Source: Synechococcaceae cyanobacterium
GTDB lineage: Bacteria; Cyanobacteriota; Cyanobacteriia; PCC-6307; Cyanobiaceae
Direction: 5' to 3'
DNA length: 35,589 bases
NCBI GenBank assembly: GCA_947378425.1
Contig: CANCJV010000042.1
Coordinates: 1 to 35,589, forward strand
The notes under the pieces were generated by a model. It saw only the letters and a program-made list of their open reading frames with translations. It was not told where the DNA came from and did not search any database. Positions 1 through 35,589 of the stretch are shown here, in pieces (position 1 is the stretch's first letter; each line of letters opens with the position of its first letter). The translations under genes and the position numbers were made by a program.

Positions 1-3
1 GCC

Positions 4-477
4 TCAGGCCGCCGGCGTCAGCAGCTTCTGGACGATCTGCATGCCGGTGAGGGCCTGCCAGAGAAACAGGGTGACCACGCTCATGTTGAGGCCCACATGG
101 ATCTTGCGGGCGATCAGGTTGCCGGCCTGCATCTGGGGCGAGAGGGCCGCGGCCACCGCCAACAGGCTGGTCATGGCGATGCCCACCAGCAGATGGGGGC
201 CGACAAACAGTTTGCCGTTGTTGAGGTACGTGACCGCCATGCCGCCGAAGGTGCCCAGCACCATCAGGGCCAGCACCAGGCTGGCGATCTGGAAATGGCG
301 CTTGCCGAACTGCCCCTTGATCAGGTCCTTGCGCTGCTCGGGCGTGCCCTCCCGGGTCTTCTTGGCCTTGATGCCGAGCACCATCGAATAGAGCGACAGC
401 CCCAGCACCGCCCACATCAACAGCGGATGCAGAAAGTTGAGGTTGAAGGCGAGCGCTTCGGGAATCTCAAAAGGCAT
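4..477 (-). CDS. DUF4079 family membrane protein
   Basis: A 157-residue protein, strongly hydrophobic, with about four membrane helices (roughly residues 14-36, 63-85, 92-112 and 128-150). A short basic, hydrophilic loop (residues 38-60, rich in K, R, E and Q) lies between helices 1 and 2. The pattern fits the DUF4079 family, which occurs in cyanobacteria and plastids and has no firmly assigned biochemical role; some members resemble small cytochrome b561-like membrane proteins. His residues lie in helix 1 (FLHPLLMW), after the loop (RHFQ), in helix 3 (GPHLL) and in the last helix (KIHVG), which would be compatible with haem binding; that is inference. The gene reads on the minus strand and ends four bases from the window edge. 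It lies 160 bp downstream of purH in the same direction, with no obvious terminator between them. Confidence 0.8.
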   Translation of the reverse strand: MPFEIPEALAFNLNFLHPLLMWAVLGLSLYSMVLGIKAKKTREGTPEQRKDLIKGQFGKRHFQIASLVLALMVLGTFGGMAVTYLNNGKLFVGPHLLVGIAMTSLLAVAAALSPQMQAGNLIARKIHVGLNMSVVTLFLWQALTGMQIVQKLLTPAA

Positions 478-637
478 GGAACGGGCCGTACCGGACTGGA
501 AGCGAAACTACAACTGGCCAGGGCTGGGCTGTCTGGCTTCCGCCAGAAGCCGGTGCTGGGAGCACCCCCTCTGCGGCGCGAACCGGCGCCGGTGGAGCCT
601 GAACCGGCATCCCCACCAGCACCCAGCCACGGCGTTC

Positions 638-2227
638 TCAGTGCAGGAAATGGCGTCGTCCCGTCGCCAGCATCGCCAGGCCCAGCTCGTCGCAGGCGCT
701 GATCGAGTCAGCGTCACGCAGGCTGCCGCCGGGGTGAATCACCGCGGTGATGCCATGGCTCGCCGCCAGCCGCACGGTGTCGTCAAAGGGGAAGAAGCCA
801 TCACTGGCGAGCACCGCGCCCCGGGCCCGCTCACCGGCGGCGGCCAGGGCCAGCTGGGCCGAGCCGACCCGGTTGGTCTGGCCGGCGCCGATGCCCAGGG
901 TCTGACCGCCGGCCGCGATCGCAATGGCGTTGGAGCGCACGTGGCGCACCACCTGCCAGGCGAAGCGCAGATCCATCAGCTCCTGGGGCGTGGGCTGGCG
1001 GCGGCTGACCACCTGCCAGCTGTCTGGGGCGATTGGCTGGTCATCGAGCTCCTGCAGCAGCACCCCGCCGAGCACGCTGCGCAGCTGCCGCCGCTGGGCC
1101 CGGCCGATCGCCGCCGCTGGCAGCGCCAGCAGGCGCAGGTTGCTCTTGGCCGCCAGGCGCTGGCGAGCCTCGGCGCTGAAGGCCGGCGCCACCACGCATT
1201 CCAGGAACAGGCCGGCCAGGTGCTCGGCTGCAGCCCCATCCACCTCGCCATTGAGCGCCACGATGCCGCCGAAGGCCGACACCCGATCGGCATCGAGGGC
1301 CCGCAGCAGGGCTTCGGCCGTGGTGGCTGCGGTGGCCACGCCACAGGGATTGGTGTGCTTGATCACCACAGCGGCCGGCTGGGGCTCCGCAGGCTGGCCG
1401 GCGGCCTCCGGAGCCTGGCCGTAGCCGAATTCGCGCACGGTGGCGAGAGCCGCCTCGAGATCAATGAGGTTGTTGTAACTGAGTTCCTTGCCCTGCAGCT
1501 GCTCGGCGCCGCCCCAGCCCGCCTCCGCCTCGCTGTACCAGGTGGCGCTCTGGTGGGGATTTTCGCCGTAGCGCAGGCTCTGCCGGGCCGGCAGCTCCAG
1601 GCAGAGCGGCGCTGCCGCTGCCACCGTGCCATCGGCGGGCTCCGCTTCGATCCGGCCGGCCAGCCAGGCGGCGATCGCGGCGTCGTAGGTGGCGGTGTGG
1701 CGGAAGGCCGCCAGGGCCAGCCGGCGGCGCAGGGCCTCATTCACCTGCCCGGCATCCAGGGCCGCCAGGAAATCGCCGTACTGGCCTGGATCGGTGAGCA
1801 CCGCGACATCGGCGTGGTTCTTGGCCGCGGCGCGCACCATCGCCGGACCACCGATGTCGATCGTCTCCACCGCCGTCTCCCAGCTCACCGCCGGGTCGGC
1901 GACGGTCTGGCGGAAGGGATAGAGGTTGACCACCACCACGTCAATGGCATCGATCCCCTGGGCCGCCAGATCAGCCTGGTGGGCCGGATCGGAGCGGCGG
2001 GCCAGGATGCCGCCGTGGACGCGGGGGTGCAGGGTCTTGACCCGACCGCCGAGGATCTCCGGCGCACCGGTGTGGTCGGCCACCTTGGTGACGGGCAGGC
2101 CCGCGGTCGCCAGGGCCGCTGCGGTGCCGCCACTGGAGAGCAGCCGATAGCCATGGCGCAGCAGCCCCTCCGCCAGGGGCAGCAGATCGTGCTTGTCGGA
2201 AACGCTCAGGAGAGCCGTGGGGGCCAT
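638..2227 (-). CDS. purH: Bifunctional AICAR formyltransferase / IMP cyclohydrolase
   Basis: This 529-residue protein has the normal length and architecture of PurH, which performs the last two steps of IMP synthesis in the cytoplasm. Residues 1 to about 190 are the methylglyoxal-synthase-like IMP cyclohydrolase domain, with the starting ALLSVSDK, the LSSGGTA loop and [16 protein letters not shown]. The rest is the AICAR transformylase domain, with [10 protein letters not shown], the KHTNPCGVA signature carrying the catalytic Lys-His, FGGIVALN and RSNAIAIA. The C-terminus ends in the family-typical RHF-x-H. The ATG at 2227 is preferred because the family motif begins within five residues of it. 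A carboxylesterase gene starts 60 bp away on the opposite strand, so the two share a short divergent promoter region. The long plus-strand open frame across this gene is a high-GC shadow. Confidence 0.97.
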
Positions 2228-2287
2228 GGCGGCAGCGGAGGCGGTTCAGGGGCCAACCTACGCAGCAGCAGCCCACGCGCTATCGCC

Positions 2288-2950
2288 ATGCCTTACACCG
2301 ACCAGTCCCCCCGTGATGACGGCACGGCGATCCGGCTCGGACCGGAGCGGGCCAGCCGCCGGCTGGTGTTGCTGCATGGCTGGGGAGCCGACGCCGACGA
2401 CCTGCTGGATCTGGGGCAGGAGCTGGTGGATGGGACGGTGGATCTGGTGGCGCTTCGGGCGCCGGGGATCCATCCGGCCGGCATCGGCCGCCAGTGGTAT
2501 GGACTGGCGCCGGCGCCGGACTGGCAGGAACTGCCCAGTGCCCGGGAGGCGCTGTGGCAGCGGCTGGAGCAGCTGGCGCAGACGGTGCCGCTGCAGCACA
2601 CGGTCCTGCTGGGCTTCTCTCAGGGAGGGGCGATGGCGGTGGATGTGGCCACCGGCGGCGGCCATCCGTCAGCGGCGGCGCTGCCGCTGGCGGCACTGAT
2701 CTCCTGCAGTGGCTATCCCCATCCCGGCTGGAGCCCCAGGGCCGAAGGTCTGAAGGTGCTGCTCACCCATGGCCTGCAGGATTCGGTGGTGCCCGCTGAG
2801 GCCAGCGAAGCCCTGGAGCAGGGGCTGCAGGCCGCCGGAGCCAGCGTCAAGCGCCAGCTGTTCAGCGGTGGCCATGGCATCGATCCCGATCTGCTGCCGC
2901 TGATGCGTGAGTTCCTGGCGAGGGCCTGGGAGGCTGCCGGGGCGGGGTGA
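2288..2950 (+). CDS. Phospholipase/carboxylesterase family alpha/beta hydrolase
   Basis: A 220-residue cytoplasmic alpha/beta hydrolase of the phospholipase/carboxylesterase (acyl-protein-thioesterase-like) family. The visible triad is Ser111 in the GFSQGG nucleophile elbow, Asp165 in THGLQDSVVP, and His196 in GGHGID. The oxyanion region is LLHGWGADADD at about residues 28-38. Its length matches the family. The reading frame stays open far upstream across purH, but homology begins only at the ATG at 2288, so that start was chosen. Substrate is not evident from the sequence; short-chain esters or lysophospholipids are typical for the family. It diverges from purH across 60 bp. Confidence 0.9.
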   Translation: MPYTDQSPRDDGTAIRLGPERASRRLVLLHGWGADADDLLDLGQELVDGTVDLVALRAPGIHPAGIGRQWYGLAPAPDWQELPSAREALWQRLEQLAQTVPLQHTVLLGFSQGGAMAVDVATGGGHPSAAALPLAALISCSGYPHPGWSPRAEGLKVLLTHGLQDSVVPAEASEALEQGLQAAGASVKRQLFSGGHGIDPDLLPLMREFLARAWEAAGAG

Positions 2951-3241
2951 GCGGGGGGCATTTCCGGATCCGAGCAGTGCTGCCCGCGATCGTCACGAGT
3001 TCCACAAGCGACGCCCGAACCGTGCTCAACCACCGGCGATGAAGGTGATTGATGGGGTTGGACCCTCGCGTTCAACGGCTGCGCAGAAGCCTTCGGCTAC
3101 GGATCCACCCAGCTCTGTCTGGATACGAGGGATCGGAACAGCATGACCGGGCTGCTGGCGGAACCGCTCAAAGCCCAGCTTCCAGTCAGCGTCTGAGGGG
3201 CTGCGGAACCCTGGAGCTCAGCGCCCTGAATCGACGGCACC

Positions 3242-3649
3242 TCAGCCGGAGGCGGCAGGGTGGATTGAGCTCTCGTGTTGCAAACGTGCCGCGGCGGATT
3301 CCCAATCCCAGAGATGGGCGGCGCGCATCAATTCTGGCGGCGAGGTTCTCCACCAGTGGCGTATCACCTGCTCCAGTTGCTCGCATTCGGCCAAGAGGGC
3401 AAAGGGCGCCTGCTGGCGCAGATCGCGCAGGCCGGCTTCGCTCGTTGTGCCGGTGGGGTGGTTCACAAAGGTGGCCTTGATCTGATTCCTCAGCGCTTCT
3501 GGGTTGTTGATGTTGGCCTCCAGTACGGAGCGGTAGACAAAGAAGCTGAGGGCCTCAAAGCCTTCCTCGGCTTGCTGCTGCTTGCGGGCTTCGTTTAGGG
3601 AGAGTTCGGCGAGCAGATTGTCGAGGGCATTAGGTGTTGGGGCTAGCGC
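3242..3649 (-). pseudogene. Decayed C-terminal piece of a type I restriction R subunit (HsdR-like)
   Basis: Reading the minus strand from 3649, the frame has no usable Met start and yields NALDNLLAELSLNEARK, then GFEALSFFVYRSVLEA, then NPEALRNQIKATF and GLRDLRQQAPFALLAE. This order of a helical Arg/Lys-rich segment, an F-Y/F-VY block and an LR-x-LR block near the end resembles the C-terminus of HsdR-type helicase-nucleases as I remember them. After LEQVIRHW the frame stops making sense, while a neighbouring frame (down to about 3186) gives LVENLAARIDARR, the expected ending. That indicates a frameshift. The helicase and nuclease parts are absent, since unrelated DNA begins upstream. The piece lies on the same strand as the hsdM remnant at about 9290-9640. 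Identification rests on remembered family features only. Confidence 0.5.
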
Positions 3650-3741
3650 TCAAGATCGGTGGCGGGCAGTAGTGGCTCTCCCCACTTAAAAGGTATTCGT
3701 GCTTCTGACTGTTGAATCTTGACGTTCAGCTGTAAACGAGA

Positions 3742-4629
3742 CTATTTGCTAAGGCTTGGTATCTTCTGCGCAATGTGATATGTTGATAGATATGAAAGGT
3801 GAATCTCCCCGCCCCCCTTCTCCAGGATGCATTGCCTAAGCCCAGCAAATAAGACATTCCTCGTGCCGCGATCAAGCTTTAGATATGATGAGTACGTGCC
3901 GAGCAGGGATATGTATTGATCAGATGTATAGGCCAAGGAGGTTTCCATGGTTTCTGTGACCAGGTTTCGAAACCTGCCAGAGTCAAGCATCATTTGACCA
4001 AGCCCAATCAGAATGGCTTCCTGTGTTTTCCTGTCTTCGTATCGGCCAAGAGAGGGGACATGTAGCTTGTATGCATCTGAAAGTGCGTGCTGCATTGACT
4101 TGCAGGGTTGCAGCTCTTTGTTCCACAAGAGTATTAAATGGCCGTCCTCCCTCAGTGCGCTACTGGCCTTGGCATAGCCAATCTCGGCAGGGATCCAATG
4201 CATGGAGCTTGCGGCGAGAACTGCATCAAATGCTTCAGGCTCTAGGTTCCATTCTTCGAAGGATTTGTTAATCACTTCTACTGTTGGATAAGATTTGCAA
4301 TTCATTCTTGCTAAGTTGCAAAAATCTGGATTGGGCTCAATGCAGACCATCCGGCATCCGAGTTCTGCAAAGGAGGTTGTGGCTGTTCCCGGGCCACTCC
4401 CAATTTCGAGAATTCTTGAGGATGAAGACAGCTCGGCTGCGTTGACCGCCTTTCCAATGAGTTCGCTGGGGTATTTCGGCCTTGTGGAGTTGTAGTCCTC
4501 TGCGGCGGGAGAGTACCAATTCTTTCTCTCTTCAAGATCTGTACTTGCGATACACTTAACTGCTTGCCTAAGCTCCTTGTAGTCCATCCTCTGTTTATGT
4601 TCGGTTTGGGAGCAAATTGATGCTTGCAT
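3742..4629 (-). CDS. Class I SAM-dependent methyltransferase (cassette gene)
   Basis: A 295-residue methyltransferase of the Methyltransf_11/25 type. The N-terminal YSPAAEDYNSTRPKYP segment is typical of small-molecule methyltransferases. Motif I is ILEIGSGPGTATTSFAELG, the acidic residue after strand 2 is in CIEPNP, and the motif IV/post-motif region is FDAVLAASSMHWI. The substrate cannot be read from the sequence. The ATG at 4629 was chosen over the TTG at 4638; ATG at 4587 (MDYKEL) is an alternative, because AGAGG directly precedes it. Base composition is clearly lower in GC than the flanking core genes. The start lies about 20 bp from the core of the attC site at 4648-4705, as expected for an integron cassette. 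No convincing attC follows its stop codon, so this seems to be the truncated last cassette. Confidence 0.85.
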   Translation of the reverse strand: MQASICSQTEHKQRMDYKELRQAVKCIASTDLEERKNWYSPAAEDYNSTRPKYPSELIGKAVNAAELSSSSRILEIGSGPGTATTSFAELGCRMVCIEPNPDFCNLARMNCKSYPTVEVINKSFEEWNLEPEAFDAVLAASSMHWIPAEIGYAKASSALREDGHLILLWNKELQPCKSMQHALSDAYKLHVPSLGRYEDRKTQEAILIGLGQMMLDSGRFRNLVTETMETSLAYTSDQYISLLGTYSSYLKLDRGTRNVLFAGLRQCILEKGGGEIHLSYLSTYHIAQKIPSLSK

Positions 4630-4647
4630 TTCTTCCAAGTTTAACCA

Positions 4648-4705
4648 GTCTAACGTCTGGCATCAGCGGCGAGCGTAGTGAGTCCGCTGCATGCCGGGGT
4701 TGGGC
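4648..4705 (-). repeat. attC recombination site 1 (between glycosyltransferase and methyltransferase cassettes)
   Basis: On the minus strand the site begins GCCCAAC (fits RYYYAAC) and ends GTTAGAC (fits GTTRRRY). Between these ends lie inverted arms CGGCATGCAGCGG and CCGCTGATGCCAG, which pair with small mismatches around a short loop. The 58-nt length is in the normal range for attC. It follows the glycosyltransferase stop codon (4736) by about 30 bp and precedes the methyltransferase start, so its orientation agrees with the genes. Confidence 0.85.
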
Positions 4706-4735
4706 TCGGGCGTGGTCGCCTTTCGGTCGCGGAAG

Positions 4736-6037
4736 CTACTGGGAGGAAGGATGGTCGAATGTCGCATCGAGACGGGACTCGATGAGAGTTACCGCTGCCT
4801 TTACTCCGTTCTCTCTCCCCATTGCTGCCCCGATTTTCGAGGCTCGGACCGCCATCTCCGGGCATGCGAGTACCTGTGCGATTGCGTTGGCCAGTTCCCT
4901 CGACGACAGACCCTTGCGTGTCTGCGTCTCTCCAGCAACCCGAAGTCGCTCCAACTCGGAGCCCCAGAAGAACTGGTCGGACATGTGTGCGACGACGAGG
5001 GACGGGCGGCCCGAGAGCAAGCTCGACTGGGTCGTTCCGGCTCCTCCGTGGTGAACAATGACGGAGCACCTCGGAAAGACCCGCCTGTACGGAGCCATCC
5101 TTACTTTGAAGACCGGCCCCTCGACCGGAATGTCTTTGAGATCTTCCCACGGGAGTTGGAACACCGCGCGACACCCGAGCCGCTTGACCGTTGACTCCCA
5201 GATTGCCGCCGCCTCCCGGATGTACTTCAGGTCGTGGAGCATCATGCTTCCGAATGTGAAGTAGACGGGCGGGGTACCCTGCGAAAGGAACTCGTCGAGC
5301 CCGTCGGGGAGATTCTCACCGGACAAGAGACCTGGAGGATTCAGAAAGCCACACACCCTGTTGTTCTCCCCCCAGTCTCCGGGCGCCCGACAGATCTCGG
5401 GGCTGACTGCCAGGAGGTTGAGCCGCTCGGAGGCCCATGTCTGCGTCATGACATCTGAGTTCGGTTCGAGACCCTCCCTCGTGCGTAGTGCATTCACCCT
5501 CGGGAGGAATATCCGGTTGATCATCGAGCGCACGAGCCGCCATCCCAACGGGTAGGACCATCGCCCGAGGTCCGGCAGACCGGGAGGGTGAATCTCGCGG
5601 GACGGGAGGCAGTTGTGGACGACGTTGACTGTTGCCATTGGGAGTCGCGCTTTTTCCGCTGCGATGCGCAATGGGAAAACGAAGAAGTGGCCCACGACGC
5701 AGTCGTTGGATGCGCAGAGGTCCTTCGCTGCCGAGAACATGGATTCCATGACGGGGTCGAAGCCGTACTTCATGACGAGTTCGGCTTGCCGGATCGGGTT
5801 GCCGACCTGGATGATCTGCCGCCAGACCTCGGCGACCCTCTCGGGAGAAGCCGACACCGGGCTTGGTAGAGCTTGGAGGCTATATCCGGATTCCCTGGCC
5901 AGGCCGCTGTAGTCCCGACCGACGTTGTCGGTGACAACCAACGTGACCTCGTGACCCGCACGAGTCAGCCCTGCGGCAAGAGCGGTGAAGGGTTGAACAT
6001 CTCCCTCGCTGCCCCAAGTCTGCAGACCGATCTTCAT
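4736..6037 (-). CDS. GT1 family (UGT/MGT-like) glycosyltransferase (cassette gene)
   Basis: A 433-residue cytoplasmic glycosyltransferase with the two-Rossmann GT-B fold. The N-terminus MKIGLQTWGSEGDVQPF is the acceptor-domain signature of the sterol/macrolide glycosyltransferase branch of GT1. The C-terminal donor-binding part contains VYFTFGSM and a PSPG-like motif, HHGGAGTTQSSLLSGRPS followed by VVAHMSDQFFWGSEL. Related enzymes move sugars from UDP or TDP donors onto lipids, sterols or polyketides; the acceptor here is unknown. The ATG at 6037 is the start of the conserved motif. The gene is flanked by attC sites at 6090-6174 and 4648-4705, making a cassette of about 1.45 kb, which is large for a cassette. 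GC content is high but codon choice differs from the neighbouring cassettes, suggesting a separate origin. Confidence 0.9.
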   Translation of the reverse strand: MKIGLQTWGSEGDVQPFTALAAGLTRAGHEVTLVVTDNVGRDYSGLARESGYSLQALPSPVSASPERVAEVWRQIIQVGNPIRQAELVMKYGFDPVMESMFSAAKDLCASNDCVVGHFFVFPLRIAAEKARLPMATVNVVHNCLPSREIHPPGLPDLGRWSYPLGWRLVRSMINRIFLPRVNALRTREGLEPNSDVMTQTWASERLNLLAVSPEICRAPGDWGENNRVCGFLNPPGLLSGENLPDGLDEFLSQGTPPVYFTFGSMMLHDLKYIREAAAIWESTVKRLGCRAVFQLPWEDLKDIPVEGPVFKVRMAPYRRVFPRCSVIVHHGGAGTTQSSLLSGRPSLVVAHMSDQFFWGSELERLRVAGETQTRKGLSSRELANAIAQVLACPEMAVRASKIGAAMGRENGVKAAVTLIESRLDATFDHPSSQ

Positions 6038-6089
6038 TTCAGCGCCTTTGGTCTGAAAGTGCAGGGTTACCGAGAACCAGGCCCTCGAA

Positions 6090-6174
6090 GCCTAACGTTC
6101 AAGATCAGAAGGGGGGAGTCACTTTGGCTAAGGGGACAGCCTTCGCCCCCGTCTTCTGAATCTAGATGTTAGGC
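6090..6174 (-). repeat. attC recombination site 2 (between brnTA and glycosyltransferase cassettes)
   Basis: On the minus strand it runs from GCCTAAC to GTTAGGC, both perfect matches to the R'' and R' consensus. The arms GATTCAGAAGACGGGGG and CCCCCCTTCTGATC pair with a few bulged bases, as attC folded on one strand requires. Total 85 nt. The brnA stop codon TAA lies inside the GCCTAAC box, a common arrangement in integron cassettes. Confidence 0.85.
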
Positions 6175-6480
6175 ACCCTTCGCATCGCCAGTGGAGTGAG
6201 CTTCGATATAGTCCTTCAGAACAGCATCCATGCGGGCTTGCCAACCAGCTCCAGAAGCCCTGAAATAGTCAATAACCTCAGGACTATACCGGATTGAAAC
6301 CAGCTGCTTTTTATTTGCCAACTTTGGGCGGCCGCGCAGCACCCGCATGGGGACCATCGCGCTCATCTGCTCGTCTGTAAGCGGAAGGGCATCAGGATCT
6401 GATTCCGCTGCCGATGTAATCAACCGATCTTCCTCAAGCGTCGGCATCTTCAGGTTGACCTTTCGTAATGGCTTTGACAT
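6169..6480 (-). CDS. brnA: BrnA family antitoxin
   Basis: A 103-residue antitoxin that would bind and neutralise BrnT and repress its own promoter. The C-terminal part contains KKQLVSIRYSPEVIDYFRA then GWQARMDAVLKDYI, the CopG/ribbon-helix-helix-like DNA-binding segment typical of BrnA. The N-terminal half is acidic and probably contacts the toxin. The ATG at 6480 gives the usual family length and overlaps the end of brnT by 47 bp. An upstream start at 6549 is open but would add 23 atypical residues. The stop codon lies inside attC site 2. A palindrome that could be its operator lies just upstream of brnT at 6740-6751. Confidence 0.85.
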   Translation of the reverse strand: MSKPLRKVNLKMPTLEEDRLITSAAESDPDALPLTDEQMSAMVPMRVLRGRPKLANKKQLVSIRYSPEVIDYFRASGAGWQARMDAVLKDYIEAHSTGDAKGA

Positions 6481-6733
6481 AGTGATTGGCTTCACGGCGA
6501 TTGGCTCTGCGTAGGCTAATAAATCGCCTTGCTGGCTCGCGATCAACAAAGTCTACAAAAAAGAGTATGTCTTCAATTGGAGCCAAGGCAACCATCCTTG
6601 CTTCACCATAGTCAGCCCGATCATCAATCCAGACGAGTGCTGCATCCCAGCTAAGGTCAGCTGCGGCCGCCAAGGAGAGGCCGTGCTTGCTCAGATTGGT
6701 CGCGTCCTTGCCAGGGTCGAAATCGAACTCCAA
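6434..6733 (-). CDS. brnT: BrnT family ribonuclease toxin
   Basis: A 99-residue toxin of the BrnT family, which adopts a RelE-like fold and cleaves RNA. It begins with the family hallmark EFDFDPGKDATNLSKHGLS and continues with VDREPARRFISLRRANRREA, containing the ISxRxAxxxE signature of BrnT. The start is a TTG at 6733, because a TAA stop lies two codons upstream in frame and the family motif begins at the second residue. It is the first gene of a two-gene operon with brnA and overlaps it. A promoter with an overlapping palindrome lies immediately upstream. All expected motifs are present and no frame break is seen, so the toxin is probably intact. Confidence 0.88.
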   Translation of the reverse strand: MEFDFDPGKDATNLSKHGLSLAAAADLSWDAALVWIDDRADYGEARMVALAPIEDILFFVDFVDREPARRFISLRRANRREANHYVKAITKGQPEDADA

Positions 6734-6738
6734 ACTTT

Positions 6739-6767
6739 ACCGTAGCTACGGAAAGGCGGCCCGTCAA
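6739..6767 (-). promoter_or_regulatory. Predicted brnTA promoter with palindromic operator
   Basis: On the minus strand TTGACG (6767-6762) is followed after exactly 17 bp by TACGGT (6744-6739), a plausible -35/-10 pair with a strong -35. The perfect 12-bp palindrome CCGTAGCTACGG (6740-6751) overlaps the -10 box and ends 6 bp before the brnT start codon. BrnA proteins are known to autorepress, so this is a natural operator candidate. The -10 box is weak; the assignment is an inference. Confidence 0.5.
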
Positions 6768-6796
6768 CTTCGCCACAACAGGCGGCCTTTGGTTGG

Positions 6797-6892
6797 CCCT
6801 AACGCTGTCCCTGAGTGGCAGGCAAGGACTCTAGAGCGCGAGCCGGGAATCGGTGGTGGCCTGTCCACTCAAGGGGCTTGTATCCGTTCATC
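6797..6892 (-). repeat. attC-like site 3, divergent ends (between hicAB and brnTA cassettes)
   Basis: The arms CCCTTGAGTGGACAGGC and GCCTGCCACTCAGGG pair almost completely on the minus strand, with single bulges, and enclose a central loop. The right-hand core is GTTAGGG (one base off GTTRRRY). The left-hand box GATGAAC fits RYYYAAC poorly. The site begins at the hicB stop codon and ends about 64 bp before brnT, exactly where a cassette boundary is expected. Confidence 0.6.
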
Positions 6893-7224
6893 TATGCCGT
6901 GACACTTCCCTGGAGTGCTTCCTGAGCGAGCGTGTTGAGACTCTTTCCCTGAGCCTCGGCAGTCATCGCTAATTTCTCGTGTAGTTCAGGCGGAATCCGA
7001 AGATTGAATTTGCCTGAAAAGTGTCTGCGGGGCTCGATCCCTTGCTCCTTGCAGACGTCAAGAAAGACTTCCAATGACTTTTTGAACTCACGGCGAAGCT
7101 CATCTGGACTGGATCCATAGAAGTCCGCTCCTCCAGAAAGCCCAAGAATTTCCCCACGAAATTGATCTGTTTCCTCGTCGTACTCAATTTTGGCTTGGTA
7201 GCCATCCACTTTCATCAGATTCAT
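6892..7224 (-). CDS. hicB: HicB family antitoxin
   Basis: A 110-residue HicB antitoxin. The N-terminal half (YQAKIEYDEETDQFRGEILGL) is the degenerate RNase H-like fold of HicB. The C-terminal part (FNLRIPPELHEKLAMTAEAQGKS then LNTLAQEAL) is a ribbon-helix-helix DNA-binding domain, which normally allows autoregulation. It starts with ATG at 7224, overlapping the hicA stop by 4 bp (ATGA), so the two are translationally coupled. ATG at 7215 is a possible second start. The TAG stop abuts attC-like site 3. Confidence 0.9.
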   Translation of the reverse strand: MNLMKVDGYQAKIEYDEETDQFRGEILGLSGGADFYGSSPDELRREFKKSLEVFLDVCKEQGIEPRRHFSGKFNLRIPPELHEKLAMTAEAQGKSLNTLAQEALQGSVTA

Positions 7225-7475
7225 GGTGTCACTCCGTGTTCTTCAAACCACTTGCGGATTGAAGCAACAGCACCCTTGTCTGTATCGGGCGAGGGATGGG
7301 GTCTGTGGAAGACCCTGACTTCGCCAAACAGAACGACCGCGACTCGGCTGCCCGCCCTTTCACTGACATCCCCACCAAGCTCCTGAAACAGGGCTTCGAT
7401 GTCCCTCCACGGCAAGCTGCCGCTTATGGGACGGGAGAAGATCAGCTCAAGAGTGCGCTGGTGCTTCCGCTTCAT
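7221..7475 (-). CDS. hicA: HicA family mRNA interferase toxin
   Basis: An 84-residue toxin with the double-stranded-RNA-binding-like fold of HicA, which cleaves mRNA. The segment PWRDIEALFQELGG is the first helix, GSRVAVVLFGEVRVFHRPHP is the beta-hairpin that carries the catalytic His, and GAVASIRKWFEEHG is the closing helix. It begins with ATG at 7475 and overlaps hicB by 4 bp. The order toxin then antitoxin is usual for hicAB. Length and motifs are complete. Confidence 0.88.
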   Translation of the reverse strand: MKRKHQRTLELIFSRPISGSLPWRDIEALFQELGGDVSERAGSRVAVVLFGEVRVFHRPHPSPDTDKGAVASIRKWFEEHGVTP

Positions 7476-7536
7476 CCCAGGATAGTACTGCCTCTCGGTA
7501 CCAGATGCGGCTTCCGGTCAATGGCTTGCTGGATAC

Positions 7537-7625
7537 GGATAACGCTTGCCATCACCTGGCCGCAAGGATTCCTTGCGACGAAAAGAGTCATTTGGTGGCG
7601 GCCCAGACGTATGGCATTGTTAGAC
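7537..7625 (-). repeat. attC-like site 4 (between relE/higB-like and hicAB cassettes)
   Basis: On the minus strand it begins GTCTAAC (perfect R'') and ends GTTATCC (core GTT kept, remainder off consensus). The arms CAATGCCATACGTCTGGGCCGCC and, on the other side, a sequence whose complement reads TAACGCTTGCCATCACCTGG then CCGC align over most of their length with bulges. It is 89 nt long. The stop codon of the antitoxin gene (TAA at 7622-7620) is inside GTCTAAC. Confidence 0.7.
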
Positions 7626-7934
7626 AGCCGTCTCCGCCTCAACAGCAGGACTTGCATGCAGTTGAAGTCCGAGTGCAGAGATAACCTTCAAGACGGTTGC
7701 CAGCTCAGGATTACCGCTTGCTGAGAGACCCTTATAGAGACTTTCCCGACCCAGTCCAGCTTCACGTGCAATCTGCGTCATGCCCTTGGCACGCGCGATA
7801 TCGCCCAATGCAGCAGCCACTAGCGTTGGATCTCCATCCTCCAGAGCGGCTTCAAGATAGGCTGCCATGTCTTCACTGCTTGTGAAATGATTGGCTGGAT
7901 CCCAGGCAGTTGTTTCGGTTTTGGTCATTGACAT
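7620..7934 (-). CDS. Addiction-module antidote protein (XRE/HigA-like)
   Basis: A 104-residue antitoxin of the 'putative addiction module antidote' family. It contains the family lead-in NHFTSSEDMAAYLEAALEDGDPT, then a helix-turn-helix (MTQIAREAGLGRESLYKGLS) and the closing NPELATVLKVISALGLQL. It would neutralise the RelE/HigB-like toxin encoded 3 bp upstream and repress the shared promoter. The start is the ATG at 7934, with another ATG two codons later. The gene is intact, although its toxin partner contains a nonsense codon. Its stop codon lies inside attC-like site 4. Confidence 0.88.
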   Translation of the reverse strand: MSMTKTETTAWDPANHFTSSEDMAAYLEAALEDGDPTLVAAALGDIARAKGMTQIAREAGLGRESLYKGLSASGNPELATVLKVISALGLQLHASPAVEAETAV

Positions 7935-7937
7935 TCC

Positions 7938-8225
7938 CTAAAGGTTACGGGCTAGATCCTTGGCATACTGGATGTCTTGCACCTGAGAGCCCTTGTCGCC
8001 ACTAGCCAGGAGAACAATAAGCATGTTGCCTTGGTTTTTGAAATAGATCCGGTAGCCAGGGCCATATCGAATTCGAAGCTCAGAGATACCTTCTCCGACT
8101 GGCCGGACATCACCTGGATTCCCCAAGGATAATCGCCTGATCCGAATGTCGATGCGAGCTTTTGCCGCTCGACCATTCAGGGCACTGAATCATGCGGCAT
8201 AGGCAGGGGTCTCCCGAATCTCCAA
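7938..8225 (-). pseudogene. RelE/HigB-like toxin gene with in-frame TGA at codon 12
   Basis: From a TTG at 8225 the frame reads LEIRETPAYAA, then a TGA stop at 8192-8190, then FSALNGRAAKARI and RIRRLSLGNPGDVRPVGEG, ending YRIYFKNQGNMLIVLLASGD and AKDLARNL. That is the complete family pattern of the RelE/phage Gp49-like toxins that pair with this type of antidote. Family members usually carry Trp at the stopped position (AAWF), so one G-to-A change from TGG to TGA explains the stop. An internal restart (for example TTG at 8126) would yield only the C-terminal two thirds. The toxin is therefore probably inactive; a sequencing error or readthrough cannot be excluded. Confidence 0.8.
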
Positions 8226-8234
8226 CCTGCCACC

Positions 8235-8263
8235 ATTGTATCTCCAGGGATACGGTGAGGCAA
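8235..8263 (-). promoter_or_regulatory. Predicted promoter of the relE/higB-like toxin-antitoxin cassette
   Basis: On the minus strand TTGCCT (8263-8258) and TACAAT (8240-8235) are separated by exactly 17 bp. TACAAT differs from the -10 consensus at one base. The imperfect inverted repeat GTATC-N6-GATAC (8238-8253) overlaps the -10 region and may be the antitoxin operator. Transcription would begin only a few bases before the TTG start, so the transcript would be almost leaderless. Confidence 0.5.
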
Positions 8264-8277
8264 GCGGTCTTCGGCCT

Positions 8278-8370
8278 GTCTAACGGTCGCGCTCACCGGA
8301 CGTAGATTACCTTTATCTTTACCACTAAACCAAACATATTGGTAGTTCCGGTGCAGCGCGGTTGTTAGGC
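8278..8370 (-). repeat. attC recombination site 5 (downstream of the split cassette gene)
   Basis: On the minus strand it runs from GCCTAAC to GTTAGAC, both perfect consensus ends. The arms CGCGCTGCACCGG and CCGGTGAGCGCG pair well, with bulges, around an AT-rich central stretch. Length 93 nt. It directly follows the stop codon of the gene at 8372. Confidence 0.87.
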
Positions 8371-8371
8371 G

Positions 8372-9286
8372 TCAATCCGGCTTCCAGGGAACGCCCAGCC
8401 GGCTCGCAGCTACTCGAGAGCCAAGATTGGAGAGCGTGGTGTTGCGCGCTACGAGTTTGAGGCGCACATCATCCCAGTCGAGGAAAATCGGGATAATTTT
8501 CTCTCGTTCCTCACCGTGAACACACATCACAGAAAGGCCCAGGGTATCTCCATCGTTAACCGAGGCGTAGGAGTTCATCAGGCCTTCAAACACTCTCCGT
8601 GCCTCGGGTGCGGTTGTATTGATGATTTCCCTTGCCTTGCCGTGAATGTCGCCCAGCCCTTCAAGATACTCACGGCAGGCCTGAAGCAACTCGACGCTTG
8701 AGGGCATTTCGTCAAGTATCTTCCTATGGAACTTCTTGTTTTCCTCAAGAAGGTCTTTGTTCGAAAAAAGACTGAGGCGAGTTTCGTTGATGACTTCAGA
8801 CTCCTTGCCGGACCATTGCGAGTTATGACTTACTACGTGCACAGCCAATCCAGAGTGCTGTACGTGGTTGCGGAGTGCTTCCATGAAGCGGTAAGAAAAT
8901 CTAGAATCATATTGATTTGCAGTTGCATTCCTGAACGCGATTACAGCGTCATCTGGAGTAGTAGAGTGCTCTGAGAGGTGCTGCGGGGCGTGGTCTAAGT
9001 ACAGTCGTGCTGCTGTCAGTAAGTTCACGATTCTGCGGTTCGCGCGGGTACGTTCTTCGGAAAACTCCTCATAGGTGCGACGGTCCTGAACAACATATCT
9101 GGCTGCAGCACACAAGGCCTCCTAGTCAAGCTCTAGAAAATTAGACACTAGAAGGTCGTACGTTTCTTCGAGAGCAAAAGCCGCATTAAGAACGGTGCGC
9201 GCTCGGCGAGCTTCTGCAACATGCTCCTCTGTGATTGGGACCTCGGGCACCCGATTAATTACAGCAAGTTGCAGGATGTAGCTCAT
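8372..9286 (-). pseudogene. Uncharacterised cassette gene split by an in-frame TAG (54 + 247 codons)
   Basis: The frame begins with ATG at 9286, three bases after a GTTAGGC core, and encodes MSYILQLAVINRVPEVPITE, ending in YDLLVSNFLELD at a TAG (9124-9122). The same frame continues for 250 codons, containing RRIVNLLTAARLYLDHAP, YRFMEALRNHVQHSGLAVHV and FLDWDDVRLKLVARN. Together they would form one protein of about 304 residues, soluble and helical, with no signal peptide or membrane helix. I do not recognise a named family; the NRRIVNLLTAARLYLD segment looks like a conserved core. TAGGAGGCC-TTG places a Shine-Dalgarno-like AGGAGG just before a TTG (9115), so translational restart to a 247-residue protein is possible. 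Alternatives are a simple nonsense mutation or two coupled genes. Confidence 0.65.
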
Positions 9287-9289
9287 GAT

Positions 9290-9296
9290 GCCTAAC
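9290..9296 (-). repeat. Lone integron core site (GTTAGGC) at the upstream edge of the cassette array
   Basis: The minus strand reads GTTAGGC-ATC-ATG, so a perfect GTTRRRY core directly precedes the first cassette gene. No matching RYYYAAC box or inverted arms are found to the right. It could be the insertion point of the array in a secondary site, a degraded attC, or a leftover attI. No integrase gene is seen next to it. Confidence 0.55.
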
Positions 9297-9639
9297 TCTT
9301 GATTGGGCGGTTCGGTGAACCACCATCACCCGGCCGTTCCTTGCCGCGAACCATAGCGAAAAGAGTTGGCGAGGTGGTCCGAAGGCATGGTGCTGCATGG
9401 GATTTGCTTCTTGTCCACCAATCTCTGGCCTTGGTTCTCGGGTCTGATAAGCAACTGTTCACGATGAACCTGGTCGTGGGCGTGGTCAAAGTGAAAATCA
9501 ACGGCAGGATCTAGTTCTTGTCTATCGGCCCATCCTTGGCGCCGCGAATCGAGCAGGTTGTATCCCTGATCCAGGATTGCAGCGATATGTCTTTGGGTTC
9601 CGCCTTGGTGGTCTTGCCGCCGCGTTCCCGGCTGCGCAT
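9292..9639 (-). pseudogene. Decayed N-terminal fragment of a type I restriction methylase (HsdM)
   Basis: From ATG at 9639 the minus strand reads MRSRERGGKTTKAEPKDI, then SLQSWIRDTTCSIRGAKD, GPIDKN, a TAG stop (9513-9511), and ILPLIFT. This matches the HsdM N-terminus I know from cyanobacteria, in which a W-I-x-D-x-x-CSIRGAKD segment is followed by a short Lys-rich stretch, an aromatic residue and ILPLIFTKRL. The TAG replaces that aromatic residue. Beyond ILPLIFT the frame no longer resembles HsdM, and it ends inside the GTTAGGC core at 9290-9296. The methyltransferase catalytic domain is missing. The gene is dead. It lies on the same strand as the HsdR-like remnant at 3242-3649. Confidence 0.6.
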
Positions 9640-9660
9640 CACGATCCTGCGGGCCACCAG

Positions 9661-9789
9661 CTACACCTTCACCTCTTCGTCGATCGCTTCGTCCCAGCCC
9701 AGTGCCTGCCCCAGAACCGGCTTCTTCACGGGGCTGCCGGTCTGGTCCAGGGCTTCAAGGTCGTCGTCTGGCAGCTCCTGATCGGCCAT
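9661..9789 (-). CDS. Small acidic ORF upstream of the hsdM remnant
   Basis: A 42-codon frame encoding MADQELPDDDLEALDQTGSP followed by VKKPVLGQALGWDEAIDEEV and ending at TAG. It is in the same frame as the hsdM remnant and separated from it by 21 bases. It could be a small gene of the old restriction locus, or the original start of a longer HsdM that has been cut by a nonsense codon. It is acidic and has no recognised domain. Whether it is expressed is unknown. Confidence 0.3.
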   Translation of the reverse strand: MADQELPDDDLEALDQTGSPVKKPVLGQALGWDEAIDEEVKV

Positions 9790-9856
9790 CGTTGCGCTGG
9801 GGCGGGCATCCCGCGCCAGGCACCAGCACCCAAGGGACTGCTGGTGGCACTTCTCT

Positions 9857-10441
9857 GTGGGGCCTCCCCGCCTGGAGTCCCGCGCGTCACCGTCACCCGC
9901 TGATTCTGTGGCCCCTGCCAGCCTCGCCGACGACCCGCCACCCGGCGCCGGTCAGGAGCCTGCGATTCCGCCAGAATCGTCCCCAACAGCAAGCTCCTGG
10001 TCAGGCCTGGATCGCCTCGGTTACACCCAGGCCATCGGCGGCCTGGCCCTCGGCCTGATCGCCCTGTTCTCCTCCTATGACCACATCACCGTCGCCGGCC
10101 GCACCCTCCAGCTCCAGCAGCAATGGGGCGTCGCCTTCATCGTTGCCTCGGTGGCGATCATTCTTGTCGATGCTCAACTGGCGACGCGATCCCGACTACG
10201 AGTGGCGCATGAACGTGCTCGAGATCAATATTCAGCGAACCGAGAGCGATATCGAGCAAGTCGAGAGAGAAACCGAGCAGCTCAAGCAAGAGAACGCCAG
10301 AGAGAGAGCTTTGAGCGCCTCGATCAGGCGGCTTTGCTTTCCGCCCGAATCCAGCTCGATCCCTCAGACAGCAACCGAGCCCGACTGCGGGCCTTCCTCA
10401 CCCTGATGGGCCAGCGACAGCTGGACGACCGGGACCTTTGA
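9857..10441 (+). CDS. Hypothetical two-helix membrane protein with charged coiled coil
   Basis: Up to 194 residues. After a Pro/Ser/Ala-rich N-terminal tail come two hydrophobic helices (about residues 54-73, YTQAIGGLALGLIALFSSY, and 90-107, WGVAFIVASVAIILVDAQ). Then comes a long Arg/Glu/Ala-rich segment that should form a coiled coil (residues about 110-155), and a conserved-looking end, LLSARIQLDPSDSNRARLRA. The topology suggests a hairpin in the membrane with a cytoplasmic coiled coil. No function is known. The start may be GTG at 9857 or GTG at 9908; neither has a clear Shine-Dalgarno site. A second plus-strand frame (10077-10406) also reads as coiled coil here, but lacks the membrane helices and the ending. 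This gene marks the return to core-like composition after the island. Confidence 0.65.
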   Translation: MGPPRLESRASPSPADSVAPASLADDPPPGAGQEPAIPPESSPTASSWSGLDRLGYTQAIGGLALGLIALFSSYDHITVAGRTLQLQQQWGVAFIVASVAIILVDAQLATRSRLRVAHERARDQYSANRERYRASRERNRAAQARERQRESFERLDQAALLSARIQLDPSDSNRARLRAFLTLMGQRQLDDRDL

Positions 10442-10471
10442 AGCCGGCCAGGTTGCCGTGGGGCCGATTGC

Positions 10472-10699
10472 TTGATTGCCGGTCATCGATCAGAACGATC
10501 CAACCAGAAACAAGTGGTGCGGATAGTTCAGGAGCTCGGCTGCCGGGCTAGGCGTGAGTCCGGCCATCTGGTCATGGCCAGTGGTCTGTGCCGTCTGGCG
10601 ATCCCCCGTCAGCTGACCTCCAGTCCGCGAGCATCGATCCGCTGCTGCTGCCCTGCAATCCTGCAATCGCTCCAGGCAGACAGAAGCCCCAGACCATGA
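10472..10699 (+). CDS. Small ORF with weak resemblance to HicA, possibly a remnant
   Basis: A 75-codon frame starting at TTG. The segment KQVVRIVQELGCRARRESG followed by HLVMASGLCRLAIPRQ has the helix, G-x-H hairpin and terminal strand order of HicA-like proteins. The remaining 30 residues (Ser/Pro/Arg-rich) look non-coding. It may be a truncated relic or simply a chance frame. A hairpin at 10686-10710 overlaps its end. Confidence 0.25.
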   Translation: MIAGHRSERSNQKQVVRIVQELGCRARRESGHLVMASGLCRLAIPRQLTSSPRASIRCCCPAILQSLQADRSPRP

Positions 10700-10710
10700 A
10701 GATCTGGGGC
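10686..10710. terminator. Hairpin between converging genes
   Basis: GCCCCAGA (10686-10693) and TCTGGGGC (10703-10710) form a perfect 8-bp stem with a 9-nt loop. There is no T-run on either side. Its place between the converging genes at 10441/10699 and 10793 suggests a bidirectional transcription stop. Confidence 0.4.
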
Positions 10711-10792
10711 CGCTGGGGTTCTGTGGCCGAATACGGGCTGCAGCCGTCTGGATCAGGCCATAAGCCGATCAGACCGGTCGCCTGGCCTCAGC

Positions 10793-11164
10793 TCAGACGA
10801 AGGCGTACTCGTACTCCTCCATTTCTTCCCAGTCGTCGGCGGCCATCGATTCGAGGCCCTCGAACAGGACGTCCTCACCGATGCGATCGACGATCAGCCG
10901 CAGGGAGGGGAACAGGAAGTGATTTTCCTCGGCGTACTGGGCACTGAACAGACCCTTTTCACCCCAGAAGAAGCGGTCGGTGGTGTGCTCGTTGCGGCGG
11001 ACGTTCAGGATCGCCGGAGCCATCAGTTCGGACTCGGCGATGTAGCGCCGGGCTGCTGTCACAGGTTTGTGGACACCGGTTTCGAGATTGAAGGTGGGCA
11101 CATGGGCGAGAACCCTTTGGCCGGCCAGACGACGGCGGCTGATCCGCTTGCGCTTCTTGGACAT
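10793..11164 (-). CDS. DUF3155 domain protein
   Basis: A 123-residue basic-to-acidic protein of the cyanobacterial DUF3155 family. The basic N-terminus MSKKRKRISRRRLAGQRVL is followed by PVTAARRYI, the conserved VRRNEHTTDRFFWGEKGLF and QYAEENHFLFPSLR blocks, and an acidic C-terminal tail (DDWEEMEEYEYAFV). Function is unknown; the Arg/Lys-rich start suggests nucleic-acid or ribosome contact, which is inference. The ATG at 11164 is preceded by GGGAG and gives the usual family length, although the frame stays open upstream to 11545. A divergent histidine kinase gene starts 448 bp away. Confidence 0.88.
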   Translation of the reverse strand: MSKKRKRISRRRLAGQRVLAHVPTFNLETGVHKPVTAARRYIAESELMAPAILNVRRNEHTTDRFFWGEKGLFSAQYAEENHFLFPSLRLIVDRIGEDVLFEGLESMAADDWEEMEEYEYAFV

Positions 11165-11612
11165 GGAACGACTCCCTGGGGAGGAGAGGAGAGAGGTGAG
11201 GTGGAGGAATGCGAGGGCTGGCGATCTCCGCGCCGGGGCACGAAGCCCTGGCGGCGGCGAAAGCCGTGCCGAATCGACGGGTCGAAGCCCGACCGATCCA
11301 CGCCCATACGTTCTGTCGTCCTGCCGCGGGTGAGAGCAGAAGATCGCTGACGGCGACACCGGAAGCTGCTCACGCAGCACCAGCGCAGAAGAGGGGCGCA
11401 TCTCCCTCTGCTGTAGCCTTGACCGAGGGTTTGTGCAACCTTTGTGCGGCCCTGACCATCTCGCCAGCGACTTGCCAGCCCGGGTGGACTTGCGAAGTAG
11501 TGGTCGATACCAGGAGCCTAAAGCTTTTTTTAGGAATTTCGACACATCCTCGAGACATTTTTCCGAGGGCCCTGTCAGCAGCCTCTAGCACCCGACCACC
11601 CAGCCGCCCGTG
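11165..11612. promoter_or_regulatory. 448-bp divergent intergenic region with hairpins
   Basis: This gap separates the DUF3155 gene from the histidine kinase gene, which diverge. It contains a hairpin, CCTAAA-N6-TTTAGG (11517-11534), with a T-run, and a second small one, CCTCG-N11-CGAGG (about 11548-11568), close to the kinase start. They could be leader structures or a terminator for an upstream transcript. No convincing gene was found; the open frames seen here lack ribosome-binding sites and family motifs. Confidence 0.35.
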
Positions 11613-12773
11613 ATGCCAGTCTCCGAGCGGTTTCTCAGCCTGTTGGGTTTCCAGCTCAGCCAATTTGTCGATTGCGCCGATGTGCGCTCGCTGGTGGTGT
11701 ATGTGACCCACCAGGAGGTTGAAGGCCATCCCACCCTGATGCCGGTGGGCCAGTGGCCCGCTGACGGCCGCGCCCTGGCGGCAGTGGAAGGGGACAGCCG
11801 GCTGCGGGTGCCCGCGGAGGAACGGCGCTGGCTGCCGTTGCGGGATCAGCAGCTGCTGCTGGGAGCGCTGCAGGTGGAGACCGGCAGTGGCACCTGGCCC
11901 GAGCCGCTGCGGCAACGCCTCCAGGCCGTGGCCCTCTGCCTCACCGAAGCCCTCAGCCTCGACCTGGAGCAGCGGCGGCTGCAGGAGCGCCTCGAACACC
12001 AGGATGAACAGCTGCGCTTGCTGGTGCATCAGCTGCGCAATCCACTCACTGCTCTGCGCACCTTTGGCCATCTGCTGCGCCGGCGCCTCGAGCAGGACAG
12101 TGACAACCGCTCCCTGGTGGAAGGCCTGCTGGCGGAGGAGCGCCAGCTCAATCGCTACGTTGATGCGATCAGCGATCTGGCCGGTGCCGAGGTGCTGATC
12201 GCGCCGAGCGCCAGCCCCCAGCCCCTGCTGCTGCCTCCCATGCTCACGGGGCCCGAGGGCCAGCCTCTGGCGGAGCCGCTGGAACCGCTGCTGCAGCGCG
12301 CCGCGGCCACCGCGGCCCTGCAGGGGCGCCACTGGCAGCGGCCCGAGCGGTTGCCGGAGTGGCGCGGCGACAGCGGTGCCGTGGCGGAGATCCTGGCCAA
12401 CCTGCTGGAGAACGCCTTCCGCTACAGCCCCGCCGGCAGTGCCGTCGGCCTGCACGTGGGCGCGGGATCAGGGGTCGGGGGGGCCGGCGCCGGGCCGATT
12501 CTCACGGTCTGGGATGGAGGCCCGGCGATCCCAGCCGCAGAGCGGGAGCTGATCTTCGAGCGGGGCCGCCGGGGCAGCAGCGGCGCCCAGCGGCCCGGCA
12601 CCGGCCTGGGATTGGCTCTGGCCCGGGACCTGGCCCGGGGCCTGGGGGGCGAACTGGCGCTGGTGATCCCCCCCTGCCTCAGCGACCCGAGCCTGCCCCA
12701 GCAGGGCAATGCCTTCCGGCTCAGCCTGCCGCCGGGGTTGCAGAGCGCCACAGCACCAGCAGCAGGGCGCTGA
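11613..12773 (+). CDS. Sensor histidine kinase (two-component system)
   Basis: A 386-residue soluble histidine kinase. Residues 1 to about 115 look like a degenerate GAF-type sensor domain. Residues 119-140 form a coiled lead into the HisKA dimerisation helix with the phospho-acceptor His139 in VHQLRNPLTALRTF. The ATP-binding HATPase_c domain shows the N box NLLENAFRYSP, the G1-like VWDGGPAI, an F box (LIFERG) and the G2 box PGTGLGLALARDLA. There is no transmembrane segment, so the signal is probably cytoplasmic. No response regulator is adjacent. GTG at 11610 directly precedes the chosen ATG. Its 3' end overlaps the 3' end of cobS on the opposite strand by 53 bp. Confidence 0.9.
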   Translation: MPVSERFLSLLGFQLSQFVDCADVRSLVVYVTHQEVEGHPTLMPVGQWPADGRALAAVEGDSRLRVPAEERRWLPLRDQQLLLGALQVETGSGTWPEPLRQRLQAVALCLTEALSLDLEQRRLQERLEHQDEQLRLLVHQLRNPLTALRTFGHLLRRRLEQDSDNRSLVEGLLAEERQLNRYVDAISDLAGAEVLIAPSASPQPLLLPPMLTGPEGQPLAEPLEPLLQRAAATAALQGRHWQRPERLPEWRGDSGAVAEILANLLENAFRYSPAGSAVGLHVGAGSGVGGAGAGPILTVWDGGPAIPAAERELIFERGRRGSSGAQRPGTGLGLALARDLARGLGGELALVIPPCLSDPSLPQQGNAFRLSLPPGLQSATAPAAGR

Positions 12774-13518
12774 GCAGTAGCGCCAGGGCCTCGGCCCACT
12801 CGACGCAGGCTCCATAGGTGTCGCCGCTGTGGCCGCCCAGGTGCCGCCCCAACCCCAGGGGCACGAGCAGCGCCGGCACCAGACCCGCCAGCACCAGCGC
12901 TGGCCAGTGCCAGAACCACGACAGCGCCAGCAGCAGGGCCAGCAGCACCAGGCTGGGGCGCAGCTCGATCGCCAGCCCGGCCCAGTGGCGGCGATGGAAA
13001 CCGGCACTGCCCTGGGGCCGCAGATAGGGGAATCGGGCCATCGCCACCAGGGGGGCCAATCGCCCCCAGACGGCGGCCCAGACCAGCAGCCCAGGGGCAC
13101 TGGCGCCGAGCATGGCCAGGGCTCCGGCCCGCAGCAGCAGCAGCAGCGCCAGGGCCTGGGCTCCGCTGGCACCGACCCGGCTGTCCTCCATCGCCTCCAG
13201 CAGCCGGTCGCCCGCCGCCAGGCCATCGGCGGTGTCCATGGCGCCGTCCATGTGCAGCCCCCCGGTCAGCAGCAGACCGGCCGCCAGCACCAGAGCCACC
13301 TGGGCCAGCAGCGGCACCCGGCCCTGCAGCAGCCCCCACACCAGGGCCTGCAGGCCTCCCAGCACCAGGCCCACCCAGGGCGCAAAGCGGGCGATGCGCT
13401 CAAAGCGGGGCTGAATCCCCGGCCAGGCCGGCAGCACCGAATAGAAGATCCAGGCACCGGCCAGATCCCGCAGCCAGGTGGGGACGCCGGCGGAGACAGG
13501 AGCGGGCGGGCGGTTCAT
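12721..13518 (-). CDS. cobS: Adenosylcobinamide-GDP ribazoletransferase
   Basis: A 265-residue polytopic membrane enzyme that joins adenosylcobinamide-GDP to alpha-ribazole (or its equivalent in pseudocobalamin) in the last stage of cobamide synthesis. The family signature GGLHMDGAMDTADGLAAG is present, followed by MEDSRVGASGA. Several hydrophobic helices fill the rest, for example VALVLAAGLLL, LALLLLLRAGALAML and LVLLALLLALSWFW. The ATG at 13518 was chosen because family similarity begins shortly after it; an in-frame upstream extension of 22 residues to 13584 is possible but atypical. The C-terminus overlaps the histidine kinase gene tail to tail by 53 bp. Confidence 0.93.
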   Translation of the reverse strand: MNRPPAPVSAGVPTWLRDLAGAWIFYSVLPAWPGIQPRFERIARFAPWVGLVLGGLQALVWGLLQGRVPLLAQVALVLAAGLLLTGGLHMDGAMDTADGLAAGDRLLEAMEDSRVGASGAQALALLLLLRAGALAMLGASAPGLLVWAAVWGRLAPLVAMARFPYLRPQGSAGFHRRHWAGLAIELRPSLVLLALLLALSWFWHWPALVLAGLVPALLVPLGLGRHLGGHSGDTYGACVEWAEALALLLSALLLVLWRSATPAAG

Positions 13519-14275
13519 GGCGAGGCCGATCGGTGCAAGAGAAAACGGTGGAAGCGGGTGGGGCCGCACCCCATCCCAGCCCATTCGGGCTCAGGACTTC
13601 ACCCCCGTGCAGCCATGGGCTGAGCAGGAGCCGCCATGATCCCGCCCGGGAGGTCCGGCAACGAGCGACCGAGCTCTCAGGGGCGCCGCACTCCAGCCCA
13701 TGGAGGGGCAGGGGCCGCTCCCCGACACCGGGCATTCCAACCAGGGGCAACGGCTTCGTCAGCGAACACGGATTGGCAGACCCAGCCCGGCAGCGCCTAC
13801 CAACAGCCGGCAGAGAACCTCAAACCGGCAGTGGATGACCCAGATGATTCCGTGGGGCCCATTTCACGCGCGTGCCTTGCGCTGATCGTGCAGTGTTGAA
13901 CAAGCTCCGCGACGCTCCAGTGAACGTCGCGGAGCCTGATGGGTCATCAGGAACCGGCATGGCGGCAGAAGGGATCTCCTTCCGTGCTGGGCCAGGGGGG
14001 ACCGGCAGGGCCGGGAACCCCTGCACCGCCAGTGCCAGGGACGCCGAACAGACCATCACCCAATGGCGCCCCGCTGGAAGCTGGGCCTGGGAATGGCGGG
14101 TTGGTGGGTCGAGGCCCAGGGCCCAGCGGTGAAGACCAAGGAGCGAGCAACGCCACGTAGCGTCCTCGGGCATGGAAGCCCGGTGTCCGCCGGTGCCTCC
14201 CAAACCCTTGCCTCCGGAGGGCCCAGCGTGCCGACGAGTCCCTCTCCCCAGCTGCCGGGGGATGTCGCTGCCCCG
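13519..14275. other. 757-bp intergenic region between cobS and tgt
   Basis: The divergent cobS and tgt genes are separated by an unusually long GC-rich stretch. Several overlapping frames are open on both strands, but none shows a family motif, a ribosome-binding site or a consistent protein composition. The tgt frame itself is open back to 14063, so tgt could start upstream, though the extension is low-complexity. The tandem hairpins at 13904-13950 are the only clear structure. Confidence 0.4.
13904..13950. repeat. Two tandem hairpins in the cobS-tgt gap
   Basis: The first is GCTCCGCGACG (13904-13914) paired with CGTCGCGGAGC (13925-13935), a perfect 11-bp stem with a 10-nt loop. One base position later follows CTGATG-GGT-CATCAG (13936-13950), a 6-bp stem with a 3-nt loop. 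Neither is followed by a T-run. They may be a terminator, an RNA leader element of tgt or part of a small RNA. Confidence 0.5.
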
Positions 14276-15418
14276 ATGGCGGCGGAGCCCGGTCCCGCCC
14301 CCTTCAGCTTCCAGATCACGGCCCGCTGCCCCCACAGCCGGGCCCGCTGCGGCTGCTTTCACACCCCGCACGGTCCTGTGCACACCCCCCGCTTCATGCC
14401 GGTCGGCACGGCGGCCACGGTGAAGGGGGTGGCGATTCCCCAATTGCTGGAAACCGGTGCCGAGATGGTGCTGGCCAACACCTATCACCTGCATCTGCAA
14501 CCGGGTGAAGCGGTGGTGGCCGAGGCCGGCGGGCTGCATCGCTTCATGGGCTGGCAGGGCCCCCTGCTCACTGATTCGGGCGGCTTCCAGGTGTTCAGCC
14601 TCGGGGCGATCAACCGCATCGACGATGAGGGGGTGGTGTTCCGCTCCCCCCGCGACGGCGCCCGCATCACCCTGACGCCGGAGCGTTCGATGGCGATCCA
14701 GATGGCCCTGGGCGCCGATGTGGCCATGGCCTTCGACCAATGTCCGCCCTATCCCGCCAGCGAAAGCGAGGTGGCGATCGCCAGCCGCCGCACCCACGCC
14801 TGGCTGGAGCGCTGCCTGGCGGTGCACAACCGGTCGGACCAGGCCCTGTTCGGCATCGTCCAGGGGGGCTGTTTCCCCCAGCTGCGCCGCGAATCGGCTC
14901 AGATTGTGGCCGCCCTTGATCTGCCCGGGATCGCCGTGGGCGGCGTGAGCGTGGGCGAACCGGTGGAGGAGATGCACCGCATCGTGCGCGAGCTGGGCCC
15001 GCTGCTGCCGGAGGCCAAACCCCACTACCTGATGGGGGTGGGCAGCCTGCGGGAGATGGCGATCGCCGTGGCCCAGGGCTTTGATCTCTTTGACTGTGTG
15101 CTGCCCACCCGGCTGGGTCGCCATGGCACGGCCCTGGTGGGCGGAGAGCGCTGGAACCTGCGCAACGCCCGCTTCCGCCACGACCACACTCCCTTGGATG
15201 AGCGCTGCCCCTGCCTGGCCTGCCGAGTGCACAGCCGCGCCTACCTGCACCACCTGATCCGCAGCCAGGAGCTGCTCGGCCGCACCCTGTTGAGCCTGCA
15301 CAACCTCACGACCCTGCTGCGCTTCACCACGGCCATGGGCCAGGCGATCGGCGAGGGTTGTTTTTCAGAGGGTTTCGCTCCCTGGGAGCCCGACTCCCCA
15401 GCCGCTCACACGTGGTAG
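14276..15418 (+). CDS. tgt: tRNA-guanine(34) transglycosylase
   Basis: A 380-residue TIM-barrel enzyme that exchanges G34 of Asp, Asn, His and Tyr tRNAs for the queuosine precursor preQ1. The family residues are visible: Asp100 in [11 protein letters not shown], the GGVSVGE segment, Asp273 in [14 protein letters not shown] as the expected nucleophile, and a zinc site with Cys311, Cys313 and Cys316 in CPCLAC together with a His in YLHHLIRS. Length is normal for the family. ATG at 14276 was chosen because recognisable sequence ([17 protein letters not shown]) begins ten residues later. The psbK gene follows 177 bp downstream on the same strand, a gene pair I associate with cyanobacteria. Confidence 0.96.
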
Positions 15419-15595
15419 CTTCCAGGTCCTGCAGAGGATCGGCAGCAGCCGCCACCGGCAAGCTCAGCCAATCCTTCGCAATCCCGGTGCTGCAGTCAGG
15501 GTGTTCGCACCTTCCATCTGCCCGCCGAGACGTCTGCCACGACACGAAGGTCTTCCCACCTTTCAGGTCTTCCCATCTTCCCCGCCTCCCACCCG

Positions 15596-15754
15596 ATGGC
15601 TCTCTCCCTGCTGGCCGGTCTCTCCACTCCCGCCCTTGCCCAGCTGCCTGAGGCCTATCAGGCCTTCGGCCCCCTGGTGGACATCCTGCCGATCATCCCC
15701 CTGTTCTTCCTGCTGCTGGCGTTTGTGTGGCAGGCCTCGGTGGGTTTCCGCTGA
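15596..15754 (+). CDS. psbK: Photosystem II reaction centre protein PsbK precursor
   Basis: A 52-residue precursor of a one-helix photosystem II subunit. Residues 1 to about 15 ([15 protein letters not shown]) are the cleaved leader. The mature part starts near [20 protein letters not shown] and continues through the membrane helix [17 protein letters not shown], which is almost invariant in PsbK. PsbK sits at the edge of the PSII core near CP43 and helps to hold the dimer and PsbZ. The gene is short but its motif is unmistakable. It follows tgt on the same strand. Confidence 0.96.
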
Positions 15755-15793
15755 GCGCTGAGCGCCAGTCTGAAGTCCTGGGTCGCCCCTGAT

Positions 15794-15820
15794 CCATCCA
15801 GGTGGATTGGCCCTGGATGG
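15794..15820. terminator. Hairpin between psbK and the converging glycosyltransferase gene
   Basis: CCATCCAGG (15794-15802) and CCTGGATGG (15812-15820) form a perfect 9-bp stem with a 9-nt loop, about 40 bp after the psbK stop. There is no T-run. Its position suits a bidirectional terminator for psbK and the converging gene at 15914-16642. Confidence 0.5.
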
Positions 15821-15913
15821 CCTAAACCCGCTCAGAGAGGTCGAGAGGCTGCGCCAAGCCAGGCAGGTTCAGCCAGTGCCAACCCGGCGATTCCATCCTC
15901 GACCCCAGTTTTC

Positions 15914-16642
15914 TCAGCCTTTCTCCTGCAGCACCGCCCAGGCGAAATCCGGCAGGGCCCGCATCCGCCGCCAGCGGCTCGGCTCCTGAATCAACCGATA
16001 TAACCATTCGATCTGCAGGGCCCCCATCCAGGCGGGAGCCCTTTTTTTGTTGCCGGCCCAGACATCGAAGCTGCCGCCGACCCCCATCCACAGCCCCCGG
16101 CGGGGACCAGGCAGCGCCTGGATCCAGGTTTCCTGGCGGGGCACCCCCAGGGCCACCAACACCAGATCCGGCCGGGCGGCCAGCAACTGGCGCTCCAGTT
16201 CCGGCCAGGCCTCGGCTGACTGAAACCCATGGGCGCTGAACACCACCTGCAGGCCGGGCAGTGCCTGGGTCAGCCGCTGGCGCAACGCCTCCATCACCGG
16301 GGGGCTGGCGCCCACCAGCGCCACCCGCCAGCCGTGAGCGGCGGCGTGGTCGAGCAGGTTCCAGGCCAGCTCGATCCCGGGGCTGCGCCGCACCCGGAAG
16401 CCCTGGCGGGCCAGGGCCCAGACCACACCGGCCCCGTCGGCGATCACCAGCTGGGCGGCGGCGATGGCGGCCCCAAGGGCCGGGTCGGCCCGGGCGGCCA
16501 TGGTCATCTCGGCATTGAGGGTGACGATCTGGCCGCCACCCCGCTGACGCAGCTCCAGGGCCGCCTGCAGCACATCGGTACAGACATCCACCGGTACCCC
16601 CAACACCTGGGTGCGCACCGGAACGGTCACGATTGCTGCCAT
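15914..16642 (-). CDS. WecG/TagA/CpsF family (GT26) glycosyltransferase
   Basis: A 242-residue GT26 enzyme. Such proteins transfer ManNAcA, ManNAc or a similar sugar to lipid-linked intermediates during surface polysaccharide synthesis, at the inner face of the membrane. The family pattern is complete: VLGVPVDVCT at the start, IVTLNAEMTMAARADP, ADGAGVVWALARQG, VALVGASPPVMEAL, LVLVALGVPRQETWI, WMGVGGSFDVWAGNKKRAP and IEWLYRLIQEPSRWRR. The ATG at 16642 begins a few residues before the first conserved block. It converges with psbK and diverges from the large GH15-like gene. Confidence 0.93.
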   Translation of the reverse strand: MAAIVTVPVRTQVLGVPVDVCTDVLQAALELRQRGGGQIVTLNAEMTMAARADPALGAAIAAAQLVIADGAGVVWALARQGFRVRRSPGIELAWNLLDHAAAHGWRVALVGASPPVMEALRQRLTQALPGLQVVFSAHGFQSAEAWPELERQLLAARPDLVLVALGVPRQETWIQALPGPRRGLWMGVGGSFDVWAGNKKRAPAWMGALQIEWLYRLIQEPSRWRRMRALPDFAWAVLQEKG

Positions 16643-16759
16643 GGGAAGGGGGGACTGCGGGAGAGAATCTATGGGTTCGATTCCGTTCCACCGGGGTTCA
16701 CCAGGCCCCAGCCTTCAGCCGGCCCTGAGGATCGCCTCTCCCAGGCCCGGCCCCAAGTG

Positions 16760-16795
16760 GGTTCGGCCGAACCAGGGTTCTGCTCAACCCGGGTT
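16760..16795. promoter_or_regulatory. Cluster of GGTTC/GAACC palindromes upstream of the GH15-like gene
   Basis: The region 16643-16897 between two divergent genes carries at least five copies of GGGTTC (near 16672, 16690, 16759, 16775 and 16791). Two of them belong to perfect palindromes: GGTTCGGCCGAACC (16760-16773) and AACCCGGGTT (16786-16795). Palindromes of this kind next to a divergent promoter are typical operator sites; which regulator might bind is unknown. Confidence 0.45.
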
Positions 16796-16897
16796 CAATC
16801 CTGTGTCAGGCCTTGATCCGATTCAGGCTGGGCCTCCCCTGAGGCTCACCTGGACCAGGGTCCTGGGGGAGTGGAGTCCGTTCCAACCTGAAGCAGG

Positions 16898-19800
16898 ATG
16901 ATGGCCCCTGGATCCGGCAGCAGCACCAGCCATCCCATCGCCCCGCCACCCATCGATTCAGCAGTGAGCGACTCGGCAGCGAGCAACCCCGGGGCGAGCC
17001 AGGACGCCAACGGCGATCAGGGCTCCGCGCCGCCCCTCCAGGATTCAGCCAGCGACGTCGAGGCCTGGCAACTGCTGCGGCAGCTCGATCGTCAGATCGA
17101 GGCGGTGGTGCTCAGCCGGCAGCATCCGATCACCGGCCTGCTGCCTGCCAGCACGGCCAACACCGTGCATGGCAACTACGGCGATGCCTGGGTGCGGGAC
17201 TGCGTCTACTCGATCCAGTGCGTCTGGGGCCTGGCGATCGCCCATCGCCGCCTGCGGGGCCCCTGCCGGCGCTCCTTCGAGCTGGAGCAGCGGGTGCTGC
17301 AGCTGATGCGGGGGCTGCTGAGCGCGATGCTGCGCCAGGCGGCCAAGGTGGAGCGCTTCAAGAACAGCCTCGATCGCCTCGATGCCATCCACGCCAAGTT
17401 CGACACCGACACGGGCGAGCCGGTGGTGGCGGATGACGGCTGGGGCCATCTGCAACTCGACGCCACGGCCCTGTTTCTGCTGCAGCTGGCCCAGCTGACC
17501 CGCTCGGGCCTGGTGATCGTGCAGACCAGCCACGAGTGCGACTTCATCCAGAACCTGGCCTACTACGTGGCGCGGGCCTATCGGGTGGCCGATTACGGCA
17601 TCTGGGAGCGGGGCGACAAGGGCAACCACGGCCTGCCGGAGCGCAATGCCAGCTCGATCGGCCTGGTCAAGGCGGCCCTGGAAGCCCTGGAGGGTCTCGA
17701 CCTCTACGGCCCCCACGGCGACGGCAGCTGCTGCCTCACCATTCCCCACGATGCGATCGTGCGCCTGCGGCGGGCCCTGCGCAGCCTGTTGCCGCGGGAG
17801 TCGGCCAGCAAGGAGGTGGACAGCGCTTGCCTCTCGGTGATCGGCTACCCGGCCTGGGCCGTGGAGGATCCCCAGCTGGTGGAGCGCACCCGCGACAAGA
17901 TCCGCCGCGAGCTGGGCGGCACCCATGGCTACAAGCGCTTCCGCCGCGACGGCCACCAGACCGTGGTCGAAGACATCACCCGGCTGCACTACGAGCGCGA
18001 GGAGCTGGCCCAGTTCGAGCACATTGAATGCGAATGGCCCCTGTTCCTGGCCTACGAACTGATCACCGCCTGCTGCGAGGAGCGCTGGCAGGAGGCCCGG
18101 GGCTGGCGGCAGCGGCTGGCGGAGCTGAGCGTCGAGGTCGATGGCAACGCCCTGTTGCCGGAGCTCTACCTGGTGCCGGCCGACCACATCGCCGCCGAAC
18201 GGCTCAATCCCGGCAGCCAGCCCCGGCAGGCCAATGACAATGTGCCTTTGCTCTGGACCCAGAGTCTGACCTGGCTTTCCGATCTGCTGCTGGGCGGCCT
18301 GATCACGCCGGAGGATCTCGATCCCTGCCAGCGGCGCCACAGTGCCCCCCTGGGCGCCGATCAGGTGCTGGTGGCCCTGGCTCCTGCCGATGCCGGCATC
18401 GCGACCCAGCTGCAACAGGCCGGGCTGCCGGTCAGCGAGCGCACCGGCAGCCCGCGGGTGGCCAGTTCACGGGAGCTGAGCCAGCGCATGGCCACGGTGG
18501 GCTCCAACAGCCGCCTGGGGCTCAGCGGCCATCCGCGGGTGCGGATGGAAACGATGGCCACGGCCCGCCTCTACCGCCATGAGGACGAACTGATCGCCTA
18601 CCTGCCGGCGGTGCTGGAGGACGACACCTACTACCTGGCCGACGATCCCCAGCAGCTCGTCGATGCGGTGGCCGGCGAGCTGCGCCTGCTGCAGCGCAAT
18701 TGGCGGGGGCCCGGCTCGCCGCTGCTGCTGATTCCGATTGCCTCGGCTCCCTTCCTGCAGGATCCGCAGGTGTTCCTGGAGCTGGGGCGGCAGCTCCAGA
18801 GCGGTGAACTGGAGGGGGTGCCGATCCGGCTGGCGCCGCTGGGCGAGCTGGTCAGCCAGGCCAGCGTGGTGGGACTGCCCAGACGGGCCGTGGCCGCCTG
18901 CTCTCTCTGGCCCACCCCCCAGTCGCTGCTGCCCCCCAGCACCAGTCAGCACCAGCTCACCGCCCGCGAGGAGCAGGAACTCGAAGAGACCACGGTGGCC
19001 GATCTGACCGAGCGGCTCTGGCACAGCTCCTCCCTGCCGGAGCAGGCCGAGGTGCTCGAACTGCTGGGCCGCAGGCTCGGCCCGACCGCCCGGCTGCAAG
19101 GACCCGGTGACACCCCGGGAGTGACCCTGATGCTGCTGCTCGAGGAGGTGTACCGGCGCGGCCTGGCGGAAGCCGACTGGAGCGTGGTGCGCCGCGCCGC
19201 CGGGGCCATGGGGCTCGTGCATCCCCAGCTGGAGGATGCCCTGATCGACCTGCTGGTGCGCCAGAAGCAGGTGGTGGTGGGCCGAAACTACACCAACGAT
19301 TCCCTGATCAGCGAGCCCAAGGGCAGCCGCACCATCGCCGCCATGATCCGCCGTTTCGGTGGCGAAGACGGCCGCGAGTGGATGCTGCAGCAGGAGCTGC
19401 TGCTGGCGCTGGATGGGTTGGTGCGGCTGGAACCGGAACTCCTGAGCGGCAGCCTCACCCTGCAGCTCGGTCAGTTGCTGCTGCTGCTCACCGGGGAACT
19501 GGCCGCCGAGGCCGATCTCAGCCCCAGCGATGCCTTCGAGGCCCTCTGCAGCCAGCCGCCTCACACAATTCGCCGGCGCCTGAGGGCCGTGCTCGCCGAC
19601 GTGGAGCACGCCCGGGCCGCCCTGCAGCGCAAGGAGCAACTGCATGTGCGCGGCCGCGTGCGCTGGGAGGCGCCCGATCCCCTCGAAGATCTGCCCAAGG
19701 GCGGCGGCTGGCTGCAGCATCGCCTACGGCTGGGGGCGTTGCAGCGGGTGCCGCGCAACTTCCATGCCGGCATCTGGGATCTCCTGCACCACTGCCGTGG

Positions 19801-20215
19801 CATCGTCATCGGCGACAAGCTCGAACGCCGCAATCGCCTGGCCAGTGGCCCATTGCTGAGCGAGAAGACCCCGGGGGAGCGCAACTTCGCCTCCCTGGTG
19901 GAGCAGTTGCTGGGCAAGATCGAGGCGGCCGAATACCGCCAGCTCTGCACCGAAACCCTGCTCACCCTGATCGCCTTCGTGGCCGCCAACCCCCAGGTGC
20001 AGTTCGACGACGATCTGGCCCTGGATGTGGTGATCGGCCATGCTGTGCGCGTGGGCTGGCAACTGGGCCACCCGGAGGTGAATGAGGCCGACTACGGCCT
20101 GCACAAGGGCGATGCCTGGGATCGGTTCTACCGCTCGTCGCCGGCCCAGTGCCGCCGCTGGCAGCTGCTGGCCCTGCAGCAACTCACCGAAACCAGCGCC
20201 TCCAGGCCCGGCTGA
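16898..20215 (+). CDS. GH15 / phosphorylase-kinase-alpha/beta-like protein
   Basis: A 1105-residue cytoplasmic protein. After a disordered Ser/Ala/Pro/Asp-rich tail (residues 1-50) comes an (alpha/alpha)6-barrel domain of the glucoamylase/phosphorylase b kinase regulatory subunit type: GNYGDAWVRDCVYSIQCVWG (92-111), GIWERGDKGNHGLPERNASS (234-253), then IGYPAWAVED and VVEDITRLHYEREE. The second half is helical and contains PhK-like blocks (GRNYTNDSLISEPKGSRTIA, RRNRLASGPLLSEKTPGERN-type). Whether it hydrolyses glucans, as GH15 enzymes do, or regulates another enzyme, as PhK alpha/beta subunits do, cannot be told from the sequence. The ATG at 16898 is followed by a second ATG. Its stop lies one base before the stop of the converging oxidoreductase gene. 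Confidence 0.88.
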   Translation: MMAPGSGSSTSHPIAPPPIDSAVSDSAASNPGASQDANGDQGSAPPLQDSASDVEAWQLLRQLDRQIEAVVLSRQHPITGLLPASTANTVHGNYGDAWVRDCVYSIQCVWGLAIAHRRLRGPCRRSFELEQRVLQLMRGLLSAMLRQAAKVERFKNSLDRLDAIHAKFDTDTGEPVVADDGWGHLQLDATALFLLQLAQLTRSGLVIVQTSHECDFIQNLAYYVARAYRVADYGIWERGDKGNHGLPERNASSIGLVKAALEALEGLDLYGPHGDGSCCLTIPHDAIVRLRRALRSLLPRESASKEVDSACLSVIGYPAWAVEDPQLVERTRDKIRRELGGTHGYKRFRRDGHQTVVEDITRLHYEREELAQFEHIECEWPLFLAYELITACCEERWQEARGWRQRLAELSVEVDGNALLPELYLVPADHIAAERLNPGSQPRQANDNVPLLWTQSLTWLSDLLLGGLITPEDLDPCQRRHSAPLGADQVLVALAPADAGIATQLQQAGLPVSERTGSPRVASSRELSQRMATVGSNSRLGLSGHPRVRMETMATARLYRHEDELIAYLPAVLEDDTYYLADDPQQLVDAVAGELRLLQRNWRGPGSPLLLIPIASAPFLQDPQVFLELGRQLQSGELEGVPIRLAPLGELVSQASVVGLPRRAVAACSLWPTPQSLLPPSTSQHQLTAREEQELEETTVADLTERLWHSSSLPEQAEVLELLGRRLGPTARLQGPGDTPGVTLMLLLEEVYRRGLAEADWSVVRRAAGAMGLVHPQLEDALIDLLVRQKQVVVGRNYTNDSLISEPKGSRTIAAMIRRFGGEDGREWMLQQELLLALDGLVRLEPELLSGSLTLQLGQLLLLLTGELAAEADLSPSDAFEALCSQPPHTIRRRLRAVLADVEHARAALQRKEQLHVRGRVRWEAPDPLEDLPKGGGWLQHRLRLGALQRVPRNFHAGIWDLLHHCRGIVIGDKLERRNRLASGPLLSEKTPGERNFASLVEQLLGKIEAAEYRQLCTETLLTLIAFVAANPQVQFDDDLALDVVIGHAVRVGWQLGHPEVNEADYGLHKGDAWDRFYRSSPAQCRRWQLLALQQLTETSASRPG

Positions 20216-20216
20216 G

Positions 20217-21209
20217 TCAGATCGGCACGTCGAGGGCCATGCAGAGATTCGGTTGCTCGACGCACTGTTCGATCAGGTCGGCCAGCTGCAGGGCCCGGGA
20301 GGCCTGCAGGCCATCGACGGCGGGGATTTCCACGCCGCGCACGCACTGCAGAAAATGCTCCAGCTCGGCATAGAGCGGCTCGATCGAGGTGGTGCTCACC
20401 TCTTCGATGAAGCCGTCGTTGCGATACACCAGCTCACCGTGATCGGCGCTGACCGAACCGGTGGAGCGGCGATGGATGCGCAGATTGTGCTTGAGGAAAT
20501 CGGTTTCCATCAGGCTGTTGCGGCAATGGGTGTAGAGCCGCCGCACCTTGCGATGGGCCATCTTGCTGGCCGTCAGGCTCGCCACCACGCCATTGGCGAA
20601 GGCCAGGGTGGCGTTGACGTAGTCGATCGGGCCATCACCGCTGCGGCCACCGGCGGCGGCCAGGCGCACCACCGGCGAGGCGGCCAGCTCCAGCACCAGG
20701 TCGATGTCGTGAATCATCAGATCCAGCACCACCGAGACGTCGTTGGCGCGGTCTGGGTTGGGGCTGTGGCGGCGGGCTTCCAGCACGACGATCTCCTCGC
20801 CGACCACAACCTTGAGCAACTCGCGGAAGGCGGGGTTGAAGCGCTCGATGTGACCCACCTGCAGCAGCTTGCCGGCCTGCTCGGCGGCCTGGATCAGTTC
20901 GGCGGCCTCCTCCTGGTTGGCGGCGATCGGCTTCTCGATCAACACGTGCACGCCGGCCTCCAGGCAGGCCATGCCGACCCGATGGTGCAGCAGGGTGGGC
21001 ACGGCGATGCAGACCGCCTCCACCTCGCTGAGCATGGCGCTGAAGTCGGGGAACCAGCGGCAGTTGAACTGTTCGACGGCCAGACGGCCGCGGGTTTCGT
21101 CGGGATCGGCGACCCCCACCAGTTCGGCGTCCCGCAGCAGGCTCAGCACGCGGGCGTGATGCCAGCCCATGTTGCCGATGCCGATGACCCCCACACGCAC
21201 AGGGTTCAT
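20217..21209 (-). CDS. Gfo/Idh/MocA family NAD(P)-dependent oxidoreductase
   Basis: A 330-residue oxidoreductase. The N-terminal Rossmann fold starts VRVGVIGIGNMGWHHARVL, and the family EKP motif is in HVLIEKPIAANQEEA. The C-terminal domain carries the catalytic region VGHIERFNPAFREL, which resembles sugar-nucleotide dehydrogenases of the UDP-GlcNAc(A) 3-dehydrogenase type. The substrate is probably a sugar or nucleotide sugar, which is inference. The ATG at 21209 is used because the dinucleotide-binding motif starts three residues later. It lies 25 bp downstream of the CNNM/CorC-like gene on the same strand, so the two probably form an operon. Confidence 0.92.
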   Translation of the reverse strand: MNPVRVGVIGIGNMGWHHARVLSLLRDAELVGVADPDETRGRLAVEQFNCRWFPDFSAMLSEVEAVCIAVPTLLHHRVGMACLEAGVHVLIEKPIAANQEEAAELIQAAEQAGKLLQVGHIERFNPAFRELLKVVVGEEIVVLEARRHSPNPDRANDVSVVLDLMIHDIDLVLELAASPVVRLAAAGGRSGDGPIDYVNATLAFANGVVASLTASKMAHRKVRRLYTHCRNSLMETDFLKHNLRIHRRSTGSVSADHGELVYRNDGFIEEVSTTSIEPLYAELEHFLQCVRGVEIPAVDGLQASRALQLADLIEQCVEQPNLCMALDVPI

Positions 21210-21234
21210 GGCGGCAGCGACGAAGTTAGGAAGA

Positions 21235-22545
21235 TTATCGACGATCGGCCTCCCGGTTCGAGGCCAGCTCGCTGCCATCGGGACCGTTCGCCACGATTCG
21301 CACCCGCTCGATGCGGGGTCCATCCATGCTGAGCACCCCATAGCGGTACCCCTTCCAGCGCAGGCCCTCGCCCGGGGCTGGAATGTGCTGGAAGCGCTCG
21401 AGCAGGAAACCAGCCAGGGTGTGATGGCCCTCGGCTTCCGGCAACCGCAGACCCAGCTGGCGATTGAGCTCGACGATCTCCAGATCGCCGGCGGCCGACC
21501 AGCCTCCCTCGAGCAGGGGATGGAGATCTTCGGCGGCCTCGAGGGGGTTGTCGTCCTCGCCGACGATTTCGCCGGTGAGATCGGCCACGGTCACCAGCCC
21601 CTCGGTGCCGCCGTGCTCATCAACCACCACCAGCAGCGGCTGGCCGCTGCGGATCAGGGGCAGCAGTTCGGCCAGGGAGGCGCTCTCCTGCACCTGGGTG
21701 ACCGGCAGCAGAAACGGCGCCAGGGGGGTGTCGGGATGGAGCTGGCCGCGGGCGATCGGCTCGGCCAGGCGGCGCAGGTCGAGCATGCCGCGCACGTCGT
21801 CGAGGGAGCTGCCGATCACGGGGAAGCGGGCGTGCTGGCTGGCATGGACCGCATCCATCATTTCGCCGAAGCTCACTTCCAGCGGCAGGGTGACCATGCC
21901 GGAGCGGGGCACCATCACCTCGCGAACCAGGGTGTCCCGCAGCGAGAAGACCCCCTCGAGGATGCTGCGCTCATCGGGCATCAGGCCGGTGACCCCGCCG
22001 CTTTCGATCAGGGTTTCGAGTTCACCGGCCGAAAGCACCGGCACCAGTTCATCCCAATTGCGCGGCAGGCCCAGCAGCCGCAGCAGAACCCCCGTCAGCC
22101 GCTCGATCAGAAGCAGCAGCGGGGCCAGGGTGGCGGTGAGCGATTCCAGCAGTGGGGCCAGCTTCAGGGCCGAGGCCTCCGGGCGATGCAGTACCCAGGC
22201 CTTGGGCAACAGGCCGCCGATCAAGGTGGCCAGCAGCACAAGCAGCAGGAAGACCAGGGCATCGAGCCAGCCCTGGGGCAGAGGGGCGCTCCAGGCGGAG
22301 GCCAGATGACCCGCCAGCCCACGACCGGTCCAGCCGATGGCCAGCAGGGCCAGCACCGCCCCTAGCTGGGTGGCCACCAGCACGCGGCGCAGCCGCTGCT
22401 GCAGGCGCGCCACCGACCGGGCCCCGGGTTCCTCGTCATCGAGCAGCTGCTGCACGCGCGAGGGTCGCAGCCGGATCACGGCGAACTCAGCGGCGGCGAA
22501 AAACGCCATCAGGGCCAGCAGGATGGCCAAGGCCAGGAAGCGCAT
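21235..22545 (-). CDS. CNNM/CorC-like (hemolysin family) membrane protein with CBS domains
   Basis: A 436-residue inner-membrane protein. Residues 1 to about 180 are the DUF21/CNNM transmembrane domain, with helices such as FLALAILLALMAFFAAAEFA and ALVFLLLVLLATLIGGLLPK. Next comes a CBS pair (VREVMVPRSGMVTLPLEVSF through VVDEHGGTEGLVTVADLTGEIVG-type blocks), and then a CorC_HlyC domain (WSAAGDLEIVELNRQLGLRL). Family members are linked to Mg2+ (and Co2+) export or homeostasis; 'hemolysin' is a historical name. ATG at 22545 was chosen since the first membrane helix begins there; the frame is open further upstream. The Gfo/Idh gene follows 25 bp later. Confidence 0.92.
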   Translation of the reverse strand: MRFLALAILLALMAFFAAAEFAVIRLRPSRVQQLLDDEEPGARSVARLQQRLRRVLVATQLGAVLALLAIGWTGRGLAGHLASAWSAPLPQGWLDALVFLLLVLLATLIGGLLPKAWVLHRPEASALKLAPLLESLTATLAPLLLLIERLTGVLLRLLGLPRNWDELVPVLSAGELETLIESGGVTGLMPDERSILEGVFSLRDTLVREVMVPRSGMVTLPLEVSFGEMMDAVHASQHARFPVIGSSLDDVRGMLDLRRLAEPIARGQLHPDTPLAPFLLPVTQVQESASLAELLPLIRSGQPLLVVVDEHGGTEGLVTVADLTGEIVGEDDNPLEAAEDLHPLLEGGWSAAGDLEIVELNRQLGLRLPEAEGHHTLAGFLLERFQHIPAPGEGLRWKGYRYGVLSMDGPRIERVRIVANGPDGSELASNREADRR

Positions 22546-22979
22546 GCAGGGCGGTTGTTCGGCCTTTTGAGAGTTTAGGTAGGGAGGCCGCGAGGCCATC
22601 CGGGCCAGGTCCGGCCTGCCCGGCGAATCCCCGGGGATTCGGCGCCAGGGGATCCCGGCAGGGGCCTCCAGCCTCGGGTGGTGCTGGCTGGTGGTGATGA
22701 CGCAGCCAGCACCGCCAGCCTTTGCTCTGGTCTCCCGCCAAGCAATCGACCACAAACGGCCGGGTTGGCCACCGTCCCGAGGGCTGGGCTGGTGCCACTG
22801 GGCCATGGAACAGCGTGAACGATCCCAGGTCGGGTCGTGCCGGCAACCAGCGCTGACGCCCGTCGATTCAACAACGAAAACGGCTTGCGCTGAACGGTCT
22901 CAGGCTGGGCAAGGTCATTGGGTCTTTCCCGCCCGGAAAGTCTTCGTTATGGAGCAGCCTCTGGCGGACATTTCTGAAA
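22546..22979. promoter_or_regulatory. 434-bp divergent intergenic region upstream of sulP
   Basis: The gap holds the promoters of the CNNM/CorC-like gene (minus) and the SulP gene (plus). A hairpin CTTTCC-N5-GGAAAG (22924-22940) lies about 40 bp before the SulP start and could be a leader structure. No gene with family motifs was found. Confidence 0.35.
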
Positions 22980-25325
22980 ATGAGACCATGGATGTCCATG
23001 GCTGAGATTAAGGTTGAATGTGTGGCAGAGCGGCCCAGTGGAAGCAGCATGAATCAGGCAGCGCATGATGCCGTCATGGGTCCTGCCAGGGAGCCGGGAC
23101 CTGGACTCGTTTCACCGCGTCAGCGCGGCTCCATAGCCAATGTGGTTGTCGCGGGATTGATCAGTGGGGCGATGAATATTCCCTGCTGCATTGCGCTGGC
23201 TTCCATTGTTTTTCTTGGTGATCTCAGGCCGTACTTCCCGCTTGGAGTCGGCCTCTGCCTGGTGGGCAATGCGATGGTGAGTGCCATTGCCTCCCTGCGC
23301 TCCAGTTGTCGCTATGGCGTCGCCACAATTCAAGATTCAACGCCGGCGATTGTGGCGCTGATGGCCCTGAGTATTGCGTCGAAAACCCACACCACTGCCA
23401 GCATGTTTCCGACAGTGGTGGCCGCCATTGCCCTGTCGACGCTGACGATGGGACTGATGCTGTATGGCCTGGGCCAGTTTCGGCTTGGTGTTGGGACACG
23501 CTTCGTTCCCCCTTCGGTGGTGAGTGGCTTCCTGGCGGGAACGGGTGTGATTCTGGTCCTGGGGGGATTGGGATTTTTGATCAATGTTAATCTCAGTATC
23601 AATAATCTTGACCAGCTGTGGTCCGCCGGGGCTCCTGAGCGATGGCTGCCTGGCTTGCTCTTTGGTGTGGGTTTGTTTGGGATCAATCTTCGTTATCAGC
23701 AATCCTGGGTTCTGCCAACAATTCTCTTTGGTTCTGCTTTGATTTTCTCTCTGTCTTTGCCGATTCTGCATATCAGCAATCAGGACGCCATCGCCCGTGG
23801 CTGGATCGAAGGTGGTTTCCCGGGCGGGAGGCTTTGGCCTCCGTTCGGCCCCGCAGCACTGAGCCAGCTGGATTGGAGAATTCTCGGCGAGCACTGGATC
23901 CACTATCTCGTCATTGCCTTTGTGGGCTCCCTGGCCCTGTTGCTGAACATCTCGGGACTGGAGCAGGCAACGGGCGACGCCATCGATATTGATCAGGAAC
24001 TCAAGGCCAACGGTCTTGCCAATCTGGCGGGGGGAATCCTGGGTGGCGCCAATGGCTATCTCACCGTGAGCGATTCCGTTCTTTCTTATCAGATGAAGGC
24101 CCCGGGTCGCTTGCCAAGTCTGATCAACTCGGCGATGTCAGTCGCGGCACTGGGCTTTGGCATGTCGCTGTTCAAAATTTTTCCTAACTTTCTGATGGGC
24201 GGACTGACAATATTCCTGGGATTTTCCATCCTCAAGGAGCCGTTAATCGATAGCCTGCAACGCATTTCGAGGCTGGAGTACGCCACAATTTCTGTGATCA
24301 CTATCGTGATCACTTGCTCCGGGTTTATCCATGGTGTCCTTGTTGGCCTTCTGGCTTGCTTCGTTTTTTTCGTGATCAGCTGTTCCAGGATTGATCTGGT
24401 TAAGTTTGCAGGCTCAAGCCGCTCAATTCGCAGCAAGGAGCTGCGGCCCGAATCCGACTTCTTGATGTTGAGGCAGCACGGCGAAGCTGTGCAGATTCTT
24501 GCTTTGCAAGGTTTTTTGTTTTTCGGTTCTGCCTTCACCCTCTATCGACGTGTCCAGGCGCAGATCAGCCGCAAGGACTGTCCCAGGCCGCGCTTTTTCG
24601 TGTTGGATTTCACGGCTGTTGTCGGCATTGATTCCGGTGGCATGACCTGGATCCATCGCCTTGCCTCGTTGGCTGGGGAGCATCAGCTTGTGCTGGTTCT
24701 CAGTCATCTGTCGCCTGTTGCGAAGCGACAGTTCCTGCGGTTCAGTGGTGTCACCCAGGCCACGGCCTCTGAATCGGTCGCAGCCATTCATTGGGCGAGT
24801 GACATGGATGGGGCACTGCAATGGTGTGAGGATCAACTGCTCGCCTTGCACGAAGAGCCGGGACTGCCTGGCGCCGTCGCACAGTCCGTGTCGGAAAGGC
24901 TCGATCCGGAGTCCATGGCCTGGACAAGAGAATTCATCAATAAAGCCAAGCCTTATTTGCAGCGTGAGCAGTATCAGTCTGGAGCAATATTATGGAAAAG
25001 TGGCGATCCAGGGGGCTGGATTTATGTTGTCGAGTCTGGCAGGCTGGAAGTGGTTTCTGATACTGCAAATGGCGAACAAAAGCGAATGATAGCCATGGGG
25101 CCGGGCGCCATTGCCGGCATGGTCTCCTTTTTTCTTAAATCGCCTCGAGGCGTCACTGCAACAATCAGTCGCGACGCTGTTCTGTATTCACTCTCCAGGG
25201 ATCAGATGGAGGCCATGTCAAGCCAGCAGCCCGAGTTGGCCCTTTCCTTGTACAATAGATTGGCGACTATCGAGGCGATGATGATTAACGAAAGTCTCCA
25301 TTCTGCTGATTTCGCGATGCGATAG
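22980..25325 (+). CDS. SulP family anion transporter with STAS and cyclic-nucleotide-binding domains
   Basis: A 781-residue membrane protein. Residues about 48-480 form the SulP transporter with 10-14 helices (SIANVVVAGLISGAMNIPCC, VPPSVVSGFLAGTGVILVLG and others). SulP proteins move sulfate, bicarbonate or other anions, usually with Na+ or H+. Residues about 500-620 are a STAS domain (AVQILALQGFLFFGSAFTL, then FFVLDFTAVVGIDSGG). Residues about 650-765 are a CRP-like cyclic-nucleotide-binding domain (GAILWKSGDPGGWIYVVESG, then GAIAGMVSFFLKSPRGVTAT), so activity may respond to cAMP or cGMP. ATG at 23049 (MNQAAHD), preceded by GGAAG, is an alternative start. GC content is lower than in neighbouring genes and the codons are more A/T-rich, which hints at a different history. 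The substrate cannot be decided. Confidence 0.9.
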   Translation: MRPWMSMAEIKVECVAERPSGSSMNQAAHDAVMGPAREPGPGLVSPRQRGSIANVVVAGLISGAMNIPCCIALASIVFLGDLRPYFPLGVGLCLVGNAMVSAIASLRSSCRYGVATIQDSTPAIVALMALSIASKTHTTASMFPTVVAAIALSTLTMGLMLYGLGQFRLGVGTRFVPPSVVSGFLAGTGVILVLGGLGFLINVNLSINNLDQLWSAGAPERWLPGLLFGVGLFGINLRYQQSWVLPTILFGSALIFSLSLPILHISNQDAIARGWIEGGFPGGRLWPPFGPAALSQLDWRILGEHWIHYLVIAFVGSLALLLNISGLEQATGDAIDIDQELKANGLANLAGGILGGANGYLTVSDSVLSYQMKAPGRLPSLINSAMSVAALGFGMSLFKIFPNFLMGGLTIFLGFSILKEPLIDSLQRISRLEYATISVITIVITCSGFIHGVLVGLLACFVFFVISCSRIDLVKFAGSSRSIRSKELRPESDFLMLRQHGEAVQILALQGFLFFGSAFTLYRRVQAQISRKDCPRPRFFVLDFTAVVGIDSGGMTWIHRLASLAGEHQLVLVLSHLSPVAKRQFLRFSGVTQATASESVAAIHWASDMDGALQWCEDQLLALHEEPGLPGAVAQSVSERLDPESMAWTREFINKAKPYLQREQYQSGAILWKSGDPGGWIYVVESGRLEVVSDTANGEQKRMIAMGPGAIAGMVSFFLKSPRGVTATISRDAVLYSLSRDQMEAMSSQQPELALSLYNRLATIEAMMINESLHSADFAMR

Positions 25326-25452
25326 TTATGGGTCGATTCCGGAAAGTGGCCTATGGCGTTGGCGGCATGGGCCACTCAGAGGTGATCTCCTGCTGCGGGA
25401 GCAGCAAGAACATGCATGCAGTCACTGCCGAAGTGCTGCGGTTTGGACGGAA

Positions 25453-25525
25453 TGGGGGTCCCGAGGATCGAACTCGGCTAAGGCGAATTATGAGTTCGCT
25501 GCATTCACCAGATTGCTAGACCCCC
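25453..25525 (-). tRNA. tRNA with anticodon CAT (Met or Ile2)
   Basis: The minus strand folds as a 73-nt tRNA without an encoded CCA. It has a 7-bp acceptor stem (GGGGGTC / GACCCCC), a 3-bp D stem with GG in its loop, an anticodon stem GCGAA/TTCGC with loop CTCATAA, and a T stem CCGAG/CTCGG with loop TTCGATC. The anticodon is CAT. The loop and D-arm look more like the lysidine-modified tRNA-Ile(CAU) than an initiator, but elongator tRNA-Met cannot be excluded by eye. Confidence 0.9.
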
Positions 25526-25548
25526 GCGTTGGATGGCGGACGCTTCGC

Positions 25549-26190
25549 TCACCACATGCCGCGCACGGAGCGAGGCATGGTGGCGGAGCGATAAGCACCG
25601 CTGTCGGGACTGGATTGAGGCGCCTGGGGCATGGCGGAACCGCCGAGGCTGGAGTTGTAGACGCCGACCAGATCCACCGTGCGTAGCGGCATCGGATCGG
25701 ACTGATCAGTGAGCAACATCTTGGCAGTGTGCTCGATGGCCGATCCATCCCAGATGAGGGTCTGATCGCCAAAACCGAAACCCATGACTTTGCTGCCATC
25801 CCCCCCGCCCATGGCGATGCCGAACAGATCGGTCACCTGGTGGGTGAGATCCACACCGCGGGCGAAGGGGGCGGTCCAGCTGTAGGCGCGGCGGTCCAGC
25901 AGCTCGGTCGGTGTCTGAACGACGCCACAGCGGGTCACCTCCACCGGCGATTGGGGCACGCTGAGGGTGCCGGATGCATCCCGGGTGCCCACGATCGGGG
26001 CCTCCAGGCTGGTGGAGCAGAGCACCGGCCCGGCCCCAGCGGGCTGGCCGGACATCAAGGCGGAAGCGCCGCTGGTGACGGCGATGGCCAGAGCCCGGCA
26101 CCAGCGATGGGCACTGCTGGATCTCCTGCCGCTGCCAGGGGAGCTGACCCTGGGCGGCTCGGCGGCCGAGGCTGGGCTGATTCGTGCCAT
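25549..26190 (-). CDS. Predicted exported protein, conserved in picocyanobacteria
   Basis: A 213-residue protein with a twin-basic/hydrophobic N-terminal signal peptide (HRWCRALAIAVTSGASALMS, cleavage probably after GQPAGAG). The mature part contains PVEVTRCGVVQTPTELLDRR, YSWTAPFARGVDLTHQVTDL, FGIAMGGGDGSKVMGFGFGD and TLIWDGSAIEHT, a pattern I associate with a picocyanobacterial family of unknown function. No catalytic motif is recognised. ATG at 26190 was chosen because GGAG lies six bases upstream. Its stop is 23 bp from the tRNA gene, read in the same direction. Confidence 0.75.
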   Translation of the reverse strand: MARISPASAAEPPRVSSPGSGRRSSSAHRWCRALAIAVTSGASALMSGQPAGAGPVLCSTSLEAPIVGTRDASGTLSVPQSPVEVTRCGVVQTPTELLDRRAYSWTAPFARGVDLTHQVTDLFGIAMGGGDGSKVMGFGFGDQTLIWDGSAIEHTAKMLLTDQSDPMPLRTVDLVGVYNSSLGGSAMPQAPQSSPDSGAYRSATMPRSVRGMW

Positions 26191-26273
26191 CGGTGCTCCG
26201 GCCACGTAGGGCCCGTCCACGATAAGGACAAACTAGCGAGTGCACCAATCTCACACCAGCTGATCCCCCGCCG

Positions 26274-26912
26274 ATGGCCATCCCGCCAGCCAACTCCGTC
26301 CCTCCGTCTGCCCGCTTGACCTTGCTGGGCCTGCTGGCTGAGCGGGCCTATCGCCACGGCACCTTCACCCTGGCCTCGGGCCGCAGCAGCCACCACTACG
26401 TCAACTGCAAGCCGGTGAGCCTCAGTGGCCCCGGCCTGGCCCTGCTGGGCCGATTGCTGTTGGAACAGGTGGAGGTTCAGGCGGTGGCGGTGGCTGGCCT
26501 CACCCTCGGCGCCGACCCCCTGGTGAGTGCCGTGGCGATGCAGGCTGCCTTGGAGGGTCGCCAGTTGGATGCCCTGATCGTGCGCAAGGAGGCCAAGGGC
26601 CACGGCACCGGCGCCTGGCTGGAGGGGCCCCTGCCAGCTCCCGGCAGCCGCATCACCGTGCTGGAGGACGTCGTCACCACGGGCGGCTCGGCCCTCAAGG
26701 CGGTTCGCCAGCTGCAGGAGGCGGGCTACGTGGTGGAACGGGTGGTGGCGATCGTCGATCGCCAGGAAGGGGGTGCCGAGGCCATGGCCGCTGCCGGCCT
26801 GGATCTGCGCAGCCTGTTCCTGCTGGAGGAGGTGGCCGGGCTCGCCAAGGCCGGCCTCGCTGGCAGCGGCCCGGACGGCGATCAGGCCCAAGGCAGCGCC
26901 GAGGCGGGCTGA
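26274..26912 (+). CDS. pyrE: Orotate phosphoribosyltransferase
   Basis: A 212-residue type I phosphoribosyltransferase that makes OMP from orotate and PRPP in pyrimidine synthesis. The PRPP-binding motif [14 protein letters not shown] (residues 127-140) is complete, and the catalytic loop Lys-rich stretch [11 protein letters not shown] (103-113) is present. The orotate-binding start [20 protein letters not shown] also fits. It starts at ATG 26274, has the normal length, and is followed after 3 bp by ygfZ, so the two are likely co-transcribed. Confidence 0.96.
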
Positions 26913-26915
26913 ACC

Positions 26916-27944
26916 ATGACGACCAACACCAGCGACGACCTGGGGCGGCCTTCCCCCTGGGATTGGCAACCACCCGGCCCTTGCCGGCTGCAGCAACCCG
27001 TGGGCCTGCTGCAGCTCCAAGGTCCCGACACGATGCGCTTTCTGCACGGCCAGACCAGCCAGGATCTGCAGCTGGCCCGAGCGGGCCAGTGGCTGGGCAC
27101 CTGCTGCATCAGCCCCACCGCCCGCCTGCGGGCCCTGGCCGAGGTGCTGGTGGTGGAGGGCGGCGCCTGGATGGTGATCCGCGAAGGCGATGCGGCTGTT
27201 GTGCGCCAGGCCCTGGATCGGGTGCTGTTTCCCGCCGACGACGTGCGATTGGGAGCGCTGATCGAGGGCCTCTGGATCGAACCGCTCGACTCCCCGGCGG
27301 CCAGTGATCCAGCCGCCAGCGATCTCAGCGCCAGCGGTTCAGCCGTCAGCGCCAGCCAGGCCGCAGACGGATCTGAAAGGCAGTGGCAAGCCTTGGAGAG
27401 CGGGCCTGGCTGGCGGCTCGGCAGCAGCGTGGTGCTGCCCGCCGGCGTCCCCCTGCCGGCCGAGCTGGCGGATCGGCGGCCGTTGCCGCCCCAGGAGGCG
27501 GAGCGCTGGCGCCTCAGCCAGGGGCATCCGGCAGCCCCGGGCGAGATCAACGAGGACACCAACCCCTTCGAGCTGGGGCTGGCCCCACGGGTCAGCCTGG
27601 GGAAGGGCTGCTACGTGGGCCAGGAAACCCTGGCCAAGCTCGCCACCTACGACGGCGTCAAGCAGCAGCTGCGGCGTTGGTTCGCTGCTTCAACGGATGC
27701 CGGGGCGGCGTTGCTGGTGCCGGGATCGCCGCTGCGGGGCCCCGAGGCTGAGCGGGCCGGGGTGATCACCTCCAGCCTGGAACTGGCGAACGATCAGGGT
27801 TGGATCGGCCTGGCCCTGGTGCGGCGGGCGTCCCTGATGGCTCCGCTCCTGCACGCTGGTGAAGGCGCCGAGGCGATCGAGCTGCAGATTTCGGTGCCCC
27901 CCGGCTTCGTGGCGCCGCCCGTCGGGGCCGGCGGCGGCAGCTGA
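26916..27944 (+). CDS. ygfZ: YgfZ/GcvT-like folate-binding protein
   Basis: A 342-residue protein of the folate-binding YgfZ/GcvT family, which supports repair or assembly of certain Fe-S enzymes and tRNA-modifying activities. The diagnostic motif KGCYVGQE is at residues 230-237, following NPFELGLAPRVSLG. The N-terminal folate-binding barrel contains GPDTMRFLHGQTSQD. An Ala/Ser-rich insertion (about residues 126-152) lies between the halves and looks like a flexible linker. It starts 3 bp after pyrE and ends at 27944, just before a strong hairpin. Confidence 0.93.
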   Translation: MTTNTSDDLGRPSPWDWQPPGPCRLQQPVGLLQLQGPDTMRFLHGQTSQDLQLARAGQWLGTCCISPTARLRALAEVLVVEGGAWMVIREGDAAVVRQALDRVLFPADDVRLGALIEGLWIEPLDSPAASDPAASDLSASGSAVSASQAADGSERQWQALESGPGWRLGSSVVLPAGVPLPAELADRRPLPPQEAERWRLSQGHPAAPGEINEDTNPFELGLAPRVSLGKGCYVGQETLAKLATYDGVKQQLRRWFAASTDAGAALLVPGSPLRGPEAERAGVITSSLELANDQGWIGLALVRRASLMAPLLHAGEGAEAIELQISVPPGFVAPPVGAGGGS

Positions 27945-27950
27945 GGGTGA

Positions 27951-27985
27951 GGCAGCTCCAGGCGCTGCCAGCGCCTGGAGCTGCC
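27951..27985. terminator. Long GC-rich hairpin after ygfZ
   Basis: GGCAGCTCCAGGCGC and GCGCCTGGAGCTGCC form a perfect 15-bp stem with a 5-nt loop (TGCCA). It begins 7 bp after the ygfZ stop. No T-run follows on the plus strand, but the stability is high and the position suits a terminator between converging genes. Confidence 0.7.
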
Positions 27986-28222
27986 CCCGGGCGCCTGGCA
28001 CTTGCACCGACTCACGGCTTCCCCTCCTCCGGGGCCTGGAGCTCCACCGGCACTGGATGTGCGGATCGCGTGGGCTGATCGAGAAGCGCTTGGCTCGATT
28101 CCAGGCCGCCATCGGAGCGGCCCTCAGCCCCTGAGTCTCCGGAGACGGCTGCTCTTGTCGCGATCGCTTGTGGCAGAGGTGGCTGCGAGCACGGGGCGGC
28201 GCCGATTCCACAGCCGGCTGCT

Positions 28223-29731
28223 TCAGAGCCCCTCCTGCTCCAGCAGCCAACGCGCCACCATCCAGGTGGCGCGGCAGTCGTCGCGGTTGTAGAGGAAGAT
28301 CCGGCCCAGTTGGTGGCGGCCGCGGCGGGGCTGGCGACCGCCCTGGCGCCACTGCCGCCACCACAGCAGGCAGCGGGCGCCATCAACGCCGCTCTGGCTC
28401 CAATGGAAACCGCGCCAACCGGCCACCGCCTTGAGCCCGTAGCTGTTCACCGGCAGCAACCAGTGGCGCCGCAGCCGCTGGTGCACGTCGATCAGGCGGG
28501 AGCGCAGGCGGGAGCGCTCCGCCTCACTCACCCCCTGGCGCTCGGCCAGCCGCAGCAGGCCCACCGATTCGGTCTCGCCGTAATGGAGCACGGGCCAATC
28601 GGGATAGCGGGCTAGCAGGCGGGACAGACGACGCCAGAGCCGCGCCTCGCCGTGCTCATAGAGGGCCAGCAGGGGCTGGTAGTGGCCGGCGCCCGGGCCG
28701 CGGAGGGGCAGCAGGGCCTCAGGCCAGCGGCCATCGGCGCCGCGCTCGAGCCGCAGGAAGCCATGCAGGAAGTCGTCGCGGGCATCGGGGTCGGACTCGA
28801 TGTCGTAGAGCAGCACCCCCGGCGCCGCCGCCAGCTCCGGCAGGGCGGCGCTCCAGGGTTCGTCGGGCTGGGCCGGGGTGCCGTTGGCGCCGCGGCGACG
28901 TGGTTCGCCGCCGGCCTGCACCAGGGCCTGGGCCACCAGCTGGGCCGCCACCTCGCGATGCTGCTCGCCATGCACCGCCAGCGCGTCGGCCAGCTGCTCC
29001 GGATCGGCCTCCGCCAGCTCGGCCAGGCTGCGGACTCCAAGGTCCAGCAGCAGATCGCGCCGCTTGCCGCCGACGCCGCTCACCTCACTGAGATGACCTT
29101 CGGCGGCGGCCTCCGCATCGCAGAGAGAGCGCCAGCTGCAGAGGGTGCACTTCTTGCGATCGTTCACCAGCGGCGGGGGCCCTGGCCGCTCCAGATCCTG
29201 GGCCAGGCGCTCGAGGCTCTCCTCCAGCTGGCGCTGCAAGCTGGAATTCAACTGGAGTGTTTCGAGCTCGAGCCGGCGATCGCCGCCGGCCACCACCAGC
29301 GCTTCGGGCACCGCCGCCTGCTGGTGCTCCGCCAGCAGGCGGCCCCAGAGGGCGAGCTGCAATCGGTGTTCGCGGGTGAGTCGCCGGCCCTGACGGGCCA
29401 GCACCGGCCGGTAGGCGTACTCACCCCAGCGGCTCTGTCCCGGCTGTCGCTGCAGCAGCGTCGGATGGGCCTGAAGGTCCAGTCCAGCGGGGCCACGGCC
29501 ATGGAGCCGCAGGCCCATGACGCCGGCGGCACCGTCCCGGCAGGCGGCTTCGCCATGGCCGGGCCGGCTCGGCAGCAGGCTCTGGAAGCTGCGCAGCTGA
29601 TCGTCGAGGGCGAGGGCCCGATGGGCGCTCCACTGGCGCCGCTCCTGATGCCCGTGGCGATCGAGCCAGGCCCGGCGCTTGCAGCGCAGCCAGCTGCGCA
29701 GCAGGCGGTCGGTGAGCGGCAAGGAAGCCAT
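28223..29731 (-). CDS. TM0106 family RecB-like putative nuclease
   Basis: A 502-residue protein of the TM0106 RecB-like nuclease family. The N-terminal half is a PD-(D/E)XK-type domain with the Cys pattern of Fe-S nucleases: Cys17 in LRCKRRAWL and the cluster Cys195, Cys198 and Cys204 in KKCTLCSWRSLC. A helix-hairpin-helix-like segment follows (VSGVGGKRRDLLLDLGVRSL). The C-terminal half looks like an RNase H-fold exonuclease with YDIESDP (309-315) carrying acidic metal ligands. The exact substrate is unknown. ATG at 29731 was chosen over GTG one codon upstream. It converges with ygfZ. Confidence 0.9.
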   Translation of the reverse strand: MASLPLTDRLLRSWLRCKRRAWLDRHGHQERRQWSAHRALALDDQLRSFQSLLPSRPGHGEAACRDGAAGVMGLRLHGRGPAGLDLQAHPTLLQRQPGQSRWGEYAYRPVLARQGRRLTREHRLQLALWGRLLAEHQQAAVPEALVVAGGDRRLELETLQLNSSLQRQLEESLERLAQDLERPGPPPLVNDRKKCTLCSWRSLCDAEAAAEGHLSEVSGVGGKRRDLLLDLGVRSLAELAEADPEQLADALAVHGEQHREVAAQLVAQALVQAGGEPRRRGANGTPAQPDEPWSAALPELAAAPGVLLYDIESDPDARDDFLHGFLRLERGADGRWPEALLPLRGPGAGHYQPLLALYEHGEARLWRRLSRLLARYPDWPVLHYGETESVGLLRLAERQGVSEAERSRLRSRLIDVHQRLRRHWLLPVNSYGLKAVAGWRGFHWSQSGVDGARCLLWWRQWRQGGRQPRRGRHQLGRIFLYNRDDCRATWMVARWLLEQEGL

Positions 29732-30101
29732 CACCGCAGGCTAGAAGGCGCGGTGGTCTCCCCGATTGACGACAAGGCGGGGAAACGTGTTCCTTGGATG
29801 GCCCATGAAGCGCAGGGACGCCGGGCGGAGCGGCATCGAGCTGCTTCAGCACAGCCCGATTCCGGTCGGGCTTGGGTGAGCGATCAGTCTCCGCGGCGTC
29901 ATCCTGGTCATCATGCCGAGGGCTTGGCGGGCGGCCCTGGCTTCAGCTGCCGAGTCCGACGGCGCCCGGGAAGCGGCTGGTCAGACCTGGGGGATCAACC
30001 AGCCCGGCACAGGGGTGGCCTGCCCGGAGGCCGGCACCCCGCCATGGCGCCGGCCACCGCCGCCCTGCTACTTAGCAAGCCAGACCCAGCTGACTTGCCC
30101 C
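29732..30101. other. 370-bp gap with divergent promoters, no gene recognised
   Basis: The gap lies between the TM0106-type nuclease (minus) and the phosphohexomutase (plus). The plus frame of the mutase is open to 29913, but the extra sequence is Pro/Ala-rich and lies before the conserved start, so it is not taken as coding. No clear repeat or RNA was seen. Confidence 0.3.
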
Positions 30102-31571
30102 ATGGCCTCTGCCCCCCTGCCCCTGGAGGCCAGTCCGATCGTCTTCGGCACCGACGGCTGGCGCGGCATCCTCGGTGTGGACATCACCGTCGAGCGCCTG
30201 TTGCCGGTGGCCTCCGCCGCCGCCCGGGAGCTGGAATCCTCGGCGCCGGCAGGCCTGGACAGCCGTGAGGTGGTGATCGGCTACGACCGCCGCTTCCTGG
30301 CGCCGGAACTGGCCGAGGCGATCGCCGCGGCGGTGCGGGGCGCCGAGCTGGTGCCGGTGCTTTCAGCGAGCCCCACGCCGACGCCCGCCTCCAGCTGGGC
30401 GGTGGTGGAGCGTCAGGCCCTTGGGGCTCTGGTGATCACCGCCAGCCACAACCCGCCCGAGTGGCTGGGCCTGAAGATCAAGGGGCCGTTCGGCGGCTCG
30501 GTGGAGGGGGATTTCACCGCCCGGGTGGAGCGGCGCCTGGCGGCCGGTGGCATCACGGTGCCGATCGCCGGCGACACCGAGCGCTTCGATGCCCTCGGCA
30601 CCTATGTGGCGGGCCTGCAGGCCAGGGTGGACACCGCGGCCCTGGCGATAGGCCTGGAGCGGCTGGGGCTGAGAGTGATCGTCGATCCGATGCACGGCTC
30701 GGCGGCCGGGGTGCTGCCGGCGCTGCTGGGCGAGGCCGCCGTGAGGTCCGGCGTGATCCGCGAGATCCGCGCCAACCGCGATCCCCTGTTCGGCGGCCAT
30801 CCGCCCGAGCCGCTGGCGCCCTACCTGGCGGAGCTGATCGCCGAGGTGCGGGCTTCCACCGCGGCGGGCATGCCGGCGATGGGCATCGTCTTCGATGGCG
30901 ACGGCGACCGCATCGCCGCGATCGACGAGCACGGCCGCTTCTGCAGCACCCAGCTGCTGATGCCCCTGTTCATCGACCATCTGGCCCGGGCCCGCGGCCT
31001 GCCGGGCACGGTGATCAAGACCGTCAGCGGCTCCGACCTGATGGCCCTGGTGGCCGAAGACCTGGGCCGCACCGTGATCGAGATGCCGGTGGGCTTCAAG
31101 TACATCGCCGCCGAGATGCTGGCCGGTGAGGTGTTGGTGGGGGGTGAGGAATCGGGCGGGGTGGGCTTCGGCATGCATCTGCCCGAGCGCGATGCTCCGT
31201 TCGCCGCCCTGCTGATGATCGAGGCGCTGGTGGAAGGCGGTGTGCCCCTGGGTCAGCGCATCGATGCCCTGCAGGCACGCTGCGGCGGCGGCGCCGCCTA
31301 CGACCGCCTCGATCTGCGCCTGCCTGACATGGCGGCCCGTAGCCGCCTGGAAGCCCATCTGGCCGAGGCACCGCCGCCGCTGGTGGCCGGGGCGCCGGTG
31401 CTGGAGGTGATCACAACCGACGGCGTCAAGCTGCGTCTGGGTCCGAACCACTGGCTGATGCTGCGCTTCTCCGGCACCGAACCGCTGCTGCGGCTCTACT
31501 GCGAGGCGCCCAGCCCGGAGCGGGTAGCGGAGGTGCTGAACTGGGCGCGGCAGCTCGCCGAGTCGGTGTAG
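30102..31571 (+). CDS. Phosphoglucomutase/phosphomannomutase
   Basis: A 489-residue alpha-D-phosphohexomutase. The phosphoserine loop is TASHNPP with Ser115, the Mg2+ site is DGDGDR (265-270), the sugar-specificity loop is GEESGG (348-353), and the phosphate-binding loop is RFSGTEP (455-461). The substrate-entry segment FGTDGWRGI (15-23) is at the start. The GEESGG loop suggests glucose-1-phosphate or a similar sugar; the choice between glucose and mannose is not certain. It would feed glycogen, sucrose or cell-surface sugar synthesis. ATG at 30102 begins a normal family N-terminus. A 7-bp hairpin follows the stop. Confidence 0.93.
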   Translation: MASAPLPLEASPIVFGTDGWRGILGVDITVERLLPVASAAARELESSAPAGLDSREVVIGYDRRFLAPELAEAIAAAVRGAELVPVLSASPTPTPASSWAVVERQALGALVITASHNPPEWLGLKIKGPFGGSVEGDFTARVERRLAAGGITVPIAGDTERFDALGTYVAGLQARVDTAALAIGLERLGLRVIVDPMHGSAAGVLPALLGEAAVRSGVIREIRANRDPLFGGHPPEPLAPYLAELIAEVRASTAAGMPAMGIVFDGDGDRIAAIDEHGRFCSTQLLMPLFIDHLARARGLPGTVIKTVSGSDLMALVAEDLGRTVIEMPVGFKYIAAEMLAGEVLVGGEESGGVGFGMHLPERDAPFAALLMIEALVEGGVPLGQRIDALQARCGGGAAYDRLDLRLPDMAARSRLEAHLAEAPPPLVAGAPVLEVITTDGVKLRLGPNHWLMLRFSGTEPLLRLYCEAPSPERVAEVLNWARQLAESV

Positions 31572-31574
31572 CCG

Positions 31575-31599
31575 CCTGGCGCTCGCGCCGCTCGCCAGG
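31575..31599. terminator. Hairpin after the phosphohexomutase gene
   Basis: CCTGGCG (31575-31581) pairs with CGCCAGG (31593-31599), a 7-bp stem with an 11-nt loop that starts 3 bp after the stop codon. There is no T-run. It may end transcription of the mutase gene before rdgB, which begins 310 bp downstream on the same strand. Confidence 0.4.
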
Positions 31600-31881
31600 G
31601 CCGCGCCCCAGCCTCGCCGGCCGGTGGGCGGGCTGGCGTTGGGTGGGCCCGGCGGCAGCGCAGCGGAGCTGGCCGTTGCAAGGCCAGCTGTCCCCATCGC
31701 TGCAATTCGCGCCCTTCAGTTCGGGAGGCTCTGGCCAATCCAAGGATCCGGAGCACCGGGATCATGAATCTCAGATCCTTGTCATGACGGTCAGTTCTCC
31801 GTGGAGAGTTGTGCAGAGTCTCCTCAGCGGTCTTCATCCCAAGGCCTGCACCCCAAAGCCCTCACTCCAGCCCCTGCGCCC

Positions 31882-32538
31882 ATGGCCATCTCTGCTCCCA
31901 CTCCCCTGGTGATCGCCAGCGGCAACGCCGGCAAGGTGCGCGAGTTCGCCCATCTGCTGGCGGATCTGCCTCTGGAGATCCGCCAGCAGCCCGAGGGCCT
32001 GGAGGTGGAGGAAACGGGAGCCACCTTTGCTGAAAACGCTCGGCTCAAGGCCACGGCCGTGGCGCTGGCCACGGGCTGCTGGGCCCTGGCCGACGACTCG
32101 GGTCTGGCGGTGGAGGCCCTGGGCGGCGCGCCTGGGGTGCATTCGGCTCGCTACGCCGCCAGCGACGCCGAGCGGATCGCCAGGCTGCTGCGCGAACTGG
32201 CGGCCGCCACGGGCACCCCCACCAGTGACAGCCCGCCCGGTTCGACTTCGGCCAGCGATCCGGCCTGTTCCAGCGCCGACCGCAGCGCCCGCTTCACCGC
32301 CGCCCTGGCCCTGGCCGATCCCAGCGGCACGATCCGCCTGGAGGTGGAGGGCCACTGCCCGGGACTGATCCTGGAGGCGCCCCGCGGCAGCGGCGGTTTC
32401 GGTTACGACCCGGTGTTCCACGTTCCGGAGCTGGGGCTCAGTTTCGCCGAGATGGACAAGGCCACCAAGGGGCGGATCGGCCATCGCGGCCGTGCCTTCG
32501 CCCTGCTGGCGCCGGGGCTCAGGCAGTTGCTGGGCTGA
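31882..32538 (+). CDS. rdgB: RdgB/HAM1 family XTP/dITP diphosphatase
   Basis: A 218-residue pyrophosphatase that removes XTP, ITP and dITP from the nucleotide pool. Visible motifs are IASGNAGKVREF (11-22), GATFAENARLKA (46-57), the metal site ADDSGLAVEALGG (70-82), GGFGYDPVFHVPE (171-183) and IGHRGRA (199-205, where most family members have SHRGRA). A flexible Thr/Ser/Pro-rich insertion at about residues 110-134 makes it slightly longer than typical members. ATG at 31882 was chosen; the frame is open to 31801 but the family starts here. Confidence 0.94.
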   Translation: MAISAPTPLVIASGNAGKVREFAHLLADLPLEIRQQPEGLEVEETGATFAENARLKATAVALATGCWALADDSGLAVEALGGAPGVHSARYAASDAERIARLLRELAAATGTPTSDSPPGSTSASDPACSSADRSARFTAALALADPSGTIRLEVEGHCPGLILEAPRGSGGFGYDPVFHVPELGLSFAEMDKATKGRIGHRGRAFALLAPGLRQLLG

Positions 32539-32914
32539 AGGGCACACCAGGGTGAGCCGATTCGAGGCAGAGGCGCATCGCAACGATCCGGGTGGCCGGC
32601 ATCAATGTGGAGTAAGGCAGCGAGGAGATGGCCCATGACATCAATCCCGTCCCCATCACGGCGACAGTCGTGCCGCAGAAGAAATCCTGCAGAACAAGCA
32701 CTTGAGAACAGGCACGTCAGAGGAAGCGCACCACTTGGTGCCGACAGACTGCCGGCACTCCAATCCAGAACAAGTGGCCCCTGGGCATCGCAGTCAGTTG
32801 CAGGAAGGAATGGCAACATTAATCCTGCGGTTCTGGGGATGTATTGACATGAGTGTGTGGAGCTGACGGTCGAATCCGTGTCATTGATCGCGTTTGCACC
32901 CTTGCGGAACAATC
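32539..32914. promoter_or_regulatory. 376-bp region upstream of the hli genes
   Basis: The stretch after rdgB becomes less GC-rich toward the hli start, where a promoter region is expected. Frames on both strands are open but show no family motif. I see no clear terminator or repeat. Confidence 0.3.
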
Positions 32915-33196
32915 ATGAACAGCGATAGCGAAACCAATCTGCAGCAGCGGAGTTTTTCCGAATCAGAAGGTCAGGGTTGGTGCGCGGATGATCGCGGCCT
33001 CGATGATCCCAGGCCCCTGGAGCCGAAGATGCGGGTGGTGGGCAAGGAGCAGGGCTGGGGCTTCCATGCCCGCGCCGAAATGCTGAACGGGAGACTGGCG
33101 ATGCTTGGCTTTCTTGCGGGTGTGTTGATCGAGTGGTTCACGGGGCAGGGCATCCTGCAACAGATCGGGCTGAAGGCTCTACTTCACCACTCCTGA
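32915..33196 (+). CDS. High-light-inducible chlorophyll-binding protein (Hli)
   Basis: A 93-residue single-helix chlorophyll a/b-binding-like protein. The Hli helix carries the chlorophyll-binding motif AEMLNGRLAMLGFLAGVLIE, followed by the common end FTGQGILQQIGL. Residues 1 to about 55 are polar, acidic and probably face the stroma-side cytoplasm. Hli proteins protect photosystem assembly intermediates and bind chlorophyll and carotenoid in the thylakoid membrane under high light and other stress. ATG at 32915 is used, with GGAAC shortly upstream. A second hli gene follows 88 bp downstream on the same strand. Confidence 0.93.
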   Translation: MNSDSETNLQQRSFSESEGQGWCADDRGLDDPRPLEPKMRVVGKEQGWGFHARAEMLNGRLAMLGFLAGVLIEWFTGQGILQQIGLKALLHHS

Positions 33197-33284
33197 ATCC
33201 GGGGATCTCATTTCCCTTCGCCACTCCGGTCGTGTGAGGAACCCTCGACAAAAGCCACTTTCAGTGTGAATCAGGAGACGATCG

Positions 33285-33623
33285 ATGCAACCTGACCCCA
33301 CCACCCAGCCTGCCGATTTCCATGGAGGGCGAGGGCATCGCTCGGCTCAACATCAGTACCAGTCCATGCCTCAGCCGTCAGAGCATCGGGCCCGTTCAGG
33401 TGCAACCAAGCCGGGCAAGTTCGCCCATGGCAGGACACATCCTGATCCCGACAAGTCACGTCCCATCCGATCCATCACCATGAAACCCGCCACCCCTCGC
33501 TTTGGCTTTGTTGCCTTTGCCGAACTGTGGAATGGCCGTCTGGCCATGGTCGGCTTTGTCCTTGGCCTGGCCACCGAACTGTTGACCGGCCAGGGCATCC
33601 TCTCCCAGGTGGGCCTGCGCTGA
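33285..33623 (+). CDS. Hli family protein with a long polar N-terminal extension
   Basis: A 112-residue frame whose last 47 residues are a complete Hli: FGFVAFAELWNGRLAMVGFV, then LGLATELLTGQGILSQVGLR. The ATG at 33285 has a strong ribosome-binding site (AGGAG, seven bases before the start). An internal ATG at 33480 would give a minimal 47-residue Hli but has no clear binding site. If 33285 is used, the protein has a 65-residue extension rich in Gln, His, Arg and Pro, unlike any Hli domain I know. Both forms may be made. It lies downstream of the other hli gene, in the same direction. Confidence 0.8.
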   Translation: MQPDPTTQPADFHGGRGHRSAQHQYQSMPQPSEHRARSGATKPGKFAHGRTHPDPDKSRPIRSITMKPATPRFGFVAFAELWNGRLAMVGFVLGLATELLTGQGILSQVGLR

Positions 33624-33633
33624 GCGGCCTCGC

Positions 33634-34830
33634 TCAGGAGCTGGAATTCCTGGGCAGCATCGCGGCCACCATCGGAAACACCAGCACCGAGAGGGCACCG
33701 GCCCCCATCAGGGCGGCGCCATTTTCAGGCCGCATCAGGCCGGCCCGCATCTCCACCGTGGTCACGGCCACGATGATCGGCAGCGCCGTGGCCACCAGCA
33801 GTGCAAAGCGGCTGCGCTCGATCGGATCGGGAATCGCTGAGCGATAGAGGAAGAACTGGGGCACCCCTCGGACGAGCAGCAACAGGACAAAGAACAGCCC
33901 CAGGCGCAGGGGATCATGGATGATCGAATTGATATCGAGATTGGCGCCTGAAATAATGAAAAAGATCGGCACGAAGATGCCGAAGGCCACCCCTTCCACC
34001 TTGACGCTCAGCAGCGACTCCTGCTCCGGCGGCAGATAGCGGCGCAGGATCACCCCAGCCACAAAGGCGCCCAGCACCACATCCAGGCCAAAGCGATTGG
34101 CGATCACCAGCAAGGTCACCAGCAGCAGAATTGTGAGTCGCAAGGCCGTCTGGGAACTGGTGCTGTGGCCACGCTGCACCAACAGCACCAGGCGATCACT
34201 GGCCAGATGCTGAGGAACCCGCGCCACGACCCAGGCGATCACGGCAAACATCAGCAATGACAGGATGGCGATGGCTGTGTTGGTGGCTCCGAGAAGCAGG
34301 GAGATGGCCAGAATCGGCCCGAACTCGCCCATGGCGCCGGCCCCCATGAAGTAGCGACCGAAGCTGGTCTTCAGTTCGCCCCGGTCGCGCAGGATCGGCA
34401 GCAGGGTGCCAAGGGCGGTGCTGGTGAGGGCAATCGCGATGCCCATGAAGTCAGCGATCAGACCGATCTGCTGCAGGATCCAGGCGGCGGCCATGGCAGC
34501 CAGAGCACTGAGCACCCAGCCGATGCCAGCCAGGCGACCGGAACGGCCACGAATGGCTTCCTGTTCCAGCTCCAGGCCGGCGGCGAAGAACAGAAAGCCC
34601 AGGCCCAGCTCCGCCAGAAGCTCAATGGCGTCATCGACAACGATCCAGTGCAATCCATGGGAGCCAAACACCACCCCAGCCCCCAGCAGCACCACCACCT
34701 CCGCCACCCGCAGCTTCAACAGGCCCACCAGCAGCGGTGTCAACGCGGCGATCAGGGCGATCACCAGCAAGGACAGCAGCTCATGGCTGAGCGCCAGGTC
34801 GCCGGTCACCAGAAACAGGGGCGACGACAT
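33634..34830 (-). CDS. CPA2 family cation:proton antiporter
   Basis: A 398-residue membrane protein with about 12 helices, of the monovalent cation:proton antiporter-2 (KefB/Na+-H+ exchanger) type. Typical segments are VAEVVVLLGAGVVFGSHGL, LLAELGLGFLFFAAGLELE, FMGIAIALTSTALGTLLPIL, ANRFGLDVVLGAFVAGVILR and VPIFFIISGANLDINSI. No C-terminal TrkA-N/RCK domain is present, so it ends after the transport domain. It probably exchanges Na+ or K+ for H+ in the plasma or thylakoid membrane. ATG at 34830 was chosen; ATG at 34857 adds nine residues. It converges with the hli genes (10 bp between stops). Confidence 0.92.
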   Translation of the reverse strand: MSSPLFLVTGDLALSHELLSLLVIALIAALTPLLVGLLKLRVAEVVVLLGAGVVFGSHGLHWIVVDDAIELLAELGLGFLFFAAGLELEQEAIRGRSGRLAGIGWVLSALAAMAAAWILQQIGLIADFMGIAIALTSTALGTLLPILRDRGELKTSFGRYFMGAGAMGEFGPILAISLLLGATNTAIAILSLLMFAVIAWVVARVPQHLASDRLVLLVQRGHSTSSQTALRLTILLLVTLLVIANRFGLDVVLGAFVAGVILRRYLPPEQESLLSVKVEGVAFGIFVPIFFIISGANLDINSIIHDPLRLGLFFVLLLLVRGVPQFFLYRSAIPDPIERSRFALLVATALPIIVAVTTVEMRAGLMRPENGAALMGAGALSVLVFPMVAAMLPRNSSS

Positions 34831-35155
34831 GCAGGACCTGGACAAGCGACGCTGCATTCAAGCCGCTGGACCGGCACGACCAGCCCCTCGCCTCGCGCCT
34901 GGTCCCCCAGGACAGGACTGGCCAGGGGAAAGCCCACGCAAGGCCATGCAACGCTCAAAAGCACGAGGCTTGCCAACCTCACCCGTGCACTGGCCCTCGT
35001 CACCTTGAAAGGCTGAACGGGCCTGGGTGCGGGGCCAGTTGAGTCCCTGCGGGAACGTTGCTGGGAGGCCGAGGCCCTTGGCAACCCAGCACAGCTCCCC
35101 TGCAGGGCGCCCGCCGGCGCGCCTAGGATTAAAAAGAACTTATCAAAATCTCCTC
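34831..35155. other. 325-bp gap before the Nif11-like gene
   Basis: The gap contains the promoter regions of the antiporter (minus) and the Nif11-like gene (plus). Just before the latter the sequence turns AT-rich (positions about 35125-35150). No Shine-Dalgarno sequence is visible in front of the start codon. No gene or repeat was recognised in the remainder. Confidence 0.3.
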
Positions 35156-35320
35156 ATGTCAAAAGCTCAGCTGATTGCTTTCTTTGCCAAGGTCGACGCC
35201 GATCCCGCCCTCAGGCTCCAGGTGGATGCGGCCACCGATGGCAGCGCCGTGGTGGCCATCGCCCAGACCGAAGGCTTCCTGTTCTCTGCCGCCAGCCTCA
35301 GCCGTCACCAGCGCGGTTGA
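35156..35320 (+). CDS. Nif11-like leader peptide family protein
   Basis: A 54-residue peptide with the Nif11 pattern: MSKAQLIAFFAKVDADPALR at the start, then a short helical stretch with AVVAIAQTEGFLFSAASLS. Nif11-type peptides serve as leader regions of ribosomally made, post-translationally modified peptides (RiPPs such as proteusin-like or prochlorosin relatives), and many cyanobacteria also carry copies of unknown role. It lacks a typical double-Gly cleavage site and a long core region, so it may be a stand-alone Nif11 protein. No modification enzyme is nearby within this window. The ATG at 35156 is the only sensible start. Confidence 0.85.
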   Translation: MSKAQLIAFFAKVDADPALRLQVDAATDGSAVVAIAQTEGFLFSAASLSRHQRG

Positions 35321-35362
35321 GGTCGAAGGGCCAGGCGCGGACTTGACCCGCCCTGGCACCTG

Positions 35363-35431
35363 GTGAGCGCCGATCAGACCTTGGTGGCGGCGGCGCGGCA
35401 GCTCGACACCAAAGTGCAGCTGGTGGGCTGA
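35363..35431 (+). pseudogene. Possible remnant of a PIN-domain toxin C-terminus
   Basis: A 22-codon stretch reads VSADQTLVAAARQLDTKVQL then VG and a stop. The order S/T-x-D-x-x-L-x-x-A-A-x-x-L resembles the C-terminal end of VapC/PIN-domain proteins. The preceding frame does not continue into a recognisable PIN domain, so at best it is a relic. The remaining bases to the window end show no recognised gene. Confidence 0.25.
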
Positions 35432-35589
35432 ACGGCCTGGAGGAGCAGCTGGCTGGCGCAGGTGTGCTGCTGCTGGAATTCATCCCTGTGCTGCGCCACG
35501 CATGCCGGCGCCGTGGCCTCGCCGACAGCTCCCGATCGCCAGGCGCGACACCGCGCTGACCGAGGCGGCCGGGGTGGGCTGGTGCGCGC

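What the first reader, a model, noticed from the sequence alone, without database searches (positions are those of the whole stretch)
8372..9286. One cassette gene split by an in-frame TAG that forms a Shine-Dalgarno-like site
A 54-codon and a 247-codon segment are in the same frame, separated by a single TAG, and together look like one protein of about 304 residues. The TAG belongs to TAGGAGG, with a TTG start four bases after AGGAGG, so stop-and-restart translation may generate two polypeptides from one gene. The protein family is unknown to me, which makes this the best candidate for a novel function in the array.
Basis: partly seen in the sequence, partly recalled or inferred. Interest (0 to 1): 0.6.

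Follow-up and report, generated by a model that had tools for sequence, protein, structure and literature searches.

The report
Stop-broken RNase-like gene in integron cassette
A cyanobacterial integron cassette carries one copy of a widespread, unnamed, probably RNA-cutting protein family, and this copy is interrupted by a single premature stop codon, so it looks like a switched-off gene rather than a clever two-protein gene.

Summary
The frame is real: minus strand 9286-8372, 304 residues, one in-frame TAG (9122-9124) after 54 codons, AGGAGG overlapping the stop. The spacer to TTG 9115 is 2 nt, not 4. The gene is an integron cassette with an attC at 8278-8370.

Relatives occur in 60 genome-collection loci, in viral contigs, in Marinobacter phage PS3 and in B. 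subtilis plasmids. Of 69 aligned relatives, the 65 that reach the TAG column all have a sense residue there. The predicted structure (pLDDT 94.8) puts the TAG inside one long helix, with strongly conserved residues on both sides.

The family (phrog_30874, function unknown) is most likely a HEPN-type ribonuclease: R-N-x-x-Q-H at the end of helix 3, an acidic residue in helix 2, a helix inserted between them. Profile searches do not show this, and fold comparison is suggestive only. The window copy groups with proteobacterial cassettes.

Next door, a RelE/ParE-type toxin gene also has one in-frame stop while its antitoxin is intact. Assembly error cannot be excluded without reads.

The parts
8372..9286 (-). 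cassette gene, phrog_30874 family (HEPN-like), 304 codons interrupted once
   Evidence: homologues; alignment
9122..9124 (-). in-frame TAG, codon 55
   Evidence: sense residue in all 65 of 69 rows that reach the column
9118..9123 (-). AGGAGG overlapping the TAG; spacer to TTG 9115 is 2 nt
9113..9115 (-). TTG proposed as restart codon (codon 58); not supported as a conserved start
8855..8872 (-). codons of RNHVQH (residues 139-144), the R-x4-H motif
8278..8370 (-). attC site that ends the cassette (93 nt); palindromic, strand given after the gene
   Evidence: DNA fold z -5.20, 0 of 200 shuffles as stable
9290..9296 (-). GTTAGGC core at the 5' boundary of the cassette, 3 nt before the ATG; the attC-like palindrome upstream of it is degenerate
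   Evidence: DNA fold z -1.35; not found by the attC scan
7938..8222 (-). RelE/ParE HI1419-type toxin gene of the next cassette, interrupted by one in-frame TGA (8190-8192)
   Evidence: TIGR02683, 109.8 bits, cutoff 62.85, model 2-94 of 95
7620..7934 (-). its antitoxin, HI1420 type, intact
   Evidence: TIGR02684, 125.5 bits, cutoff 53.7
7221..7475 (-). HicA toxin, open frame
6892..7224 (-). HicB antitoxin, open frame
6434..6733 (-). BrnT toxin, open frame
6169..6549 (-). BrnA antitoxin (this ORF start may be too far upstream)
6090..6174 (-). attC site
4648..4705 (-). attC site

Best explanation
The feature is an integron gene cassette that encodes one member of the phrog_30874 family and is interrupted by a single nonsense codon, so this copy is most likely non-functional. 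Intact members are about 300-residue, four-helix HEPN-type proteins with a beta insert after the R-x4-H motif. They most likely act as metal-independent ribonucleases in phage defence or growth arrest, travelling alone, at times as integron cassettes or as prophage cargo. Shown: one frame, conserved on both sides of the TAG; a sense residue in all relatives that reach the column; an attC; a place in a clade with proteobacterial cassettes. Inferred: HEPN ribonuclease activity (motif, topology, partial fold match), a role in defence (contexts only), and loss of function of this copy, since a 54-residue peptide ends inside helix 1 and any restart product lacks the conserved E40, E41, N49 and the acidic position 54.
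For: In 65 of 69 homologue loci no stop lies inside the tblastn match; the other four (L037, L053, L066, L090) have it at residues 287-303, read as their natural ends. All 65 rows reaching codon 55, of 69, have a sense residue. Conserved residues stand on both sides of the TAG (window row included): E40 in 65 of 65 rows without a gap, N49 in 61 of 65, E54 in 64 of 66 (the window has D54); N88, L90 and D98 in 68 of 70 each, R139, Q143, H144 in 70 of 70. Model of the read-through protein: pLDDT 94.8, pTM 0.90; helix 20-66 contains codon 55; RNHVQH ends helix 130-144; strands 151-176 follow; helix 200-241 comes next. HEPN features as described in PMC3710099 (passages read): Rx4-6H at the end of helix 3, N/D/H after the R, acidic residue in helix 2, insert between helices 2 and 3. 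A pBS32-type relative has the same topology, and its VIA list is headed by HEPN toxin 7ae6_B, Z 8.9, rmsd 3.9, 129 aligned. attC 8278-8370 has fold z -5.20. The window protein lies in a 6-row clade, support 99/94, with Rhodoferax, Azonexus, Chitinibacter, Roseateles and a gammaproteobacterial MAG; three of those five (L030, L058, L062) have attC-type sequence next to the gene.
Against: No HEPN profile reaches significance for this protein, and hhalign against two HEPN families was not significant, though the control between those two families also failed. The VIA list of the window model shows no HEPN row in its top 50. In one search HEPN rows tie with designed bundles and FAT domains, and that model has pLDDT 67 only. 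The invariance of the motif is partly built in, because the scan selected on it. Most homologues show no integron evidence. Ribonuclease activity and defence were not tested. The TAG may be a sequence error, so loss of function is not certain.
Confidence: 0.72

Rival explanations
1. The TAG is an assembly or sequencing error and the gene is intact.
For: Only one assembly is held; the genome is in 84 contigs. The neighbouring toxin gene also has a lone stop, and the integron integrase of the same genome lies across a contig break and changes frame near its end.
Against: Of 10 chromosomal genes of the same contig examined, 9 match Pfam models in uninterrupted ORFs; the tenth had no match at the limit of 1e-10. 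The lesions that I found lie in integron genes, which fits decay better than random error; other genes of the genome were not checked.
Confidence: 0.15
2. Stop-and-restart: TAG ends a 54-residue peptide and ribosomes restart at TTG 9115, giving two working polypeptides.
For: AGGAGG with -10.2 kcal/mol anti-SD energy upstream of TTG, the best of the in-frame start-type codons listed.
Against: Spacer of 2 nt; no conserved start or SD there in 63 homologues; no homologue split at that place among 69 rows; the break falls inside one helix.
Confidence: 0.05
3. The stop is read through at low level, so that a costly RNase is made only rarely; together with the TGA in the neighbouring toxin it would be a selected brake.
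For: Two adjacent (putative) toxin genes each carry exactly one stop, TAG and TGA, with the rest of both frames open.
Against: No relative of the studied gene has a stop at that site; no read-through motif was tested; simple loss of toxin genes explains the same pattern.
Confidence: 0.05
4. Not a HEPN enzyme but another helical protein whose R-N-x-x-Q-H has a structural or binding role.
For: No significant profile match to a HEPN family; fold matches are shared with unrelated bundles.
Against: [quoted passage not shown]
Confidence: 0.2

Closest known systems
phrog_30874 (PHROGs v4, function unknown)
   Same: 60 of 63 members of alignment A4 match it, best E 2.9e-194; the window protein at 4.4e-8
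   Different: No function is given; the window copy is interrupted by a stop
HEPN superfamily (PMC3710099, passages read)
   Same: R-x4-H with N after R at the end of helix 3, acidic residue in helix 2, four-helix order with an insert before helix 3
   Different: No significant match to a HEPN model of Pfam; two beta strands between helix 3 and helix 4 and about 60 further C-terminal residues. The passages read mention a beta-hairpin right after the motif for the Csx1 family
Integron cassette HEPN Vpc_cass2, PDB 3JRT (PMC3548836 and PMC3710099, passages read)
   Same: Lone gene in an integron cassette, four-helix bundle related to the KNTase_C clan
   Different: No sequence similarity found: the family profile hits only 9ges_A among PDB chains at E <= 10; 3JRT has its extra helices after helix 3
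HEPN/MNT toxin, PDB 7AE6, 7AE8, 8YUF
   Same: 7ae6_B heads the VIA list for the pBS32-type relative (Z 8.9, rmsd 3.9, 129 aligned)
   Different: Titles of 7AE2 and 7AE9 name an MNT antitoxin partner; here no gene recurs in more than 4 of 67 homologue loci

Membership tests
phrog_30874 | match to the family profile | tested here: met
   window protein E 4.4e-8, residues 81-157; 60 of 63 members of A4 match
HEPN superfamily | Rx4-6H motif with a polar residue after R | tested here: met
   R139-N-H-V-Q-H144; R and H in 70 of 70 rows, N140 in 69. The scan selected on the motif, but R139 and H144 are also invariant in the 14 rows of A2, of which L004 and L018-L022 were found without it
[quoted passage not shown] acidic residue in helix 2 | tested here: met
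   helix 130-144 then loop; D98 (68 of 70 rows) in helix 72-107; criteria from PMC3710099
HEPN superfamily | sequence-profile similarity to a known HEPN family | tested here: inconclusive
   Pfam scan of 63 members: one member with a weak LA2681 hit, E 0.013 (first 25 of 50 families shown); hhalign not significant, positive control also failed
HEPN superfamily | fold match to a solved HEPN structure | tested here: inconclusive
   7ae6_B Z 8.9, rmsd 3.9, 129 aligned, tied with designed bundles, model pLDDT 67; none in the top 50 for the window model
HEPN superfamily | ribonuclease activity | not testable with these tools
   needs an assay
Integron gene cassette | attC site directly 3' of the gene and recombination core directly 5' of it | tested here: met
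   attC 8278-8370; GTTAGGC core 3 nt before ATG; the palindrome upstream is weak and not found by scan
Integron gene cassette | integron integrase beside the array | tested here: not met
   integrase-like matches of the genome lie on C19 and C37, not on this contig C42: a cluster of attC sites without integrase
Vpc_cass2 (3JRT) family | sequence similarity to 3JRT | tested here: not met
   profile A4 against the PDB chain sequences, E <= 10: only 9ges_A

The most novel reading that the evidence does not exclude
phrog_30874 is a new family of lone HEPN ribonucleases with a beta insert behind the active site, used in phage defence and carried both as integron cassettes and as cargo between prophage head genes across at least eleven bacterial phyla. 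The cyanobacterial array stores toxin cassettes that have been silenced by single stops (this gene and the RelE/ParE-type toxin beside it) while the antitoxin is kept.
Probability: 0.35. Interest if true: 0.55.

Novelty: new member of a known kind. Interest (0 to 1): 0.33.

Why it matters
The translational trick proposed for this gene can be dropped. What remains is an unannotated, widespread protein family with a recognisable active-site motif, which turns a PHROG of unknown function into a testable prediction (HEPN ribonuclease). The pair of stop-interrupted toxin genes beside an intact antitoxin is a small case of how toxin cassettes may be disarmed in an integron array of a cyanobacterium.

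Tried and rejected
Pfam, NCBIfam, PADLOC: no match for the window protein that counts (NCBIfam's best was E 0.065). PDB by sequence: nothing relevant. Foldseek against PDB (both models) and BFVD (window model): no match at E <= 0.001; VIA for the window model lists no HEPN row among the 50 shown. hhalign against MAE_28990 and LA2681 HEPN families: not significant, and those two families do not find each other either. A conserved partner gene: among 598 neighbouring ORFs (60 aa or more) of 67 loci the widest cluster spans 4 loci and lies 1.4 kb or more away; a DUF6279 gene is adjacent in 3 loci (L033, L044, L065; two of them Nitrosomonas) and an S49 peptidase gene in 2 (L008, L091). attC near homologues: a strict scan found 1 of 64 downstream (shuffles 0.00) and 1 of 62 upstream (0.10); a looser one 6 of 62 upstream (shuffles 0.50) but only 2 of 64 downstream (0.80), so most homologues show no integron evidence; the looser scan also missed an upstream attC in the window. 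The first genome-contig scan with the single protein found no relative. Rfam at gathering thresholds: nothing in the window. The general repeat search of 3000-10900 gave nothing used here.

Rows dropped: L011 (same as L008) and L009 (same as L076) before all counts on homologues; L010 and L079, identical proteins, were both kept. For A4, L063, L065, L077, L086, L091, L073, L031 and L039 were left out as partial; for the tree, L063, L065, L077, L086, L091 and L073. L065 is counted among the 65 rows with a residue at codon 55, but its 5' part comes from a contig end and may not be homologous there.

Full report
What is there. The window is contig 42 of a 3.63 Mb genome in 84 contigs. On the minus strand 9286-8372 there is one frame of 305 codons with TAG at codon 55 (9122-9124) and a terminal TGA. 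The TAG overlaps AGGAGG (9118-9123); TTG 9115 follows after 2 nt, not 4 as the finding says. The anti-SD energy upstream of that TTG is -10.2 kcal/mol, the best of the in-frame start-type codons listed in that call (codon 1 itself: -2.6). AGGAGG occurs somewhere in 571 of 2000 synonymous-codon shuffles of this gene.

Where it sits. Directly 3' of the gene is an attC site, 8278-8370, with DNA fold z -5.20 and 0 of 200 shuffles as stable. Directly 5', 3 nt before the ATG, is a GTTAGGC core (9290-9296); the palindrome upstream of it is degenerate, z -1.35, and a scan did not report it. Two more attC sites lie at 6090-6174 and 4648-4705. attC sites are palindromic and matched on both strands; I give them the strand of the genes. 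The genes between are on the same strand: RelE/ParE HI1419-type toxin and HI1420-type antitoxin, HicAB, BrnTA, a glycosyltransferase and a methyltransferase. No integrase match lies on this contig. The integrase of the same genome is cut by the assembly: its N-terminal part ends contig C37 and its C-terminal part ends contig C19. C19 also carries attC-like sites; by eye some resemble those of the window. So the array is a cluster of attC sites lacking an integrase, a term used in PMC12444791 (passages read). GC is 0.516 in the gene, 0.544 in 3700-9300, and 0.674 in the rest of the window.

Relatives. The protein matches no Pfam, NCBIfam or PADLOC family significantly but matches phrog_30874, unknown function, E 4.7e-8. 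Relatives were found in Marinobacter phage PS3, between the portal and scaffold genes; in 36 B. subtilis plasmid records, as partial matches; in 2 of 149 nearer genomes and 6 of 386 genomes of the phylum, the window's own genome included in both counts; in 12 and 9 viral contigs, six of them shared; and in 60 loci of the genome collection. Identities to the window protein in A4 are 21-46% (62 rows). The tree lists hosts of eleven phyla, many of them MAGs.

Is the stop part of the family? No. In 65 of 69 loci no stop lies inside the tblastn match; the other four (L037, L053, L066, L090) have one at residues 287-303, which I read as their natural ends. In an alignment of 69 homologue rows, 65 reach codon 55 and all 65 have a sense residue there, in a variable, mostly polar column. 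The other four do not reach it: L091 starts at a contig edge, L063 is cut near one, L077 has a replaced 5' end and L086 a frameshift. Conserved residues stand before the stop (window row included: E40 in 65 of 65 rows without a gap, N49 in 61 of 65, E54 in 64 of 66) and after it (N88 68 of 70; R139, Q143, H144 70 of 70). Strong anti-SD matches occur at the place in 14 of 63 homologues and a start-type codon at 58 in 13 of 63, so a restart site is not a family trait.

Structure. With TAG read as Q and 63 sequences, the model has mean pLDDT 94.8 and pTM 0.90. Helix 20-66 contains codon 55, so the stop cuts the first core helix. The order is helix 20-66, helix 72-107, helix 111-128, helix 130-144 (ending in RNHVQH), strands 151-159 and 166-176, helix 200-241, then a C-terminal part. 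[quoted passage not shown] The model and alignment agree with these (D98 in helix 2, 68 of 70 rows). The passages mention a beta-hairpin right after the motif for the Csx1 family.

How strong is HEPN? By sequence profile it is unproven: 1 of 63 members has a weak LA2681 HEPN hit, E 0.013, and hhalign against two HEPN families fails, but so does the positive control. By fold it is suggestive: for the pBS32-type relative (pLDDT 67, same topology) the VIA list begins with HEPN toxin 7ae6_B (Z 8.9, rmsd 3.9, 129 aligned) and includes 8yuf_B, 7ae2_A, 7ae9_D, 7ae8_B and 1jog_A (Z 8.1-8.6), yet designed bundles and FAT domains score the same. For the window model itself no HEPN row is among the 50 shown. 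I put the HEPN assignment at about 0.8 on motif plus topology. PMC3710099 already lists an integron cassette HEPN family (3JRT; described as Vpc_cass2 in PMC3548836, passages read); the present family shows no sequence similarity to it.

Mobility and context. In the tree the window protein falls, with support 99/94 (the bootstrap had not fully settled), into a clade with Rhodoferax, Azonexus, Chitinibacter, Roseateles and a gammaproteobacterial MAG; that the four named genera are betaproteobacteria is recalled. L030, L058 and L062 of these have attC-type sequence at the gene, as does L087 (Limnobacter) elsewhere in the tree. L034 and L038 have an integrase gene similar to the window genome's integron integrase within 4 kb (45-63% identity to its C-terminal piece); L038 has it divergently upstream and a TIR-domain gene downstream. 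Other neighbours of loci that I picked include an OLD-like ATPase (L059), a GmrSD-type gene (L055) and an S49 peptidase (L008) (10 neighbours examined). No gene recurs in more than 4 of 67 loci. A mostly lone, mobile gene in such company fits a defence or growth-arrest ribonuclease; this step is inference.

Why broken? In the next cassette the RelE/ParE-type toxin also has one in-frame TGA (8190-8192) in an otherwise complete match to TIGR02683 (109.8 bits), while its antitoxin is intact. HicA and BrnT are open. Of 10 chromosomal genes of the contig that I checked, 9 matched Pfam models in uninterrupted ORFs. Loss of costly toxin genes is the simplest reading; error in the assembly remains possible and only reads can settle it. 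Five paper searches showed me no description of this family; apart from the passages cited I saw listings only.

Noticed in passing
window 7938-8222 (-): RelE/ParE HI1419-type toxin gene with a single in-frame TGA (8190-8192) beside an intact HI1420-type antitoxin.
   Followed up: partly
own genome C19 end (L027) and C37 end (L028): The integron integrase lies across a contig break, and its C-terminal part changes frame shortly before the end; C19 carries attC-like sites, some resembling those of the window.
   Followed up: partly
window 6174-8278: Three toxin-antitoxin pairs in a row (HI1419/HI1420, HicAB, BrnTA) with no attC detected between them, so either one large cassette or eroded attC sites.
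   Followed up: no
L086 and L077: Other damaged members of the family: a frameshift in L086 and a replaced 5' end in L077.
   Followed up: partly
L038, L040, L047: Very similar family members in MAGs labelled Planctomycetota and Gammaproteobacteria: recent transfer or binning error.
   Followed up: no
L004 4953-5846; L008 and L091: In phage PS3 the gene sits between portal and scaffold genes, and in L008 and L091 some 65 nt before an S49-peptidase-type gene: a possible repeated cargo spot in head modules.
   Followed up: no
L033, L044, L065: A DUF6279-type gene lies within about 100 nt of the homologue in three loci, two of them Nitrosomonas.
   Followed up: no
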